DNA from: Synergistaceae bacterium
GTDB taxonomy: Bacteria > Synergistota > Synergistia > Synergistales > Aminobacteriaceae
Assembly (NCBI GenBank): GCA_017540085.1
Contig: JAFYBQ010000026.1
Span: 1-64,000, forward strand
Reading direction: 5' to 3'
DNA: 64,000 bases
Part shown: positions 1-64,000 of the stretch, piece after piece
Layout of the letters: the number at the start of each line of letters is the position of its first letter
Numbering within the stretch: position 1 is the stretch's first letter
Position numbers and translations under genes: made by a program
Notes under the pieces: generated by a model
The model's database searches: none
Seen by the model: the letters and a program-made list of their open reading frames with translations, nothing else
Told to the model about the DNA's origin: nothing

Positions 1-63
1 CTCATGATATTATACAAACACTTGAAATTACCCTAACGAATCGTGATAAGGAGGGATAAAAGA

Positions 64-231
64 ATGTATGAGTTTTTAGTGTGGTTTTTGTTATTTGCTG
101 TAGGATTTGCTATTGGGTTTTTCAGTGCTGACAGCTCTTCGACAAAGAATCAACGTATATTTTGGGGAACATTATATGGATTAGGAACAAGCGGTGTGTT
201 CAACTATATACTCTATCTAATCACTGGATAA
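64..231 (+). CDS. small two-helix membrane protein, unknown function
   Basis: Encodes 55 residues starting MYEFLVW, with a hydrophobic helix at about residues 4-22 and a second at about 36-53 separated by a short polar loop (ADSSSTKNQR), so it is probably an integral inner-membrane protein. The start is set by a strong AAGGAGGG at 48-55, eight bases before the ATG; an upstream in-frame GTG at 43 lies inside that ribosome site and is unlikely to be used. A terminator follows directly. I do not recognise a family. Its left-hand neighbours lie outside the window. Confidence 0.6.
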   Translation: MYEFLVWFLLFAVGFAIGFFSADSSSTKNQRIFWGTLYGLGTSGVFNYILYLITG

Positions 232-234
232 AAA

Positions 235-263
235 AACTCCCCTGACTCAAAATCGGGGGAGTT
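235..263. terminator. bidirectional hairpin terminator
   Basis: AACTCCCC at 235-242 pairs with GGGGGAGTT at 255-263 around a 12-base loop. It sits between the convergent small membrane protein gene and the binding-protein gene. An A-tract on the left gives a U-tract for the minus-strand transcript. Confidence 0.7.
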
Positions 264-281
264 CGTCATCTCTTAGGGCTT

Positions 282-1058
282 CTATTTCCCGTCAGCAAGC
301 ACTAAAACGACTTCCTGATTCGCGTCATAGGGCTTCGTGAAATCCATAGTCTTCAATCTCTCTTCAGTTATCGCCAGCGCGGAGCATATCATATCTACCC
401 TTCCTGACTCTAACGCTTCCGGGAGCGCGTCAAACCTGTAATCCACAATCACAAGCTCTTTGTCGAGCCTCTTCGCGATTTCGGCGCACATCTCTATGTC
501 GATTCCCACAAAGCCGTCCGCTAATCTCTCTTCATACGGAGGGAATGAGGCCGCACACCCTACCCACAATTTTCCGTTCTTTGCGCCGGGATTCATGTCG
601 ATATTCGCCGGATCTGGGTCATCATCGAGATATTTCGCCATGATTCCCGCGAGAGTCTTATCGGCTATTATCGCGTCAAGTGCTTGGTCGACCTCTTCAC
701 GCAACGGATTCCCCTTCTTGAAGGCTATAGCGTAGTATTCGCTCTCTACAGGCTCAGAAAGTATCCTAAACTCCGTGCTGCCTATCGCAAAATACCGTGC
801 AGGGGATTCGTCCATGACAGCCGCGTCAATGTCTCTGCTTCTGAGGGCTGAAATGATGTCGCTGATTGTTGCGTAGGGGATGACTTTGCCGGAGTCGCCG
901 CTTACGATTTCAGCCGCAAGATATTCCGAGACTGAGCCGGAAAGCACTCCGAGTTTTGCTGACTTGATGTCGCTGACTGATGACACTGCCGCATATGCCG
1001 CGCCCGATAATATTATGACGAGGCATAACACTGCGGACAGCTTAAAGATTTGTTTCAT
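282..1058 (-). CDS. amino-acid-type ABC solute-binding protein with permuted halves
   Basis: Secreted 258-residue protein with a signal peptide (about residues 1-23, ending AAYA). It is built from both halves of the SBP_bac_3 family (periplasmic amino-acid binding), but in the reverse order. Residues ~29-144 match the part that normally follows the first hinge (SDIKSAKLGVLSGS through IMAKYL, the usual C-terminal end). Residues ~163-258 match the normal N-terminal lobe, including the family signature GFVGIDIEMCAEIAKRL at 182-198 and the FDALPEALESGRVDMI stretch. An Asp/Pro/Asn-rich linker (~145-162) joins old C- to old N-terminus. The total length fits one complete domain. ATG has AAAGGAG upstream. 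No permease or ATPase is adjacent. It ends with TAG. Confidence 0.75.
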   Translation of the reverse strand: MKQIFKLSAVLCLVIILSGAAYAAVSSVSDIKSAKLGVLSGSVSEYLAAEIVSGDSGKVIPYATISDIISALRSRDIDAAVMDESPARYFAIGSTEFRILSEPVESEYYAIAFKKGNPLREEVDQALDAIIADKTLAGIMAKYLDDDPDPANIDMNPGAKNGKLWVGCAASFPPYEERLADGFVGIDIEMCAEIAKRLDKELVIVDYRFDALPEALESGRVDMICSALAITEERLKTMDFTKPYDANQEVVLVLADGK

Positions 1059-1081
1059 GATTCATTCTCCTTTCTGCCGGA

Positions 1082-1489
1082 TTACCTGAAAAGCTCGCGG
1101 AAAAATCTATCTAGTGCTTCCTGGTCTCGCCTTCTCTTTTCCCTGCGCTCATATTCTAGGCGTTCCTGTTCGGTGTAATAGCGTTCGCGTTCTCGGCGTT
1201 CGTATTCGTGGCGTTCGCGCTGAAGCTCTCGGAGTTCCCTGCGGTCGCGTTCTCTCTGTTCGCGTTCCCGGCGTTCGCGCTCGAAGCGTTCTCGGTCTCT
1301 GCGTTCACGTTCGCGGCGTTCCTGTTCCCAGCGTATTTGGTCGCGGCGTTCACGTTCGCGGCGTTCGCGTTCCCATCTTGCTTGGTCATCGCGCCTAATA
1401 AGGCCATAGGCAGACGCTGTATTAGCTGAAGCACTGAATACCGTCAGCCCAGACAAAAGCCCGGCGGCGATTATCTTTCTCATGTTCAC
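1082..1489 (-). CDS. secreted Arg/Glu-rich low-complexity protein
   Basis: 135 residues: a signal peptide (about 1-27, ending ANTASA) followed by roughly 100 residues made almost wholly of Arg and Glu in RERERRD/REQERRERE-like units, with sparse Tyr, Trp and Asp. Such E/R alternation usually forms a long charged single alpha helix. The GTG at 1489 has GGGAG about ten bases upstream; an ATG two codons later is the alternative. The signal peptide and the hydrophobic/charged layout support it as a real gene although composition alone would be weak. No catalytic domain is visible. Function unknown. Confidence 0.55.
   Translation of the reverse strand: MNMRKIIAAGLLSGLTVFSASANTASAYGLIRRDDQARWERERRERERRDQIRWEQERRERERRDRERFERERREREQRERDRRELRELQRERHEYERRERERYYTEQERLEYERREKRRRDQEALDRFFRELFR
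1130..1390. repeat. degenerate short tandem repeat coding the Arg/Glu tract
   Basis: The plus strand repeats variants of GCGTTCGCGTTCTCGGC in 6- and 12-base steps. Several other frames stay open across it, giving spurious ORFs on both strands. Confidence 0.6.
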
Positions 1490-1609
1490 AGAATGATTGC
1501 TCCCTTCATTAATTTTATGGACAGCGGGATTCTATCACAAGGGGCATGACGATATTATGACGGTCAAAAAAAGAGGCTCCGCAGTTTTCCGCAAAGCCCC
1601 GTGAGATTC

Positions 1610-2671
1610 TTACAGGCGGGAAATTATTTCGTCCCTCATCTTTGAGCCTGTGATTAACGTTGTGCCTTCCGTGAAAATATCCGGCGTTCTCAGTCCTGCC
1701 TTCAGTACATCGTCAACAGCCTTCTCGATTCTGTCAGCCTCGCTCATCATTCCGAACGAATGACGCAGCATCATAGCCCCGCATAAAATTGTGCCGATGG
1801 GATTGGCTTTGTCCTGCCCGGCAATGTCAGGCGCAGAACCGTGAATAGGCTCATAGAGTCCGCGATTGTTGTCGCCGAGACTCGCGCTGGGAATCATTCC
1901 GATTGAGCCGACAATCTGACTCGCCTCGTCCGACAGAATATCGCCGAAAGTATTTTCCGTAACAATAACGTCAAACTCATTCGGGACTCGTATAAGCTGC
2001 ATTGAAGCGTTGTCGACATAAAGGTGATTGAGCTTGACTTCGGGATATTCTTTCGCGACATCCTCGACAATTTCGCGCCATAATCTTGACGACGTGAGAA
2101 TGTTTGCTTTGTCGACTGACGTAACAATCTTGCGGCGGTTCATTGCCATCTTGAATCCAACGTGAGCGATACGGCGTATTTCGTGCTCTGTGTACTCCAT
2201 GACATCGCGGGCTGCCTTTTCGCCGTCTGGTGTCGTGAAGGCTTCGTGCTTACCGAAATATATTCCTCCTGTGAGTTCGCGCACTATGATGAAGTCGATA
2301 CCTTTTTCGGCGATGTCCTTGCGTAACGGACAAGCGGAGGCGAGCGGGGCAAAAATTTTTGCGGGTCTGATGTTCGCAAAGACTTTGAGTCCTTTTCGCA
2401 CGCCCAAGAGTCCGCGTTCGGGGCGAATCTCAGGGGGAACGTTGTCCCATTTCGGGCCGCCGACAGCACCGAGTAATGTTGCGTCTGCGTTCTGGCAAAT
2501 CTTGAGGCTTTCAGCGGGGAGGGGTTCGCCGTATTTGTCGATGGCATTGCCTCCCATTGCGACCTCTTGAAAGTCAAACGCACCGGGGGCAACTTTCTCG
2601 ATGACTTTCAGAGTCGCGCCGATAACTTCAGGGCCTATACCGTCTCCGGGGATTACTGCGATTTTCTTCAT
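1610..2671 (-). CDS. leuB: 3-isopropylmalate dehydrogenase
   Basis: Converts (2R,3S)-3-isopropylmalate to 2-oxoisocaproate (via decarboxylation) with NAD+, third step of leucine synthesis, cytoplasmic. 353 residues, normal family length. It opens MKKIAVIPGDGIGPEV, carries the RELTGGIYFGKHE substrate loop, the YVDNASMQL motif, and the NTFGDILSDEASQIVGSIG signature of isocitrate/isopropylmalate dehydrogenases, then the GLYEPIHGSAPDIAG dinucleotide-binding loop. AAGGAG precedes the ATG. It lies about 0.9 kb downstream of leuD but is separated from it by a convergent gene and a terminator, so it must be transcribed separately from leuA-leuC-leuD. Confidence 0.97.
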   Translation of the reverse strand: MKKIAVIPGDGIGPEVIGATLKVIEKVAPGAFDFQEVAMGGNAIDKYGEPLPAESLKICQNADATLLGAVGGPKWDNVPPEIRPERGLLGVRKGLKVFANIRPAKIFAPLASACPLRKDIAEKGIDFIIVRELTGGIYFGKHEAFTTPDGEKAARDVMEYTEHEIRRIAHVGFKMAMNRRKIVTSVDKANILTSSRLWREIVEDVAKEYPEVKLNHLYVDNASMQLIRVPNEFDVIVTENTFGDILSDEASQIVGSIGMIPSASLGDNNRGLYEPIHGSAPDIAGQDKANPIGTILCGAMMLRHSFGMMSEADRIEKAVDDVLKAGLRTPDIFTEGTTLITGSKMRDEIISRL

Positions 2672-2755
2672 GGCCTAATCTCCTTTGTGTGAAATTGTGA
2701 TGTTGTTGATTATTTCACGTGAGTCAAGTTTTACGTAGAAATAACGTTTTCTTAT

Positions 2756-2767
2756 CCCCCCCCCCCC
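2756..2767. repeat. homopolymeric C12 tract
   Basis: Twelve consecutive C residues between the divergent leuB gene and the DUF4230-like gene, about 50 bases before the latter's GTG start. Slippage here would change promoter or leader spacing. Confidence 0.9.
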
Positions 2768-2817
2768 TTGATGATAACATTATATGGATGAAAATTTTAT
2801 GCTAGGAGGAATAAATC

Positions 2818-3522
2818 GTGGATAATATTGTAGGTTTATTCGGTTCTCCATTGACGACGATACTTTTCGTTGTGGGGCTTGTTGCGGTCGCTGTCGTTGC
2901 GTGGTGGCTAAGGGGATTATTCGGGACTAAGAACATCGTGCGTTCTTCCACTTTGCTTACCGCTGTAAAAGATGCCAACGAAATGGTAACTCTGCGCTCT
3001 TATTTTCAGCATATCATTCAGAATAAGCTAGAAACAAATCTTATTGTTATGACCTCAGAAAGCAAGCTGTTGCTGATATGCAAAGGGGAAATCGTCTGTC
3101 ATTTCGATATGTCAAAAGCAAGTATCACTGTAGACGAAGAGAGCAGGAAAATCAGCGTGGGAATGCCTACCTGTGAGCTTCAGACAATAATTGACACAAA
3201 GAATGTGGAGGTCTATGACAGCACAAGAGGTATCGTAGATTTCGTTGCTGACACAATTCAGTTCAAACACACGTATGACTACAACAAAGTGCGCGATGTT
3301 ATAGAAAGTGAACGCCCAAAGATTACTCAAGCCGCAAAAGAAGAATGGCGTTTAGTCTATAAGGCAAAAGACAACGCAAAACGTAATGTTGCTAACTTAG
3401 CACAGGCTTTCGGCTATACTGCGGACGTTTCATTTGAAGATAACAATGACTCCGCGGCCAAACTCGGAGAGATTGCAGGAGTCGTTCGTGGCTTTAGGTC
3501 GGAAGAAACTACGATTGACTAA
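2818..3522 (+). CDS. membrane-anchored DUF4230-like protein
   Basis: 234 residues: one N-terminal transmembrane helix (about 13-34), then a mostly soluble domain, predicted outside the cytoplasm by analogy with the family. The pattern (early LLTAVKDANEMVTLRS segment, a short beta-rich core with VTVDEESRKISVGMP-like strand, then a helical tail with many Lys/Glu) is that of DUF4230 proteins, whose function is unknown. The GTG start has AGGAGGA at 2804-2810. A C12 tract lies just upstream and a strong terminator directly downstream, so it is a single-gene unit. Confidence 0.65.
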   Translation: MDNIVGLFGSPLTTILFVVGLVAVAVVAWWLRGLFGTKNIVRSSTLLTAVKDANEMVTLRSYFQHIIQNKLETNLIVMTSESKLLLICKGEIVCHFDMSKASITVDEESRKISVGMPTCELQTIIDTKNVEVYDSTRGIVDFVADTIQFKHTYDYNKVRDVIESERPKITQAAKEEWRLVYKAKDNAKRNVANLAQAFGYTADVSFEDNNDSAAKLGEIAGVVRGFRSEETTID

Positions 3523-3539
3523 GTCCTGAGAGAAAACAT

Positions 3540-3580
3540 ACTCCCCTGAAAGCATAAATCTTCGGGGGAGTTTTTTTTTT
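3540..3580 (+). terminator. intrinsic terminator after the DUF4230-like gene
   Basis: ACTCCCCTGAA (3540-3550) pairs with TTCGGGGGAGT (3561-3571), followed by ten T. It also closes the convergent leuD transcript region. Confidence 0.9.
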
Positions 3581-3581
3581 G

Positions 3582-4064
3582 TTACTGCTTCGCTTTCTTC
3601 AGCGAGGCCATGAGTCCCCCGTCAGCAATCATCTTCCTGATAAACTCCGGGAAAGGCTCAGAGTGATACGTCTTGTTCTTTGTCGCGTTCGTGATGACTC
3701 CCGTGTCAAAATTCACGCTCACTTCGTCCCCGTCAGAAATATCTTCAGCGGCTTCGGGGCATTCGAGAATAGCGAGGCCGATATTGATCGCGTTGCGGTA
3801 AAAGATTCGGGCGAAACTTTTTGCGATTACGCAGGAGATTCCCGATGCCTTTATCGCGACAGGGGCATGTTCACGCGATGAGCCGCAGCCGAAATTGAGT
3901 CCCGCCACGATGATGTCGCCTGCTTTGACTTTGTGCGTGAAGTTCGAGTCTATATCCTCCATGCAGTGAGACGCTAATTCTTTTTCGTCCTGGCTTGCGA
4001 GGTAGCGCGCTGGGATTATTACGTCAGTGTCTACGTGGTCGCCGTATTTGTGCGCGGTTGCCAT
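3582..4064 (-). CDS. leuD: 3-isopropylmalate dehydratase small subunit
   Basis: Small subunit of isopropylmalate isomerase, pairing with LeuC to interconvert 2- and 3-isopropylmalate. 160 residues, the length of the short archaeal/clostridial-type small subunits. It shows [16 protein letters not shown] near the N-terminus and the conserved [16 protein letters not shown] swivel-domain motif at about residues 57-72. The start lies two bases after the leuC stop region (leuC ends at 4066), so the two are co-transcribed and probably translationally coupled. Could also act on homologous substrates such as citraconate, but leuA and leuC context favours leucine. Confidence 0.95.
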
Positions 4065-4065
4065 T

Positions 4066-5328
4066 CTACATTACCTCCTCCGGGTGTGAAATGTGGCCTG
4101 TGATTCCTGATGCGGCCGCAACAGCAGGAGACGCTAAATATACTTCGCTCTTCACGTGTCCCATTCTGCCGACAAAGTTACGGTTCGTTGTTGATACGCA
4201 GCGTTCGCCCTCCGCAAGAATGCCCATGTAACCGCCCAGGCACGGCCCGCAGGTAGGAGTCGAGACTACACAGCCCGCGTCAAGGAATATATCCGTAAAT
4301 CCCCGTTTCATGCACTCGCGGTAAATGCTCATTGTCGCGGGAATGATTATGCCTCTCACGCCGTCAGCAAGATGTTTTCCACGGAAGATTTTTGCGGCGG
4401 CTTCCATGTCCTCAATTTTTCCGTTTGTGCATGAGCCGATTACTATCTGATCTATATTGATGTCAGAACCTTCACGGGCGGGGTGAGCGTTCTCCGGGAG
4501 ATGAGGATATGCGACAGTGCAGTCAATCTCATCAAGATTAAGCTCGATGACAGACTCATATTCCGCGTCATTGTCAGCGTAGTAAATGCTCCAGTCATGC
4601 TTCACACGGCCTTCAATGTATTTCCGCGTAATGCTGTCGACCGGAAAAATTCCGTTTTTCGCTCCGGCCTCTATCGCCATGTTTGAGATTGTGAGTCTGT
4701 CGGCCATAGTAAGCTCCTTCAGTCCGTCCCCCGAAAATTCAAGCGACTTGTATAAAGCTCCATCGACTCCAATTTTCCCGATGAGTGTCAAAATTACGTC
4801 CTTCCCTGAAACATAGGGCTGTTTCTTCCCCGTAACGTTGACGCGAATCGCAGAAGGAACTTTGAACCACGTATAGCCCGCCGACATTGCTGCGCCCATG
4901 TCAGTAGAGCCGACTCCCGTTGAGAATGCACCTAACGCGCCGTAAGTGCATGTGTGGGAGTCCGCGCCGATAACAGCATCGCCGGGGGCTACGAGTCCCT
5001 GTTCGGGCAAAAGTGCGTGTTCGATTCCCATTGTACCGACATCAAAATAGTGAGTGAGTCCGAATCTTTTCGCGAACATTCTGCACTGCTTGCACTGAGT
5101 CGCCGATTTGATGTCCTTGTTCGGCACAAAGTGATCCATAACGAGAACGATTTTCTCAGGGTCAAATATCTTGCTGAAGCCCGCCGACTCGAACTCGTTA
5201 ATCGCGACTGGTGATGTGATGTCGTTGCCGAGTACGAGGTCTAATTTTGCCTGAATGAGCTGGCCCGCGTGAACTTCATCGAGTCCGGCATGGTCGGCAA
5301 GAATTTTCTGCGTCATTGTCATTCCCAT
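4066..5328 (-). CDS. leuC: 3-isopropylmalate dehydratase large subunit
   Basis: Aconitase-family [4Fe-4S] dehydratase, large subunit of isopropylmalate isomerase. 420 residues, typical of the monomeric-type IPMI large subunits rather than the ~470-residue enterobacterial form. Cluster ligands are visible as the Cys in [12 protein letters not shown] and the pair in [37 protein letters not shown] is the family motif. GAGGGGG lies about 11 bases before the ATG. A terminator-like hairpin separates it from leuA, with a TATAAT-like box (minus strand, 5375-5380) after it, so it may have some independent expression. Confidence 0.95.
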
Positions 5329-5387
5329 TTGAGTTAATGCCCCCTCAATTTTTTATATTTTTGTGGATTTGACTATTATACGGCAAA

Positions 5388-5420
5388 AAAATTCCCCCGC
5401 CGTAATGACGAGGGATTTTT
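5388..5420 (-). terminator. hairpin terminator downstream of leuA
   Basis: On the minus strand AATCCCTCG pairs with CGGGGGAATT (one bulged A), followed by seven T. It lies between leuA and leuC inside the operon, so read-through is probably partial. Confidence 0.65.
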
Positions 5421-5423
5421 CTT

Positions 5424-6956
5424 TTACTCTCCTGCCTCAAACATTTTATTCACGCCGTTGATATACGCCTGCAATGACGCTTCTACAATGTCGGTGCTTA
5501 TCCCTGAGCCTGTGTACATCTCCCCCGTTGACGCGCTCGAAATCTTCACGACAGCCTCGCCGATTGAGTCTTCACCTTCTGTTACTGCTCTCACGCTGAA
5601 ATCCTCTAATCTTGCGTCGACTCCGAGCATTTTGTTCACGGCCTTGAATGCTGCGTCAAGAGGCCCCGCGCCGTATTCGACACCCTCAAGAATATTATTA
5701 TCCCGCGAAAGTTTCACGTAGGATATTTTCGGTATGTCGCTGCCTGATGTTATCGAGTGGCTGATGAGGCGACATGTTGAAGCGGTGCTGCCTTCAGGGC
5801 GTGTGATTCTTGAGCGGTGAAGAGTCAGTGCCTCAAGGTCTGAGCTTGTGATTGTCTTCTTCTCGTCAGCAAGTTTCTTGAACCTCGTGAATATGTCTTC
5901 AAGCTCCTCGTCAGAAATCTCATAGCCCATCGCTTCGAGCCTGTCCCGGATTGCGTGCTTCCCTGAATGTTTGCCGAGTACTAAAGCGCGGTGAGGGACT
6001 CCGATTTCGTCCGGGTTCATGATTTCGTAGGTCTGTGCGTTCGTTATCATGCCATGCTGATGGATTCCGGCCTCGTGTGCGAATGCGTTTGCGCCGACAA
6101 TGGGCTTTGTGGGTGAGATTGCGACTCCGATTATGTTGCTCAGGAGACGGCATGACCTGTAAATTTCGCGGGTGTTGATTCCCGTCTCAGCGTCATAATA
6201 ATCATGACGAGTCCGAATCGCCATCGCTATTTCCTCAAGTGAGGCATTCCCGGCGCGCTCTCCGATCCCGTTCACGGTGCATTCGACCTGAGTCGCCCCG
6301 GCCTTTACGCAGGCGAGAGAGTTTGCGACTCCCATCCCTAAATCGTTATGGCAGTGTACGGAGATGACAGCCGAGGCGATTCCCTGCACGTGTTCTTTCA
6401 GGTACGAGATTAACGCGCTCATTTCTTGAGGTGTCGAATAGCCGACTGTATCGGGAACGTTGATTGTTGAAGCTCCCGCGGCGATTGCGTTCGAGAATGC
6501 CTGCGCGAGAAATTCACGGTCAGAGCGTGAAGCGTCCTCGGCGGAAAATTCTATGTCCGGGCATTTTGCCTTTGCGTACGAAACCATCTCGGTGATTGTG
6601 GAGAGTACCTGCTCGCGTGTCATGCGTAACTTGTACTGCATGTGAACATCACTTGTCGCGATGAAAACGTGAATGCGGGGTTTCTTTGCGTCTTTGACTG
6701 CCTCCCATGCCGTATCAATGTCGCGAGTGTTGGCGCGGGCAAGGCTGGCGATTGTGCAGTTCGGCGCGGCTGAGGCGATCGCCTGAATGCTCTTGAAGTC
6801 CATCGGGCTGGCGATTGCGAAGCCGGCCTCTATGATGTCGACTCCGAGTTTCTCAAGCTGGCGAGCCATGACAATTTTCTCGCTGAGATTCATACTGCAC
6901 CCGGGCGACTGCTCTCCGTCTCTTAATGTCGTGTCGAAAATTTTGACTCTGTTCAT
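5424..6956 (-). CDS. leuA: 2-isopropylmalate synthase
   Basis: Condenses acetyl-CoA with 2-oxoisovalerate, first committed step of leucine synthesis. 510 residues: TIM-barrel with FDTTLRDGEQSPGCSMN at the N-terminus, the HCHNDLGMGVANSLACVKAGA metal/substrate segment split by family motifs, GIGERAGNASLEE, then a C-terminal LeuA dimer (leucine feedback) domain from about residue 360. The open frame extends to 7055, but AAGGAGG at 6964-6969 places the start at the second of two adjacent Met codons (6956); the upstream codons run through a palindromic repeat and are not coding. Preceded by a leader peptide and terminator that suggest attenuation. Confidence 0.96.
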   Translation of the reverse strand: MNRVKIFDTTLRDGEQSPGCSMNLSEKIVMARQLEKLGVDIIEAGFAIASPMDFKSIQAIASAAPNCTIASLARANTRDIDTAWEAVKDAKKPRIHVFIATSDVHMQYKLRMTREQVLSTITEMVSYAKAKCPDIEFSAEDASRSDREFLAQAFSNAIAAGASTINVPDTVGYSTPQEMSALISYLKEHVQGIASAVISVHCHNDLGMGVANSLACVKAGATQVECTVNGIGERAGNASLEEIAMAIRTRHDYYDAETGINTREIYRSCRLLSNIIGVAISPTKPIVGANAFAHEAGIHQHGMITNAQTYEIMNPDEIGVPHRALVLGKHSGKHAIRDRLEAMGYEISDEELEDIFTRFKKLADEKKTITSSDLEALTLHRSRITRPEGSTASTCRLISHSITSGSDIPKISYVKLSRDNNILEGVEYGAGPLDAAFKAVNKMLGVDARLEDFSVRAVTEGEDSIGEAVVKISSASTGEMYTGSGISTDIVEASLQAYINGVNKMFEAGE

Positions 6957-6976
6957 CATTTTTCCTCCTTGATTGT

Positions 6977-7046
6977 GTTTACCCCTCTTCCGCTTGCGCT
7001 CCCTCTCCCCTAAGTTAGGGGGGATACCGTTTACGGAGGGGGGTAA
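6977..7046. repeat. dispersed palindromic repeat, copy 1 (leuA 5' leader)
   Basis: About 70 bases. Ends are imperfect inverted repeats (GTTTACCCCTCTTCCG at left, CGGAGGGGGGTAAC at right) and the middle holds CCCCTAAGTTAGGGG. Related C-rich palindromes occur at 27639-27763, 49764-49864 and 63929-64000. This copy lies in the leuA untranslated leader between the attenuator and the ribosome site. Confidence 0.7.
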
Positions 7047-7051
7047 CAGCA

Positions 7052-7099
7052 ACAAAAAACGGGGTCTGAAACTTTTTGTGATTGCTTCAGAATCCCCGT
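7052..7099 (-). terminator. leu operon attenuator terminator
   Basis: On the minus strand ACGGGGATTCTGAA (7099-7086) pairs with TTCAGACCCCGT (7070-7059), 12 base pairs with a two-base bulge, followed by a run of T. It lies between the Leu-rich leader peptide and leuA, where a leucine-responsive attenuator is expected. Confidence 0.75.
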
Positions 7100-7127
7100 C
7101 ATCGTTTGCTGATTTGTGATTGCGATT

Positions 7128-7211
7128 TTATGCGCTGAATTTATCCGCACCCCGGAGATTCCCAGAATGCAAGAGTAGTGCGAGGGTTGTTAATGTGAAA
7201 GTGTTAATCAT
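7128..7211 (-). CDS. leuL: putative leu operon leader peptide
   Basis: A 27-residue open frame starting MINTFTLTTLALLLHSG. Six of 27 codons are Leu, including three in a row (CTA CTC TTG) at residues 12-14. AAAGGAG precedes the ATG by about ten bases. It begins about 35 bases after the predicted transcription start and ends just before the terminator at 7052-7099. This is the layout of ribosome-mediated leu attenuation known in Proteobacteria and Actinobacteria. Leucine starvation should stall the ribosome and prevent terminator formation. The exact antiterminator is not obvious; a short TTCAG/CTGAA pairing with the leader's 3' end is possible. It has not been recognised by homology. Confidence 0.65.
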   Translation of the reverse strand: MINTFTLTTLALLLHSGNLRGADKFSA

Positions 7212-7251
7212 TCTGCTGAGTCTCCTTTGCGATTTGAATTTTTGCGGAAGT

Positions 7252-7280
7252 ATTTTACAGTCAAAAAATGTATGTGTCAA
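7252..7280 (-). promoter_or_regulatory. sigma-70 promoter of the leuA operon
   Basis: On the minus strand TTGACA (7280-7275), a 17-base spacer and TAAAAT (7257-7252). It starts just after the uvrB stop codon and about 40 bases before the leader peptide ATG. Confidence 0.85.
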
Positions 7281-7284
7281 AAAA

Positions 7285-9273
7285 TTACTTCTCCCGCTCC
7301 CGTTCTGCAATAATATCCCTCAGCACCGCGGCCCGCTCAAAGTCGAGTTTGTCAACAGCGTCCCACATTGCCCGCTCAAGCTCTGAGACGCTCATTTTTC
7401 CCGGTGATTTCGTTTTCCGAGTTCCTGATACATTCCCCGAATGACTCACATCACCATATGCTGCAGAAAGCTCCGCCGGCAATAAATCTTTCACCGTCTT
7501 CACTATGCTGACCGGGGTAATGTTATTCTCCTTGTTGTAGGCAATCTGACGCGCCCGCCTGCGTTTTGTCTCGCTCACGGCCTCCGAAATGCTGTCGGTT
7601 ACATCGTCCGCGTAAAGTATCACCCTGCTGTTGACGTTCCTGGCCGCCCGTCCCATGATCTGAATCAATGAACGGTATGACCGCAGGAATCCTTCACGGT
7701 CAGCGTCAAGAATCGCCACAAGCGTAACTTCCGGCAAGTCCATTCCCTCGCGCAGAAGATTAATCCCGACAAGGACATCAATTTTTCCGGCCCGCAAATC
7801 GCGTATCAATTCTGCCCGCTCAAACGTATTCAGCTCTGAATGTATATACTTCACGCGGAACTTCAATTCCTTCAGGTAGTCGGACAAATCCTCGGAGGCT
7901 TTTTTCGTGAGGGTTAGCACTAATGACCGCTCGCCCTTCTTCACGTTGTCCCGGAGTCTGTCTATGAGGTCGTCAATTTGAGTCTTGGCGGGAAGCACAT
8001 CGACTTCAGGATCAGGAATCCCGGTCGGGCGTATAATCTGCTCGGCAATAACGCTTGAGGCTTGAAGCTCGTAATCTCCCGGAGTCGCAGAGACAAATAC
8101 AGCCTGCTTTATTCTCGACTCGAACTCGTGCCACTGAAGCGGCCTGTTGTCCATACATGAAGGCAGCCTGAATCCGTTTTCCACGAGGACATTTTTTCGG
8201 GCGTGATCTCCGTTGTACATTCCGCGAACCTGCGGCAGGGTTATGTGGGACTCGTCTACTATCATGATGAAGTCATCCGGGAAAAAGTCAATGAGAGTCC
8301 CCGGCGGCTGTCCGTGCTTCCTGCCGTCAAGATATACGGAGTAATTCTCAATCCCGGAGCAGTAGCCCGCCTCTGTCATCATCTCAATATCGTAAAGCGT
8401 CCTCATCTTGATTCGCTGTGCCTCGACAAATTTTCCCTGCGCTGTAAATTCGGCCTCAATCCGCGCTAACTCCTCCTGAATTTTCGGGACTGACTCCGAG
8501 ATTGCCCCCTCTTGCGTAACATAGTGCTTTGCCGGGAATATTGTCGCCTCGCTCACAGTCTCTATCACATGGCCGGTAAGGGGGTGCGTGATGTCTATGC
8601 GTTCTATTTCGTCGTCAAAGAAAGTAATCCGTATGCAGGTCTCATCCTCATATGCCGGAAAAATTTCTACAGTGTCGCCCCTTACGCGGAACTTTCCCGG
8701 CTCCGGCGTGAAGTCTGTCCGCTCGTAATAATTCGCAACAAGCCGCGCTAAAATTTCCCGCTCGTCAAGTTTGTCGCCAGTGTGAAACGGGATTATAGCC
8801 TCCTCGTATGCCTCTCTCATTCCGAGTCCGTAGAGGCATGAGACACTAGCCACGACAATAACATCACGGCGTTCGATTAATGCCTTTGTCGCCGAGAGCC
8901 TGAGACGTTCTATTCTGTCGTTCACGGAAGCGTCCTTCTCGATGTATGTATCACTCTGCGGGATATATGCTTCCGGCTGGTAATAGTCGTAATAGCTGAC
9001 GAAATATCTCACGGCGTTTTCGGGAAAGAATGCTTTGAACTCGCTGTAGAGCTGTGCGGCAAGTGTCTTGTTATGCGCGAGGACAAGCGCGGGGCGGTCA
9101 AGATTTGCGATGACGTTTGCGGCTGTGAAGGTCTTTCCGCTGCCCGTAACACCTTTAAGAGTCTGAAAGCGATTCCCGGCCATGATGCTTTTTGTGAGCG
9201 CGTCAATAGCTTGCGGCTGATCTCCTGACGGCGGCCACTGCGAATGAAGCACGAAATGTTTTTGTCTTGACAC
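7285..9273 (-). CDS. uvrB: excinuclease ABC subunit B
   Basis: DNA damage-recognition helicase of nucleotide excision repair. 662 residues, full family length. It shows the Walker A [15 protein letters not shown], the beta-hairpin region [21 protein letters not shown] in family position, DEXD-box-like [11 protein letters not shown], helicase motifs around [26 protein letters not shown]-like (here DREGFLRS), and the C-terminal UVR motif ([19 protein letters not shown]) that contacts UvrC. GTG start with AAGGGG upstream. No other uvr gene is nearby. Confidence 0.98.
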   Translation of the reverse strand: [662 protein letters not shown]

Positions 9274-9376
9274 GTGAATTTTTCCCCTTCATAAAAACGG
9301 ATGGCAATATTATAAGCTGAGAGAGAGATTCACAGGTTATAATAGCCTCATATTTTCATGACGGAGGAAACTCGCC

Positions 9377-10423
9377 TTGTCTCTCAGAAAAGGACTAATC
9401 ATCTTCATACTTCTTGCGTTCGGAGTAAGCGCGGTAATAATTTTCCGCAGCGTTGACCATGAAACAATACGCTCTCTACTCCATGCCGACAAAATGAAAT
9501 TATTGCTGGCTCTCCTGATAGTGTTTGCGGCGTGGATATGCGATGCCGGGAGATTCTGTGCGCTGTCATCGGCGGCACATGAACACGTTCCCTTCTCGCT
9601 TGGAATCGTTTTGACGTGGCTGAATTATTTTGGGAGTGCCGTTACTCCGATGCAGTCGGGCGGAGGGCCTTTTCAGGTTTACGCGCTCTACAAGAAGGGA
9701 ATCCCTGTAGGAAAAGGGATCGCCATAACCCTAATGCGTACAATGCTGACGGTGTTAATCCTCACAATTTCGGTGCCTTCAGCGTTAATGCTTGACCCTG
9801 AAATTTTGGAGGGCAGCCCGTTCCTGAAGGGACTTGTGTTTTACGTGTTCGTTGTGATTCTTGCGACATGGGCATTCATAGCGTTCACAGTGATACGCCC
9901 TGACCTTGTGAAGAAACTGAGTCATATTATCGTGTTATGGCTTAGGAGATTCGGACTCATGCGGTCAACACGCAGAGCAATAAAGATAGTTCGCTGGCTC
10001 GACAAGGAGATAGACAACTACATCATGAACTTCAAGCTGGCTTTCAACACGGGAAAAATCTGGGTGCTTATCGCCGTAATACTCTCAGTGCTTCACCTTC
10101 TTGCGCTGTTTACTGTCCTTCCTGTATTGATGTCGGCTGTAGGTCTTCCGTTCAGGTACATGCAGACTATAGCGGTTCAGGCTGTTTTCATGTTCATACT
10201 TTACTTCATACCCACGCCGGGCGCGAGCGGAGTCGCTGAGGGTGGCGGGGCATTGCTGTATTCTATCCTTATGCCCGCGAACATGGCCGGAATTATGTCG
10301 GTGATATGCAGATTTTTCACGGACTATATATCTATCTTCATGGGAGTCGTTGTAGTTATTCGTATGTTAGGCTGGGGAGTAACGGAGAATTTGCACAAAG
10401 GAGCGTCCGTTGAGAATGCGTGA
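9377..10423 (+). CDS. LPG-synthase-type flippase-like membrane protein (UPF0104)
   Basis: 348 residues with about eight transmembrane helices and no soluble aminoacyl-transfer domain. The PTPGASGVAEGG motif near residue 278 and the FGSAVTPMQSGGGPFQVY stretch near residue 82 are those of the lysylphosphatidylglycerol synthase transmembrane/UPF0104 family, members of which flip or help place lipids. TTG start with GGAGGAAA upstream. It overlaps the next gene by 14 bases, so the two form an operon. Precise substrate unknown. Confidence 0.8.
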   Translation: MSLRKGLIIFILLAFGVSAVIIFRSVDHETIRSLLHADKMKLLLALLIVFAAWICDAGRFCALSSAAHEHVPFSLGIVLTWLNYFGSAVTPMQSGGGPFQVYALYKKGIPVGKGIAITLMRTMLTVLILTISVPSALMLDPEILEGSPFLKGLVFYVFVVILATWAFIAFTVIRPDLVKKLSHIIVLWLRRFGLMRSTRRAIKIVRWLDKEIDNYIMNFKLAFNTGKIWVLIAVILSVLHLLALFTVLPVLMSAVGLPFRYMQTIAVQAVFMFILYFIPTPGASGVAEGGGALLYSILMPANMAGIMSVICRFFTDYISIFMGVVVVIRMLGWGVTENLHKGASVENA

Positions 10424-10973
10424 ATGGGTGTTCAGAATGCGCGGGGGAATATGGACTCTCCTGTTCCTCGCGATTCTCTTCATGGTTCGGGAGTCATCAT
10501 GGGAAGTCATTGCGGCCTCTGTCGTGATTGTCGCGCTGGGTCAGGCTTGGCGGTGCTGGGCGGCGGGGTCAATAGGATTATACCGCGGCGAAAACGTGAA
10601 GGCACTGAAACTTGCGACTAAAGGCCCGTATGCGCTGATGAGGAATCCGCTGTATTTCGGGAATTTCGTCATAGGACTCGGCTGGAGTCTGATTGCGGGG
10701 AAATGGGCGGTTATGATTTTCGCGGTGAGCTTCTATGTACTGTATGTGCTTGTGATTATTCCTCATGAGGAAGAATTTTTGCGGGCGAAATTTGGCCGTG
10801 AGTATGAAGAATATTGTCGGCGCGTAAAAATGTTCCGGCCTGCGAAAATTGATACTGAGTCAATTATTGCCCCGGTTGACTGGGAAATAGTCAGGCGGAG
10901 CGAAATTCACACAATAATCTCAACAATTACAGGCACGTCAATAATAATCGCTGTATCACTGTGCTATACTTAA
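10410..10973 (+). CDS. isoprenylcysteine carboxyl methyltransferase-like membrane protein
   Basis: 187 residues, four to five transmembrane helices. The GPYALMRNPLYFGNFVIGLGW motif region (R-N-P-x-Y-x-G) and PHEEEFLRAKFGREYEEYCRRV (the E-E-x-x-L...F-G-x-x-Y-x-x-Y pattern) define the ICMT/PEMT-like family of membrane methyltransferases using S-adenosylmethionine. AAAGGAG at 10397-10403 favours the TTG start at 10410; an ATG lies two codons later. Overlap with the flippase-like gene suggests a shared role in lipid metabolism. Substrate not deducible. Confidence 0.8.
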   Translation: MRMREWVFRMRGGIWTLLFLAILFMVRESSWEVIAASVVIVALGQAWRCWAAGSIGLYRGENVKALKLATKGPYALMRNPLYFGNFVIGLGWSLIAGKWAVMIFAVSFYVLYVLVIIPHEEEFLRAKFGREYEEYCRRVKMFRPAKIDTESIIAPVDWEIVRRSEIHTIISTITGTSIIIAVSLCYT

Positions 10974-11013
10974 TCCCCGAAACTTGACGGCGCATAAAGG
11001 AGGCTGATTATCA

Positions 11014-11640
11014 ATGTGCGCGGAAAAAAACAGGAAGCCGGGATCCGAAAGCCAGAATGAAATAACGATAAGCGAATTATTATCGGATGCCCCGGAAAGG
11101 GAATACCCGCAGTATATTCTTGACGCAATATCACGGGTGCAGGAATGGATGAGGGATGTTACAGACGGTGATGATGATACAGATTCCGGCGATGATATAT
11201 TCTCGGCGATATTCGGTGAAAATTACGACGACGGAAATGCAGGTATTGAGGCATTAATCGAAAGGCTTGACGGACTCGGCGAATACGCTGACGTTATCCC
11301 CTGCGCGAAAACCCCGGAGGGAAAATCTGACGCAGTGATAATCAGCATAACCCCGCCGGATTTGGAGAGCGGCCTGCGTTCGGCGATAGATTACGCGGCT
11401 GTCTTCAACAGGAATACCTGCAAACGTGTGTGGATAATCAGCGATATATTTATACTTGATGACGTAATGAAGTTCTCGCCTCATGTCGATGCATTGTCGG
11501 AGCAGGGAATAACGCTGAGATACATACTCGTAACGCCGTGGGGATGGGTTGAACTCCCCCTGAGCGGCAGCACGGCAACAAAGCACGCATTCTTGTGGAG
11601 AAATGACGATGTATCAGAACACAGGAAAAAGAAAATATGA
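11014..11640 (+). CDS. acidic hypothetical protein
   Basis: 208 residues, soluble, no signal peptide or membrane helix. The N-terminal ~90 residues are strongly acidic and probably flexible (DDDTDSGDD near residue 55). The C-terminal ~100 residues look like an alpha/beta domain with strands DAVIISI, RVWIISD and LRYILVT. AAAGGAGG gives a clear ATG. It stands alone downstream of the lipid genes. I recognise no family. Confidence 0.6.
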   Translation: MCAEKNRKPGSESQNEITISELLSDAPEREYPQYILDAISRVQEWMRDVTDGDDDTDSGDDIFSAIFGENYDDGNAGIEALIERLDGLGEYADVIPCAKTPEGKSDAVIISITPPDLESGLRSAIDYAAVFNRNTCKRVWIISDIFILDDVMKFSPHVDALSEQGITLRYILVTPWGWVELPLSGSTATKHAFLWRNDDVSEHRKKKI

Positions 11641-11795
11641 CATATGAGTGAACCGCATAAAGATTCTGAGGCTCAGGATAAACTTCATGCAGACATATAA
11701 CTTTGCGAAATGGGCAGGGCTTGGAGCGTGGCACAGCGGCTCCGGGTTGCTGTGGTAGAAAGATTACCCTGTGCCTATAAAAATACAGGAAGGAC
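11641..11795 (+). other. structured intergenic stretch without a recognised gene
   Basis: GGGCAGGG near 11710 can pair with CCCTGTGCC near 11768, enclosing GGAGC/GCTCC and CACAGC/GCTGTG pairings that exclude each other. It could be a leader RNA or terminator for the unit upstream. It does not match tRNA, SRP RNA or 6S RNA consensus that I know. Confidence 0.3.
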
Positions 11796-13013
11796 TTGAT
11801 ACAATTGATAAAACGGCAAAAAAGCCCCCTGACATTCAAAGCTGCGTTGAGAAACTGCGCCAAATGGATATTAAGAAAAATATTGTCCCTCGTGCCATCA
11901 GACAATATAATCATGTTCGAGAGCTACCCCGATTTCACGGACAACACTTACCCGGTGTATCTGGAGCTGAAGAAACGTCTGCCCGATTATAAACTGATAT
12001 GGGTTTTTCATGGTACAGGCATAAAGAAAGAGGATATCTTGACTGTTTCAGCTACGGCGAAGTCTACACTATTTCAAAATATAAAACGCTGGTATTGTAT
12101 AGCGAGAAGCAAAGCTATCGTAACATGCAACTACATCAAAAAATGTCCAAAAATCAAGCCCCGCCAGATTTCATTGTTCTTGGATCATGGAAGCCCGATA
12201 AAAGACATAACAGGAAGACATGACCTCAAGAAACTCGGCGTTGACTTCATCAATGTACAGTCGCACTTTTTCGACAACGTAAACCTTGAGCCTAGAAACG
12301 CAACCCCTGAGCAGCTCGTTTACTTGGGCTACCCCCGTTGCGATTGGTTCTACAGGCCGTCCCGGAGAAAAGACATTGACGGAATCGTGAAGGGAAAATA
12401 TATTGTCTGGCTTCCGACATTCCGCAGCAACAAGGACAAAAACCGCGACGATGCTCCCGGCTCTGTGTTCAGCAAAATCGGCGTTCCCCTGTTCTACAGC
12501 ATCGATGCTCTGAAAGAGTTTGACGCATTTCTCCGCGGCAGGGGCATGAGTATTCTGTACAAGCCTCATTTCGTGCAGGACATGGACGTTGTGCGGAAGA
12601 CTCCGCTGTCGAACTTCATCATGATCGGCGACAGGGACATACTCGGAAGGGGCTTGCAGCTCTATGAAGTCCTCGCACAGTCCGAGGCACTCATCACGGA
12701 TTACTCCTCTGTATTCTGGGATTACATGCTTCTTGACAGGCCGATAGCGGTAACAACTGATGACATAAAAGAGTACAAGGCCGGGCTTGGCTTCATGTGC
12801 GACTACGAGACAATAAGCGGCGAGTCGGCAGAAGTTGCGCCAAACGCGGAGGCTCTCCGGGAATTTGTCGCGAATGTTGCTGACGGAAGGGACGTAAAGC
12901 GCGAGGGTCGCCGGAAATGGCGCGACATCGCTAACATGTACCAGGACGGAAAATCATCAGAGCGCGCCGCGGATTTCATCATCGAAAAATTAGGCATCGG
13001 GCAAAAATCATAA
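11796..13013 (+). CDS. CDP-glycerol:polyglycerophosphate glycerophosphotransferase-family protein
   Basis: About 402-405 residues covering the whole TagB/TagF-like (Glyphos_transf) domain. Visible elements are IIMFESYPDFTDNTYPVYLELKK region near the N-terminus, SLFLDHGSPIKD (the family H-G-x-P-x-K motif), YLGYPRCDWFY, LPTFR, ILYKPHF, and ALITDYSSVFWDYML near the C-terminus. These enzymes transfer glycerol-phosphate or related polyol-phosphate to envelope polymers at the membrane. A TTG at 11796 is too close to AGGAAGG (11787-11793); the TTG at 11805 has better spacing. It stands alone, without tag or capsule genes, so the polymer is unknown. Confidence 0.85.
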   Translation: MIQLIKRQKSPLTFKAALRNCAKWILRKILSLVPSDNIIMFESYPDFTDNTYPVYLELKKRLPDYKLIWVFHGTGIKKEDILTVSATAKSTLFQNIKRWYCIARSKAIVTCNYIKKCPKIKPRQISLFLDHGSPIKDITGRHDLKKLGVDFINVQSHFFDNVNLEPRNATPEQLVYLGYPRCDWFYRPSRRKDIDGIVKGKYIVWLPTFRSNKDKNRDDAPGSVFSKIGVPLFYSIDALKEFDAFLRGRGMSILYKPHFVQDMDVVRKTPLSNFIMIGDRDILGRGLQLYEVLAQSEALITDYSSVFWDYMLLDRPIAVTTDDIKEYKAGLGFMCDYETISGESAEVAPNAEALREFVANVADGRDVKREGRRKWRDIANMYQDGKSSERAADFIIEKLGIGQKS

Positions 13014-13021
13014 CCCGCAAA

Positions 13022-13062
13022 AAAATCCCCTCTGTGAAAAACGCAGGGGGGATTCGTTTTTC
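13022..13062. terminator. bidirectional terminator
   Basis: AATCCCCTCTG pairs with CAGGGGGGATT around GTGAAAAACG, with A- and T-rich flanks. It separates the convergent glycerophosphotransferase and nitroreductase genes. Confidence 0.8.
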
Positions 13063-13067
13063 CGTGA

Positions 13068-13595
13068 TTACTCCGCGTAATATACTCTCCCCGACTTTCT
13101 CGGCGCGGGCTTGGGCGGCTCTCCGTCAATGAAGCCTAAAGCGCAGTGGCCGACACCGATATATTTCCCGGAGATTCCCATGTCCGCAAGCAGCTTCCTG
13201 TATTCGTCCGTCTGAAATTCCTCGTATGCCCGGTTAATCCATATGCTTCCCAGTCCGAGAGAGTGAGCCGCGAGCATCATATTTCCCAGAACAAGACTCC
13301 CGTCCCGGACATTGTTGAAATTGTCTTCCGGCGCAAGGACTATCAGAATCACGGGCGCACCGTAGAACGGGTCAAAACTTTCATCCCATCCGCCTATTTT
13401 GCAGTTGTCCCGCGAAATTTTGTCCCGTAGGTCTTTGCGTGTAACCGCTATGATTATGGGAGCCTGCGATCCTTTCCCGCTTGCCGCGTAGAGTCCGGCC
13501 TCTATTACCGCGTCAATGTCTCTGCGTTCGGGCATGTCCGGCTTGAAGCTCCGTATGCTCCTGCGCTCCTTTATTGCCCTGATTACCTCGTTCAT
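13068..13595 (-). CDS. nitroreductase-family flavoprotein
   Basis: 175 residues, one FMN-binding nitroreductase domain. N-terminal AIKERRSIRSFKPD is the flavin phosphate-binding segment, AASGKGSQAP the ribityl-binding loop, and the C-terminal GYIGVGHCALGFIDGEPP-like stretch (here YIGVGHCALGF) the second flavin contact. Such enzymes reduce nitro groups, quinones or flavins with NAD(P)H. It lies 17 bases before the start-proximal region of diaminopropionate ammonia-lyase's stop and probably shares its transcript. Physiological substrate unknown. Confidence 0.85.
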   Translation of the reverse strand: MNEVIRAIKERRSIRSFKPDMPERRDIDAVIEAGLYAASGKGSQAPIIIAVTRKDLRDKISRDNCKIGGWDESFDPFYGAPVILIVLAPEDNFNNVRDGSLVLGNMMLAAHSLGLGSIWINRAYEEFQTDEYRKLLADMGISGKYIGVGHCALGFIDGEPPKPAPRKSGRVYYAE

Positions 13596-13612
13596 GATTA
13601 TTCCTCCCTGTA

Positions 13613-14809
13613 TTAATATCCCGGATATACTCCGTCCCAGACGATTCGCCGATAATTTTCACGGTCAGTGTCGCCCTCTGTTGATATGCACAGAACCCGC
13701 GAATGTCCGTCAACTTTCAGCGTTTTGCGTATGTGGTCAAGAGCGTCATTCCTCATAAGCTCGTACACGAATCCCGCTGTGCTTGCTCCGCTCTCCCCTG
13801 AGATAATGCGGCCGTCATTGCCCAGAGGATTCCCAAGAACGCGCATTCCCTCCGCCGCAACATAATCGGGCATTGAGATGTAATTCTCTGCGTGGGACTT
13901 CAGCAATTCCCATGCGACTGTACACGGAATACCGCAGGCAAGTCCCGCCATGATGGTGTCAAGGTTGCCTGTTACGGCGTGAAGTTTTCCGTCATTTGCG
14001 CGGGCTGTCCTGAATATGCAGTCGGCCTTGTTGGGTTCTATTATCGTGATTATTGGCTTGTCCCTGTAGTAATTCGCAAAGAACGATGACAAAGCCCCGG
14101 CCATTGAACCGACTCCCGCCTGAAGGAAGATATGAGTCGGTGCTTCAGCGAGGGACTCGGCGGCCTCAATCGCCATAGTGAGATAGCCCTGCATGATTCT
14201 TAGCGGTATATCCTCGTAGCCGCTGAACGCTGTATCCTGCATCCACGGCCAGCCGTGAGACTCCGCGAAATATTTTGCGTGCTGAACGGTGTTGTCATAG
14301 TTGAGATTTGTTACGGACGCTTCAGAGCCTAGAGCCTGAATATTTTTGAGGCGTTCTTTTGCTGTCCCAGCCGGCATGAAAACAACGCTTCCGAGTCCGA
14401 GCCTGCTGGCAGTCCATGCGATTCCCCTGCCGTGATTGCCGTCAGTCGCCGTAACAAACTTAATCCCGCGCATGTTCCTGTGAACGTCCTCCCGCGTGAG
14501 CCTCCCGAACGTAATATCACTCTCAGAGATTCCGAGCCTTTCCGCGATATAGTTGGCTATGCACCAGCTTCCGCCCAAGCACTTGAACGCGCTGAGTCCG
14601 AATCTGTAGCTCTCATCTTTGACGTGAAACGATCTGAGTCCGAGACTGTCCGCAAGATTCTGGAGACTGACCAGCGGCGTAGGCTCATAGCCGGGTATTG
14701 TGGCGTGAAATGCCCGCACTTTTTCGGCGGCTCCTGGCGTGAACATCTCATCAAGCCTGCATGAATGGCTAATGCTCTTGAGGTGAACGAGATTTATATT
14801 TCCTGTCAT
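13613..14809 (-). CDS. dpaL: diaminopropionate ammonia-lyase
   Basis: PLP enzyme that converts 2,3-diaminopropionate to pyruvate and two ammonia. 398 residues, the expected length. The Schiff-base lysine is in SAFKCLGGSW (about residue 75), TATDGNHGRGIAW is the substrate/PLP-phosphate loop typical of the DpaL/YgeX group of fold-type II enzymes, and ESGASTAGFVY lies near the C-terminus. Downstream of it is the nitroreductase gene. It fits an amino-acid-fermenting lifestyle. Distinguished from threonine dehydratase by the AFKxLGG and DGNHGRG forms. Confidence 0.9.
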   Translation of the reverse strand: MTGNINLVHLKSISHSCRLDEMFTPGAAEKVRAFHATIPGYEPTPLVSLQNLADSLGLRSFHVKDESYRFGLSAFKCLGGSWCIANYIAERLGISESDITFGRLTREDVHRNMRGIKFVTATDGNHGRGIAWTASRLGLGSVVFMPAGTAKERLKNIQALGSEASVTNLNYDNTVQHAKYFAESHGWPWMQDTAFSGYEDIPLRIMQGYLTMAIEAAESLAEAPTHIFLQAGVGSMAGALSSFFANYYRDKPIITIIEPNKADCIFRTARANDGKLHAVTGNLDTIMAGLACGIPCTVAWELLKSHAENYISMPDYVAAEGMRVLGNPLGNDGRIISGESGASTAGFVYELMRNDALDHIRKTLKVDGHSRVLCISTEGDTDRENYRRIVWDGVYPGY

Positions 14810-14877
14810 GAAATTTCCCCCTTGTATGCGTTATAATAATATAATCCGCATAAATGAACATGGGAGGAATTACGGCT

Positions 14878-15249
14878 ATGAAGTTCAGAATGATTCACGA
14901 GAATTACAATGTGCAAGACCTGAATCGCTCGCTTGACTTCTACAATAAGGCACTGGGACTCACAGAGAAGAGGCGCAAAACTGACCCGGAAGGCTCATAC
15001 ATCATTGTGTACATCGGCAATGATGAGTCAGATTTCGAGCTTGAATTAACTTGGCTCAGGGATCACCCGGAGAAATACGACATCGGCGAGGAGGAATTTC
15101 ACCTTGCTTTCAGGGCTGACGATTTCGGCGCGGCGCACAAACTTCACAGCGAGATGGGCTGCATATGCTTTGAGAATCACGACATGGGAATATACTTCAT
15201 TCAGGACCCGGATGGCTACTGGCTTGAAGTCCTGCCCCCCGACAGATAA
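14878..15249 (+). CDS. VOC-family (glyoxalase I-like) protein
   Basis: 123 residues, two beta-alpha-beta-beta-beta modules. Putative metal ligands align with glyoxalase I: His in IHENYNVQDL, Glu in FELELTW, His in EFHLAF and Glu in WLEVLPP. YFIQDPDGYWLEV is the standard VOC C-terminal motif. The start at 14878 is set by GGGAGGA at 14862-14868; a longer frame to 14854 is possible but lacks a ribosome site. It is close to lactoylglutathione lyase, but the thiol cofactor in this organism is not known. A terminator follows. Confidence 0.8.
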   Translation: MKFRMIHENYNVQDLNRSLDFYNKALGLTEKRRKTDPEGSYIIVYIGNDESDFELELTWLRDHPEKYDIGEEEFHLAFRADDFGAAHKLHSEMGCICFENHDMGIYFIQDPDGYWLEVLPPDR

Positions 15250-15256
15250 AAGCGCG

Positions 15257-15288
15257 TCCCTCCGTGAAACAAAGCGGGGGGATTTTTC
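15257..15288 (+). terminator. terminator of the VOC gene
   Basis: TCCCTCCG (15257-15264) pairs with CGGGGGGA (15275-15282) and is followed by TTTTT. Confidence 0.8.
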
Positions 15289-15307
15289 ATGCGTCTACAT
15301 AAGCAAA

Positions 15308-15335
15308 GCCCCTCCGGCGGATTAACCGAAGGGAC
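15308..15335 (-). terminator. terminator of the tRNA-Leu transcript
   Basis: On the minus strand GTCCCTTCGG pairs with CCGGAGGGGC (two G-U pairs), followed by TTTGCTT, about 15 bases after the encoded CCA. Confidence 0.7.
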
Positions 15336-15349
15336 TAATTGTAATCTAA

Positions 15350-15439
15350 TGGTGCGGAGGGGGAGAATCGAACTCCCACAGCACTTAATTGGCCACAAGA
15401 TCCTTAGTCTTGCGCGTCTACCAATTCCGCCACCCCCGC
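15350..15439 (-). tRNA. tRNA-Leu with anticodon AAG
   Basis: Ninety bases including an encoded CCA. Acceptor GCGGGGG pairs with CCTCCGC (one G-U), discriminator A, T-arm GGGAG-TTCGATT-CTCCC, D-loop GGAATTGGTAGA, and a long class II variable arm, all as in tRNA-Leu. The anticodon stem CAAGA/TCTTG is perfect and closes the seven-base loop CTAAGGA, which puts AAG at positions 34-36. The usual bacterial isoacceptor with this loop has TAG. A34 would normally need conversion to inosine by TadA. Confidence 0.9.
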
Positions 15440-15468
15440 ACTGAAAGGGTGAGGCATGACAGAGAGAA

Positions 15469-15496
15469 ATTATACTATTTTTTTCCCCTATGTCAA
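15469..15496 (-). promoter_or_regulatory. consensus promoter of tRNA-Leu
   Basis: On the minus strand TTGACA (15496-15491), a 16-base spacer and perfect TATAAT (15474-15469), about 30 bases before the tRNA 5' end. Confidence 0.85.
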
Positions 15497-15572
15497 ATTA
15501 TTGATACAGCGTGAAGAAATTTCTGATATGATTACGCAATCAGCAAAAAATTTCACGGACGGAGGAGTCATT

Positions 15573-16367
15573 ATGACAAGGATAATTTTCGCGCTCGTTC
15601 TTTCTATTTTCGCGGCCTCATGCGCATTTGCCGGGGGGCTTGAGGTTCTGACGCTCGTTGAGACTCAGGGTCAGAGCGACATCGGGCTTTTAGTCGGAGC
15701 ATCGGACTCACTGAAGGCGGAATACTTCCCTGACGGAAAAATGCCGAGTCAGATTTTGGCGTTCTGGGTCATGGCCGGGGACAATGGGATTCTCTTTGAC
15801 GCGGGACTAAGGGCAGGCAACATTCCCGCGGAGCTGTCGACAAAAGGAATCGACACCGAAAACGTGAAGACGATTCTTCTCACGCACCTTCACGGGGATC
15901 ATTTCGGCGGACTCGTGAACGCAGAAGGCAGAGCGACATTCCCGAATGCTGAAGTGTACGTGTCAAAGCCTGAGTATGATTACTGGGTCAATGAGCTGAA
16001 GAATGACGCAGTAATCTCCGCGCTGAAGCTGTACAGGGTGAAATGCTTTGCGTTCGGCGATGAGGTTGTGCCGGGAGTGAGGGCGATAGATACGGCGGGA
16101 CATACGCCCGGCCATGTCTCATTTCTCGTTGAGTATGACGGCGGAAAAATCATAATTGCAGGAGACATTATGCACTTCCAGACGATTCAGCTTCCTCATC
16201 CTGAAGTCACAGTGAAGTATGACGTTGACCCGGTGAAGGCTGTGCAGTCAAGAAAATTCCTGCTTGATTATGCGGCGTGGAAGAAAATCCCGGTCGCGGG
16301 AATGCACATCATGCTTCCGGGGATTATCAGCGTAACGAAATCGGGCGATGGCTACGAAAAACAGTAA
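15573..16367 (+). CDS. secreted metallo-beta-lactamase-fold hydrolase
   Basis: 264 residues with a signal peptide (about 1-20, SCAFA) and an MBL domain. Zinc ligands are visible in LLTHLHGDHFGG, in DTAGHTPGHVSF, in IAGDIMHF and in a final GMHIMLPG. The layout resembles the lactonase/SoxH-like quorum-quencher group rather than class B beta-lactamases. GGAGGAG at 15561-15567 sets the start at 15573; the longer frame to 15456 overlaps the tRNA promoter. It precedes the Sel1 gene but is separated from it by a palindrome. Substrate unknown. Confidence 0.8.
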   Translation: MTRIIFALVLSIFAASCAFAGGLEVLTLVETQGQSDIGLLVGASDSLKAEYFPDGKMPSQILAFWVMAGDNGILFDAGLRAGNIPAELSTKGIDTENVKTILLTHLHGDHFGGLVNAEGRATFPNAEVYVSKPEYDYWVNELKNDAVISALKLYRVKCFAFGDEVVPGVRAIDTAGHTPGHVSFLVEYDGGKIIIAGDIMHFQTIQLPHPEVTVKYDVDPVKAVQSRKFLLDYAAWKKIPVAGMHIMLPGIISVTKSGDGYEKQ

Positions 16368-16395
16368 AGGCGGAAAATGGCAGTGATTGCGGAAA

Positions 16396-16431
16396 TTCTG
16401 ACACGGTGATATAAATATCAGGCTGTCAGAA
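16396..16431. promoter_or_regulatory. 36-base two-part palindrome, possible operator
   Basis: TTCTGACA at 16396-16403 mirrors TGTCAGAA at 16424-16431, and the centre TGATATAAATATCA (16407-16420) is itself palindromic. There is no T-tract, so it looks more like a protein-binding site or processing hairpin than a terminator. It lies 25 bases before the Sel1 start. Confidence 0.5.
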
Positions 16432-16455
16432 ATTATCACAGGAGGAATTTTTCCC

Positions 16456-17001
16456 ATGAACAAAAAATTAACCGCTCTTGCAGTTTTTGCGGCAGTGATT
16501 CTTTCATGCGCGTGTGCTTTTGCCGACACATTCGAGGAAGTCATGAAGAGGGCCGAGACTGGAGACGCTCAATCACAGCTTGATATAGCGGTCGCATACT
16601 TTCAGGGCGGCGGCGTGAAGGAGAATCACGAGGAAGGCGCAAAATGGATGCTCAAAGCCGCAGAGAACGGACTCGCAAAGGCCCAGTTCGGAGCGGGGCT
16701 GATGTACGAGAACGGCGAGGGCGTAAAACAGAGTCATGAAGAGACCGCAAAATGGTACCTCAGAGCGGCGGAACAGGGATATGCCTAGGCTCAGTGCAAC
16801 ATAGGAGTCTGCTACACGTTAGGGCGCGGAGTCGAACAGGATCTTGACGCGGGATTCAAATGGCTGAACAAGGCCGCGGACCAGGGAGACGAAAACGCAA
16901 AGAAAGTTATCGGCAAAGAGCTTGAAATTCTCTGCCACAATGCCCGGAACGGAGACAAAGACGCTCAGAACGTCCTGACACATTTCGGTAAAACCTGGTA
17001 A
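16456..17001 (+). CDS. secreted Sel1-repeat protein interrupted by an in-frame TAG
   Basis: Signal peptide (about 1-22, ending CAFA) then Sel1 (SLR) repeats, which bind proteins by tandem helix pairs. The frame meets TAG at 16786-16788, after repeat text LRAAEQGYA, and continues without any shift as AQCNIGVCYTLGRGVEQD to a TAA at 16999. In the neighbouring repeat the residue at the TAG position is Lys (GLAKAQF), so one AAG-to-TAG change would explain it. The full frame is 181 codons and its downstream half keeps good Sel1 periodicity. Either a recent nonsense mutation, a sequencing error or amber read-through. AGGAGG precedes the ATG. Confidence 0.75.
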
Positions 17002-17025
17002 TCAGACAGCAGGAAAACATCAACC

Positions 17026-17062
17026 CCCCCTGTATGTATCACACCATATAGGGGGAAATTTT
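17026..17062 (+). terminator. terminator of the Sel1 gene
   Basis: CCCCCTGTATG (17026-17036) pairs with CATATAGGGGG (17045-17055) and is followed by AAATTTTT. Confidence 0.8.
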
Positions 17063-17085
17063 TACGCAAGGGAGCAATCATCACA

Positions 17086-17919
17086 ATGAAATTCACCAAA
17101 ATGCACGGCTGCGGAAATGATTACGTCTACGTAAACTGTTTCGAGGAAAAAATCAATGACCCTGCGAATCTGTCAGTCAAAATTTCAGACAGGCACAAAG
17201 GAATCGGCGCGGACGGTTTGATTCTCATTCTCCCGACACCGAACGCAGACGCTTTCATGCAGCTCTACAACTCTGACGGCTCATCTGACACAATGTGCGG
17301 GAACGGTATACGCTGTGTCGCAAAATATGTCTACGAACACGGCATAGTCCCCCCCGACAAAACGACTCTCACGATTGACACGCCTGTGGGAATGCGGACG
17401 CTCTATCTTTCTGTCGACGGCTCCGGGAAAGTCTCATCTGTCCGCGTGAATATGGGCAAAGGGAGCGCAACAACCCCTGTTCCTGATGATATTACTGTTC
17501 ACGGAATGGGATTGAAGTTTGTCGGGATAAATGTCGGAAATGACCACGCTGTATATTTCACGGAGGACAATCCCGAAATCGCCGACATTCATTCATGGCC
17601 GGACTCAAAATTCGCGGCTGAGGGGGTATATTTCGAGACACACGAGAGATTTCCCAAGCGCATAAATTCCGAGTTCATCGACATAATTTCACGGAACGAA
17701 ATCAACATGAGAGTGTTTGAGCGCGGATCGGGCGAGACAATGGCCTGCGGGACAGGAACAACTGCGAGCGTTTTCGCGGGAGTTGTTTCGGGGAAATTAG
17801 ACCGTGATGTTCTCGTTCACCTGAGAGGCGGAGACCTGCATATTCACGTTGACGATGACAATACCTGCTGGATGACCGGCCCGGCTGTCGAGGTCTTTCA
17901 CGGCGAGTATCAAGAGTAG
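17086..17919 (+). CDS. dapF: diaminopimelate epimerase
   Basis: Interconverts LL- and meso-diaminopimelate for lysine and peptidoglycan synthesis, cytoplasmic and cofactor-free. 277 residues, normal length. Both catalytic cysteines are present in mirrored motifs, NSDGSSDTMCGNGIRCVA (about residue 73) and MACGTGTTASV (about residue 217). The N-terminal MHGCGNDYVYV is also diagnostic. It is a single-gene unit between two terminators. It indicates a DAP-type cell wall. Confidence 0.97.
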   Translation: MKFTKMHGCGNDYVYVNCFEEKINDPANLSVKISDRHKGIGADGLILILPTPNADAFMQLYNSDGSSDTMCGNGIRCVAKYVYEHGIVPPDKTTLTIDTPVGMRTLYLSVDGSGKVSSVRVNMGKGSATTPVPDDITVHGMGLKFVGINVGNDHAVYFTEDNPEIADIHSWPDSKFAAEGVYFETHERFPKRINSEFIDIISRNEINMRVFERGSGETMACGTGTTASVFAGVVSGKLDRDVLVHLRGGDLHIHVDDDNTCWMTGPAVEVFHGEYQE

Positions 17920-17927
17920 CGCATAAG

Positions 17928-17961
17928 GAAAGCCCTCCCCGTTTATGAGGAAGGCTTTTTG
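17928..17961 (+). terminator. terminator of dapF
   Basis: AAAGCC pairs with GGCTTT with internal TCC/GGA pairing and a T5 tail. Confidence 0.75.
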
Positions 17962-17997
17962 CGTGTGAATATATATCTTTTCGTTTGTTGATGACTG

Positions 17998-19290
17998 TTA
18001 CAGGTATACGCCGCGAAGCTCTACGATGTCTGATACCCTCTTTATCGCGGCCATGTATGCCGAACGCCTCATTGTTACTTTCTTTGCCTCTGCGAAATCC
18101 CAGACCTTGCAGAAATTATCCTTCATGAGCTTCACGAGCCTGTTGTTGTACTCTTCCTCAGTCCATGTGAACCCCTGCAAATTCTGCGCCCACTCAAAGT
18201 ATGACCCTACAACGCCGCCCGCGTTCGCGAGGAAGTCCGGCACAAGAATCACGCCTTTGTCGGTGAGTATGTCTTCAGCTTCGGGAGTCGTGGGTGAGTT
18301 CGCGCCCTCGAAAACGTATTTTGCCTTCAGCTTGTCGGCCGTGTCCTGATTCAATACTCCCTGAGCCGCGCACGGGCAGAATATATCACAGTCAACCCCG
18401 ATAATCTCATTGCCCGGAATCTTCTCGCAGCCTTCCTTCTCAAAGCCTGTGAGCTTTCTGCCTCTCTTGCCGGGATTCGTGTTAATGTACTCGAAAGCCT
18501 TTGCGACATTGATTCCGTTCGGGTTGTAGTATGCGCCGGTTGTGTCGCTGATTGCCACGATTTTGACTCCGGCCTCATTGAGGATTTTCGCCGCGTAGCT
18601 TCCCACGTTGCCGAACCCCTGAACGGCCGCCTTCACTTTTGACGGGTCAAGCCCCTTAATCCGCATAAGCTCAAACGCGCATGTTGCGAGTCCTCTCCCG
18701 GTCGCCTCAGTCCTGCCCGGCGCGCCCCAGTAGTCGATGGGCTTTCCCGTGAGCATGGCCGGCTCAAAGTGTCCCAGCATTTTGCAGATGGTATCCATGA
18801 TCCAGACCATTTCTTGGCCGCCCGTATACATGTCAGGCGCGGGAACGTCCGACCACCTGCCGATGATGGGTGCGATTCTTGCTCCGTAAGTGCGCGACAT
18901 TCTTTCTTTCTCGTTTCTTGACATGTTGGTGGGATCACAGCAAATTCCGCCCTTGCCCCCGCCGTAGGGAATCCCGGCCAATGAGCATTTCCACGTCATG
19001 AGCATTGCGAGGCCCTCGCATTCCTGCCCGCTTACGTCCATTGCGTAACGAATACCGCCCTTTGACGGCCCTAACGCTGTAGAGTGCTGAACCCTGAAGC
19101 CCTGAAACACTTTCACGCTACCGTCATCGAGCGTAACAGGCACAGAAACATCAACCCTTCTCTCCGGGTAGCTGAGGATCTGAATCAATCCCTCGCTGAG
19201 GTGCATTGCGTCCGCCGCCGCGTAAAAGTCATGAAGTGCCGTGTTGAGAATGAGATTGTTTGCTACTCTTCTGCCGTTTTCGTCTACCAT
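17998..19290 (-). CDS. gdhA: Glu/Leu/Phe/Val dehydrogenase (glutamate dehydrogenase)
   Basis: Oxidative deamination of glutamate to 2-oxoglutarate (or the reverse). About 430 residues. Diagnostic segments are GPSKGGIRY, the catalytic lysine in IPYGGGKGGICCDP, the APDMYTGGQEM segment, the Rossmann AAVQGFGNVGSYAA, and NAGGVVGSYFEW. An ATG at 19290 with AAGGTG upstream is preferred; the frame extends to a TTG at 19323 without a good site. A consensus promoter lies just upstream. In amino-acid fermenters it usually works catabolically. Confidence 0.93.
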   Translation of the reverse strand: MVDENGRRVANNLILNTALHDFYAAADAMHLSEGLIQILSYPERRVDVSVPVTLDDGSVKVFQGFRVQHSTALGPSKGGIRYAMDVSGQECEGLAMLMTWKCSLAGIPYGGGKGGICCDPTNMSRNEKERMSRTYGARIAPIIGRWSDVPAPDMYTGGQEMVWIMDTICKMLGHFEPAMLTGKPIDYWGAPGRTEATGRGLATCAFELMRIKGLDPSKVKAAVQGFGNVGSYAAKILNEAGVKIVAISDTTGAYYNPNGINVAKAFEYINTNPGKRGRKLTGFEKEGCEKIPGNEIIGVDCDIFCPCAAQGVLNQDTADKLKAKYVFEGANSPTTPEAEDILTDKGVILVPDFLANAGGVVGSYFEWAQNLQGFTWTEEEYNNRLVKLMKDNFCKVWDFAEAKKVTMRRSAYMAAIKRVSDIVELRGVYL

Positions 19291-19339
19291 CGTAACACCT
19301 TCAAAATATTCTGTATATTTCAAATTTTTACGGGCGGGA

Positions 19340-19368
19340 ATTTTACAGGGAAATTTTTATTTTGTCAA
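19340..19368 (-). promoter_or_regulatory. sigma-70 promoter of gdhA
   Basis: On the minus strand TTGACA (19368-19363), a 17-base spacer and TAAAAT (19345-19340). Confidence 0.8.
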
Positions 19369-19504
19369 ATAGACTATATAATAGGCGGTGAGTTTTGCGC
19401 GTGTAACATTTGCTGAAGGCTTGAAATTTTTGACGGCTGGGAATGTTCACGGCTATGGAAAAAATATCATTTATACATTTCACACTAAGGAGATTTCCAT
19501 CACA

Positions 19505-19927
19505 ATGGCAGAAGAAATAAAGATTAACCGCGAGGCATTAATGACGCTGAAAAATGATATTGAGTGCAAGACGGGCTTCCGTTTCGTGAAAATTGAAGAC
19601 GGAGTCGCAGTCAGCGAGCTTGATTTACAGGAGGATCACTTCAACCCCTACGGAATACCCTACGGAGGCGTGTTATTCACGATGGCGGATGACACAGCCG
19701 GAGTCGCTTTCATAAGCGCGGGCGGGTACGGTGTAACCATCAACGGACATGTAGACTACCTGAGAGGCTCACGGAACGCGCAGAAGCTAATCTGCACCGC
19801 CAAAGTCAGGAAGGCCGGAAAAAGAATATTCTACATTGACGCTGATATAGTGAATGAGAAGGGGGACGACCTTTGCCGATTCAAGTTCGTTTTCTTCAAC
19901 TTTGAGCCGGACGAGGGAGCGAAATAA
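19505..19927 (+). CDS. PaaI-type hotdog-fold thioesterase
   Basis: 140 residues, one hotdog domain. NPYGIPYGGVLFTMADDTAGVAF is the PaaI/4HBT signature region, with Asp in the active helix; ANGHVDYLRGS-like text (INGHVDYLRGS) follows, and ICTAKVRKAGKRIFYIDADIV continues as family strands. It should hydrolyse acyl-CoA or aryl-CoA thioesters. AAGGAGA lies about 12 bases before the ATG; the longer frame to 19388 includes the gdhA promoter region. It faces the 2-hydroxyacyl-CoA dehydratase-like gene convergently. Confidence 0.85.
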   Translation: MAEEIKINREALMTLKNDIECKTGFRFVKIEDGVAVSELDLQEDHFNPYGIPYGGVLFTMADDTAGVAFISAGGYGVTINGHVDYLRGSRNAQKLICTAKVRKAGKRIFYIDADIVNEKGDDLCRFKFVFFNFEPDEGAK

Positions 19928-19979
19928 TTACCCGGCAATTTCTGAATCCCCGCCGGATTTAGGTATCTTTGTCCGTGCC

Positions 19980-21134
19980 TCACGCCGCGGCTGTCATGAT
20001 TTCGATAAACGCTTCGAGGCGCGTCTCAATCTGTCCTTTGTCGGACTGCGAAAAATCCGTGTCGAGTCTCAGATACGGTAGCCCTAATTCATTCTGCACG
20101 ACTCCCGCCGTCGTGAATGCCTCAACCGCAAACGTGTGGCAGCCGTGAAGCACGATCTCAATTACTCCGTCAGCTTGGTATTCTTTTGCCGACTCGCGAA
20201 TGTCGTCAAATCTTGCCTCGTTCGGTGTCATTACGGAGCAATTAATCTTCAGATAGCGTTCTGCGATTGCCCTGTAGGGGTCTTCTGCGTTCTCGTCTAC
20301 CATAAACTTTTGGACGCGAGGGCCTGAGCATATATCCGCGCAGACATAATCAGCTCCGAGTTCCTCAAGCCGCTTTATGATTTTGTCGCGGACTCCTGCG
20401 TTCGGGCAGCCTGTGATTAATACGCGGGGACGTTTCGCGCCGTTGTCATTGCGGACTCGTGTCTTCATTTCGCGGGTAATGCCTTCAATTTTCGCTATCA
20501 AGTCATCATCCGTAAAGTGAAAATCTGCGCTCTCTGCTACTGTCGAAATCTCGTAGCCTGAAACGGGCGAGGGATTCTGCTTTGCGACCTCGTACAAGTC
20601 AACGATTGCACGGCGGAGTCTGTTGCGGTATCTTATTGCCTCCCGTAATTTTTCGTCAGTGATTGTTACTCCGAATAGCTCCTCAAGAAATCGGGCTGTC
20701 TTCCTCATTTCCTCAGTCCACATTTCAAGCGCGTATGCCTGAGTCCGGCTTTGCGGAAGGTTCAGAACGTGAACGGGCTTAATCTTGTTCATAAGCTCGT
20801 ACATTTTCTTTTTCCCGTCGCAAGTTGTCTCGGCTATTATCGCGTCTGAGAAATAAAAGTACGGGCATTGATCCGTGAATGCCATTCCGTAGCTGGCTTT
20901 TATGAGCGGGCATATCGTTTTCGGCAGGACTGTCTCAGCCTCTGCGATTCCCTGCTCGGATTTCCCGCACAAACCTACGGAGATTGCTCCGGCGGCGTTG
21001 ATGATTTCTACGGGAGTGTATGAGCAGAATGTTCCGATTACTTTTTTCCCGGACTCTTTTGCGCTGTAGAGTGCCATGAAAGATTTTTTGCGGGCATCGT
21101 TGAATGTCTCAAAATTTTTCGGAAGTGATAGCAA
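19980..21134 (-). CDS. double-cubane-cluster / 2-hydroxyacyl-CoA dehydratase D-like reductase
   Basis: 384 residues of the HgdB/BcrC-like family. Conserved cysteines appear in GTFCSYTPVEIINAAG, ICPLIKASYG, ETTCDGKKKMYELM and the C-terminal half (ITGCPNAG, LHGCHTFA). A single protein of this size with ETTCDGKKK resembles the double-cubane-cluster anaerobic reductases (YjiM-like) rather than one of the two subunits of a dehydratase. Those proteins need an ATP-dependent activator (BadF/YjiL type), which is not in this window. TTG start with GAGGGGG seven bases upstream. It follows an ABC importer operon after a weak hairpin. Confidence 0.8.
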   Translation of the reverse strand: MLSLPKNFETFNDARKKSFMALYSAKESGKKVIGTFCSYTPVEIINAAGAISVGLCGKSEQGIAEAETVLPKTICPLIKASYGMAFTDQCPYFYFSDAIIAETTCDGKKKMYELMNKIKPVHVLNLPQSRTQAYALEMWTEEMRKTARFLEELFGVTITDEKLREAIRYRNRLRRAIVDLYEVAKQNPSPVSGYEISTVAESADFHFTDDDLIAKIEGITREMKTRVRNDNGAKRPRVLITGCPNAGVRDKIIKRLEELGADYVCADICSGPRVQKFMVDENAEDPYRAIAERYLKINCSVMTPNEARFDDIRESAKEYQADGVIEIVLHGCHTFAVEAFTTAGVVQNELGLPYLRLDTDFSQSDKGQIETRLEAFIEIMTAAA

Positions 21135-21154
21135 TTTTATTCCCCCTCAATGTG

Positions 21155-21184
21155 AAAAGGACAGGAAGATTTTTCCTCCTGCCC
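21155..21184 (-). terminator. weak intercistronic terminator
   Basis: On the minus strand GGGCAGGA pairs with TCCTGTCC, followed by TTTT. It lies between the binding-protein gene and the double-cubane gene and probably lets part of the transcript through. Confidence 0.5.
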
Positions 21185-21201
21185 TGAAAATTTCCGTGTG
21201 A

Positions 21202-22209
21202 TTATTTCTTCATGAGTACTCCGTCCCAGACGCGGGCGAGTGTCTCTTCTGTGTCGTAATTCTTGTTGAGGATTCCGCAGGTCTTGTAGTCGTCAATGAC
21301 TTTTCGGAGCGTCGCTTCTGTAGTCTCATCTGTTACTGAGTAATCAAGCGTGTTGTAGAATGCAAGCACCTTGTCAAATTTGCCAGATGCCCATTTGTTT
21401 TCGAGCATTAATTTTACGGCCTCCTCGCGGTTCGCCATTATCCATTTGCGGCAGTTCTCGTGAGCCTGTGTTAATTTCCGGGCGGTAATCGGGCTGTTCT
21501 CGACAATGTTTTTTGACACCGCGAATATACAGCAGGTCTCATTCTTGAAATCATCATCGAACGTAATCGAGCGGATAATTCTCAATGTCCCGTTCTCAAG
21601 AAATTTCTGTATGAACTGATCACTGAGTAACGCCGCGGCTACTTCCCCGTTCTGCATGGCAAGCACCGCCGCCCCTGAGTCTGTCGTCTTGAACTTCACG
21701 CCCCGCACAGGGTCAATACCATCACGTAGTAAGAATCTCATTGTGATGTTCGAGTCTGACCCGCCGATTGCCGTTGTGATGGCTATCGTTTTGCCGATTA
21801 AGTCTTTCGTTGTCTTGTAGGGTGAGTCGGCCAATACACACAGCGATTTGCAGCCCGTGTGCATTCCCGTCGTGAACTTCATCTGAACGCCGTTAGCCGC
21901 AGGCACAAGAAGAGTCGCGATATGTCCCCCGGCAATGTCAATCTTACCCGTTCCGAGAGCGTCGCCGAGTGTTACCGTGTCGCCCTGATAGCGCACTAAC
22001 TCAACGTCAAGACCTTCCGCCGCGTAAAAGCCTTTCGCGTGAGTCAGGCCGAGAGTCCCTGTGCAGAGTCCGCCGTTGTAGCCGACTTTGATTTTCTTGC
22101 CGTAAGCAGGCTCCTTCTTCCACGCTTCAAGCTCCTCTTCAGGTGTCATAGCAAGCGCGCCCGTAACAACAAACAATACTGCAAAAATTCCCGCAATTAA
22201 TCTCTTCAT
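21202..22209 (-). CDS. NMT1/SsuA-type ABC substrate-binding protein
   Basis: 335 residues with a signal peptide (about 1-21). The NMT1-like fold is seen in KIKVGYNGGLCTGTLGLTHA, then KGFYAAEGLDVELVRYQG, a DLIGKTIAI strand-turn and TTAIGGSDS. Cysteines in GGLCTGT and TGCKSLCVL are unusual for sulfonate or nitrate binders. AAAGGAGG sets the ATG at 22209. Operon order is permease, ATPase, binding protein. The ligand could be a sulfonate, nitrate-like anion or vitamin precursor; the sequence does not decide. Confidence 0.85.
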   Translation of the reverse strand: MKRLIAGIFAVLFVVTGALAMTPEEELEAWKKEPAYGKKIKVGYNGGLCTGTLGLTHAKGFYAAEGLDVELVRYQGDTVTLGDALGTGKIDIAGGHIATLLVPAANGVQMKFTTGMHTGCKSLCVLADSPYKTTKDLIGKTIAITTAIGGSDSNITMRFLLRDGIDPVRGVKFKTTDSGAAVLAMQNGEVAAALLSDQFIQKFLENGTLRIIRSITFDDDFKNETCCIFAVSKNIVENSPITARKLTQAHENCRKWIMANREEAVKLMLENKWASGKFDKVLAFYNTLDYSVTDETTEATLRKVIDDYKTCGILNKNYDTEETLARVWDGVLMKK

Positions 22210-22213
22210 GCGG

Positions 22214-22990
22214 TTATACCTCCTTTGTATTTTTCTGCCCGAAATCGAGCATTCCCAACACTTTTTTCCGCCACTGCAAAAACTCATCGCTTGTCCTGAC
22301 TCGCGGGTACGGCATATCATTTACCAGGTCAGCGCGGACTCTTCCCGGTCTCGGTGCCATCACAAGAATACGAGTCCCAAGATATATAGCCTCGTCAATG
22401 TCATGCGTTACCATCAGGACAATATGCTTTGAGGTCTGCCACAGGCGTAATATTTCGTCCTGCATATTCATTCGCGTGAATGCGTCCAAAGCTCCGAGCG
22501 GTTCGTCAAGCAAAAACACTTTGGGATTGTTTATCATCGTTCGGATTAATGCGAGCCTCTGAGCCATTCCGCCGGATAACTGGTGCGGGTAATCGTTCCT
22601 GAAATCAGCAAGCCCGGCCATCTCTAAGAGCCTTTCAGCCTCGGCCATGTATTGAGAGTCGCGCCTCCGTCCCTGCATACGCGCTGTAAAGTGCAGGTTC
22701 TCTTCAGCCGTAAGCCAGGGGAATAATGTAGGCTTCTGAAATACCATTCCGCGCCAGGTGTCAGTGCCTCTGATGATTTCGCCGTTGAGCGTGATTGTTC
22801 CTGCTGTCGGGAAAATGAGTCCGGCAATTAGGCGCATTATCGTTGATTTTCCGCACCCTGAAGGCCCGACAATAGACAGAAATTCGCCGTCATGCACCGA
22901 AAAATTTATGTCCTCAAGTGCCTGTGTAACGTCTTCTCCCTCAGTGCGTGCAAAACTTTTGTGGACGTGTGAAAGCTCAAGATGATTCAT
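22214..22990 (-). CDS. ABC importer ATPase (SsuB/TauB-like)
   Basis: 258 residues. Walker A GPSGCGKSTIMRLIAGL, Q-loop VFQKPTLFPWLTAEENL, signature LSGGMAQRLALIRT, Walker B VFLLDEPLGALDAFTR and H-loop MVTHDIDEA are all intact. AGGAGGG upstream sets the ATG at 22990, giving a four-base ATGA overlap with the permease stop. The longer frame (to 23125) is a shadow of the permease gene. Powers the neighbouring permease. Confidence 0.92.
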   Translation of the reverse strand: MNHLELSHVHKSFARTEGEDVTQALEDINFSVHDGEFLSIVGPSGCGKSTIMRLIAGLIFPTAGTITLNGEIIRGTDTWRGMVFQKPTLFPWLTAEENLHFTARMQGRRRDSQYMAEAERLLEMAGLADFRNDYPHQLSGGMAQRLALIRTMINNPKVFLLDEPLGALDAFTRMNMQDEILRLWQTSKHIVLMVTHDIDEAIYLGTRILVMAPRPGRVRADLVNDMPYPRVRTSDEFLQWRKKVLGMLDFGQKNTKEV

Positions 22991-24024
22991 TCCGTCATAC
23001 CCTCCTGCCAGCGCAACAGCCTGCGTTTTACGGCACTGAGTCCCCAGTTGACCGCGATAAATACGATACATAGCACGACAATGGCCGCGTACATTTTCCC
23101 GTACTGCGCCCAGCTCCTTTGCCATGAGACATACCAGCCGAGTCCCGACTCAACCCCGACCATCTCAGCCGTGATTAGCGTCAAACATGCCGTACTCATT
23201 CCCTGCGTGAGTCCCTGAAGGATATTCGGCACGGCGAAAGGGACTGCGACATTCAGCACAAGGCGAATCCGGCTCGCTCCGAGAGTTTTTGCCGCGTCAT
23301 AATATGATTTGTCGATGTTGCGTATACCCGTCATTGTCGCGATAGTCAGGGAGTACCACACGCCCAGCGCAATAATGAACACCGCACCGCTGAATAACGT
23401 TGACGCAATCACCATGACGATCGGAATCCATGTAGGCGAGGGAATAGCTCCGACAAGTTTCATGAAAGGGGAAATCCAATAGTCCGCGTTCCTCGAACAC
23501 CCGCAGGCGACTCCCGTAACAATTCCCAGAAACGCCCCCGAAAAATAGCCCGTGAATAACAGCTTGAGAGAATTTATTGTGCAGTCCAAAAGATAAGCCC
23601 GGTCATCAATAATTGCGTTCAAAATTTCGTCCGTCCACGTGAAATATGGCAGGACTAATTTCCCGGTCTTGAGCGTCATATAGTCATAGGCCGCCAATAA
23701 CACAAATATAAATGCGTAGAACGGGGCTTTGTACCTGAGAACGAGAAATATTTTCTTGCTGAAGAATGACATCACGAAATACATTCCCGCAATCGCAATC
23801 AGAATCGCAAGGAAATATGTATATGTTGACGTTGATTTGTTGCCCTTCAGGTTCGGAATATAGAGATATTCAGCGAGTGCCAATAGTCCGAATATCACGG
23901 GCATGAAGCATATCACGTAATCCATAAATACACGCAGGGGCGTTTTCGGCCTGCTCTCAAGCTCGGCGAGTCTCTCCCGCGTCAAATGACTCAGGACATC
24001 AGCCCCGGAAGTTTTTTTGTGCAT
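22987..24024 (-). CDS. ABC importer permease with an extra N-terminal membrane region
   Basis: 345 residues. The C-terminal ~215 residues are a standard BPD_transp_1 permease with the EAA-like loop YYDAAKTLGASRIRLVLNVAVP. The N-terminal ~130 residues add about four transmembrane helices not normally present in SsuC/TauC permeases (usually 250-270 residues), preceded by a charged stretch (LTRERLAELESRPKTP). Translationally coupled to the ATPase. The function of the extra part is unknown. Confidence 0.88.
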   Translation of the reverse strand: MHKKTSGADVLSHLTRERLAELESRPKTPLRVFMDYVICFMPVIFGLLALAEYLYIPNLKGNKSTSTYTYFLAILIAIAGMYFVMSFFSKKIFLVLRYKAPFYAFIFVLLAAYDYMTLKTGKLVLPYFTWTDEILNAIIDDRAYLLDCTINSLKLLFTGYFSGAFLGIVTGVACGCSRNADYWISPFMKLVGAIPSPTWIPIVMVIASTLFSGAVFIIALGVWYSLTIATMTGIRNIDKSYYDAAKTLGASRIRLVLNVAVPFAVPNILQGLTQGMSTACLTLITAEMVGVESGLGWYVSWQRSWAQYGKMYAAIVVLCIVFIAVNWGLSAVKRRLLRWQEGMTE

Positions 24025-24147
24025 GTGAAAATTATTCTTAATGCAAAAATTTTATGTGTCTATGTGAATCCGCTGCCCTGAAAGTTTGCGGGAGGTTAAT
24101 TTTTGACGGGTAAAATTTCAACGCAGCAGAATGCAACACGTGCATGA

Positions 24148-24177
24148 TTATTTCTTCACGTAAACACCCTGTGCATT
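24148..24177 (-). pseudogene. possible 3' remnant of another binding-protein gene
   Basis: The minus strand reads NAQGVYVKK then TAA, like the end of an NMT1-type binding protein. Upstream in this frame only a short unrelated stretch remains before a stop. Very short, so tentative. An overlapping AAGGAG-ATG gives only a five-codon frame. Confidence 0.25.
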
Positions 24178-24247
24178 GAATTTTCTCCTTCCTGAAAAGA
24201 TAGTGTGATGATACCGAATCCGCGATTATTCCGCAATAATGATAACG

Positions 24248-25201
24248 CTATTCCGTTGCCCATTTCCGCCAGCGTTTTAGCTCGTACTGCTTTATGTCGC
24301 CCGACTCAATCTCGGCTATAACATCATCAATCCGCCCTAACAATTTCTCTTTATGCTCCGGGATTTTGCCTTTGAGGGGGAAAATGTTTGTCTTGTGAGT
24401 CGCGTCCCATATCGCAGAAATTTCGAGTCGTGATAATAATTCGCGGCCTTCTTTGAATGCGTCAAGAGGGTGCATTCTGTGAAATTCGTGGGACTTTATG
24501 CGGTCAATCAGCTTTGCGCCTTTGAAGATTACGAGAGTTACAACGGTCAGCGAGAAAGGGTGCGACATGTTGAGGAGGCTTGCTGTTTCGCTGACGTGAG
24601 ACTCGCTCATGCCATGACCGCCGAGTCCCAGCATGATATAGACGGAGTAATTCATTCCTGCGTCATCAAGAATATTCATAGCCCGGAGATTCTCGGCGCG
24701 TGTTATGCCCTTGTTCTGAAACGCTAAAACATCATCGCTCCCGGACTCGACACCGATACAGAGACGGTTATAGCCTGCCTCATGAAGCGCGTGAAGCTCT
24801 GCGGGAGATTTCCGGGTAACGTCATCAGCTCTTGAGAACGCCGAAATATATTCGCACTCCGGGAAATTTGAGCGTATCAATTCTGCAATGCGGAGTAATT
24901 TTTCGGTGCTTAGGACAAAAGGATTCCCCCCTGCAAGCAGAAAGCGTTTCGGATTCCGCCCCTCGTGAATTTTCTTGAGGCTCTCAACATGGCCGGAGAT
25001 CTCATCAAAAGAAAGCTCCCGGAATTTTTTGCCCTGATTCAATTCGCAGTATAGGCACTTGTCGTAAGAGCAGCCGACAGTAACAGGAATCTGAACGGTA
25101 TACGCCTCGGCCATCGGGACATAGTAATAATAGCCGTATTCGCGGTAAATATTTTGCTTGAGGCGGTTAATGTTCTGTATTCGCTCTGCGGTGTCGGTCA
25201 T
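24248..25201 (-). CDS. radical SAM protein with a CX4CX2C cluster motif
   Basis: 317 residues. The cluster-binding motif reads VGCSYDKCLYCEL, four residues between the first two cysteines instead of the usual three, as in a group of clostridial COG1032-like radical SAM proteins. LLAGGNPFVLS and RLCIGVESGSDDVL match the glycine-rich SAM-binding and barrel segments. It overlaps the upstream gcvH gene by four bases, so the two are translationally coupled. Function unknown; activity on GcvH or its lipoyl group is only an inference from context. Ends with TAG. Confidence 0.82.
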   Translation of the reverse strand: MTDTAERIQNINRLKQNIYREYGYYYYVPMAEAYTVQIPVTVGCSYDKCLYCELNQGKKFRELSFDEISGHVESLKKIHEGRNPKRFLLAGGNPFVLSTEKLLRIAELIRSNFPECEYISAFSRADDVTRKSPAELHALHEAGYNRLCIGVESGSDDVLAFQNKGITRAENLRAMNILDDAGMNYSVYIMLGLGGHGMSESHVSETASLLNMSHPFSLTVVTLVIFKGAKLIDRIKSHEFHRMHPLDAFKEGRELLSRLEISAIWDATHKTNIFPLKGKIPEHKEKLLGRIDDVIAEIESGDIKQYELKRWRKWATE

Positions 25202-25578
25202 GATATGTATGATTTGTAGGCCGACGGGGTCATGAGTGAGTCGAGTTCTGCGGGGTTGTCGGGTGAAAATTCAGCGAGCCAGCCTTCTCCGTAGGGATCA
25301 ATGTTGACTAGGCCGGGGGATTTCAGGATTTCGGGATTCACATGGGCAATTACGCCTGTTACGGGTGAATGAATTTCGCTGACTGACTTTGTGGCCTCGA
25401 CTGTGCCGAAAGTTTTTCCGGCCATGACGTGAGTCCCTTCCGGGTAAATCTCAATGTGTACGATGTCGCCAAGTGATGACTGTGAATAGTCGTCAATGCC
25501 TGTGCGTATAACTCCGCCGAGATTTTGCGCCCATTCGTTTGAGCGGGTATAGAGTAATTTTTCGTCAATCTCTATCAT
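25198..25578 (-). CDS. gcvH: GcvH-like lipoyl-carrier protein
   Basis: 126 residues, full H-protein length. The lipoylation lysine lies in FGTVEATKSVSEIHSP (about residue 64), with the GDIVHIEIYPEGTHV strand before it and GLVNIDPYGEGWLAEF after it, as in glycine cleavage H proteins. No gcvT or gcvP gene is nearby. Instead the stop overlaps the start of a radical SAM gene. It may serve the glycine cleavage system elsewhere or be a specialised carrier for its partner. Confidence 0.88.
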   Translation of the reverse strand: MIEIDEKLLYTRSNEWAQNLGGVIRTGIDDYSQSSLGDIVHIEIYPEGTHVMAGKTFGTVEATKSVSEIHSPVTGVIAHVNPEILKSPGLVNIDPYGEGWLAEFSPDNPAELDSLMTPSAYKSYIS

Positions 25579-25668
25579 GACTGCGCCTTCTTTTTTCGGG
25601 AATATGCAGGGAAATTACACTATAGGAATCAGAATGTCAACAGCCGCAAAACTTCACGGGGAAAATTT

Positions 25669-26961
25669 CTACATCCTCGAAACGCTAAAGGCCTTCACGC
25701 AAGCATTAGCCCCGATATTCGCGCCGTCCGTCCAATTCACCCCGTCAGCAGAAAAATAGCTCTCTTTCGGATTAACTTCTGCATTCTCGGAGTACCCTTT
25801 TACTTTTATTTCCGCAGGAACGTAACCGCCCGGCAAATTCAGGACAACGGAAAAATATTCTCCTTCCTTCAGCGTGAATCGTTCAGGCAAATTCACAGTA
25901 TGATAGCCGGCGTATTCCTGAGTCCCTTTCACCGCAGCAATCATTTCCCCGTCAGAAGGACTCGCCGGAAATTTATCCCCGTGATGATACACATACGCTT
26001 CATACGCTGAATTGTTGTTGAGAGTGTAGAACGCGATTTCCCGGAGCGACTCGCTTTTTCCTGAGACCCAGAAGACGTTTGCACACCAGGAATATTTCAC
26101 GGGCTTGCAGAATCCCAGCTCATCATAGCCGTAATGCCTCAGCCGGGAATTGTTACGCTCCACTATGAACGCCGTACCCCCTGAGTTATATTGCTCATAG
26201 GGCATCCAGAAATAGCCGCCCTCATTGCCGCGCATTGTTCCCCACGAGTTTTTGACGAGCCACGCCCCGTTTCTTTCAGGCTTAGGGGAAAAATTATCGC
26301 GGGAAAAATTATCGTCCCAGCCCGCAAGAAGAACATCATGATTCGTTGCTGTCCCGTGCGATTTGTTGAAGTACGTATAATGCCCTCCGCGCCTGCTGTA
26401 GTTGTCGGGGTCGCTGTATATGCTGATGACTATTGCCCCGTGAGTCATGATGAGTGATTTCTTGTCGCTGTCGCTGAGAGTCCTTCCGCCTGAAAGAAAA
26501 TATGCGTTCCTGAGCCTCATTGAACGCCGGAATTTTTCGGGGGCTTTGCGGGAAAGCTCGCGCCGTTTTGAGGCGGTTATTGTTGTCGAGTACGGCAGGA
26601 GTCTTTCGTCTGTCGGCCCTGACAGTCGGGACAATAACGCCACAGGCATGAACACGTTGCCTTCAAGCGAGAGAGTCCCGGACTTTATGCGCGATGTGAA
26701 GTTGCGACTCTTTATCGGGTCTCTGTAACTGTAGAAGGCTATGTGCATTTCGGAAAGGTCATGAGCTTTTCCGAGTCCCTGTGTCAGCCAGTTTGACTCC
26801 ATTGCTCCAAGTGCCGCGAACGCCCAGCAGGGGCCGGGGATTCCCTGATTCTTTACGCTTGTTATCCGGCCATAGTCGCGCAGGTCATATCTTGACGGAA
26901 GAGCCTCGGCAGAAATTGCAGCGGTAAGCAGAAATGTTATCAGCACAAAAAATTTTTTCAC
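25669..26961 (-). CDS. secreted papain-like (C1) peptidase with lectin-like C-terminal domain
   Basis: 430 residues. Signal peptide (about 1-20) is followed almost directly by the mature C1A domain without a propeptide: RYDLRDYGRITSVKNQGIPGPCWAFAALGAMES carries the oxyanion Gln and catalytic Cys, NHDVLLAGWDD the catalytic His, and VKNSWGTMRGNEGGYF the Asn. From about residue 300 a beta-rich domain (YDELGFCKPVKYSWCANVFWV onward) resembles the lectin-like domain often attached to such bacterial peptidases. GTG start. Likely digests extracellular protein. Ends with TAG. Confidence 0.88.
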   Translation of the reverse strand: MKKFFVLITFLLTAAISAEALPSRYDLRDYGRITSVKNQGIPGPCWAFAALGAMESNWLTQGLGKAHDLSEMHIAFYSYRDPIKSRNFTSRIKSGTLSLEGNVFMPVALLSRLSGPTDERLLPYSTTITASKRRELSRKAPEKFRRSMRLRNAYFLSGGRTLSDSDKKSLIMTHGAIVISIYSDPDNYSRRGGHYTYFNKSHGTATNHDVLLAGWDDNFSRDNFSPKPERNGAWLVKNSWGTMRGNEGGYFWMPYEQYNSGGTAFIVERNNSRLRHYGYDELGFCKPVKYSWCANVFWVSGKSESLREIAFYTLNNNSAYEAYVYHHGDKFPASPSDGEMIAAVKGTQEYAGYHTVNLPERFTLKEGEYFSVVLNLPGGYVPAEIKVKGYSENAEVNPKESYFSADGVNWTDGANIGANACVKAFSVSRM

Positions 26962-27012
26962 GTATAATCAGCTCCATTCAACAGCAATATTCTACACTGA
27001 AGGAAGGTTTTT

Positions 27013-27453
27013 ATTCTGCAATACAATTTTTACGGCTGGGAGAACTCCGGCCATGTTCACGCCATAAATCACGATTACCCCGGCATTCTCACTCCCTGCG
27101 ACTTGTACGATGCCCTGCTTCACGTCTGGTGCGAATATTCCTGCACTCCGAGACTCCGCCATGAGTGGACAGCCGATAACCCGACATTAGGCCAGTGCGC
27201 TATAACATCATTCCTCGCACAGGACATTTTCGGCGGCCATGTTTACGGAGTCCCGCTTGAGGGCGGAAATTTTCACTGCTATAACGTTGTAGGGGATTAT
27301 GCGTTTGATCTGACTAGTGAACAGTTTGACGGAGAGGCACTGAATTACGCGGGCAATCCTGAGCAGAGCAGGGAGACTCATTTTCTGCGGACGGAGAAGC
27401 GAGAACGCTACGAATATTTATGTGCTAGATTGAGGGAGTATTGCGGGAAATAG
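27013..27453 (+). CDS. YunG-family protein, probably from a non-ATG start
   Basis: The YunG-like core (YDALLHVWCEYS, then TADNPTLGQCAITSFLAQDIFGG and HCYNVV) begins near a TTG at 27103, which lacks a ribosome site. The frame stays open and protein-like upstream (QYNFYGWENSGHVHAINHDY) back to an ATT at 27013 or CTG at 27016, preceded by AGGAAGG at 27001-27007. I therefore place the start at 27013, giving 146 residues; the start codon is uncertain. YunG proteins are small, cytoplasmic and of unknown function. It overlaps the ABC ATPase gene by 13 bases and is the first gene of a four-gene operon. Confidence 0.65.
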   Translation: MLQYNFYGWENSGHVHAINHDYPGILTPCDLYDALLHVWCEYSCTPRLRHEWTADNPTLGQCAITSFLAQDIFGGHVYGVPLEGGNFHCYNVVGDYAFDLTSEQFDGEALNYAGNPEQSRETHFLRTEKRERYEYLCARLREYCGK

Positions 27454-28343
27454 CGTACAGCGTCAGGAATCTTTGCGCCTGCTACGGGAAAAAGACAGTC
27501 CTGCGTGATTTGTCGCTCGATATTCCGCCGGGACTCGTCTCGCTAATCGGGCCTAACGGTTCGGGGAAGTCTACATTTCTGCGAGTTCTTGCGGGATTGA
27601 TGGCGTATTCGGGGAATGTCATTCTTCATGATTCTGCACCTTGTGAGGCGTTACCCCTTTCGGCAAGCCGTGTCCTCCCTTGTGAGGCGTTACCCCTCTC
27701 GGCAAGCCGTGTCCCCCCTAACTTAGGGGGGATGTTGAGCGCAGTGAAACAGAGGGGTGATACATCAGAGGTCAGGAATATTCCCCGGCGTGAATTTGCG
27801 CGTAATGCTGCGTTCGTGATGAGCGGAAACAGTCTGAGGCCGTCATACCCTTTCAGCGTCCGCGAGATTATCGAGATGGGCAGGCTTCCCTACAGGGGGA
27901 TTTTCTCACGGCTGACTCAGTCCGACATTGACGCGGTGAATCAGTCAGCAGAAATTTTAGGGATAACACATCTTCTTGAACGGGACATTATGACTCTCTC
28001 TGACGGTGAAAGGCAGCTTGCTTTTCTTGCGTGTTCACTGGCACAGAACACGGGAATAATTCTGCTTGACGAGCCTACGAGCGCACTTGACCCAGACAAG
28101 TCCGCAAAAGTTTTCGCGATTCTGAGGACTCTTGCTGACGGCGGAAGGAGTATCATTGCGGCGGTTCATGACATAAATTTGTCGCTGTCATATTCTGATT
28201 ATTACATTGCGTTAAGGGATGGGGAATTAATTTCGCATGGCCGGAAAATTTCGGGTTCAGTCCTGAGAAAATTATACGGAACAGAATTTATACCCTACAA
28301 CAACAAAGAAAGGAACGATTCAATGTGGCGCGCTTTGCCGTAA
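27441..28343 (+). CDS. FecE/BtuD-type ABC ATPase carrying an in-frame repeat insertion
   Basis: 300 residues against about 255 for the family. Walker A IGPNGSGKSTFLRVLAGLM, signature LSDGERQLAFLACSLAQ, Walker B IILLDEPTSALDPD and H-loop IAAVHDINLSLS are intact. Between strand GNVILHDS and helix NIPRREFARNAAFV, about 40 extra residues are encoded by a palindromic repeat element inserted without breaking the frame; they include PCEALPLSASRV twice. TTG start close behind AGGGAG. The next gene, a binding protein, overlaps it, but no BtuC/FecD permease is present. Likely iron-complex or cobamide uptake. Confidence 0.85.
   Translation: MREIAYSVRNLCACYGKKTVLRDLSLDIPPGLVSLIGPNGSGKSTFLRVLAGLMAYSGNVILHDSAPCEALPLSASRVLPCEALPLSASRVPPNLGGMLSAVKQRGDTSEVRNIPRREFARNAAFVMSGNSLRPSYPFSVREIIEMGRLPYRGIFSRLTQSDIDAVNQSAEILGITHLLERDIMTLSDGERQLAFLACSLAQNTGIILLDEPTSALDPDKSAKVFAILRTLADGGRSIIAAVHDINLSLSYSDYYIALRDGELISHGRKISGSVLRKLYGTEFIPYNNKERNDSMWRALP
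27639..27763. repeat. dispersed palindromic repeat, copy 2, inside a coding gene
   Basis: A 39-base unit is repeated in tandem (27639-27677 and 27678-27716), then CCCCCCTAACTTAGGGGGG forms a perfect palindrome near 27713-27731, and the element ends near AGAGGGGTGATAC. Its GTTACCCCT and AGGGG(G)T ends match copy 1. Total length keeps the ATPase frame. Confidence 0.75.
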
Positions 28344-29158
28344 CAATATTGATGATTATGATGATGATATGCCCGGCTGAGTCTGAAGCTCTGCGGGTGA
28401 TTTCGCTTTATCCGGGGCATTCGGACAACATTTCAGCGATGGAGGGGAATTTGATTGCGCTGTCGGAAAATGATGATGATGATTTGCTGCCTGACTTGCC
28501 GCGAGTCTCTCTGCGTTCGGGGGCTGAAAGAATACTTGCGTTACGTCCTGACATTGTGATTACCCGGCCATTTGCCGAGCGTATCAACCCGAATATGTAT
28601 GACGTTCTGAGGCGTTCGGGCGTGAAAGTAGTCAGCATTGACCCGCCGAAATGGGACGATTTCCCCGCATACCTGCTGACCCTCGCGGAGAGTCTCAATC
28701 TTGACCCCGTGAAAGGAATCGCCCGGCTAAATTCCGCGCTTGAGGGAATAGAGTCCCCGTCAGCAAAAAAAACCCGCGTGTTCTTGGAGGCAACATCAAG
28801 AGAGCTTCACACCTGCGCCCCGGACTCATGGCCTGCCAGACTCATAGCACTTGCGGGAGGCGTGAACATTGCCGCGGACGCTGTGCCATTGCGCGAGGGA
28901 AGCACCGTAGCCCCGTATGGCGTTGAGCGTGTTTTGAGGAAGGCGGAAAGCATTGACGTTTACATCATTCAGACGGGGGCAATGAATCCTGCGACTGTTC
29001 GAGATTTTCGGGGGCGTGAATGGGCGGGAGCGTTACGACATGCGAGAGTGTGCGAGATCCCCGAACGTTATATCAGCCGTCCTTCACTCTTGGGCCTCGA
29101 AAAGGGGATAAAAATCCTGCGTCAGATTTTCACGGAGGACTCGAAAAATGCCCGGTAA
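28325..29158 (+). CDS. BtuF/FhuD-type periplasmic binding protein
   Basis: 277 residues with a Met-rich signal peptide (about 1-22). The fold of class III (helical backbone) binding proteins is seen in LRVISLYPGHSDNISAM, then ILALRPDIVITRP, VSIDPPKWDDFPAYL and LIALAGGVNIAAD. GTG start lies within the end of the ATPase gene, so the two are coupled. It would capture a metal-chelate or corrinoid for the ATPase; the permease must be supplied from elsewhere. Overlaps the next gene by 11 bases. Confidence 0.82.
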   Translation: MARFAVTILMIMMMICPAESEALRVISLYPGHSDNISAMEGNLIALSENDDDDLLPDLPRVSLRSGAERILALRPDIVITRPFAERINPNMYDVLRRSGVKVVSIDPPKWDDFPAYLLTLAESLNLDPVKGIARLNSALEGIESPSAKKTRVFLEATSRELHTCAPDSWPARLIALAGGVNIAADAVPLREGSTVAPYGVERVLRKAESIDVYIIQTGAMNPATVRDFRGREWAGALRHARVCEIPERYISRPSLLGLEKGIKILRQIFTEDSKNAR

Positions 29159-30098
29159 ATTACAGCCTGATGTTTTGCGCTCGAATGTATTGGACTTTTC
29201 CGGGACGGTGAGAAGTGATTTGCTTGTGGGCGGTGGGATCGGCGAGGATGCCGCGTTAATCCGTGTGCCTGACGGGATACTAGTTGCGGCCTCAGACCCC
29301 GTAACAGGAGCAACACGCAACGCCGGGAAACTCCTCGTCCACATAAACGCGAACGATATAGCCTGCAAGGGCGGCGATCCTTCCTGGCTCATAGTAACCC
29401 TAATCGTACCCGACTCAATGGGCGCGGGATATGTTCATGACATTATGCGCGAGATTCACGAGACGTGCGCGGAAATGGGAATAGCCATCGCCGGAGGACA
29501 TACGGAATTAACAGACCGTTACGCACAGCCGGTAATTTCGGGTACTATGCTGGGAATGACTCATCACGAACTCAGCGCAAAGAAGATTCACGGCGGTGAT
29601 GTGATTCTTGTTACGGGGCATTGCGGACTCGAAGGAATGAGCATTGTTGCCCACGACAGGCCGGAACTGTTCGCCGGAATTTTCACGCCTGAAGAGATGA
29701 CTGTCATACGCTTGTGGGGAAATGATTTCTCCGTCGTCAAGCCCGCAAAAATTCTCCGGGATTACGCTGTGTACATGCATGACCCTACAGAGGGCGGCCT
29801 CAATGGAGCGTTCTACGAAATGCAGGAGGGAAGCGGACTCGGAATTGAGATTTTCCGGGAGAATATCCCCGTGTCGCCCCTGACCCTGAGAGCCTCGCGG
29901 GAATTATGCTTTGACCCGTACAATCTCATATCATCGGGAATGCTTGCGGCTGTGATTCCTTCTGAGAGAGTCGAACAGGCACAGGCTGAATTAGAGTCAG
30001 CCGGAATAAATTCGGGGATTGCGGGAAGATTTGTTGACTGGGGAAAATTATCATTCAGCACAAACGAGGAGTTATGGAAAATTTTAGCTCTGCGCTGA
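29148..30098 (+). CDS. AIR-synthase-related (HypE/ThiL-like) protein
   Basis: 316 residues with both AIRS domains. GIGEDAALIRVPDG is the ATP-binding start, ASDPVTGATRNAGKLLVHINANDIACKGGDP matches HypE-type text, IAGGHTELTDRY and DPTEGGLNGAFYEM follow in family order. The C-terminus ends WKILALR and lacks the PRIC cysteine that HypE uses for cyanide formation, so it is not a canonical hydrogenase maturation factor. It is the last gene of the YunG/ABC operon. Substrate unknown. Confidence 0.8.
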   Translation: MPGKLQPDVLRSNVLDFSGTVRSDLLVGGGIGEDAALIRVPDGILVAASDPVTGATRNAGKLLVHINANDIACKGGDPSWLIVTLIVPDSMGAGYVHDIMREIHETCAEMGIAIAGGHTELTDRYAQPVISGTMLGMTHHELSAKKIHGGDVILVTGHCGLEGMSIVAHDRPELFAGIFTPEEMTVIRLWGNDFSVVKPAKILRDYAVYMHDPTEGGLNGAFYEMQEGSGLGIEIFRENIPVSPLTLRASRELCFDPYNLISSGMLAAVIPSERVEQAQAELESAGINSGIAGRFVDWGKLSFSTNEELWKILALR

Positions 30099-30156
30099 GT
30101 CTGTGATAAAATCAACAATCATCATATAATTTGCAATTCAAGGGAGAAGTCTTTTC

Positions 30157-32130
30157 ATGAAGCGTAATTTTGTCCGCGCTATTTTGGTTTTTGCGGCTGT
30201 AATTTTCGCGGCTGTTATTTCGGGGGGGTGCGGAGGTTCAAGCGGCGGCATTGTTACAATACCTGACAACCCTACAGAGCCGACACCGCAGACTTCAGCG
30301 CGTTATGTCCTTGCGGGAAGCCTCACGGAAGCGCGTTTTGACGGGAGCGACTTAACGCCATACCTCAGCGAGCGTATCACAGAGGCTTACGACACATCCG
30401 ATATTGCCGGGCTGACAGGTGTAATCAACAGCCTGACCTCAAAGGATATGCTGTTTTTCGGGAATGCCGCGGAAACCTTGCCGGAGAATACCGGGGCCGC
30501 TGAGGTGCTGACCCTTCTGGCAAGCCTCGTGAGCGCGTATGAGAGGGGCGTTGCGATGGTCGCTGTTTACGCGGACGAAGCAAGCGTTAGGGCGATGGAT
30601 GCCTTTGTGGGATTCTCGTTCGCCCGTCCTGACCCGAACGCGCCGTACCCGCTCTTTGAGCTTCTCGGAATAGCGCGCCGTCCGTTTGCTGACGGGATAC
30701 CGCACGTTTTCACCTACGTGGCGAAATGCAGCGGCAACCATGAATATTACAGCGGCATGATCTCAAACGGCACGTCAGACGACTTTGGGCCGGGGCTTTC
30801 TGTTTCAGGCGGGCATAACGAGGAGCTGTGCAGAAGCCGTGTGCAGGCGCTGTTCGACTGGCAGTCGGAGCTTGACGGAAAAATTGAAGAGATGAAAGCG
30901 GAAATCGAGTCGGAAGTCGCGGCGGCGGTTACGGTAATTGATGCCAAAGAGCTGGAAAGAAGGACACGTGAAGCCCTCTATCTCGTACAGGGAGTAACGA
31001 CAGAATACGTGGATATAGAGTCAATGCCGTTTTCGCAGTACTACCGCCAGAACGTGTATGGCCGCGCTGACAAAGAAGGCGTGCTTATGGCCTCGCTTGA
31101 TATGCTGCCGCAGAATCTTTCCGTCCAGCGCAAAACCAGCGCAAAGTATCAGGTAGTCAGCCTTCACTCGTTCGAAAACCATAACGACTATTACATAGTC
31201 AAAGCCTGGGTCGATACAGAGCCGACGCTGGGAAGATACGATGACATGTCCCTTCTTTCGGGCTTCACCAAGTCGCTTGCCCTGTACATGTGGCCGGGCG
31301 TGAAAGCAGAACGCCTTGAGTTTTACGACCCTGACAAGACACTTGAAGGCGAATTCTCGTATTATGGACACAGAAAGTGGAGCATTAACAACGGCCTCAG
31401 CGTTACTCATAAGCCACAAAATACTTGGGCAGGCCAGAACAATACCGGGCGCTGGATAATGTATGTAGGAAAACGCAGCGGGATACAACTAGGATACACG
31501 TACTCTGAGAAGCTGACTTACAGTTCCGACTCACAGGAGTCGTCCAATGGGGATTATAAGATTACCCCTATGCCTTACACAGACAGCGGGACACGTGTCG
31601 CGAAATGGAATACCACGGCTGACTGGCCCGGCTACACCAGCGGGGATTACACGCTCTCAAGAGCGTCAGGCACCAGACTGTCGTTCGGGGCAGAGGCTAT
31701 TTTCCGGGCACTTCCTGCTGAGAGGGACTCGTTTGAGATCTATGCGAAAGCCGGATGGGGAGACGGGATCGCGTTTGACCGCGGCGGCAAGCATTACCAG
31801 TTTGAGTCGGCTGTGGACGGGGCAGTTGTCAAGCCGAATTTCCTGCGCCCTCTGTACACGGCTGTAGTTACGGTGAATGATAATGGTTACGTGGCATCGG
31901 AAGACTGCTACGCATTCGAGGCGAAACTGATGACAGAAGCAGCCTGGACAGCAGAAAGCGACTCAGACTGGCTTTCAGTGTCCACGAAATCAGGCGGCGA
32001 GGGGAGCAGCAGCCTGTATTACACAGCCAGGAAGAATAACACCGGCGAGGAGCGCACAGGGACAATAACGGTCAAGTCAGGCGTAGACGAGGTATATATC
32101 ACGTACACGCAGAAGGCGCAGGCACAGTAA
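30157..32130 (+). CDS. large lipoprotein with a C-terminal BACON-like domain
   Basis: 657 residues. The N-terminus ends in the lipobox ISGGC with Cys25, followed by a Gly/Ser and Pro/Thr linker, so it is a surface or periplasmic lipoprotein. A middle region of about 500 residues contains a helical stretch (EEMKAEIESEVAAAV near residue 245) and then a beta-rich, aromatic-rich part; I do not recognise it, though the pattern of Tyr/Trp strands is vaguely like beta-pore toxins. The last ~75 residues (AAWTAESDSDWLSVSTKSGG, then TGTITVKSG) look like a BACON domain, an adhesive fold common in gut bacteria. Terminator follows. Confidence 0.75.
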   Translation: MKRNFVRAILVFAAVIFAAVISGGCGGSSGGIVTIPDNPTEPTPQTSARYVLAGSLTEARFDGSDLTPYLSERITEAYDTSDIAGLTGVINSLTSKDMLFFGNAAETLPENTGAAEVLTLLASLVSAYERGVAMVAVYADEASVRAMDAFVGFSFARPDPNAPYPLFELLGIARRPFADGIPHVFTYVAKCSGNHEYYSGMISNGTSDDFGPGLSVSGGHNEELCRSRVQALFDWQSELDGKIEEMKAEIESEVAAAVTVIDAKELERRTREALYLVQGVTTEYVDIESMPFSQYYRQNVYGRADKEGVLMASLDMLPQNLSVQRKTSAKYQVVSLHSFENHNDYYIVKAWVDTEPTLGRYDDMSLLSGFTKSLALYMWPGVKAERLEFYDPDKTLEGEFSYYGHRKWSINNGLSVTHKPQNTWAGQNNTGRWIMYVGKRSGIQLGYTYSEKLTYSSDSQESSNGDYKITPMPYTDSGTRVAKWNTTADWPGYTSGDYTLSRASGTRLSFGAEAIFRALPAERDSFEIYAKAGWGDGIAFDRGGKHYQFESAVDGAVVKPNFLRPLYTAVVTVNDNGYVASEDCYAFEAKLMTEAAWTAESDSDWLSVSTKSGGEGSSSLYYTARKNNTGEERTGTITVKSGVDEVYITYTQKAQAQ

Positions 32131-32168
32131 GACGCTCTGAGCTTCCGCGCTGATACAGTGAAAATATT

Positions 32169-32208
32169 GCGGCCGGGGATTTTGATTCTCTGGCCGCGGT
32201 TTTTTTTG
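32169..32208 (+). terminator. strong terminator of the BACON lipoprotein gene
   Basis: GCGGCC (32169-32174) pairs with GGCCGC (32192-32197), with further inner pairing, then eight T. Confidence 0.9.
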
Positions 32209-32274
32209 CTGGCAAACGGATATAATATACAGGTTTAATCCCAATAAATTACGAAGGGAACGTGCAAAAGTTTA

Positions 32275-34074
32275 ATGGCAAGAATATTCAACAATGAATG
32301 GCAGAGGACGAAACTTTGCGGGACATTCACGGAAGATGACGCAGGGAAGGAAGTCCGCGCAAATGGCTGGGTGCGTGCAAGGCGCGACCTCGGCGGAATA
32401 ATCTTCATTGAGGTGTGGGACTGGACCGGGCCGATTCAGGTAGTGTTCAACCCTGAAGCCGGAGAGATTCACGACATGGCCGGGAGACTCCGCAACGAGT
32501 ACTGCATAGCGGTCAAAGGGAAAATGCGTATACGTCCCGAAGGCACCGACAATCCCGAACTGAAGACAGGAAATATTGAGATTGTAGCGTCAGATTTGCT
32601 TGTGATGTCGAAAGCAAAACCCCTCCCGTTTGAAGTAGGCGACGAAACAGAAACAGTTGACGAGAACATACGCCTGAAATATCGCTATCTTGACATGCGC
32701 CGTGAAAAAATGCAGTTCAACATGAGGACACGCGCAAAGATTAACTCATTCACGCGGCGTTATCTTGAGGAGCGGAATTTTGTCGAGCTTGAGACTCCCA
32801 TGCTGACGAAGGCAACCCCGGAGGGCGCGAGGGATTATCTTGTTCCTTCACGTGTCAATCAGGGCTGCTTCTACGCACTTCCGCAGAGTCCTCAGCTCTT
32901 CAAGCAGATACTAATGATTTCCGGGTTCGACAGGTATTATCAGATTGCGCGGTGCTTCCGTGATGAGGATTTGCGCGCAGACCGCCAGCCGGAATTTACG
33001 CAGGTTGACATAGAGATGAGCTACATTGTTGAGGACGATATTATGTCGCTCATTGAGGGCTACATGAAGGGACTCTTTAAGGAGATTCGCGGCGTTGACA
33101 TTCCGACTCCGTTCATGAGAATGTCATACTGGGACGCGATGGACAAATACGGCAGCGACAAGCCGGATTTGAGGGTGAAACTTGAGCTTTGCGACTTGGC
33201 GGACGCATTCAGGGACTCAGGGTTTGAGCCATTCCGCAGAATTTTGGAGAACGGCGGAGTTGTTCGGGGACTCAGGCTTCCGGGGGGAGCGTCATTATCA
33301 CGCAAAGAAATTCTTGACCTCGAAGCCCGCGCAATAAAGCTCGGCACATCGGGACTCGCAAATTTCCTCTACAAGGACGGCGGACTAAAAGGCCCTCTCG
33401 TGAAATTCCTGAAGCCGGAAGATTTAGAGAAGGTTAAAGAACTCGGAGCAATGCAGCCCGATGACGCGCTATTTATCGTGGCTCATGCCTCACGCGCTAA
33501 AGCCTGCGAGATTCTCGGAACGTTGCGGCTTGAGTTAGGGAAGAAACGCGCTGACCTTTTCGACGACTCGCCGGACAACTGGCGGTTCTTGTGGGTAACA
33601 AAATTCCCGCTGTTTGAGTGGAACGCTGACGAAAAACGCTGGGAGGCTATGCATCATCCGTTCACGTCCCCTGCGCTTGACAATGATACGCCGTTTGACG
33701 AAGATCCCGCGAACGCATTAGCCCGGGCGTATGACTGCGTACTCAACGGCAACGAGGTCGGCGGAGGCTCAATCAGGATTCATGACCCTGATGTTCAGGC
33801 GAGACTCTTCAAGTGTCTTGGGATTACTCCTGAAGCGGCCAAGCGGAGATTCGGGTTCTTCCTTGACGCATTGTCATACGGGACTCCTCCTCACGGGGGG
33901 CTTGCTCTCGGTGTTGACAGGCTCGTGATGTTACTTTGCGGAGGAAACTCAATCCGCGATGTTATGGCGTTCCCTAAGACGCAGAAAGCTCAGTGCCTAA
34001 TGTCAGGTGCGCCTGACGCTGTAGAGCAGGAAAGACTCGATGAACTTGCAATCAGCGTAGTGAAGGACGAGTAA
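32275..34074 (+). CDS. aspS: aspartyl-tRNA synthetase
   Basis: Class II synthetase charging tRNA-Asp (possibly also tRNA-Asn). 599 residues, bacterial length. It has an N-terminal OB anticodon-binding domain ([20 protein letters not shown]), motif 2 around [25 protein letters not shown], the bacterial GAD insertion (about 280-410), and motif 3 at [15 protein letters not shown] near residue 540. The ribosome site (AAGGGAA) is about 13 bases from the ATG. Single-gene unit. Confidence 0.98.
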
Positions 34075-34087
34075 CAAAGGACAAAAA

Positions 34088-34120
34088 AATTCCCCCCGCC
34101 GAATTATGACAGGGGGATTA
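34088..34120. terminator. bidirectional terminator after aspS
   Basis: ATTCCCCCC pairs with GGGGGATTA around GCCGAATTATGACA, with A-rich left and T-rich right flanks. Shared with the convergent zinc-ribbon gene. Confidence 0.75.
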
Positions 34121-34132
34121 ATTTTATTCCGG

Positions 34133-34390
34133 CTACTTGTTTGTTGCCTCGTCAACTGCCGCATTGAGGGCGCAAACCGCGCAGGCTTCTTTCGCGCTGT
34201 GGACGCTTCCGCATTTCGGGCAGGTTACCATGTCGCCCTCTGTGGCGTATAGCCTTATCCCGTGGCATTCGGGGCATTCGTAAATGTCAACGTGAACCCT
34301 GTCGGCCTTCAGAAATGAGCTTCCCATAGGATAGCCTTTCTCCCTGAGCTTTAATTCTTTCTTGCATGACGGGCAAATTTTTTCTGCCAT
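34133..34390 (-). CDS. small multi-zinc-ribbon protein
   Basis: 85 residues with four CxxC knuckles, CPSC at residue 6, CPEC near 39, CPKC near 57 and CAVC near 70, so two zinc ribbons are likely. Length and layout resemble small zinc-ribbon proteins of unknown role, often nucleic-acid or protein adaptors. No partner gene is evident. Ends with TAG. Confidence 0.7.
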   Translation of the reverse strand: MAEKICPSCKKELKLREKGYPMGSSFLKADRVHVDIYECPECHGIRLYATEGDMVTCPKCGSVHSAKEACAVCALNAAVDEATNK

Positions 34391-34506
34391 CTCAATACAT
34401 CACCTTCCGTTAATTTCCCGCAATTATATCACGTGTCCCTGCACTTAAATTTACGGGGATTTAATTTATGGCTTGCCGTGAAAATTTTTGTCCGCACAAT
34501 TTCTAC

Positions 34507-34528
34507 ACGAATCGCAGAGGCTCTCCGG
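34507..34528 (+). repeat. 22-base direct repeat, left copy
   Basis: ACGAATCGCAGAGGCTCTCC plus GG, identical to 35179-35200. The two copies flank the Synerg-CTERM gene. The left copy is followed by a partial terminator-like structure and a T7 run. Confidence 0.8.
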
Positions 34529-34601
34529 CGGAAAACGGGGAACTTTTTTTCTTAGTGTATAATTTCAGAAATTCATAACCTTACAGGGGGGAATAATTTT
34601 C

Positions 34602-35159
34602 ATGAAACGTACACTGACATTTTCACTTGCTGTTGCGCTGGTATTAGTGGCCTCTGTTCTTTTCGCGGCGACAACAGAATACTTCTCGCGCCTTTCTTGC
34701 CTTGTGCCTACAGACTGGCGTTACTCAGAAAGCAGCGGCGGCTCCGTTTCTCTCTACAGCAACTACAACAGCAGCGAACGCATGTGGGTGGATGTCGGGA
34801 AAATCGGAAGCGGCGAGCTTCTCGAAGACATTGCGCGGGATTACTACAGCCAGGTGCAGGGCAGGGACTTTCAGAGAATCAGCGACTACTATTCATTCAC
34901 CTATGACGGGAACGGCTATACGTGGTACGTTAGAGTCGCAGACAACCGCACACTTTCGGGGCTGACATCTACAACGTACTGCGTTTTCTCTTACACGTCA
35001 GCCACTGACCCAAGGGATGCCGTTGACGTTTTCGACTCGATTACTGTCAGAGGGGATTGGATGAACAGCGGCGGAGGCGGTTCAAGCGGGGGCTGTAACA
35101 CCGGGCTGTTCTCTCTTTTGGGACTGCTGGCAGGACTCGCGCTTCTCAGAAAGAAATAG
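34602..35159 (+). CDS. secreted protein with Synerg-CTERM sorting signal
   Basis: 185 residues. Signal peptide (about 1-22, SVLFA), a ~130-residue beta-rich domain beginning TEYFSRLSCLVPTDWRY with many Tyr and Ser residues, then a Gly/Ser linker and the C-terminal signal GCNTGLFSLLGLLAGLALL followed by RKK. This C-terminal pattern (invariant Gly-Cys, one helix, basic end) is that of the Synergistota-specific Synerg-CTERM, expected to direct processing or lipid-type anchoring at the surface. It marks the phylum. Good RBS-like AGGGGGG upstream and a terminator downstream. Ends with TAG. Confidence 0.85.
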   Translation: MKRTLTFSLAVALVLVASVLFAATTEYFSRLSCLVPTDWRYSESSGGSVSLYSNYNSSERMWVDVGKIGSGELLEDIARDYYSQVQGRDFQRISDYYSFTYDGNGYTWYVRVADNRTLSGLTSTTYCVFSYTSATDPRDAVDVFDSITVRGDWMNSGGGGSSGGCNTGLFSLLGLLAGLALLRKK

Positions 35160-35178
35160 TGTTCTCAGGAATCACGAA

Positions 35179-35200
35179 ACGAATCGCAGAGGCTCTCCGG
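35179..35200 (+). repeat. 22-base direct repeat, right copy
   Basis: Identical to 34507-34528. Here the repeat forms the 5' arm of the terminator of the Synerg-CTERM gene. Confidence 0.8.
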
Positions 35201-35227
35201 GAAAAATCCGGAGGGCTTTTCTTTTTC
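35189..35227 (+). terminator. terminator of the Synerg-CTERM gene
   Basis: AGGCTCTCCGG pairs with CCGGAGGGCTT around GAAAAAT, then TTCTTTTT. Confidence 0.85.
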
Positions 35228-35311
35228 CCGTTAAAGACAATCCCGCAAAGCACCGAAAAACTAAGTGAAATAAAAGCGTCATGGAATCTTTCAAGAAGGA
35301 GGAGCGTAATA

Positions 35312-35605
35312 ATGATTGGCAGAATATCAGGGCAATACAGCGCGGAAGCCCTGCAAGGTAAAAAATCAAGGCGCAGTGTGTCATACAACAGCGGATCTTT
35401 CACGGAGACCGACAACGCTAATATAAGCTCGTTCGGCTCACTTCTGGCAAAAGTCAACGCCGAGATAAAGAATATTCCCGATGTCCGCGAAGACGTAGTA
35501 GCAGACTTCAAATCACGCATTGAGTCGGGAACTTACAATCCCCCGCTCGACAAGCTGGCTAATGTTCTCTACATGGCCGGAATGCTTGAAGCCGCAGAAG
35601 AGTAA
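35312..35605 (+). CDS. flgM: anti-sigma-28 factor FlgM
   Basis: 97 residues. The C-terminal half, VREDVVADFKSRIESGTYNPPLDKLANVLY, has the FlgM sigma-binding pattern (R/K-x-x-x-x-I-x-x-G-x-Y). FlgM holds the flagellar sigma factor FliA inactive until hook completion, then is exported. AAGGAGGAG sets the ATG at 35312; the open frame upstream runs through the terminator. First gene of flgM-flgN-flgK, six bases before flgN. Confidence 0.85.
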   Translation: MIGRISGQYSAEALQGKKSRRSVSYNSGSFTETDNANISSFGSLLAKVNAEIKNIPDVREDVVADFKSRIESGTYNPPLDKLANVLYMAGMLEAAEE

Positions 35606-35610
35606 ACGCT

Positions 35611-36066
35611 ATGCGCCCTGACGCTGAAGAGCTTATTGACGCGGTGTTAGATGAGGCAGACTGCATTGACGATCTTATAGAGGCAGTCCGGGAACAGCGC
35701 GAGGCCATGCGCCGCCGTGATACTGAGACAGTGAACGCCCTTATGGATGAGACCCGCGATTTGTCGTTCGAGGCACAGTCCCAAGAGAAACAGCGCGATG
35801 ACATAGCAAGGAGATTCGCGGAAAAATATTCCTGCGGGACATCGGCCAGTTCTTTGGTGTCAGTTATGGATAAAGACGAACAGGAAGAATTTAACGGGGC
35901 TGTGGACAGATTAACGCAGTCCGTTTTTGTGTTGAAGTCTGAAATGATGATATTAACCGGCCTTATTGACCAGCACGAACAATATACGTCAATGCTCCTC
36001 TCAGAATGGCGCAGGCTTAACGGTGATATAGTGTCGCAGTCTGGTTCGGCTGATTTCAGGGGGTAA
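35611..36066 (+). CDS. flgN: FlgN-type flagellar export chaperone
   Basis: 151 residues, nearly all alpha-helical with long charged helices (AEELIDAVLDEADCIDDLIE at the start). Length, helical content and its place between flgM and flgK identify it as FlgN, the cytoplasmic chaperone for FlgK and FlgL. Sequence alone would be weak because FlgN proteins diverge strongly. It ends six bases before flgK. Confidence 0.75.
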   Translation: MRPDAEELIDAVLDEADCIDDLIEAVREQREAMRRRDTETVNALMDETRDLSFEAQSQEKQRDDIARRFAEKYSCGTSASSLVSVMDKDEQEEFNGAVDRLTQSVFVLKSEMMILTGLIDQHEQYTSMLLSEWRRLNGDIVSQSGSADFRG

Positions 36067-36072
36067 TATAAC

Positions 36073-39000
36073 ATGAGCAGCACTTTCGGAGGAATGGAAC
36101 TAGGCAGGAGCGCGCTAAACGCTTTTAGGCTGGGTATGCAGACGGTCGGACATAATATCTCAAATATGAACACCGAGGGCTATTCCCGCCAGCGAGTAAA
36201 TTACGCGACTGTAACGCCTGAGAATATATACGGTGTCGGCCAAGTCGGGCAGGGCATGACCATTACGAGTATTGAGAGGATACGCGATGAGTTTCTCGAT
36301 TTCCAGTTCCGCGACAATCAGTCGACATTAGGCTACTGGGAGAAGATTAATGACCTCTACGACTCGATTCAGAATTATATCTCAGAGCCTAACTCATCAG
36401 GAATCCGCGCCGCTATGGATACATTTTTCACGGACTTGCAGACGTTGCAGGAGAAGCCCGAAGACACCGCAACCCGGCAGGCTCTCGTAACATCCGCTAA
36501 CTCTATAGGCTCAATGCTCGGAAACCTCATAGACAGCTTCAACACGTACAATGAAAGCATAAATCTTGAAATTCAGCAGGCAGTTGATGACGCAAACGCA
36601 ATGCTTCACGACATAGCCGCCCTCAACAGGGAAATTTACGAGGCAGAAGCCCTCAATCAGAACGCCAACGACCTACGGGACTCCCGCGATGTGTTAATCG
36701 ATAAATTGTCCAAGATGATGGATATATCCTACAATGAGCCGAAAGAATACGACGGCGTGAAGGGTGAATTTTTCCTCTCTGTGAACGGCAAAGTTTTGGT
36801 GCAGGGTCAGAACGTTCGCGAGCTTAAAGCACACGCTTTCATGTGGGACAATCAGGTGTACTATGATGTTCAGGTCGCGGAGAATGAGTTTGACATAGTG
36901 CAGGATCCGAATATCGCTGAGGCATTAGCGACAGGCGCGGAGGGATCGTATCAGCTCACGGTTGACAGAATAGCCAACGGAGTCGAATGGACAGCAGGCG
37001 GGGGAAATGCTCACTGTCTCGAAACTTACGCGGTAAAGACATCAGAATTTGAGAACGGAATAATCCTGAACGATAACAGCGCGGATATACCGTATAAATT
37101 GCAGTTCCGTGTTCTTGACGCAGACAGCAAGCCGAGTGTATTAACCGTGAAAATCGACAAGGCCGCTTCAGGCTGGACTCTCCGCGCCGATAATGGCGGA
37201 ACAACCGAGACACAGACAATTACAGGCGACATAACAGCGTCAAACCTCGCGCAGTTCATCAGCGACAAAGCAACGGCTCTTAACGTAGGACTCTCGGCAA
37301 AAGCTGACGGCAGCGCGATAATTTTTGAGGCTACAGCAACAGTTACAGCGACAAATGAAACATCCCCGCTTGAGCTGACAGACTACTCCGGCATGTTAGG
37401 CGCGCTGACTGAGGCAAAACGCGAGCTTCTCGCCGTAAACATGCGTACAGAACCTGCGACTCTCGATGACCCGCTGAACATTTCCGGCTCATTCCGCATT
37501 CAGGTCGGCACGCAGGGGACTCGCATAACGTCAAACAACTTCAGCGCGAACGCAGGAAAAGCCCTGAAGGAGGGCGAAATTCTCACGGCGATGAAAAGCG
37601 GAGACACTGACGCGGTGAGGAAGCATACATTCCGCATAGGCGTTTCAGGGGATTAGGTCGACATTTCAGCAACATGGAACGATTCAACAGGGAAATGGGT
37701 GCTTAGTTCAGACTTGGGCAACAACGTTACGGCGGGCAGTGCTCTAACGGTTGAAGACTTGACTAACTTTATATCAGCGACATTCACAAAGTCAAGAGAC
37801 TCAGACAACCCCGCACTTTCAGGGATGAGAGTTACGGCGGGGAAATCATCATCAGGAGTCTACACTCAGTTTTACGTTGAGAGCAAAGACAATCACCTTG
37901 TATCAATTTCCGATGTTGAAGGGAATTTAGCGGCCTCAATGGGAATGGTGAACGACAGCCCGGTGATTACGATTGACGTAGAAAGCTCCGACAGCCTCAA
38001 CACGATTCGCAACAAGATAAACGAGAAATATCAGGCCGAATTTGGACTCACAGAGCCGGAGCAGTGGGTTCACGCCTCAACGGACAACGGATATTTAGAG
38101 ATTTCCGCGAATGTCGCAGGGGAAGCACAGCGCATTACGCTTATGGGAGCTGAAGACGGAAATATGCAGGTCTTGCGCCGTCTCGGTCTCACCCGTAATC
38201 AGGCAATCACAACGGACATCAAAGACTCGAACGGAAATTATATGACAAGTTTCCGGGAAGTCGCGTATATTCCTGAGTCGGGAGTCGCTGAGGATGCCTC
38301 GTTCAGCCTGAACGGAGTCCGCTGGCTTTCGTCCGACAACAAAATGAACATGGCAAGGAGAATCCCGGCCACATCGGGAAATGTCCGCGACCGCTACAAG
38401 GCCACAGAATTAACCGAAATCAACCCGGGTATGTGGCTCAACCTCAAGAACACAGGAACGACAACAATAAAAGTCCTCCATCACATAAAGGACGGCACAA
38501 TCAAAGGACTTGAGGAAGCCCGCGATGAGATGATTCCCAACCTGAAATCGGAGCTTGATGAAATGGCTTACGGCCTCGCAAAAACTCTCAACGCTTATCA
38601 GTATTCAGGCTACGGGGTCGGCTCTGACTCAAACACAACGGGAGTCGCCTTCTTCAAGAGTCTTGCGTTCATGTCAGGAGCGGCGGAAAAACTCAGCGTA
38701 ACAGACAAAGTATTTTATGACCCGTCATTAATCGGCGCGGCAATGGGCAGCAAGGACGAGAACGGACTCGCAGTCTCAGGAAAAACAGCAGGCACCGGCG
38801 ACGGCTCCAACGCCTCAAGAATGGCCGGACTCAATTTCGCCAAAGTCCTCGAAAACGGCACAATGTCAGTATCAGGGATATATGACGCTATGCTCTCGCA
38901 GATTGGGACGGAGGCAGGACACGCAAAACTCATGTACACGACACAGGCCACAGTAGCGGATCAGATTGACTCACAGCGTCAGGCGTGTTCAGGCGTGAAT

Positions 39001-39126
39001 CTCGATGAGGAATTGATGGACATCGTGATACTTAACCGGGCGTTCGGGGCTATGTCGAGATACATTACAACGATAGATGAGATGCTCAACACAATAATTA
39101 ACGGGATGGGTCTTGTAGGCCGATAA
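36073..39126 (+). CDS. flgK: flagellar hook-associated protein 1, interrupted by an in-frame TAG
   Basis: 1017 codons with one TAG at 37654-37656. The N-terminal part has the D0 signature (GMELGRSALNAFRLGMQTVG, then HNISNMNTEGYSRQRV) and the C-terminal part ends with the FlgK D0 helix (SGVNLDEELMDIVILNRAFG then MLNTIINGMGLVGR), both in the same frame. Text flanking the stop, RIGVSGD then VDISATWND, runs on naturally, so a single codon (Glu, Lys or Gln by one-base change) was probably replaced. Without read-through the protein would lack its C-terminal half and filaments could not assemble. It is also nearly twice the usual 550 residues because of a large middle region. Confidence 0.9.
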
Positions 39127-39153
39127 ATTCAGCAGAACCCGTTGACGAAATTT

Positions 39154-39188
39154 CACCCTCCTGAAGGAACGGGAGGGAATTTTTTTTA
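39154..39188 (+). terminator. terminator between flgK and flgL
   Basis: CCCTCC pairs with GGGAGGG around TGAAGGAAC, followed by AATTTTTTTT. It lies directly before the flgL ribosome site, so flgL is either partly attenuated or separately transcribed. Confidence 0.75.
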
Positions 39189-39210
39189 TCACGCAAAGGA
39201 GATTTTCACA

Positions 39211-42200
39211 ATGTACAGCCGATTGACGACATCAACAATGTACGGCAGCCTGATGGACTCATTGTCGCAGAGCCAGAGAAATTTACAGGATTTGCAGAGA
39301 CAAATAGCCACCGGGAACAAATACACTAAACTTTCGGACAACCCCTCGGCGGTTTCGCGGTCATTGGGACTTCAGTCGGCCATGAGCGCAAACGATAAAT
39401 ATCAGTCCAACACAACAAACGGAATAACTATGCTCCGATATGCTCACTCGGCACTGAATAACGTTCTTGACGCGGCGCAGTCGATACGGAGTCTCATAAT
39501 TCAGGCGGGCGACGGGGCATTGAGCGAGGAGCAGCTCAAAGACATATCACAGCAGATTGAAGCCAACAAAAGAGTCATGCTCGACAACCTGAACACGAAA
39601 ATAGCGGGGCAGTATATTTTCGGCGGGACGGATTCAAGCACTCTTCCTTTTGCGGAAATGCCTGACGGAAGCATTCAGTATCAGGGGACGGACGAGAGAA
39701 TACAATACGCGGTAAGTGAGGGGATATTAGGCGATGTTTCATTTGCGGGAAGCGATGTTGTGCCGGAGAATGAAGACTCGTACTTCATATGCTCGCATAA
39801 AGTTGGCCTCGACTGGACATGGCAGGGAAGGGAAGAAAAAGTACAAATCACCGTAGGAAACCGCACATTGTCCGTATTCATTCCTGAAGACTGGAACGAT
39901 TCCGATTACGAGAAGACTAACAAATACACGGGCGACAGCACAAAACTTGTGAATTACTCCGACAAAAACGAGTACAGAGACCCGAAAGAGTCGGACGGGA
40001 TTAGCCTTCAGGATCTGGCCGACATCGTGAACAGCTCGCTTGCGGATCAGGGCGCGGACATGCTGGTGAATGTGTATATCGAGCAAGACACAGAAGCCGG
40101 GACTCAGCAGTTGTTCATCAAGAGCAACACGGGAGAGAAAATCGGCATTACGGGGTGGCCTGATACTGACTATATGCCGATGGAAGCCGAAATCACTACG
40201 CTTGACATAGACATTAACGCGGTGAGACCCGGCACAGGCGAGACATCATTAATCAAAATCGCAACAGGCAACTATTCCCCGTCAACACTCACAGACGAAC
40301 AAATAGAAGATATGACTGATGACGAACTCCTGAAAGAAGGCATTGTGAGAATCGGAAGCTCAGACACAATCGAGGACATTGCAGAGAAAATCAACTCTGT
40401 GAACGGAGTGTATGCCCGGACATCAGCGGACGGAAACAAGATAGTCATCACCGCCGAAAGAATCGGAGACCTTCCCGCAGACCGCCTCAGAATTGACGAG
40501 GCACAAGAAGCCCTGCATTACCCCCCGCTCACCATAAAGGCAGAAGGCAACGCCCGGAAAATATTTGACCTTCCCACAGACAGCAGCGGAAATTACACCG
40601 ACAACATAATCACCGCAAAAACTGAGCCGCGAAAGCTGGATCACAGCCACATTGATGTCTTTGACTTTCTCGGAATGGAGACGGCCATGAAATCGCGCGA
40701 AATGGGAATGAATGACACCCTCACGGTTGAGTCGGGCGAGCAGCTTCACTGGCGCGTCATGAGCGGAGGCCACACGGTAGACGTAAAACTCAACGCCGGA
40801 ACGTACACGCTTGAAGATATTGCGTCAAGGCTCAAGAATGCCGGGGCGGGATGGCTTGAAGTTTCCGTTAGCGAGGACGTTAAAGACGACTCCGGGCAGG
40901 GTACCCTCAACAACGAGGAGAAAACACAGCGGCTTGTGATTCGCGGCTTCAACGGGGAGCAGGTTATATTCCTCGACATGAACGGCAGCAATTACGCTGA
41001 CAGGCTCGGACTCTCAACGGCTCTGCGGACTGACGCATACGACGACAAGAAGACTTCAGACACAAGCGACGACTATATAGGACGCGGCATGAAGTGCGTG
41101 AATTTCCCGTCAGCCCCCTGCGTTGATGATAATGTAGGGATTCCTTTGCGTGTTCAAATGAACTGCGGAATGTATTACGATGTCAACATAAAGAAGGCCG
41201 ATGTTGTTGACCCTTCAACGGGATTCGTTGACCGCGATTTAGTCATGAAGTCGATTGCCGAACAGGTGAACGAAATCGAGGGCTATAGCGTCATGGGCTA
41301 TGTTCAGCACGTTGACTCGGCCGGGAAAAATATTGACGGCTCATCATCGATATACTTCCTTTCGGGCGAGGCGTTTACGGTCGTTGACATGCCTTTTGAC
41401 GATCCCGAATGGAACGACTATTCCGGGGGGCTTGCGGCTCAGATGGGCATTCATGGCGGCGTAACGTCAAACCTTCAGCAGACTACAGTACCAATGACAG
41501 ACAGCGCAACATTCAGCGAGGCTTACGGGACATCATTCCGCGAGGGGACAATAAGATTCTCGAACCTCTCACACAGCGTAGAAATTGACGTAAGCGCAAG
41601 TGATACCGTGAAAGACGTTATGGATAGGCTCAGGACTCAGGCGGGCGACTGGCTATATGTCAGCTACTACGATCAGCACATGGGAAACACTCAGGACAGC
41701 GCGGCGAGAAATTCCGGAGATTACCCGTTAATCTCGGTGTCATCTGTTGACGGCTCTGCGGTGAATGTTCTTGACATAAAGGGGCATATAGCCGAGGACG
41801 CTCTCGGACTCTCAACGGGCATTCAGGGACGGCTCAATGAGGCCGGAACAGGGGCAGGGATTACGGCGGACTCTTTCACGTGGGACATCAGCAATCAGAC
41901 TTTCCCGGCTGACACGCTGAATATCACTGTGGCGGGCTACACTCACACGATAGATTTGACGGCAATGCGCGATGTTACGGCGGATGACAAGATAAAGGCT
42001 GATGACCTCGTTCAGTTCATCAACGCAAGAATGCAGGATTATGACGTTCAGGCTGAAATCAACGATGACGGGGAATTAATGCTGTGGTCTCCTCGCGGGT
42101 ATTCGGTTGAGATTGGCTTCATGGAGAAGAAAGAGACTGCCTCCGGGACTGTGGACTACACAAAAAACGGCATTGACTCAGTGATGATTGAGATTAACGG

Positions 42201-42879
42201 CACAACGTACGCCGCTGACTGGTCAGAAGCTACAGACGATGACAGCCGGAAAAACGCGGTAACAGCGGCATTTTCGGGAACGGGAATCACAGCGACAGTT
42301 GACGAGAGCAGCAAGACAATATCATTCACAGACTCTGACGGAAACACACTGAGCGCGGAAATTCTTTACCTCTCCGACAATACATCAGACTTCCTCAGCA
42401 CAGGCACTTCAACACGGAGCTACTATCGCGGGGGCTATAACCTTGAGGGCAGCGCGTCAACAAGGGGAGTCGACTCAGGCTTCTACGACAGCGGAATCTA
42501 CACTCAGAACGCCACAATCAGGAGCGGCGCGAACACAATGAAACAGAACGGCTTCGGCGTAATCAACGACATAATTTCGGCGGTCAACTCAGGAAACAGG
42601 GACGCTCTTTCGGACAAAATGCTTCCGAGAATTGACGCGTTCATCAGCAACATTCTATCAGTCATGGCGGAAGACGGAGCATTGCAGGCGCGCTACACGT
42701 ACAACAATGAACGCCTCGTTACGGAGAATACCATCATGGATGAGCAGTATGATGACCTCGCGAAAATTGACCCGGCGGACGCAATTTCACAGCTCATGAT
42801 TGCGGATTACATGTATCAGGCAAATTTAGCGGTCATTTCGAGAATGTTACAGCCGAGCCTGCTTGACTTCCTTCACTAG
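39211..42879 (+). CDS. flgL: giant flagellar hook-associated protein 3
   Basis: 1222 residues against roughly 300 in most bacteria. The N-terminal ~150 residues are flagellin-like D0/D1 (RLTTSTMYGSLMDSLSQSQR, then LQRQIATGNKYTKLSDNPSA and the IAGQYIFGGTDS segment). The last ~110 residues give the returning helices (ARYTYNNERLVTENTIMDEQ, ending ISRMLQPSLLDFLH). Between them about 950 residues of beta-rich, Asp/Ser/Thr-rich sequence would form a surface-exposed expansion, with recurring DTIEDIAEKINSVNG-like and DTVKDVMDRLRTQAG-like modules that resemble repeated flagellin-type domains. AAAGGAG sets the ATG at 39211. Ends with TAG. Confidence 0.92.
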   Translation: MYSRLTTSTMYGSLMDSLSQSQRNLQDLQRQIATGNKYTKLSDNPSAVSRSLGLQSAMSANDKYQSNTTNGITMLRYAHSALNNVLDAAQSIRSLIIQAGDGALSEEQLKDISQQIEANKRVMLDNLNTKIAGQYIFGGTDSSTLPFAEMPDGSIQYQGTDERIQYAVSEGILGDVSFAGSDVVPENEDSYFICSHKVGLDWTWQGREEKVQITVGNRTLSVFIPEDWNDSDYEKTNKYTGDSTKLVNYSDKNEYRDPKESDGISLQDLADIVNSSLADQGADMLVNVYIEQDTEAGTQQLFIKSNTGEKIGITGWPDTDYMPMEAEITTLDIDINAVRPGTGETSLIKIATGNYSPSTLTDEQIEDMTDDELLKEGIVRIGSSDTIEDIAEKINSVNGVYARTSADGNKIVITAERIGDLPADRLRIDEAQEALHYPPLTIKAEGNARKIFDLPTDSSGNYTDNIITAKTEPRKLDHSHIDVFDFLGMETAMKSREMGMNDTLTVESGEQLHWRVMSGGHTVDVKLNAGTYTLEDIASRLKNAGAGWLEVSVSEDVKDDSGQGTLNNEEKTQRLVIRGFNGEQVIFLDMNGSNYADRLGLSTALRTDAYDDKKTSDTSDDYIGRGMKCVNFPSAPCVDDNVGIPLRVQMNCGMYYDVNIKKADVVDPSTGFVDRDLVMKSIAEQVNEIEGYSVMGYVQHVDSAGKNIDGSSSIYFLSGEAFTVVDMPFDDPEWNDYSGGLAAQMGIHGGVTSNLQQTTVPMTDSATFSEAYGTSFREGTIRFSNLSHSVEIDVSASDTVKDVMDRLRTQAGDWLYVSYYDQHMGNTQDSAARNSGDYPLISVSSVDGSAVNVLDIKGHIAEDALGLSTGIQGRLNEAGTGAGITADSFTWDISNQTFPADTLNITVAGYTHTIDLTAMRDVTADDKIKADDLVQFINARMQDYDVQAEINDDGELMLWSPRGYSVEIGFMEKKETASGTVDYTKNGIDSVMIEINGTTYAADWSEATDDDSRKNAVTAAFSGTGITATVDESSKTISFTDSDGNTLSAEILYLSDNTSDFLSTGTSTRSYYRGGYNLEGSASTRGVDSGFYDSGIYTQNATIRSGANTMKQNGFGVINDIISAVNSGNRDALSDKMLPRIDAFISNILSVMAEDGALQARYTYNNERLVTENTIMDEQYDDLAKIDPADAISQLMIADYMYQANLAVISRMLQPSLLDFLH

Positions 42880-42890
42880 ACGTTAATACG

Positions 42891-42930
42891 GCGGTCAGCG
42901 GGGCAAAATTCCTCACTGGCCGCTTTTTTT
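42891..42930. terminator. terminator after flgL
   Basis: GCGGTCAG pairs with CTGGCCGC, then seven T. The end of the convergent SPL-like gene lies inside its right arm. Confidence 0.8.
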
Positions 42931-43791
42931 GTGCCTGACTATTTCGGAGTGGAAGAAGTAATTTACCACAACGGGCGGAGCGTCAAAAGGCCGCTTCATG
43001 CTGTCATCGTTTCGGAGATAGGGCAGATTGTTTTTACCGCAGTAATCCCGCATAACCTCGTCAAGATCGTACCAGTAAGATAAATTTTTCGCGGCGTAAA
43101 TTTCCTGATACAGTTCGGAAAGCTCCGGGCGTTTCTCCCGAATCCAGTCCATAATAACACCCCTGTAATTCCCCCGCAGGTTCAAATTCTCAAGCCACAC
43201 TAGATTACATTGATTCTTTGCCCGGTCAATTATCGCAGGAACGTCCGTTATTCCCGGGAATATCGGCGAAATGAAACACGTTGTGCGTATTCCTGAGTCG
43301 TGAAATATTTTCATGGCCGCTAATCTCCGCTCAATGCTCACCGCTTTGTCCATCTCAGAACGGAACGACTCATCAAGAGTGTTGATGCTCCATGAGACTC
43401 TAGACTCCGGGAATGTCCGTATCAGGTCTAAATCTCTCAGCACTAAATCTGATTTTGTCGCTATGCTGAGTCTTACGTCATGCCCCTGCAATTCCTGAAG
43501 GAGTCTGCGCGTACGGCAGTATTTCTCCTCGGCGGGCTGGTATGGGTCTGTTACTGACGACAGGAACACCTCATAGCCTGAATATTTTTCCGGGTATTTT
43601 ATCTCCGGCCATGTCTTTATGTCGAGAAAGCCGCCCCATTCCTCCGGGTGATTCGTAAATCTCTTCATGAACGAGGCGTAACAATATTTGCAGGAATGCT
43701 CACAGCCTGTATACGGGTTTGCGGAATAATCCGAGACAGGGAGATTCGATTTCGTCAGCACGGATTTTGTCATCACTTCACGAATAATCAT
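42913..43791 (-). CDS. SPL-family radical SAM protein
   Basis: 292 residues. TGCEHSCKYCYASFMKRF carries the CX3CX2C cluster, and VFLSSVTDPYQPAEEKY, RLSIATKSDLVLRD and SWSINTLDE match the COG1533 group related to spore photoproduct lyase. The organism is not a spore former as far as the phylum is known, so a DNA photoproduct role is doubtful; many COG1533 proteins have unknown substrates. It is followed on the same strand, upstream, by a PP2C phosphatase gene with 16 bases between them. Confidence 0.85.
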   Translation of the reverse strand: MIIREVMTKSVLTKSNLPVSDYSANPYTGCEHSCKYCYASFMKRFTNHPEEWGGFLDIKTWPEIKYPEKYSGYEVFLSSVTDPYQPAEEKYCRTRRLLQELQGHDVRLSIATKSDLVLRDLDLIRTFPESRVSWSINTLDESFRSEMDKAVSIERRLAAMKIFHDSGIRTTCFISPIFPGITDVPAIIDRAKNQCNLVWLENLNLRGNYRGVIMDWIREKRPELSELYQEIYAAKNLSYWYDLDEVMRDYCGKNNLPYLRNDDSMKRPFDAPPVVVNYFFHSEIVRHKKSGQ

Positions 43792-43807
43792 CGCAAATTT
43801 TTCACCC

Positions 43808-44587
43808 CTAGCATATTTCTATTGCTATGCAGGTTATGTTGTCGACTCCGCCGCGTTTTAGTGCCTCGTCCACAAGATAATTAACCCCGTCCGTTACTGT
43901 CCCGGATTCTTTCATGAGGGCGGAAATTTCGCGGTGAGTCAGCATTTCATTAAGGCCGTCAGTACTCAGCAATATTCGCCTGTTGTCGTCAAAAGAAAAA
44001 GACCCGTAAGAATCAGGAGCCGCCCCGAAACTGTCATACATCCCAAGAAAACGAGTCAGCCTGTGCCGCAGTGGACTCTTCTCCGCGTTACGGGGACTCA
44101 TCATTCCCATTCTCACGCGATCTTCCGCCACCGTGTGATCGTCCGTGATACGTGTCAGGACTCCGCTGTTGTCCCGGTAGATTCTTGAGTCGCCGAGATT
44201 GTAGACGCTGAACGAGTCCGTCCCAAACACAACAAGACCGAGAGTCGCGCCCGTAATTATATGCTCACTGAGCATAATGTCCCGGAGTCGCCCGTGAACG
44301 TCAAAAGCGTACCTGCTGACAGCCTCATAGCCGCCCAAAATGATTTCCCCGCAATGCTCCGCGAGAGTCTCAGCCGAAACAAGCGAGGCAAGCTCCCCGC
44401 AGTCATGTCCGCCCATGCCGTCAAAAACAGCGAAAACGCACGGGATTTCAGCAACACCGCTCAGGAAAAACGGCCTGCCATATTCTGAAGGGGTCATGTA
44501 GATTCCGCTGCAGAAAAAGTTATCTTCATTGTTCGTTCTGACTCTCCCAGTCTCGGAGCGCACCGCAAATTTCACGACTGTCATCAC
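43808..44587 (-). CDS. PP2C-type serine/threonine phosphatase
   Basis: 259 residues, one PPM/PP2C domain. SETGRVRTNNEDNFF, VFAVFDGMGGHDCGE, YNLGDSRIYR with ITDDHTV, and STDGLNEML with VDNITCIAIEI are the metal-binding and catalytic motifs in order. It removes phosphate from Ser/Thr residues of target proteins. No Hanks-type kinase is adjacent. The gene ends with TAG. No membrane helix or sensor domain is present, so it is cytoplasmic. Confidence 0.92.
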   Translation of the reverse strand: MMTVVKFAVRSETGRVRTNNEDNFFCSGIYMTPSEYGRPFFLSGVAEIPCVFAVFDGMGGHDCGELASLVSAETLAEHCGEIILGGYEAVSRYAFDVHGRLRDIMLSEHIITGATLGLVVFGTDSFSVYNLGDSRIYRDNSGVLTRITDDHTVAEDRVRMGMMSPRNAEKSPLRHRLTRFLGMYDSFGAAPDSYGSFSFDDNRRILLSTDGLNEMLTHREISALMKESGTVTDGVNYLVDEALKRGGVDNITCIAIEIC

Positions 44588-44616
44588 TAAACCGCCTCCG
44601 GGAATATAATATCATC

Positions 44617-45225
44617 ATGGAAAAGTTAGACCGCTCATTTTACGCCCGCAATGCCTGCAATGTAGCTCATGACTTAATCGGGAAAATCCTCGTTCACGGA
44701 CTCACATCGGGGGTTATTGTCGAGGCTGAAGCCTACAGAGGCCCGGAGGACAAAGCCGCACACAGTTACGCCGGAAAACGCACAGCACGAACGGAGATAA
44801 TGTTTCACGAGGGCGGACTCGCGTATGTCTATCTCATCTACGGAATGTATCACTGCTTCAACGTTACAGCCAGCATACCGGGAAAACCTGAAGCCGTATT
44901 GATTCGCGCTCTTGAACCGCTTGACGGACTCCCGCTCATGATTCAGAGGCGGGGAATTTCTGACGCTCGCAATCTCTGCAACGGGCCGGGGAAATTATGT
45001 CAGGCAATGGGAATCACAACGGAGCATTACGGGATTGACCTTTGCGGGGATGAGATTTACATCACGGAGGGCAGAAATGATTTCAGGGTGATGACCTCAG
45101 AGCGGGTTAATATTGATTACGCAGAGGAATATAGAAATGTCTTATGGAGATATTTTGCGGAGGAAAGCAAGTTTGTATCAAGAGTGAAAGAAAACCGCCC
45201 GCAATTTCTCACGGACGGCAGTTAG
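44617..45225 (+). CDS. mpg: DNA-3-methyladenine glycosylase
   Basis: Removes alkylated purines from DNA (AAG/MPG family). 202 residues, standard size. The opening FYARNACNVAHDLIGKILVH, GVIVEAEAYRGPEDKAAHSY (catalytic Glu), AYVYLIYGMYHCFNVTA and GPGKLCQAMGI are all characteristic. No ribosome site is obvious. It is transcribed divergently from the PP2C gene and converges on the nuclease gene with only a few bases between the stops. Confidence 0.95.
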   Translation: MEKLDRSFYARNACNVAHDLIGKILVHGLTSGVIVEAEAYRGPEDKAAHSYAGKRTARTEIMFHEGGLAYVYLIYGMYHCFNVTASIPGKPEAVLIRALEPLDGLPLMIQRRGISDARNLCNGPGKLCQAMGITTEHYGIDLCGDEIYITEGRNDFRVMTSERVNIDYAEEYRNVLWRYFAEESKFVSRVKENRPQFLTDGS

Positions 45226-45231
45226 TCGGCA

Positions 45232-45873
45232 TTATTCCGGGTCTTTGCCCCAGAGTCCCTTCTTCTGTTCGCGTGCCTCGCGCTGAATGTGAACGAATAT
45301 ATTTGCGTACCGGGAATTTGGCTGTACCGTCATCAGTTGGGCATATCCGCCTTCAAGAAGTATTGCGTTGAACATGTATTTGCGGATTGCGGACTCGTCA
45401 TCGAGCTGCTTTTCTGTCGGCTCCTTCAGCCAGACATATGCCAGCATTCTGTCGTACCTGTCGCGGACTCCTACATCGGTCTGAAGCCATACTGTTTTGC
45501 CGTCAAGCGACTCTTTCGTGAAGTTGCTTGCCTCTTTGCCGTAATACTGCACGGGTTTTGTAGGGTGGACTGTTTCGGGAGTGTCAACACCGAGCATTCT
45601 CACGCGCTCTTTGAGGTACTTGCTTCCGTCGTCAAAAAGGAACGTGATAATCATCGTGTCGCCGTCAACGACTCTTTCTACTTTGGCTTTGTAGACTGTG
45701 TTGCGGCGAATTTCGAGGCTTTCGAGGGCGTTCGGGCCTTTGTGGTAATGGTACTCGCCTGTTTCCTTGTCGTAATGCCCGCCGTTTTTGTCGAGCTTCC
45801 CCGGATGAGCTGAGGCCGTTAATGTCATGGCCAGCACGAGAATTGCAGAGAGTATGAATCTTAACTTACGCAT
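45232..45873 (-). CDS. secreted thermonuclease-family protein with YHYH motif
   Basis: 213 residues after choosing the ATG at 45873 (AAAGGA five bases upstream; the longer frame overlaps the next gene). Signal peptide about 1-22, a short GGHYDKETGEYHYHKG segment with the YHYH motif, then an SNase domain (ERVVDGDTMII, RVRMLGVDTPETVHPTK with catalytic Arg/Glu, DRYDRMLAYVWL). It should cut DNA or RNA outside the cell with calcium. Last gene of the purine operon strand, 16 bases from the TSUP gene. Confidence 0.85.
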   Translation of the reverse strand: MRKLRFILSAILVLAMTLTASAHPGKLDKNGGHYDKETGEYHYHKGPNALESLEIRRNTVYKAKVERVVDGDTMIITFLFDDGSKYLKERVRMLGVDTPETVHPTKPVQYYGKEASNFTKESLDGKTVWLQTDVGVRDRYDRMLAYVWLKEPTEKQLDDESAIRKYMFNAILLEGGYAQLMTVQPNSRYANIFVHIQREAREQKKGLWGKDPE

Positions 45874-45889
45874 GAATGAATCAATCCTT

Positions 45890-46663
45890 TCACAAAATGA
45901 TAATGTCATAAATCACGCGGACAAAAAATAATGATAGCACAATCAAAATTACAGGCCGTACAGCTTTCGCCCCGCCTTTCTCGAAAAACTTTGCGCCGAT
46001 ATAGTTCCCCGCAATGCTGAAGACTCCCGCGATTATTCCGACAGGGAGAACCGCTTTACCGTTCACGAAATACACAGCGAGTGCCGCGATGTTTGTCGCA
46101 AGATTTATCGCCTTCGTTACGCCGTTAGCCCTCTGAACGCTGAGTCCCGCAAGCCCCGCCAGCAACAATAGCATGAACGTACCCGCGCCCGGGCCGTAGA
46201 AGCCATCATAGAAGCCCGTCCCAAGTGCAACAAGAGCGCAGATTATGTATGTACGTGAGGTGATTTCGTCAGCAGTATTCTTTTGTTCGCGCAATAAATC
46301 CTGACTCCTGAAAACATACCACGCTGTTACAGGAAGTATCACAAGCATAAGGATACGGAAGAAGTAATCACTGATGAGGAGGGCTGTTTTTGCGCCGAGT
46401 GAAGATCCGATGAGGGCGAAAATTATTCCGACAGCAGAAAGTTTCAGGGGCATATATCCGTCGCGCATGAATTTCACGAAAGCCGTTAATGTTCCCATTG
46501 AGGAGCTAATTTTGTTCGTGGCAATGGCGAAATGAACAGGGAAGCCGGAAATCATGTAAGCCGGAAGCGTGATTAGACCTCCGCCCCCGCCGATAGCGTC
46601 AACGACTCCGCCTATGAATATTAACGGGCAAATGATGAGGAGCTGCGATAATGTCCACTCCAT
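45890..46663 (-). CDS. TSUP/TauE-family membrane exporter
   Basis: 257 residues with eight or so transmembrane helices. FIGGVVDAIGGGGGLITLPAY at the N-terminus and the repeated GFYDGFYGPGAGTFMLLLL in the second half are the two mirrored TauE/SafE motifs. Such proteins move sulfite, sulfoacetate or other small organic acids. It starts one base after the purD stop, so it is cotranscribed with the purine genes. Direction and substrate not deducible. Confidence 0.88.
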   Translation of the reverse strand: MEWTLSQLLIICPLIFIGGVVDAIGGGGGLITLPAYMISGFPVHFAIATNKISSSMGTLTAFVKFMRDGYMPLKLSAVGIIFALIGSSLGAKTALLISDYFFRILMLVILPVTAWYVFRSQDLLREQKNTADEITSRTYIICALVALGTGFYDGFYGPGAGTFMLLLLAGLAGLSVQRANGVTKAINLATNIAALAVYFVNGKAVLPVGIIAGVFSIAGNYIGAKFFEKGGAKAVRPVILIVLSLFFVRVIYDIIIL

Positions 46664-47923
46664 TTAGCACCCGCCTATGTCCGAACGGTAACGCATTCCC
46701 TCAAAAGAAATTTTGCTGACGGCCTCATACGCTTTTGACCGCGCCGACTCCGCGTCATCACTTACGGCAGTAACAGCGAGGACTCTCCCGCCTGACGTGA
46801 GGATTTTCCCGCCCTCTGATTTTGTGCCTGCGTGGAAGATTTCGACCCCGGCCATGTCTCCTGCGTCCCCGAAATCAATCGGGTAACCCGTGAGATATGA
46901 CCCGGGATAGCCCGATGACGCGCACACAACACAGCATGAAGCACCGTCCCGGAATTTCACCGGGCAATCTGCGAGTCTCTCATCACGTACAGCCATCATG
47001 ACATCAAGAAGATCCGACTCCATGAGGGGCAGTACGGCTTCTGCTTCTGGGTCTCCGAATCGGCAATTGTACTCGATAACTTTCGGGCCGTCAGCCGTCA
47101 GCATTAATCCGAAATACAAGCACCCTTTGAATGTCCGCCCCTCTTTGTTCATTGCGTCAATCGTGGGAAGAAATATCGTCCTCATGCATTCGTCAGCAAT
47201 TTCAGGAGTGTAATACGGGTTCGGGGCAATTACTCCCATTCCGCCGGTGTTAGGGCCTTTGTTGCCGTCATAGGCGCGTTTGTGATCCATTGATGAGACC
47301 ATCGGGACAATCGTATGTCCGTCCGTGAACGCAAGCACCGTAACTTCATGGCCGGATAAGCATTCCTCAATCAGGATTCTTTCACCGCTCGCGCCGAAAG
47401 ATTTATCCTTCATGCACGAGATTATAGCGTCCTTTGCCTGCTGGAAATTTTCTGCGACAGTAACGCCCTTGCCTTTTGCGAGTCCGTCAGCCTTAATGAC
47501 GATGGGACAATCTGACAATGCCGCGTGTGATAGTGCCTTGTCGATGTCGTCAAAAATCTTGTAGCCTGCTGTCGGAATGTGGTACTTTGTCATTAACTCT
47601 TTGGCGAAAATCTTGCTGCTCTCGATTATGGCGGCATTCTTTGTCGGGCCGAAACATTTAACGCCCGCTTCAGCCTCTAATCTGTCGACAGCACCGAGCG
47701 CGAGAGGGTCATCAGGTGCTACGATGGCGAAATCGACAGGGTGAGTCTTTGCGAATGAGATTATGCCGTCAATGTCTTCTGCTGAAATTTTGACGCATTC
47801 GGCAAGCTGGGATATTCCGCCGTTGCCGGGGAGCGCGTAAATCTTGCTGACTTTGGGATTCTTTGCGATGAGTTTTGCGATTGCGTGTTCGCGTCCGCCT
47901 CCGCCGATTATTAGTATGTTCAT
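46664..47923 (-). CDS. purD: phosphoribosylamine-glycine ligase
   Basis: ATP-grasp enzyme making glycinamide ribonucleotide, second step of purine synthesis. About 419 residues, normal length. It begins MNILIIGGGGREHAIAKL, has KADGLAKGKGVTV (ATP-grasp lysine), GGMGVIAPNPYYTPE and EYNCRFGDPEAEAVLPLM. The ATG at 47923 overlaps the preceding gene's TGA by four bases; the longer frame to 48058 is part of that gene. Placed late in an operon with purE, purM, purN and purH. Confidence 0.97.
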   Translation of the reverse strand: MNILIIGGGGREHAIAKLIAKNPKVSKIYALPGNGGISQLAECVKISAEDIDGIISFAKTHPVDFAIVAPDDPLALGAVDRLEAEAGVKCFGPTKNAAIIESSKIFAKELMTKYHIPTAGYKIFDDIDKALSHAALSDCPIVIKADGLAKGKGVTVAENFQQAKDAIISCMKDKSFGASGERILIEECLSGHEVTVLAFTDGHTIVPMVSSMDHKRAYDGNKGPNTGGMGVIAPNPYYTPEIADECMRTIFLPTIDAMNKEGRTFKGCLYFGLMLTADGPKVIEYNCRFGDPEAEAVLPLMESDLLDVMMAVRDERLADCPVKFRDGASCCVVCASSGYPGSYLTGYPIDFGDAGDMAGVEIFHAGTKSEGGKILTSGGRVLAVTAVSDDAESARSKAYEAVSKISFEGMRYRSDIGGC

Positions 47924-48582
47924 TTTGTGCCTGCTTTCTTGATTTTGCCGTAAGTTTTTCGGGCTTCTTCCTGCGCTAGTTTTATCTGCTGCGGTGAAAG
48001 TTTTTCCGTCAGCCTCAGAATATAATCCTGATGGAGCGCAGTAATGTTGAATCCGCAAAGCCGTGCGACCTCGAACCAGTAATAAGCCTTCAGGGGATTC
48101 TCTTCTGCCTTGTTGTAGAGGACAGCTAGATGATACTGCGCGTTAGGGTGTCCCTGCTCTGCGGCTTTCGTGTACCAGTAAATTGACTTCCAGGGATCTT
48201 TGTCGACTCCGTTCCCGCTCTCGTAATATGCTCCCATTGTGTTTTGGGCTTTAGGGTCTCCGCTTTCGGCTTTGTCGGCGGTCTTGAGCTGGCCTGCGGT
48301 TAATTTCGCGCGTTCTTGCGGAGTCAGTCCGTATTTCTTGCCGTCATGTATATTATTCGTGTCTTTGAGGCTGTATTCTGTTTCGCTGCCGTCATTGCTG
48401 ACTGATGAATACGCTTCCTCCATCGGTATTTTTCCGTCTGTTACGAGCCTGCGAAAATATGCGCTCACTGCCTCATGAAGAACCTGCGAAACGTCAACGC
48501 CTAACACACCGCTTGCACGCAAAAGCATGTCCTGTAATTTCCCGTCAACCGTGATTTCCATCGTAATGTCAACTTCACTCAT
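47920..48582 (-). CDS. RelB/DinJ-like N-terminus fused to Sel1 repeats
   Basis: 220 residues. Residues ~8-55 (ITVDGKLQDMLLRASGVLGV then DVSQVLHEAVSAYFRRLVTDGKIP) resemble the ribbon-helix-helix DNA-binding segment of RelB/DinJ antitoxins (beta strand, helix, L-G-x-x-x-S, helix, G-x-I-P). A polar linker leads to Sel1 repeats from about residue 108 (ESGDPKAQNTMGAYYESGNG, AAEQGHPNAQYHLAVLY). No toxin gene is adjacent. It lies between purH and purD with overlapping ends, suggesting a role tied to that operon. Function is inferred only from domains. Confidence 0.65.
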   Translation of the reverse strand: MSEVDITMEITVDGKLQDMLLRASGVLGVDVSQVLHEAVSAYFRRLVTDGKIPMEEAYSSVSNDGSETEYSLKDTNNIHDGKKYGLTPQERAKLTAGQLKTADKAESGDPKAQNTMGAYYESGNGVDKDPWKSIYWYTKAAEQGHPNAQYHLAVLYNKAEENPLKAYYWFEVARLCGFNITALHQDYILRLTEKLSPQQIKLAQEEARKTYGKIKKAGTK

Positions 48583-48594
48583 GACTTTATCCCC

Positions 48595-49725
48595 CTAATG
48601 ATGGAACAATCTCCTGCCCGTCATTACCATCGCCATCCCGTAATCATCGCAAGCCTTAATCACTAAGTCATCGCGAATTGATCCTCCCGGCTGTGCAACA
48701 AACTTAACCCCGCTCATTTTCGCCCGCTCTATGCTGTCAGGGAACGGGAAAAATGCATCGCTCCCAAGACTCGCGCCCGCATTCTGTGCAATGAAGCTCC
48801 GTTTTTCGTCAGCACTCAGGAAATCACCGCCAAGCATTGAGGCTATAGCGTTGTCCCTCTCAGGCCGTCCCAAATCATCGCGGAACTCAAGCTCCAACAC
48901 TTTCGGATGTTCACGGAGCAATCGCAAGTCAGCTTTATCACACGCAAGCCTCACACAGTGCAATCTTGACTGCTGACCCGCTCCGACTCCTAACGTCTGT
49001 CCGTCTTTCGTAACACATACTGAGTTTGACTGCGTATATTTCAGCGTGATTAGTGCGAGGGTCAAATCACGCCTTGCGGATTCGGGAATGTCTTTGCGGA
49101 CTGTTACGGGCGAGTCATATTTCGCGGGGTCAATCACGGGAGCTGTGTTGCGTCCCTGCTCGAACGTTACGCCGAAAATGTCGCGGGTCTCTGTTGACTC
49201 AGGCTCATAATCGGGGTCAATCCTCACAACCGCATAGCCTCCTTTACGCTTGGACTTCAGAATTTCGAGGGCTTCCGGCGTGTAGGAGGGGGCTATGATT
49301 CCGTCTGAGACTTCATGTTTTATGAACATGGCGGTGATTTCGTCGCATTCGTCGCTCAACGCTATCCAGTCCCCGAATGATGACAATCTGTCGGTGCCTC
49401 TTGCGCGGGCATAAGCGCAGGCTAGGGGCGAGTCGTTAATGCTGAGATTTGAGTCGACAAAAAATATTTTGCGCTCCGTGTCAGTGAGGGGGAGACCGAT
49501 TGCGGCACCTGCGGGGCTGACGTGCTTGAAGGAGGCTGCTGACGGGAGATTGAGACTTGCTTTCAGTTCGCGGACTAGCTGCCACGAGTTTAGAGCGTCA
49601 AGAAAGTTGATATATCCCGGCCTGCCGTTTAGGACTTCAAGCGGGAGATTTCCGCCGTCCCTCATGAAGATTCTTGCGGGAATCTGGTTCGGGTTCGTTC
49701 CGTATTTCAGCGCGTATTCTTTCAT
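48595..49725 (-). CDS. purH: AICAR formyltransferase lacking the IMP cyclohydrolase half
   Basis: 376 residues. It starts directly at the transformylase domain (YALKYGTNPNQIPARIFMRD) and keeps FKHVSPAGAA, QSNSVCVTKDGQTLGVGAGQQSRLHCVR and SDAFFPFPDSIERA plus VAQPGGSIRDD, all AICARFT motifs. Bifunctional PurH has about 200 additional N-terminal residues for IMP cyclohydrolase, and they are absent. The start is clear (AAGGAGTG before ATG), so this is not a truncation of the reading frame. The missing activity is apparently supplied by the neighbouring PurN fusion. Ends with TAG. Confidence 0.92.
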   Translation of the reverse strand: MKEYALKYGTNPNQIPARIFMRDGGNLPLEVLNGRPGYINFLDALNSWQLVRELKASLNLPSAASFKHVSPAGAAIGLPLTDTERKIFFVDSNLSINDSPLACAYARARGTDRLSSFGDWIALSDECDEITAMFIKHEVSDGIIAPSYTPEALEILKSKRKGGYAVVRIDPDYEPESTETRDIFGVTFEQGRNTAPVIDPAKYDSPVTVRKDIPESARRDLTLALITLKYTQSNSVCVTKDGQTLGVGAGQQSRLHCVRLACDKADLRLLREHPKVLELEFRDDLGRPERDNAIASMLGGDFLSADEKRSFIAQNAGASLGSDAFFPFPDSIERAKMSGVKFVAQPGGSIRDDLVIKACDDYGMAMVMTGRRLFHH

Positions 49726-49763
49726 TGTGTTTCACTCCTTGCTGTAAATTTGTTACTCTTCCA

Positions 49764-49864
49764 TGCGAGTCCCACCTGTGAAAGGTGTAACCCCTCCCGG
49801 CCTCCCCTTGTCAGGGGCGGGGAAGCAAGTCCCACCTGAGAAGGGGGGATACAGGGGGGTATGT
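49764..49864. repeat. dispersed palindromic repeat, copy 3
   Basis: Between purN/O and purH. It contains GTAACCCCTCCCGG, CCCCTTGTCAGGGGCGGGG, a twice-used GTCCCACCTG, and ends GGGGGATACAGGGGGGTA. The last motif, inverted, recurs at 63931. Confidence 0.65.
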
Positions 49865-49866
49865 CT

Positions 49867-51096
49867 TTACCCTCTTTGTGTGTTGAATAGTTTGTCCGTG
49901 TACGTCTCACCGTCATAATATCTCATGTAAAGCGCAACCCTGTAATCCTCTCCGAGTTCGTCCCACAATGAGTCCGCAAAGTGATTCATGTCATCGGGGA
50001 TATTCACTTCCCGCGGCTCCCCCTCGAATGATGGCAGAATCCCTCCGGGCATTACGTCATGATTGTACGTGTGAATGAGACGGCCTTTTCCCGGCGTGTA
50101 TTCATACTCGTAGAAATATTTTCCGGCGCGTTTCAGTATGCTCATCTTGTGGCCTAAAGGTGTCATTATTGCGCTGATTCGGGGCGTGTAGTGCGGTGCG
50201 TCAGGCTCATATTCACGAGTCCTCAACGCCTCCTCGAATGTTCCGCCGTTCTTGAGCGCGTCATAAATTGTGTCGGTCTGGTCTCCGTTCGTGATGATGA
50301 GATTGTCGCCGATTGTCCGCAGGGGCGAGTACAGAATCAATGACGGGTCAAAATTCTTGTCGTCCCTCGTCAACTTTATGATGAGATTGTCGCCGGAACG
50401 CTCAAAGATTCGCGCCTTACTTGAAATGCTCCGTCCCATAATGAAATACGCGAGTGCCTTCCCGCCTGAAGGAGTCATCCCCGTGATTATTCCCCGGCCT
50501 GCATATTTCTGTTGACGCGGGAAAATTTTCGGCTCAATCTTCCGGCAAACGCTCTCGACCGCACGAGGCAGTATCACCCACTCGCAGCACTCCATGACTC
50601 TGCGCTGTAGACTCTCCGGCGTATCGTTCGGCAGAATGTCTATTGCTTTCTGCGCGATAATCTCTCCTCCGTCGGGGATCTCGTTGACGTAATGCACAGT
50701 CGCACCCGTAACTTTCACGCCCGACTTCAAGACAGCCTCATGAACTTTCAGGCCGTAATACCCTTTTCCGCAGAATGACGGAATCAACGACGGGTGAATG
50801 TTCACGACTGGGACTCTCACGCGGTCAAGAAATTCTTTCGTCAGAATCTTCATGTACCCCGCAAGAACTATCAGCCCCGGCCTTACTGTCTCAAGCACAG
50901 AAATTATTTCAGCCTCACTTTTTGCGACACTTGACGGAATATCGGCCCTCTCAGCGCGTTTCAGGGCATAAGCATTCTCACAGCTCGAAATCACATGAAC
51001 AATTTTTCCCGATGACAGCACCCCGTTGTTCTGAGCGTCAATTAACGCCTGAAGGTTTGTCCCTCCTCCTGACACTAACACAGCAATTTTCACCAA
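49867..51096 (-). CDS. purN: GAR formyltransferase fused to a PurO-like IMP cyclohydrolase
   Basis: 409 residues in one frame. Residues 1-~190 are Pur[40 protein letters not shown] (catalytic Asn and His region), [19 protein letters not shown] with the catalytic Asp. Residues ~198-409 ([54 protein letters not shown]) follow archaeal IMP cyclohydrolase PurO / IMP_cyclohyd-like family text, including the NG-x-x-T-D and Y-x-T-P-R-I motifs. TTG start at 51096 or GTG at 51093 (a four-base overlap with the purM TGA). It complements the cyclohydrolase-less purH next door. Confidence 0.85.
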
Positions 51097-52109
51097 AGCA
51101 GCAAGCCTCCTTCAGCTTTCACAATTTCACCGGCAACACATGAGCCAGTAACAGACCTCAAAATTTCGTCAGCCTCATCACGCCCGGCAATAATCATCAT
51201 TCCCGCGCCCATGTTGAAAACGTGATACATTTCCCCGCGGCTGATATTTCCCGTCCTCATTATCACGTCAAAAATCGGTGGGACTTTTATCGCGCTTGTG
51301 TCAATTTTTGCTGACAGACCTTCAGGAATTGCACGCGGGATATTTTCCCAGAAGCCTCCGCCCGTAATATGTGCTATAGATTTCACGCGGGGCATTATCG
51401 GCAATATGTCTTTGACGTAAATCCGTGTCGGTGTCAACAGTTCCTCGCCTAATGTCCGCCCAAGCTCGGCAATGTACGTATGAATGTCAGTGCCAGAGAA
51501 AACTTTGCGGACGAGTGAAAATCCGTTTGAGTGTACTCCCGATGACGGCAGCGCAATCACAACATCCCCGGCCATGACGTTATGAGGGTCAAGAATTTCA
51601 TCACGTTCCACGACTCCCACGCAGAACCCCGCAATATCGTATTCATTCTCAGGATAGAAGCCGGGCATCTCTGCGGTCTCTCCGCCGATTAGCGCACAGC
51701 CGGACAGCACGCAGCCTTCAGCGACTCCCGAAACGATTTCAGCGACACGCTCAGGAATATTTTTGCCGACAGCTACATAGTCCAAGAAAAATAACGGCCT
51801 CGCTCCGCAGCAAAGCACATCATTCACGCACATCGCAACACAGTCAATACCGACCGTGTTATGTCTGTCCGTCATGAATGCTATCTTGAGCTTTGTCCCG
51901 ACTCCGTCTGTCCCCGAAACAAGCACAGGATTCCGCATTCCCGCAGGAAGCACAAACATTCCGCCGAAACCGCCAAGCCCTCCGATTACGCCGGGTATCA
52001 TCGTCCGTGCTACGTGTTCACGCATTAACCGCACTGCGTCATAACCCGCTTGGACATTCACGCCCGACTCCGCGTATTTAGCACTGACTGTATTTCGCTC
52101 TGATGTCAT
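51090..52109 (-). CDS. purM: phosphoribosylformylglycinamidine cyclo-ligase (AIR synthase)
   Basis: Makes aminoimidazole ribotide, fifth step of purine synthesis. 339 residues. Typical segments are [68 protein letters not shown] and [14 protein letters not shown]. The ATG at 52109 is preferred over a TTG at 52124 because the latter sits on the AAAGGG ribosome site. Its start lies inside the end of purE. Confidence 0.97.
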
Positions 52110-52575
52110 TGTCTTTTCTGTCAACCCTTTCTGCCATCTTCACGGCCTCATCATCAAGCCGGGCGGATAAATCATCATCATTAACAGCAAGAATCCTCCC
52201 CGCAAGCCACGCTGAATTTTCCCCTCCGTTAATCGCAACACAGGCCACAGGAATCCCCGGAGGCATTTGGGCTGTCGACAAAAGCGCGTCCATTCCGCCG
52301 AGGTCGTCAGACTTCACCGGGACTCCGATTACGGGGACTCGCGTATGAGCTGCAAGCACTCCCGCAAGAGCCGCAGACTTTCCCGCAATGGCGATGATTA
52401 CGCCGATGTTATTGGCGCGGGCATTGAGGGCAAAATCGCGGGCTTTGTCCGGGGTTCTGTGGGCTGAAATCACGCGGACTTCATGAGGAATATTGAGACG
52501 GGTTAATACTGACACGCATTTTTCCGCAACGGGCAAATCTGAGTCAGAGCCGAGAATTACTGCTACATTCTTCAT
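52078..52575 (-). CDS. purE: N5-carboxyaminoimidazole ribonucleotide mutase, class I
   Basis: 165 residues. [13 protein letters not shown] is the phosphate-binding loop, [15 protein letters not shown] carries the catalytic His, and [20 protein letters not shown] and [19 protein letters not shown] follow. No purK is nearby. The usual motif AGGAAHLPG is here AGKSAALAG, which is unusual at the active-site loop and leaves class I/II assignment less certain. Start at 52575 overlaps the csrA TGA by four bases; the longer frame to 52728 is a shadow of csrA. Confidence 0.9.
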
Positions 52576-52853
52576 GACTGTGCGCCAACTTTCACGGTTG
52601 GAATCTTGCTGAGTTTTGAGAACGCCGACAGGGGCAGGGCGGGAGTCCCTTTGAGGTCTGTTGACTTTGGAGCTTCTGAGGCTGTCCTGTTCTCCTTCAC
52701 GATAACGTCCCAAAGCTCTTTGCGCCAAATCTGCGTTGACTGCGGAGCGGTTATCCCTAATCTTACGACATCGCCGCGGACATCAATCACCATTATCTCA
52801 ATGTCGGTGCCTATCTGTATGCTTTCGTTGACTTTTCTGCTTAACACTAACAT
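52572..52853 (-). CDS. csrA: carbon storage regulator
   Basis: RNA-binding translational regulator that blocks ribosome sites with GGA motifs, notably of flagellin mRNA. 93 residues: core MLVLSRKVNESIQIGTDIEI, VVRLGITAPQSTQIWRKELW, then a ~35-residue C-terminal tail (about 58-93) longer than in E. coli CsrA, ending VKVGAQS. Adjacent to fliW (its stop overlaps the csrA start by one base), the pair antagonising each other in many flagellates. Directly coupled to purE downstream. Confidence 0.96.
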   Translation of the reverse strand: MLVLSRKVNESIQIGTDIEIMVIDVRGDVVRLGITAPQSTQIWRKELWDVIVKENRTASEAPKSTDLKGTPALPLSAFSKLSKIPTVKVGAQS

Positions 52854-53335
52854 TATTCACCGCCTCCAATCTGCGCGGAAGCCTTCATTTTTTCGCGGAC
52901 ATCTTCAGGGAATACCACATGCCTTATCGGGTACTCCTCATTGAGGGCGATAACCTGCACGGCTTTGTGCGTCTTGAGATTGATGATGATGGGAGCGCGT
53001 AAATTTGCGGTCATGTTCCACGGTGCTGACTGCGGAATCGATACGACTATGAGGAGGGCTAAATCTGCCGGGTTAGTGCCGCCGATTAATTTCAGTTCTT
53101 CCTCCGGGATTCGTGCATTGTAGTCGGGCTGAATTGCATCGGGCGAGGTTACCGGGAGTGCGAGTTCTGAGTCATCGAGGGACTGTAGCCACTTCACAGC
53201 GTTCTCATCACTGCCGACAAGAATCCAGCTGTGCATGTTCTCAAAAGCCGGTATACCCCGCGGGAATGTTAATACTTCCTCAGGGGAATAGGCGACTTCC
53301 CCGAATCGTTCGGTGTCAAATTTCATGAATGACAT
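52853..53335 (-). CDS. fliW: flagellar assembly factor FliW
   Basis: 160 residues. FDTERFGEVAYSPEEVLTFPRGIPAFE is the FliW signature region, and NLRAPIIINLKTHKAVQVIALNEEYPIRH the conserved C-terminal stretch. FliW binds CsrA and flagellin and so links flagellin synthesis to export. First gene of the fliW-csrA-pur operon, divergent from the TPR membrane protein. Flagellin and the flg genes lie elsewhere (flgM-L at 35-43 kb). Confidence 0.95.
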   Translation of the reverse strand: MSFMKFDTERFGEVAYSPEEVLTFPRGIPAFENMHSWILVGSDENAVKWLQSLDDSELALPVTSPDAIQPDYNARIPEEELKLIGGTNPADLALLIVVSIPQSAPWNMTANLRAPIIINLKTHKAVQVIALNEEYPIRHVVFPEDVREKMKASAQIGGGE

Positions 53336-53445
53336 AATATCTTCTGCCTTTCACTGTTCAGGAATTTTTCGCGCATAATAATAGCATGTTGATTAGTCTG
53401 TATCATTGCTAAGTTTGCGAATTGTTGCTAAACTGACTTACTATT

Positions 53446-54843
53446 ATGGAGCAGGATTTATTTGACTGGCTAAATTCTCATGCAAATACAAAGGGTACAG
53501 GGCTTCTTGTGGCTCCGTTGAATCCCGTGAAGCGTGATGATATTCCAGCTCCCGACGAAAAACTTATCCCGGAAAAAATAGATTTGCCCTCTGAGGATTC
53601 GCAGGAGGGTGAAATTTTTGTGCCTGAGTCGCCGACAGTCCCGGAAGAAATTTCAGCGCAGTATGAGAATGACACACAGCAGGATTTTCCCCGTAATGAC
53701 TCGCACGGAGACTCCGCCGTCAATATTCCGCGATACGCAGGCAATATCACGCAGGAAGATTCGCCCGCTTACAGTCCGCAGAGTGAGAATGACATTCAGC
53801 CGGAAAATTTTGCTAACGATGCCCCGCCGTATGACCCCGCAGAATCACATGACAGCCCCCCCGAATATTACGCGCAGGACTCGCAGGACGACTCCGCAGG
53901 GTATTCACCGCAATACGACAGCGACTCACCCGGTGAAGAATTACTACACGATCACGACTGGCAGGAACGCGCAACAGGATTCACACTCAGTCTTGACGAA
54001 CCCCCGCCGGAATTATGGACTCACATAAATGATGATGACCCTGAGCCGGATTACGAGCCTACAGACAGCTTGCAGGGAGCAGCCTATGTACAGATACACG
54101 GGCGGAATTTTACCGAGCGTTTGCACCACACATTGAAGCACAGAAAGGAGCGGGCGCAGTCCGAACAAGAGCCGGAAAAACCGAAGCACTACATGCAGAA
54201 GGCAATAATATTCTGCGGGTGTCTGCTTATGACATTGGGCTTCGCGGTTCTCGCACTGTGGTTTGTGTGGCGTGAGACTCCTGACGGAATGAAACGCCGG
54301 GCAGAGTCATTCATTGAGGCCGGGAATTTTGACGAGGCCGCCGAAATCTACAGGAGGGCGCATAGGCGTTACCCCGATATACCCGACTTCCTCGCGGGAC
54401 TCTCCGAATCATCGCAGAAAGCCGGCCATGTTCAGACAGCAAAGACAGCCCATGACGAATATATACGCCTAACTTCACATGACAATCCCCTCGCAAAGCC
54501 TCAGACAGTAACAGAAATTCCCCGCAAGCCTGAGACTGAGACTCCCGCAAAGCCCGCCCCTGTGAGTCTGATTCTCATGGAGAAGCCCCTAACGTTTCAG
54601 GACTACTTGAACGAGGCTAATCACGCCTACAACATAGGGATGTACAACAGAGCGGTGATAAACTTTTTCCGGGCTATGGAGATTAACGGCAGGGATATTC
54701 GTCCGTACTTGGGTCTGTCAGCAAGCTACAGAATGAAGGGTATGTATTTCGACTCACAGCGGATACTTGACGAGGCGAGAAGGAAATTCGGAAGGAGTCC
54801 CGCTCTTGACATGGAGCTTCATTTTCTGCGGGAAGCCAAATAA
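53446..54843 (+). CDS. membrane TPR protein with a long disordered acidic N-terminus
   Basis: 465 residues. Residues 1-~235 are acidic and Pro/Ser/Tyr-rich with recurring SPQYDSDSP/SPAYSPQSEND-like units and no fold signature, probably cytoplasmic and disordered. A transmembrane helix follows at about 248-270 (IIFCGCLLMTLGFAVLALWF), then TPR-like helices to the end (AGNFDEAAEIYRRAHRRYPD, YNIGMYNRAVINFFRAMEI). It is divergent from fliW. The ribosome site is weak. Function unknown; scaffolding is an inference. Confidence 0.7.
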   Translation: MEQDLFDWLNSHANTKGTGLLVAPLNPVKRDDIPAPDEKLIPEKIDLPSEDSQEGEIFVPESPTVPEEISAQYENDTQQDFPRNDSHGDSAVNIPRYAGNITQEDSPAYSPQSENDIQPENFANDAPPYDPAESHDSPPEYYAQDSQDDSAGYSPQYDSDSPGEELLHDHDWQERATGFTLSLDEPPPELWTHINDDDPEPDYEPTDSLQGAAYVQIHGRNFTERLHHTLKHRKERAQSEQEPEKPKHYMQKAIIFCGCLLMTLGFAVLALWFVWRETPDGMKRRAESFIEAGNFDEAAEIYRRAHRRYPDIPDFLAGLSESSQKAGHVQTAKTAHDEYIRLTSHDNPLAKPQTVTEIPRKPETETPAKPAPVSLILMEKPLTFQDYLNEANHAYNIGMYNRAVINFFRAMEINGRDIRPYLGLSASYRMKGMYFDSQRILDEARRKFGRSPALDMELHFLREAK

Positions 54844-54863
54844 ACAGGGAGGGTAAAATCATC

Positions 54864-55511
54864 ATGGTACACGACAACGTAATACGCGGAAATGAGATCG
54901 TCGGCAATGACATAGTGAAGGCACTCAAACGCAGGGGCTTCGGTGCTGAATATGTCGCAACGTCTGAAGAGGCACTGAAACGGGTACTCGAAATCATCCC
55001 GGAAGGCGCGACAGTCGGAATCCCCGGCACAATCACAGTCAGGGACATCGGAGCATTGGACGCGCTCAAAGCCCGCGGCAACACCGTCTACCAGCACTGG
55101 GGAAAAATGTCCAACGAGGAGCGCAGAGAAGCAAGATTCCGCGAGAACACCGCCGATGTTTTTCTGACAAGCGCAAACGCTGTAACAAGAGACGGCAGAA
55201 TCATCAACATTGACGGAACCGGCAACAGAGTCGCAGGAATGGCATGGGGAAACGGACTCGTTCTTTTCGTGATAGGCATCAACAAACTTGCCTTTGACCT
55301 TGAGGACGGACTCAAGCGCGCAAAATCAGCCACAATTCCGAACGCAATCCGCCAGAATGTAGAGACAGCCTGCGTAAAGGCAGGGCATTGCGTCAACTGC
55401 TCCGCGGCAGGCGATGACGACTCTATGTGCCGGGCAATTCTCATCTTGGAGGAAGCTGTGAAGGGCAGAAAGTATCACGTGATTATAGTCGGCGAAAGTT
55501 TAGGCTACTAG
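54864..55511 (+). CDS. LUD-domain (LutC/DUF162-like) protein
   Basis: 215 residues. PEGATVGIPGTITVRDIG, then FLTSANAVTRDGRIINIDGTGNRVAG and VLFVIGINKL match the LUD domain of lactate-utilisation proteins, which form complexes with iron-sulfur partners. It differs by a cysteine-rich C-terminus (ETACVKAGHCVNC and SMC) that could bind metal. No lutA or lutB is adjacent, so the complex role is not confirmed. AGGGAGG precedes the ATG. Ends with TAG; a hairpin follows. Confidence 0.8.
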   Translation: MVHDNVIRGNEIVGNDIVKALKRRGFGAEYVATSEEALKRVLEIIPEGATVGIPGTITVRDIGALDALKARGNTVYQHWGKMSNEERREARFRENTADVFLTSANAVTRDGRIINIDGTGNRVAGMAWGNGLVLFVIGINKLAFDLEDGLKRAKSATIPNAIRQNVETACVKAGHCVNCSAAGDDDSMCRAILILEEAVKGRKYHVIIVGESLGY

Positions 55512-55524
55512 CAGTAATTTTCAA

Positions 55525-55558
55525 GCCCTCCTGACAAAATCGGGAGGGTATTATTCTT
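55525..55558 (+). terminator. hairpin between the LUD and asparaginase-like genes
   Basis: CCCTCC pairs with GGGAGGG around TGACAAAATC. The tail TATTATTCTTT has only a weak U tract, so termination is probably partial. Confidence 0.55.
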
Positions 55559-55574
55559 TAGGAGGCTAATTATT

Positions 55575-56561
55575 ATGGAGAACAGAGACAAAATAGTAAT
55601 ATTGCTTGCGGGAGGAAGAATCGTACAGCGTCAGGACGGCCAAGAATTAACAGACGAGGAACTATACGCGCTATTGCCTGATGACGTGAAAAGCTATGTA
55701 GTGTTTCAGAAATGGAGCTTTCAGCCGGTCAGCAATTACACTCTCAGGATGTGCGGAGAGTTAATCAGCATGGTAAATTCATTCGTACATGACGAGGGCG
55801 CAAGGGGGGTAGTTGTAACATGCGGCATTCCATTATTGGCGGAGCTGTCATATTTTGCCGACCTTGTGTGGAATCTGAATCCCCCGCTGATATTCACCGG
55901 GTCAATCTTCAACGCAGGGACTCCGGGCAGTGAGACAGGGACTCGCCTCCGTCAGTCAGTCCGGGCGGCATTGTCGGGTTCATGCACGGGAAAAGGCGCG
56001 CTAATCTGCATTCAGGACGCTATATATGCTCCCGCTGATGTCCTGAGAATCTCGAATTTCAACCGGGCAGGGCTTCTTGCGTTTCCTGAGTCGCCGTTAG
56101 GAGTCTTCAGCCAGCCTTCCGGGAATTTTATCTCACTGCGATTCCCCCGCCACAGGTACGTACAGAACATGCAGAAACCTTTAGCCCGGAACATTCCCAT
56201 AATCACAGCTTCATTAGGGGACGGAGATGTTATTCTGCGGGCGTTGCTTGACAAACGTTTTGAGGAGCTTGACGGCCTTGTGATTTCGGGGTTAGGGGAC
56301 GGAGATGTGCCAAGCTCGTGGGTTCCTATGCTGCGGAAATTATTGCGTGCTGATATTCCTATAGTGCTTACATCGAGATACCCGGACGGAATTGTTCAGG
56401 CAACGGAAAATTACGAGGGCAGTGCGTCTCAATTGCTTGAGATGGGACTCCTTAACGGCGGAATGTTATCACCCTATCAGGCGCGGATAAAGCTGGCTGT
56501 AGGAATGTCGGCGGGGCTTGAGGGTGCGTCATTGTCGGACTACATAGCGGGGAGGCAGTAA
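55575..56561 (+). CDS. asparaginase homologue without catalytic residues
   Basis: 328 residues with the type I/II asparaginase fold. In the N-terminal motif GGTIA the catalytic Thr is replaced, reading LLAGGRIVQ, and the second motif HGTDT reads VVTCGIPLLAELSYFADLVW, so the Thr-Asp pair is Ile-Pro. The lysine of the third motif is also missing (ADVLRISNFNR). Fold-level features after these are intact (LPPLIFTGSIFNAGTPGSE-like region, LPPNPPLIF, SGLGDGDV). Either a non-enzymatic binding protein or a hydrolase with other chemistry. GGAGG sets the start; der begins one base after its stop. Confidence 0.78.
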   Translation: MENRDKIVILLAGGRIVQRQDGQELTDEELYALLPDDVKSYVVFQKWSFQPVSNYTLRMCGELISMVNSFVHDEGARGVVVTCGIPLLAELSYFADLVWNLNPPLIFTGSIFNAGTPGSETGTRLRQSVRAALSGSCTGKGALICIQDAIYAPADVLRISNFNRAGLLAFPESPLGVFSQPSGNFISLRFPRHRYVQNMQKPLARNIPIITASLGDGDVILRALLDKRFEELDGLVISGLGDGDVPSSWVPMLRKLLRADIPIVLTSRYPDGIVQATENYEGSASQLLEMGLLNGGMLSPYQARIKLAVGMSAGLEGASLSDYIAGRQ

Positions 56562-56562
56562 C

Positions 56563-57876
56563 ATGGCCGGAATAGTCGCGATAATAGGCCGTCCGAACGC
56601 GGGAAAATCGTCCCTCTTCAACCGTCTGACAGGCACAAAGGATGCCATTGTTGATGACATTCCCGGAGTCACGCGGGACAGATTATACGGTGAGTGCGAA
56701 TACGGCGGGCGGAGCTTCTACGCTGTTGACACGGGCGGGATTTTCGGGGAAGACTCAGACTTCAGCGCGGGGATAAAGTCTCACGTTGAGTCGGCTGTGA
56801 GGGAGTGCGACGCGGTTATATTTCTTGTTGACGGGAAAGCGGGCGTTACAGGCTCGGATGAGGAAATAGCAGACTTCATACGGCGTTCAGGGAACAAGCC
56901 CGTTATTGTCGCGGTGAATAAGCTAGATGACCCGAAACATGACGACTCCGCAAATGACGCATATACATTAGGGTTTGAGACTGTGATTCCGATTAGCGCG
57001 GTGCATAAGCGGGGGCTTTATGAGCTTCTTGACGCTGTAATTGATGTTCTGCCTGCTGATGAAAATGATGATGATGATGACTCAGACGAGATAAAAATAG
57101 TAATAGCGGGAAAACCTAACGTAGGAAAATCGTCCCTCCTCAACAAAATTATTGATGATGAACGCTCATTAGTGAGTCCTATAGCCGGGACAACGCGAGA
57201 CCCTGTAGACACACGCGCCGAAATTGGCGGGCAGAAGTTCCGAATCGTAGACACAGCCGGGTTAAGGCGGCGGGCGAAATTTGACGGGGATTTAGAGTAT
57301 TACTCATTTGTGCGGACACTGGCAGCGGTTGACCGTTCTGACGTGGCATTATTGCTGATGGACGCGCAAGACCCATGCACGGATCAGGACAAGAGAATCG
57401 CCGGGCATGTCGCCGGAAAAGGCAAGGGGATAATTATTGTCGTCAACAAATGGGACTTGATGAGCGGTGAAAAGAAAGCGGACGAAATCACGAGAAAGAT
57501 ACGCGACGAAATGCCGTTCCTGAGCTACGCGCCTATAATATTCTCGTCAGCCCTAAGCGGGCGGGGAGTCGGGAAAATCCTGCAGTCAGCAATTACCGTA
57601 AGCAAAAACCGAAAGAAGCACATTGCCACGAATCAGCTCAACAGATTAATGCGTGATGTTCTTGCGTTTGACCGTCTACCCTCAGACAGGAAGGGGCGAA
57701 CGCTGAAGGTGTATTACTGCTCACAGGCTGAGGAAGTCCCGCCGACGTTTATATTTTTCGTGAATAATCCCGGACTCGTGAATACGGGCTTTGAGAATCA
57801 CGTGAAGAATAAGATTCGAGAGCTTGAAGATTTTTCTGGGACTCCGATTAGGACTTTTTGGAGGGGTAAAGAATGA
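56563..57876 (+). CDS. der: ribosome-assembly GTPase Der
   Basis: 437 residues with two GTPase domains and a KH-like C-terminal domain. First domain: GRPNAGKSSLFNRLTG, DIPGVTRDR, DTGGIF, NKLDD. Second: GKPNVGKSSLLNKIIDDERS, GTTRDPVD, DTAGLRRR, NKWDL. Der acts in assembly of the 50S subunit. Short acidic linker (DENDDDDDSDE) separates the domains. It forms an operon with the asparaginase-like gene and its stop overlaps a nuclease fragment. Confidence 0.97.
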   Translation: MAGIVAIIGRPNAGKSSLFNRLTGTKDAIVDDIPGVTRDRLYGECEYGGRSFYAVDTGGIFGEDSDFSAGIKSHVESAVRECDAVIFLVDGKAGVTGSDEEIADFIRRSGNKPVIVAVNKLDDPKHDDSANDAYTLGFETVIPISAVHKRGLYELLDAVIDVLPADENDDDDDSDEIKIVIAGKPNVGKSSLLNKIIDDERSLVSPIAGTTRDPVDTRAEIGGQKFRIVDTAGLRRRAKFDGDLEYYSFVRTLAAVDRSDVALLLMDAQDPCTDQDKRIAGHVAGKGKGIIIVVNKWDLMSGEKKADEITRKIRDEMPFLSYAPIIFSSALSGRGVGKILQSAITVSKNRKKHIATNQLNRLMRDVLAFDRLPSDRKGRTLKVYYCSQAEEVPPTFIFFVNNPGLVNTGFENHVKNKIRELEDFSGTPIRTFWRGKE

Positions 57877-58028
57877 TATATGACGATTTGGAGCTTATGC
57901 TTCCGCCGGAGCAAAGATGGGAGAATCTGACTCTCGCGAATGATTTTCTTTTCGGCAAAATTATGCGCGACCCTGAACTCTGTACGGAAATGATTCGCCG
58001 CATACTTCCTCATATGGATATAGGATAA
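57873..58028 (+). pseudogene. N-terminal fragment of an Rpn-type nuclease gene
   Basis: 51 codons starting at an ATG that overlaps the der TGA by four bases. The text LTLANDFLFGKIMRDPELCT followed by EMIRRILPH is the usual N-terminus of Rpn/PD-(D/E)XK transposase-family nucleases, which continue for about 250 residues. It stops at a TAA after MDIG. Sequence beyond the stop belongs to a different gene family. Confidence 0.7.
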
Positions 58029-58030
58029 AA

Positions 58031-58237
58031 CTTCTTGCGGCGTTCGACGACGGAAGCGGGACATGCGTTTATCTTGACCGTGAAAATAATCTCTGCACTG
58101 TTTACGGTTCGCGGCCTCTGGTCTGCAATGTTGATGAGATGTATGAGGCTTTCTTCAGGGACAAGATGACGAGGGAGGAATTTTACGCGCTGAATTATGA
58201 TGCGTGCGAAAAGCTGAAACATTGCCGGGAAAAATGA
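58031..58237 (+). pseudogene. C-terminal fragment of a YkgJ-type cysteine-cluster protein
   Basis: In the frame beginning LLAAFDDGSGTC the sequence reads TCVYLDRENNLCTVYGSRPLVC, the C-terminal half of the YkgJ/UPF0153 zinc/iron-cluster motif, then a helical tail to a TGA. The N-terminal CxxCGxCC half that should precede it is missing and no start is visible. The junction with the Rpn fragment lies near 58028, so an insertion or deletion joined two genes. Confidence 0.65.
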
Positions 58238-58269
58238 ATGTGAGTGGAAAAATCCGGGGAGAAGGAAGA

Positions 58270-58303
58270 CGGAAGGCCGGGTGATTAGTCCGTATGCCTT
58301 CCG
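58270..58303. repeat. hairpin between gene fragments
   Basis: CGGAAGGC (58270-58277) pairs with GCCTTCCG (58296-58303), with CGG/CCG inner pairs. No T-tract. Possibly an old terminator or element end. Confidence 0.5.
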
Positions 58304-58316
58304 TATGATGATGAGA

Positions 58317-58521
58317 CTATTTTCCGGCGGCTAATTCCTGTCCCCGCTGAAGGGGCAGTCCGCAGGCTTTGGCGATTTCGTCGAGCGCGATTGTTCCCAG
58401 CCTGATACAATTCCGCGCTATTCTTTCGCTTTGATGGCTATACCTAGTGCTTTGCCTCTGGCTTCACCTCTGGCTTCAACTTCCCGTTCCCAGTCATCAA
58501 GCACTCCCACTTCTTTCACCT
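58317..58521 (-). pseudogene. degraded duplicate of the Rpn nuclease C-terminus
   Basis: Near-copy of 58540-58744 (the end of the intact Rpn gene), same strand, 223 bases apart. A one-base deletion (ATACAAAG in the intact copy, ATCAAAG here) shifts the frame in front of the last ~45 codons, and no gene body lies upstream. Looks like a tandem duplication remnant or the leftover of a second copy. Confidence 0.75.
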
Positions 58522-58539
58522 CTTCCCGAATAAACGAGG

Positions 58540-59349
58540 CTATTTCCCCGCGGCTAATTCCTGTACCCGCTGAAGGGGCAATCCACAGGCTTTTGCGATT
58601 TCGTCAAGCGCGATTGTTCCCAGCCTGACAAGATTCTGCGCTATGCTCTCGCTTTGTATGGCTATGCCTAGTGCTTTGCCTCTGGCTTCACCTCTGGCTT
58701 CAACTTCCCGCTCCCAGTCATCAAGCACTCCCACTTCTTTCACCCCCTTCATTTCTCCGGCCTTGTCCGCAAAAACAGGGTCAAACATATCTTCCGGCCT
58801 CACGCAGTGGAAATCATGCATCAGCCTTCCGAGTTCCGTTGAAATATCCTGACATGACCCGTTCACGTACACAATGTGCGAGCCGTCCCCGAATGGCTTT
58901 CCCGATTTCCTGATTATGCGGTCAATGAGGTATATCGGCTCGCCGCTGCCTAAAACATCCTTTTCCGTGATGAATATTACTATGCTTTTGCGCGTCTTCA
59001 GGACGGAATAAGGTTCGCCCGGCTTCAGGATATTCACATCAAGCATTGCGCTGTTGTATCTCGCCCGCTGAGGACTTGCCCCGGATGAATCATTCTGAAT
59101 TTCCGCGTCAATCTGCGTCCCGTTCTTTTCACGCGCCCAAATATCGAGTCTCACAGACCGCGAATTATCCCCGGCCGTCAGAACATACTGCACTTTCACC
59201 GACTCAACAACAATATCCGGCCTGTTCAGAATCACGCGGAGCATTCTTTCAGCGCAGGGAATATTGTCACGGAAAAACAGACGCATGAAGAAATCATCCA
59301 TCAGCGTCAATTCTTGAAGTGCCGCTAATTTTTCCTCGTTCGTAATCAT
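58540..59349 (-). CDS. Rpn-family recombination-promoting nuclease / PD-(D/E)XK transposase
   Basis: 269 residues. N-terminus ELTLMDDFFMRLFFRDN, core SVRLDIWAREKNGTQIDAEIQND with the D...D-x-E-x-Q catalytic pattern, then a helical C-terminal half with an EREVEARGEARGKALGIAIQ charged region and a final LGTIALDEIAKACGLP. These proteins are usually mobile-element-like nucleases. It lies next to its duplicate and the fragment after der. Ends with TAG. Confidence 0.8.
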   Translation of the reverse strand: MITNEEKLAALQELTLMDDFFMRLFFRDNIPCAERMLRVILNRPDIVVESVKVQYVLTAGDNSRSVRLDIWAREKNGTQIDAEIQNDSSGASPQRARYNSAMLDVNILKPGEPYSVLKTRKSIVIFITEKDVLGSGEPIYLIDRIIRKSGKPFGDGSHIVYVNGSCQDISTELGRLMHDFHCVRPEDMFDPVFADKAGEMKGVKEVGVLDDWEREVEARGEARGKALGIAIQSESIAQNLVRLGTIALDEIAKACGLPLQRVQELAAGK

Positions 59350-59356
59350 GGCCGCG

Positions 59357-59869
59357 TTATCTCGGAGCGGGCATCACGAAATCTTCAGACTCTCCCGCCA
59401 ATATCGGCAGGCTTATCATTATGTCCTTGCTACAGCCGATGACAATTTTCCGCGTTATCGTGCTGACTGTCTCGCCGTCCCCGTCAAGAATTTCCGCTTT
59501 AAGCTCGAACTCAGGCCCGACAACTTTCCGCATGTCTCTGTCTCTTGGCGTAAGTTCGGCAATTTCACCGCCGTTGAGACTCACGTTGACCTGCTCCAAT
59601 GCGTTATAGCCGTTCACGGTCTTGTTGTCGAGAAAGATTCTATGCTCCCTCCCGATGTAGAACAGCCAGAATCCCAGTGCGATTAGCCCCGCAACGACAA
59701 TCAGCCGCTGATACCATCTCATCAGGAAACGGAAGAACGACAGCCCCCGCCCCGCGTAAAGTATCAGCCACAGGATTACCGCCGCAATTACTCCGGCCAT
59801 CTCACAGCTTATCCCGTAAGCGTCAAGATACACACGGACGACATCAATATATTCATTCACCGCAGACAT
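59357..59869 (-). CDS. small membrane protein of an ABC importer operon
   Basis: 170 residues. Two transmembrane helices (about 25-45 and 58-72) then a ~100-residue domain with beta-type strands (VNVSLNGGEIAELTPRD, VSTITRKIVIGCSKDIMISL). Stop codon of the permease lies two bases upstream of its start. Because it sits in a sugar-type ABC operon, it may be an accessory subunit, but the family is not one I can name with confidence. Confidence 0.6.
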   Translation of the reverse strand: MSAVNEYIDVVRVYLDAYGISCEMAGVIAAVILWLILYAGRGLSFFRFLMRWYQRLIVVAGLIALGFWLFYIGREHRIFLDNKTVNGYNALEQVNVSLNGGEIAELTPRDRDMRKVVGPEFELKAEILDGDGETVSTITRKIVIGCSKDIMISLPILAGESEDFVMPAPR

Positions 59870-59871
59870 GA

Positions 59872-61047
59872 TTATTCGCCTCCCTTGTTCCCGCGAAGAC
59901 TGCGCCGGGCTGCTTCCTTCTCACGGTTTCGCCTCCACGCATGAAGGACTAGCGAGATTGCTATTATCCCGTAAGACACAAAGACCCGGAAATATTCTCC
60001 GATTTGCGCGTCCCCTATGAGGTTTTTCCCCGCAACAGGCGCAACGATAAACATTAGGTGAAAGAGTATTACCCCTGCGAAAACGTTGGCGATTGTAGCC
60101 CGTGAGACGCTCGCTCCTCCGATGAGTAACGCAGCAATCGAGAACATTCCGGCTTGGTCGTGGCTGTTGTAGGTGTTCAGCGTTCCCATGTTCTGAAGGT
60201 AGATTATCTGACCGTAGCACGCAAGCACCGTTGATATTACGATGGCGATGATTCGAGTGCGGTTGACGGCAATCCCGGCACTGTCTGCAACGCTCTGACT
60301 CTGGCCTATGGCGCGCATGTCCTGCCCTAACTTTGTCCGCCTGAACCACATAATGAACACGCAGAACAACGCAATCACAATCAGAGTCGCTAACGGGACT
60401 CGTATTGACCCCTCAATGAACGGAAGCTGAATCATCATGAATGACTTTGCGCCGTTAATGCTGAGGAATTGCCCGGCGTCCTTTGTCCCTGTGATGATTG
60501 TGGGAATGAGGTTGTCCAGAATCCCGCGAATGCCCAGCAGGCTCACAGCGTTGCGGATTCCGTAGCCCCTCGAAAGAAGCAGTGTAGGACTCGTGATCGG
60601 GATTATCCAGCCCATGAGATACAGCACGGTCATCTGATACACGCCGTTGATGAAGAAGCCGAGTATGTAGCCCGTAACCATTTCGCGCCCTTTCGCCCTG
60701 TTCATGACGTGGCCGCAGAAAATTCCAAGTACTACAGCAATCGGAGTACCTATGAGACACGCCAGCACCATCCCGGGAATGCCGACGATCCCCCAGTCGC
60801 ATATGAAGAGAAGTCCAATTTGCCCGGCCATAGCTCCGAGTACCATTCCGAAATTCAAGCCCATTCCGGCCATGATGGGAATCAAAAGCGACAGTATCAG
60901 GAACGAATTACGTCCGATTCGCGTCAATAATTCCTGAATTAGATAGCTTGCTGAATATCCCGAAAGAGGAATAGCGAACGCCGATATTATTATGAACACT
61001 GCCGGGACTGCGTTGTTTGCGATTATGTCAAAGAGTTTGCGAATCAT
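59872..61047 (-). CDS. RbsC-type ABC permease, second
   Basis: 391 residues, about ten membrane helices of the BPD_transp_2 family (sugar, nucleoside and autoinducer importers). GAMAGQIGLLFICDWG-like text, then RTKLGQDMRAIGQSQSVADSAGI and ALLIGGASVSRATIANVFAG are the family coupling and C-terminal motifs. It ends in a basic tail (RRNREKEAARRSLRG). Start overlaps the stop of the first permease by four bases. Confidence 0.85.
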   Translation of the reverse strand: MIRKLFDIIANNAVPAVFIIISAFAIPLSGYSASYLIQELLTRIGRNSFLILSLLIPIMAGMGLNFGMVLGAMAGQIGLLFICDWGIVGIPGMVLACLIGTPIAVVLGIFCGHVMNRAKGREMVTGYILGFFINGVYQMTVLYLMGWIIPITSPTLLLSRGYGIRNAVSLLGIRGILDNLIPTIITGTKDAGQFLSINGAKSFMMIQLPFIEGSIRVPLATLIVIALFCVFIMWFRRTKLGQDMRAIGQSQSVADSAGIAVNRTRIIAIVISTVLACYGQIIYLQNMGTLNTYNSHDQAGMFSIAALLIGGASVSRATIANVFAGVILFHLMFIVAPVAGKNLIGDAQIGEYFRVFVSYGIIAISLVLHAWRRNREKEAARRSLRGNKGGE

Positions 61048-62168
61048 CTTCCGGCACGCACCTTTCTTGTGAGAGCATACAGAATCATTCCGTTGCTCAC
61101 GATTAAACGTATGACTTCTGACATGTCCGTCTGAAGATAGCTGTTGATTACGCTGGGTGTCATCGTCAAAATTCCCTGAAACAGGAACGTCCCGACAATG
61201 ACATTCAGGATTCCGGCCTTGTTGACGCTTGCCCCTCCAAGCAGTATTGACGCTACAGCAGGAAGTGCCATGTAGAACGGTCCCATGTACAATTGAATGA
61301 AGCCGAAACTCTGTTCGTAGACGATAATCCCGATCGCGCCGAGAATTGTAGAGAGCATTACGGAGATCGTCCGCATTCTGTCGACATTAACGCCGGAAGC
61401 CCGCGCAAATTCAGGGTTAGAGCCTACCGCAGTCATGGCCGTGCCCGTTTTCGTCCGCATGAATATCCACACAAGCACCGCCATCACCGCAAAGAATATC
61501 AGCATTCCCGTAGGTATATAGAGGTGAATATCATCGGTCTGAATGTTCAGCGCAAGTGAGTCGCTCAGTACGTGAAGCCAGTAGCCCTCAACGCTGATTG
61601 TTGTACGCAAGCCCTTGCCCGCATAGCCCCATACCATAGTGGGATGTTTGTACGGGAGAAGCAGCCACGCTATGCACATGAAGGAGACTGACGAGAAACC
61701 CACGTATGTAGCTATCATCATCTCATCGCCCTTCACGCGGTTCAGCAATTTCCCGTAGAACCAGCCGAGAATCGCCGCGATTGGTATAGCTATGATTATT
61801 GCTGAGGCAAATCCGAGAGGCTCCCGCCATGTCGTAACAAAAATATCATTGAGCCACGAAATATCGTATTTGTCTCCAAGCCCTGAAAGCCACGCTAAAA
61901 TCTCCGTGTTCCACTCAATCGAGAGCGTTGCGCCGAGAAGCCCCGCAATAATTCCCAGAGGCAGGCCGAAATTCAGACCGCACCCCGCCTGCACCATCGG
62001 TATCATCGCAAGCACCATAACGCCGTTCATGCCGAAACGAACAAGGGTGTTTGACAGCGACGTGTCTACCCTCACGCCCACGAACGGAGCGGCGATAAAC
62101 AGCGCAAGCAGGAACAGCGCAATTATTATTCTCGGCCATCCCGCATTCTGTATGAATCTCTTTATCAT
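61044..62168 (-). CDS. RbsC-type ABC permease, first
   Basis: 374 residues of the same family as its neighbour. GCGLNFGLPLGIIAGLLGAT, FMRTKTGTAMTAVGSNPEFARASG and SILLGGASVNKAGILNVIVG are the corresponding motifs. Two different permeases plus one double ATPase is the arrangement of branched sugar or nucleoside importers. Start overlaps the ATPase stop by four bases. Confidence 0.85.
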   Translation of the reverse strand: MIKRFIQNAGWPRIIIALFLLALFIAAPFVGVRVDTSLSNTLVRFGMNGVMVLAMIPMVQAGCGLNFGLPLGIIAGLLGATLSIEWNTEILAWLSGLGDKYDISWLNDIFVTTWREPLGFASAIIIAIPIAAILGWFYGKLLNRVKGDEMMIATYVGFSSVSFMCIAWLLLPYKHPTMVWGYAGKGLRTTISVEGYWLHVLSDSLALNIQTDDIHLYIPTGMLIFFAVMAVLVWIFMRTKTGTAMTAVGSNPEFARASGVNVDRMRTISVMLSTILGAIGIIVYEQSFGFIQLYMGPFYMALPAVASILLGGASVNKAGILNVIVGTFLFQGILTMTPSVINSYLQTDMSEVIRLIVSNGMILYALTRKVRAGR

Positions 62169-63829
62169 GCTGACTCTTCTCCCTCCTCTTGATGTGTCTG
62201 ACCCATCATCAGCATTCCGAAATCTTCAGCCGGACTCGACGCAGGCAATATCCCCGCGATTCTCCCCTCGTCAACAATCGCGACTCTGTTGCAGACGCTC
62301 CGCAGTTCTTCAAGTTCGGAGCTTGTGATGATTATCGTTGTGCCGTTCTCGCGGTTGTACTCTTTGAGCGTGTCAAGAACGATGGACTTTGCGCCTATGT
62401 CGATTCCCCGTGTCGGTTCGCAAATCAGCAGGATATTCGGACGTAACACAAATGCTTTTGCGAGACACACTTTCTGCTGATTCCCGCCGGACAATTCGCC
62501 CGCAAGCTGACCCGGCCCGGTGCATTTAATGTTGAGGCTGTCGATATATTTCCGGGCTTCCTTCCTCATCGCTAACTCGTTGCGTACCTGGAAGATATAC
62601 GGAATGCCGAGAAGGAATCTTCCCTGCGTCTGCATGGCCGTAAAAGTAATGTTCCAGTCTAGCGGCTCATCAAGAAGGAGTCCGACTCCGCGCCTGTCCT
62701 CGCTGACAAATGCCATTTTCCGCCCTAATGCCGCTCGCGGTTTGTTGAGAGCCAGCGAACGCCCGAATATTCGCACCTTCCCTCCGGCAGGATAGAGTCC
62801 CATAATGCCGTTTGGGATACCGAGCTTGCCATGCCCCGCGAGTCCGCCAATCCCGAAAATTTCCCCCTTCATGACCTCGAACGAGACATCACGCACAGTT
62901 TCGCCGGGCATATCGACCCACAAATGCTCGACTTTGAGCGCGGGACGGATTTTCTTTTTCTTTTTGACGGGAGTCCCTTCTGCGTTTTCTGTCTCAATTT
63001 CTGCTGACGGCTCCGGGGTTTTCTGAAGGTCAATTTTCTTCTCGCTCTCGCGCCCAACCATCAATGAAGCTATCTGACGGGCTGAAAGATTTTCGGCGGG
63101 CTGGTCTGTGATTAGTCTTCCGTCCCTGAGAACAAGAATACGGCTGCACAACGCTTTAACCTCGCTCAGTCTGTGGGAAATGAACACAATCGCGATTCCT
63201 GAGCGCGCCAATTTCTTGAGGGCTGTAATCAAAATTTCGGCTTCCGTCTCCGTCAAAACCGCTGTAGGCTCATCGAGAAACAGCAGACGGGTATTCTTTC
63301 TGTCAATCTCTCTTGCTATCTCTATGAACTGCTTATAGCCTACGGGCATTTCACTAACAATCATGTCGGGGCTTATGTTGACTCCAAGCGTGTGAATCGC
63401 CGAGCTTGCGCGGTCATTCATGGCCTCGCGGTTAAGCGTTGAGACTCTGTCGCTGAATAGGTAGCTCATTGATGAGCCATTGAGGACTTCACGATTCAGC
63501 AAAATATTTTCTGTTGCTGTGAAACCGGGAATGAGTGAAAATTCCTGATGTACCATTCCGATACCGTGAGCGAGTGCCTGATTCGGGGACGTGAAATCGA
63601 CTTTCTTCCCGTCAACAAACAACGCTCCTTCATGGCCGCCTGTCGATGAGATTACCGGCATTCCGAAAAGTATGTTGAGAAGGGTGGATTTCCCTGCTCC
63701 GTTTTCGCCGACAAGACCGATAATTTCACCTGCGTTGATGTTGAACGATATATCAGACAAAACGCGGTTGCCGTAAAATTCCTTGCCGATGTGTTCAAGC
63801 TGTAATAATGGGATATTGTTTTCCGACAA
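62165..63829 (-). CDS. double-domain ABC ATPase (RbsA/MglA-like)
   Basis: About 554 residues with two nucleotide-binding domains. First: Walker A GENGAGKSTLLNILFG, but signature region VGYKQFIEIAREIDRKNTRLLFLDEPT with an altered C-loop typical of such proteins. Second: SGGNQQKVCLAKAFVLRPNILLICEPTRGID, with a GLAGHGKLGIPNGIMGLYPA in place of a canonical Walker A. A lysine-rich linker (VKKKKKIRP, ~300) joins them. GAGGTG overlaps a GTG at 63838, so the TTG at 63829 is the better start. Substrate-binding gene is probably beyond the right edge. Confidence 0.9.
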   Translation of the reverse strand: MSENNIPLLQLEHIGKEFYGNRVLSDISFNINAGEIIGLVGENGAGKSTLLNILFGMPVISSTGGHEGALFVDGKKVDFTSPNQALAHGIGMVHQEFSLIPGFTATENILLNREVLNGSSMSYLFSDRVSTLNREAMNDRASSAIHTLGVNISPDMIVSEMPVGYKQFIEIAREIDRKNTRLLFLDEPTAVLTETEAEILITALKKLARSGIAIVFISHRLSEVKALCSRILVLRDGRLITDQPAENLSARQIASLMVGRESEKKIDLQKTPEPSAEIETENAEGTPVKKKKKIRPALKVEHLWVDMPGETVRDVSFEVMKGEIFGIGGLAGHGKLGIPNGIMGLYPAGGKVRIFGRSLALNKPRAALGRKMAFVSEDRRGVGLLLDEPLDWNITFTAMQTQGRFLLGIPYIFQVRNELAMRKEARKYIDSLNIKCTGPGQLAGELSGGNQQKVCLAKAFVLRPNILLICEPTRGIDIGAKSIVLDTLKEYNRENGTTIIITSSELEELRSVCNRVAIVDEGRIAGILPASSPAEDFGMLMMGQTHQEEGEESA

Positions 63830-63848
63830 ATTAATCACCTCTTGCGTA

Positions 63849-63885
63849 AAAGAAAAGGGAATGCGCCGGAAATTAACGCACTCCC
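63849..63885 (-). terminator. intrinsic terminator upstream of the ABC ATPase
   Basis: On the minus strand GGGAGTGCG (63885-63877) pairs with CGCATTCCC (63865-63857), then TTTTCTTTT. It probably reduces read-through from a binding-protein gene beyond the edge. Confidence 0.75.
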
Positions 63886-63928
63886 CGTGAATTACATGGA
63901 CTGATTAAGATTCTCATTCCTCAAAACT

Positions 63929-64000
63929 ACCCCCCTGTATCCCTACTTGGTGCAAGGTATTACCCCCCTTCCGCTGTCGCTCCCTCCCCCCTTGGCAAGG
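63929..64000. repeat. dispersed palindromic repeat, copy 4, cut by the window end
   Basis: TACCCCCCTGTATCCC at 63931 is the inverse of the end of copy 3, followed by TTACCCCCCTTCCGCTGTCG with CTCCCTCCCCCC, matching the left half of copy 1 (ACCCCTCTTCCGCTTGCGCT). The right half is outside the window. Confidence 0.65.

Follow-up and report, generated by a model that had tools for sequence, protein, structure and literature searches.

A circularly permuted SBP_bac_3 solute-binding protein conserved among Synergistaceae

Introduction

The SBP_bac_3 proteins (PF00497), with GlnH/GlnBP of E. coli, LAO and ArgBP as canonical members, are among the best-studied families of binding proteins and are related to the ligand cores of glutamate receptors. 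The ligand clamp of GlnBP comprises two residues, R75, which contacts the alpha-carboxylate of the bound amino acid, and D157, which contacts its alpha-amino group. In the canonical chain, lobe 1 comes before lobe 2.

Other classes of binding protein include natural permutants. Tp0684/MglB-2 of Treponema pallidum (Type Ic / Cluster Bc) is a naturally permuted binding protein of an ABC importer and still binds its ligand (PMC4990184). For the glycine betaine-binding protein OpuAC of B. subtilis (2B4L), a 2008 study described a circular permutation relative to type II proteins such as ProX, the molybdate-binding proteins and CysB (PMC2395249). In the GlnPQ importer, substrate-binding domains (SBDs) are joined in tandem to the permease (PMC8025302). 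The open-access literature on circular permutation in solute-, substrate- and amino-acid-binding proteins yielded TpMglB-2 (PMC4990184), OpuAC (PMC2395249) and engineered proteins as cases of permutation, and none for SBP_bac_3.

Here, we analyzed a gene in a window of 64,000 nucleotides (contig JAFYBQ010000026.1) from a Synergistaceae bacterium, whose genome (G000) measured 2.17 Mb and was 99.8% complete. The features of the locus are given in Table 1.

Table 1. Features of the permuted SBP gene and of its upstream neighbor (window coordinates).
Feature	Position	Strand	Basis or remark
Circularly permuted SBP_bac_3 protein	282..1058	minus	258 aa; profile and pairwise matches, relatives
Sec-type signal peptide, residues 1-23 (MKQIFKLSAVLCLVIILSGAAYA)	990..1058	minus	Sequence; low pLDDT in the model; putative cleavage site
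Lobe 2 and C-terminal helices of the canonical fold, now N-terminal, residues 27-144	627..980	minus	Profile matches
Linker from old C-terminus to old N-terminus, residues 145-160 (DDDPDPANIDMNPGAKNGK)	579..626	minus	Alignment; pLDDT about 83-96
Lobe 1 and family signature, now C-terminal, residues 161-254; last element is the first hinge strand	297..578	minus	Profile matches
Asp83, equivalent of GlnBP D157	810..812	minus	Profile alignment; invariant in 29 sequences
Arg234, equivalent of GlnBP R75	357..359	minus	Profile alignment; invariant in 29 sequences
Gene of a small exported Arg/Glu-rich protein, co-directional	1082..1489	minus	23 bp upstream of the SBP gene

Results

Lobe order and position of the cut

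In the Pfam scan, the window protein matched PF00497 with 102.5 bits (cut-off 26.4) in two separate stretches, the best of which placed residues 166-256 on profile positions 3-93. The phmmer comparison with 4zv1 (AncQR) aligned residues 161-252 with positions 9-102 of the chain (i-E 1e-13) and residues 24-143 with positions 108-230 (i-E 1e-8). The C-terminal part of the query thus matched the N-terminal part of 4zv1 and vice versa, which indicated that the lobe order was reversed. The PF00497 search of the whole genome located lobe 1 (profile 3-95) at C26:285-563 and lobe 2 (profile 46-131) at C26:624-869, both on the minus strand; since lobe 1 occupied the lower coordinates on this strand, lobe 2 comes first in the protein. 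The canonical order was therefore absent, and the length of the protein was that of one domain plus a single signal peptide. Judged by its sequence, the protein is a permuted variant of SBP_bac_3 and not a standard member. An earlier note on this DNA had already described swapped SBP_bac_3 halves, and the Pfam profile, the 4zv1 comparison and the genome search all led to the same outcome. The single signal peptide, the linker and the one-domain length were also found as it had described them, and the minus-strand location is an addition to it.

In the profile alignment of E. coli GlnH, lobe 1 ended at precursor residue 116 and lobe 2 began at residue 125. This would place the new termini of the permuted protein in the loop that directly follows the first hinge strand. 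The large lobe contains both of the old termini, and a stretch of about 16-19 ordered residues would bridge them without leaving that lobe. Going by the canonical fold, a single covalent crossing between the lobes would be left, with the other hinge strand forming the C-terminal tail.

Binding site

Profile alignment assigned R75, D157, F13 and F50 of GlnBP to R234, D83, F172 and F209 of the window protein, so that both clamp residues were present. The equivalents of T70, G68 and D10 were all Ala in the window protein; T70 and G68 were kept in its two close paralogues in the genome, which were permuted alike and 41-44% identical to it. Because the four equivalents were kept and R234 and D83 were invariant in 29 sequences, the ligand is likely an alpha-amino acid; because of the three Ala residues, the affinity or the ligand may have changed.

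Predicted fold

The AlphaFold2 model, built on the 29-sequence alignment, was one compact domain (pLDDT 90.0, pTM 0.83) with a well-ordered linker. When the model was compared with the VIA entries by a sequential aligner, the top four entries were all OpuAC (Z 13.3-14.5, 205-210 residues), and the best match extended over the whole domain (Z 14.5, 207 residues, 4.1 A). The best matches were type II SBPs, and no type I protein was among the VIA rows shown. The canonical amino-acid SBPs reached Z of at most 12.5 over about 172 residues at low identity; these matches probably arise because the internal pseudo-symmetry lets lobe 2 superpose on lobe 1. As a control, a canonical SBP from the same phylum (L260) was modeled (pLDDT 86.4), and its matches to GlnBP-type structures reached a Z of 29.7 over 216 residues at 1.7 A.

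Since OpuAC (2B4L) has been reported as a circular permutant (PMC2395249), the topology of the model is one already known from a permutant. The match is one of topology, and common ancestry is a separate matter. The Pfam and NCBIfam scans listed no model of the OpuAC sequence family for the window protein at E<=1.

Neighboring genes and transporter partners

No permease or ATPase gene was located beside the window gene, and the same held for the L002 type. The L003-type paralogue had HisM/GlnP-like permease and ATPase genes directly downstream; this SBP and its permease (70% identity or more) co-occurred on the same contigs in 45 of 45 genomes, and the next permease of that family was only 43% identical. 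Orphan SBPs that draw on a shared permease are common. The window protein would share a permease encoded elsewhere, possibly the one at C37:127238-128038. The cleft of the window protein would close around an amino acid, with R234 and D83 as the clamp, and the ligand would then pass to a HisM/GlnP-type ABC importer.

In most loci of the window type, the gene of a small exported Arg/Glu-rich protein was situated 13-54 bp upstream of the SBP gene. Its product in the window was of low complexity. Further along, a run of 12 C (2756-2767) was observed between leuB (1610-2671, minus strand) and an ORF at 2818.

Conservation among relatives

Every one of the 43 genomes of the genus had the permuted order, as did genomes from four more genera of Synergistaceae (five in total); altogether, it was present in 50 of the 188 genomes of the phylum. 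The named loci belonged to rumen Synergistaceae, Fretibacterium MAGs and the complete genome of Fretibacterium fastidiosum (NC_021038, L157). Among 29 aligned permuted proteins, 28 columns were invariant. In the scan of genome contigs, the best 80 of 486 matches came from Synergistaceae/Synergistales alone. The viral contigs searched contained no relatives, and no match in the plasmid collection covered 80% of either query; both collections contain few chromosomes of anaerobes. Because the order recurs in all relatives, chance is excluded as its cause. The swapped order is apparently an old, working design common to dozens of related bacteria of the rumen and mouth.

Divergent SBPs, fusions and arrays

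Nine more divergent permuted SBPs (272-307 aa, lobe 2 first) were detected in the genome. Four of them shared one operon with permease and ATPase genes (L254:628-6852, contig C21), and the other five were on contigs C7, C36 and C37. The genome thus contained 12 stand-alone permuted SBPs versus about four stand-alone canonical ones. One further SBP_bac_3 domain of canonical order formed the C-terminus of a sodium/alanine-type (AGCS-like) symporter (L025:5193-7445, contig C11), whose gene was followed by that of a hybrid histidine kinase.

The permuted lobes were also found in tandem. A protein of 2260 aa (L021:5644-12426; C6:22643-29425) had eight lobe2-lobe1 units in addition to its signal peptide and a permease domain, and an ATPase gene followed. 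Its relatives contained 1, 2, 6, 7, 8 or 12 permuted units, the largest having 3249 aa and 12 units (L270:3857-13606). Permease fusions with a single unit were found in further genera as well as in a different family of the order, one of them a chain of 899 aa that combined permuted SBP, permease and ATPase (L264:1995-4694; G063, contig C6). The arrays began with lobe 2 after the signal peptide and had equal counts of lobe 1 and lobe 2. In 20 arrays, the lobe2-to-lobe1 linker measured 17.9 +/- 0.8 residues (n=88, 65 of exactly 18) and had a common motif of the form GxDxSxxxxxDYsxLP, whereas the lobe1-to-lobe2 linker measured 14.3 +/- 4.5 residues (range 5-26, n=67) and was not conserved (permutation p 5e-5, with instances from related arrays not fully independent). 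A canonical tandem would fix the lobe1-to-lobe2 linker as a hinge; since it varied, each array looks like a series of permuted domains.

Phylogeny

The tree built on reordered lobes had three clades of permuted sequences: the single permuted SBPs (100/99), the arrays together with most fusions (97/91), and the divergent set (100/99). The canonical proteins fell between these three groups; one common origin of all permuted sequences was not rejected (p-AU 0.128). Tandem duplication followed by loss of the outer halves is a plausible route to the permuted SBP. The complete arrays, all with equal lobe counts, included no intermediate of such a route, and the tandem arrays of this genome were already in the permuted phase and separate from the single permuted SBPs in the tree.

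Discussion

The window gene was interpreted as an intact, exported, circularly permuted Venus-flytrap binding protein of the SBP_bac_3 type for an alpha-amino acid, with a probability of about 0.86. Four lines of evidence support the circular permutation as the earlier note had read it: the order of the sequence, orthologues that share this order, the fold of the model and, for the sister (L003) type, the operon context. It is a real and conserved permutation, of a kind known in other SBP classes and found without a report for SBP_bac_3 in the open-access literature. The note had called for a structure prediction, which gave a compact domain with OpuAC as the best sequential match, and for orthologues of identical lobe order, which were found throughout the genus and in F. 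fastidiosum.

Two other accounts of the lobe order were considered. Because the genome holds tandem arrays of the same lobes, the ORF could be the middle of a truncated or mis-assembled lobe1-lobe2-lobe1-lobe2 protein that lost its ends and its function. However, it has its own signal peptide and a full one-domain length, its residues are strongly conserved, the swapped order recurs in independent genomes, one of them complete, and the sister-type operon is conserved in 45 of 45 genomes. The arrays themselves start with lobe 2 and are balanced in their lobes. An additional upstream half, which the earlier note had named as evidence for truncation, was absent from the window locus and from its relatives. 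Truncation or assembly error was thus rejected as the identity of the protein and is extremely improbable. An intertwined, domain-swapped dimer, in which the lobe 2 and lobe 1 that pair come from different chains, is also quite improbable. Such a dimer is compatible with a monomer prediction, but the monomer model is compact and confident, the linker is ordered and conserved, and the single-unit permease fusions and the constant linker within array units fit pairing in cis.

A different question is whether the permuted protein in the window still serves transport, or whether this paralogue has become a scavenger or sensor acting with the Arg-rich exported protein encoded upstream. The proximity of that gene in most loci of this type, the lack of a nearby permease or ATPase and the changed pocket residues are in line with such a role. 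On the other hand, R234, D83, F172 and F209 are kept, the protein has no sensor domain, and orphan SBPs frequently work on a common permease; a departure from transport therefore seems unlikely. By analogy with GlnBP, import is likely for the permuted family and less certain for the window paralogue.

Compared with canonical SBP_bac_3 proteins, the permuted SBPs have both lobes homologous in sequence, the same clamp Arg and Asp and, in the L003 type, the same HisM/GlnP-type permease and ATPase partners. The lobe order is opposite, and the control from the phylum aligned with GlnBP from end to end, whereas the window protein did not. OpuAC has its structural elements in the same sequential order as the window protein, at 12-14% identity and with a different ligand. 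As the lobes here are homologous in sequence to SBP_bac_3, the two permutations look independent. Tp0684/MglB-2 is likewise a natural permutation of an ABC-importer binding protein, but it has a type I (Cluster B) sugar-binding fold permuted within the N lobe, and its permutation appears to add a hinge crossing, whereas one would be removed here. The linkage of SBDs to the permease in GlnPQ resembles the permuted arrays; however, the two SBDs of GlnPQ are in canonical order, as in the E. faecalis example L268, and the arrays have 1-12 permuted units per chain.

We speculate, with more doubt than confidence, that part of the Synergistota uses the permuted flytrap as its main amino-acid module, that the permutation arose repeatedly or arose once and then spread, and that it is tied to concatenation. 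If so, tethering at the hinge would leave both lobes free, so that one permease chain could carry up to 12 permuted domains and a permease dimer about 24.

A natural and functional-looking permutation with one crossing fewer would make it possible to test directly to what extent the closure of the flytrap and its docking rely on the topology of the chain, and the permuted arrays on a permease point to an importer of unusual design and to a possible use of the permutation. Rumen and oral Synergistota ferment amino acids (PMC12366334), and the finding may be relevant to amino-acid uptake by these bacteria as well as to the design of biosensors.
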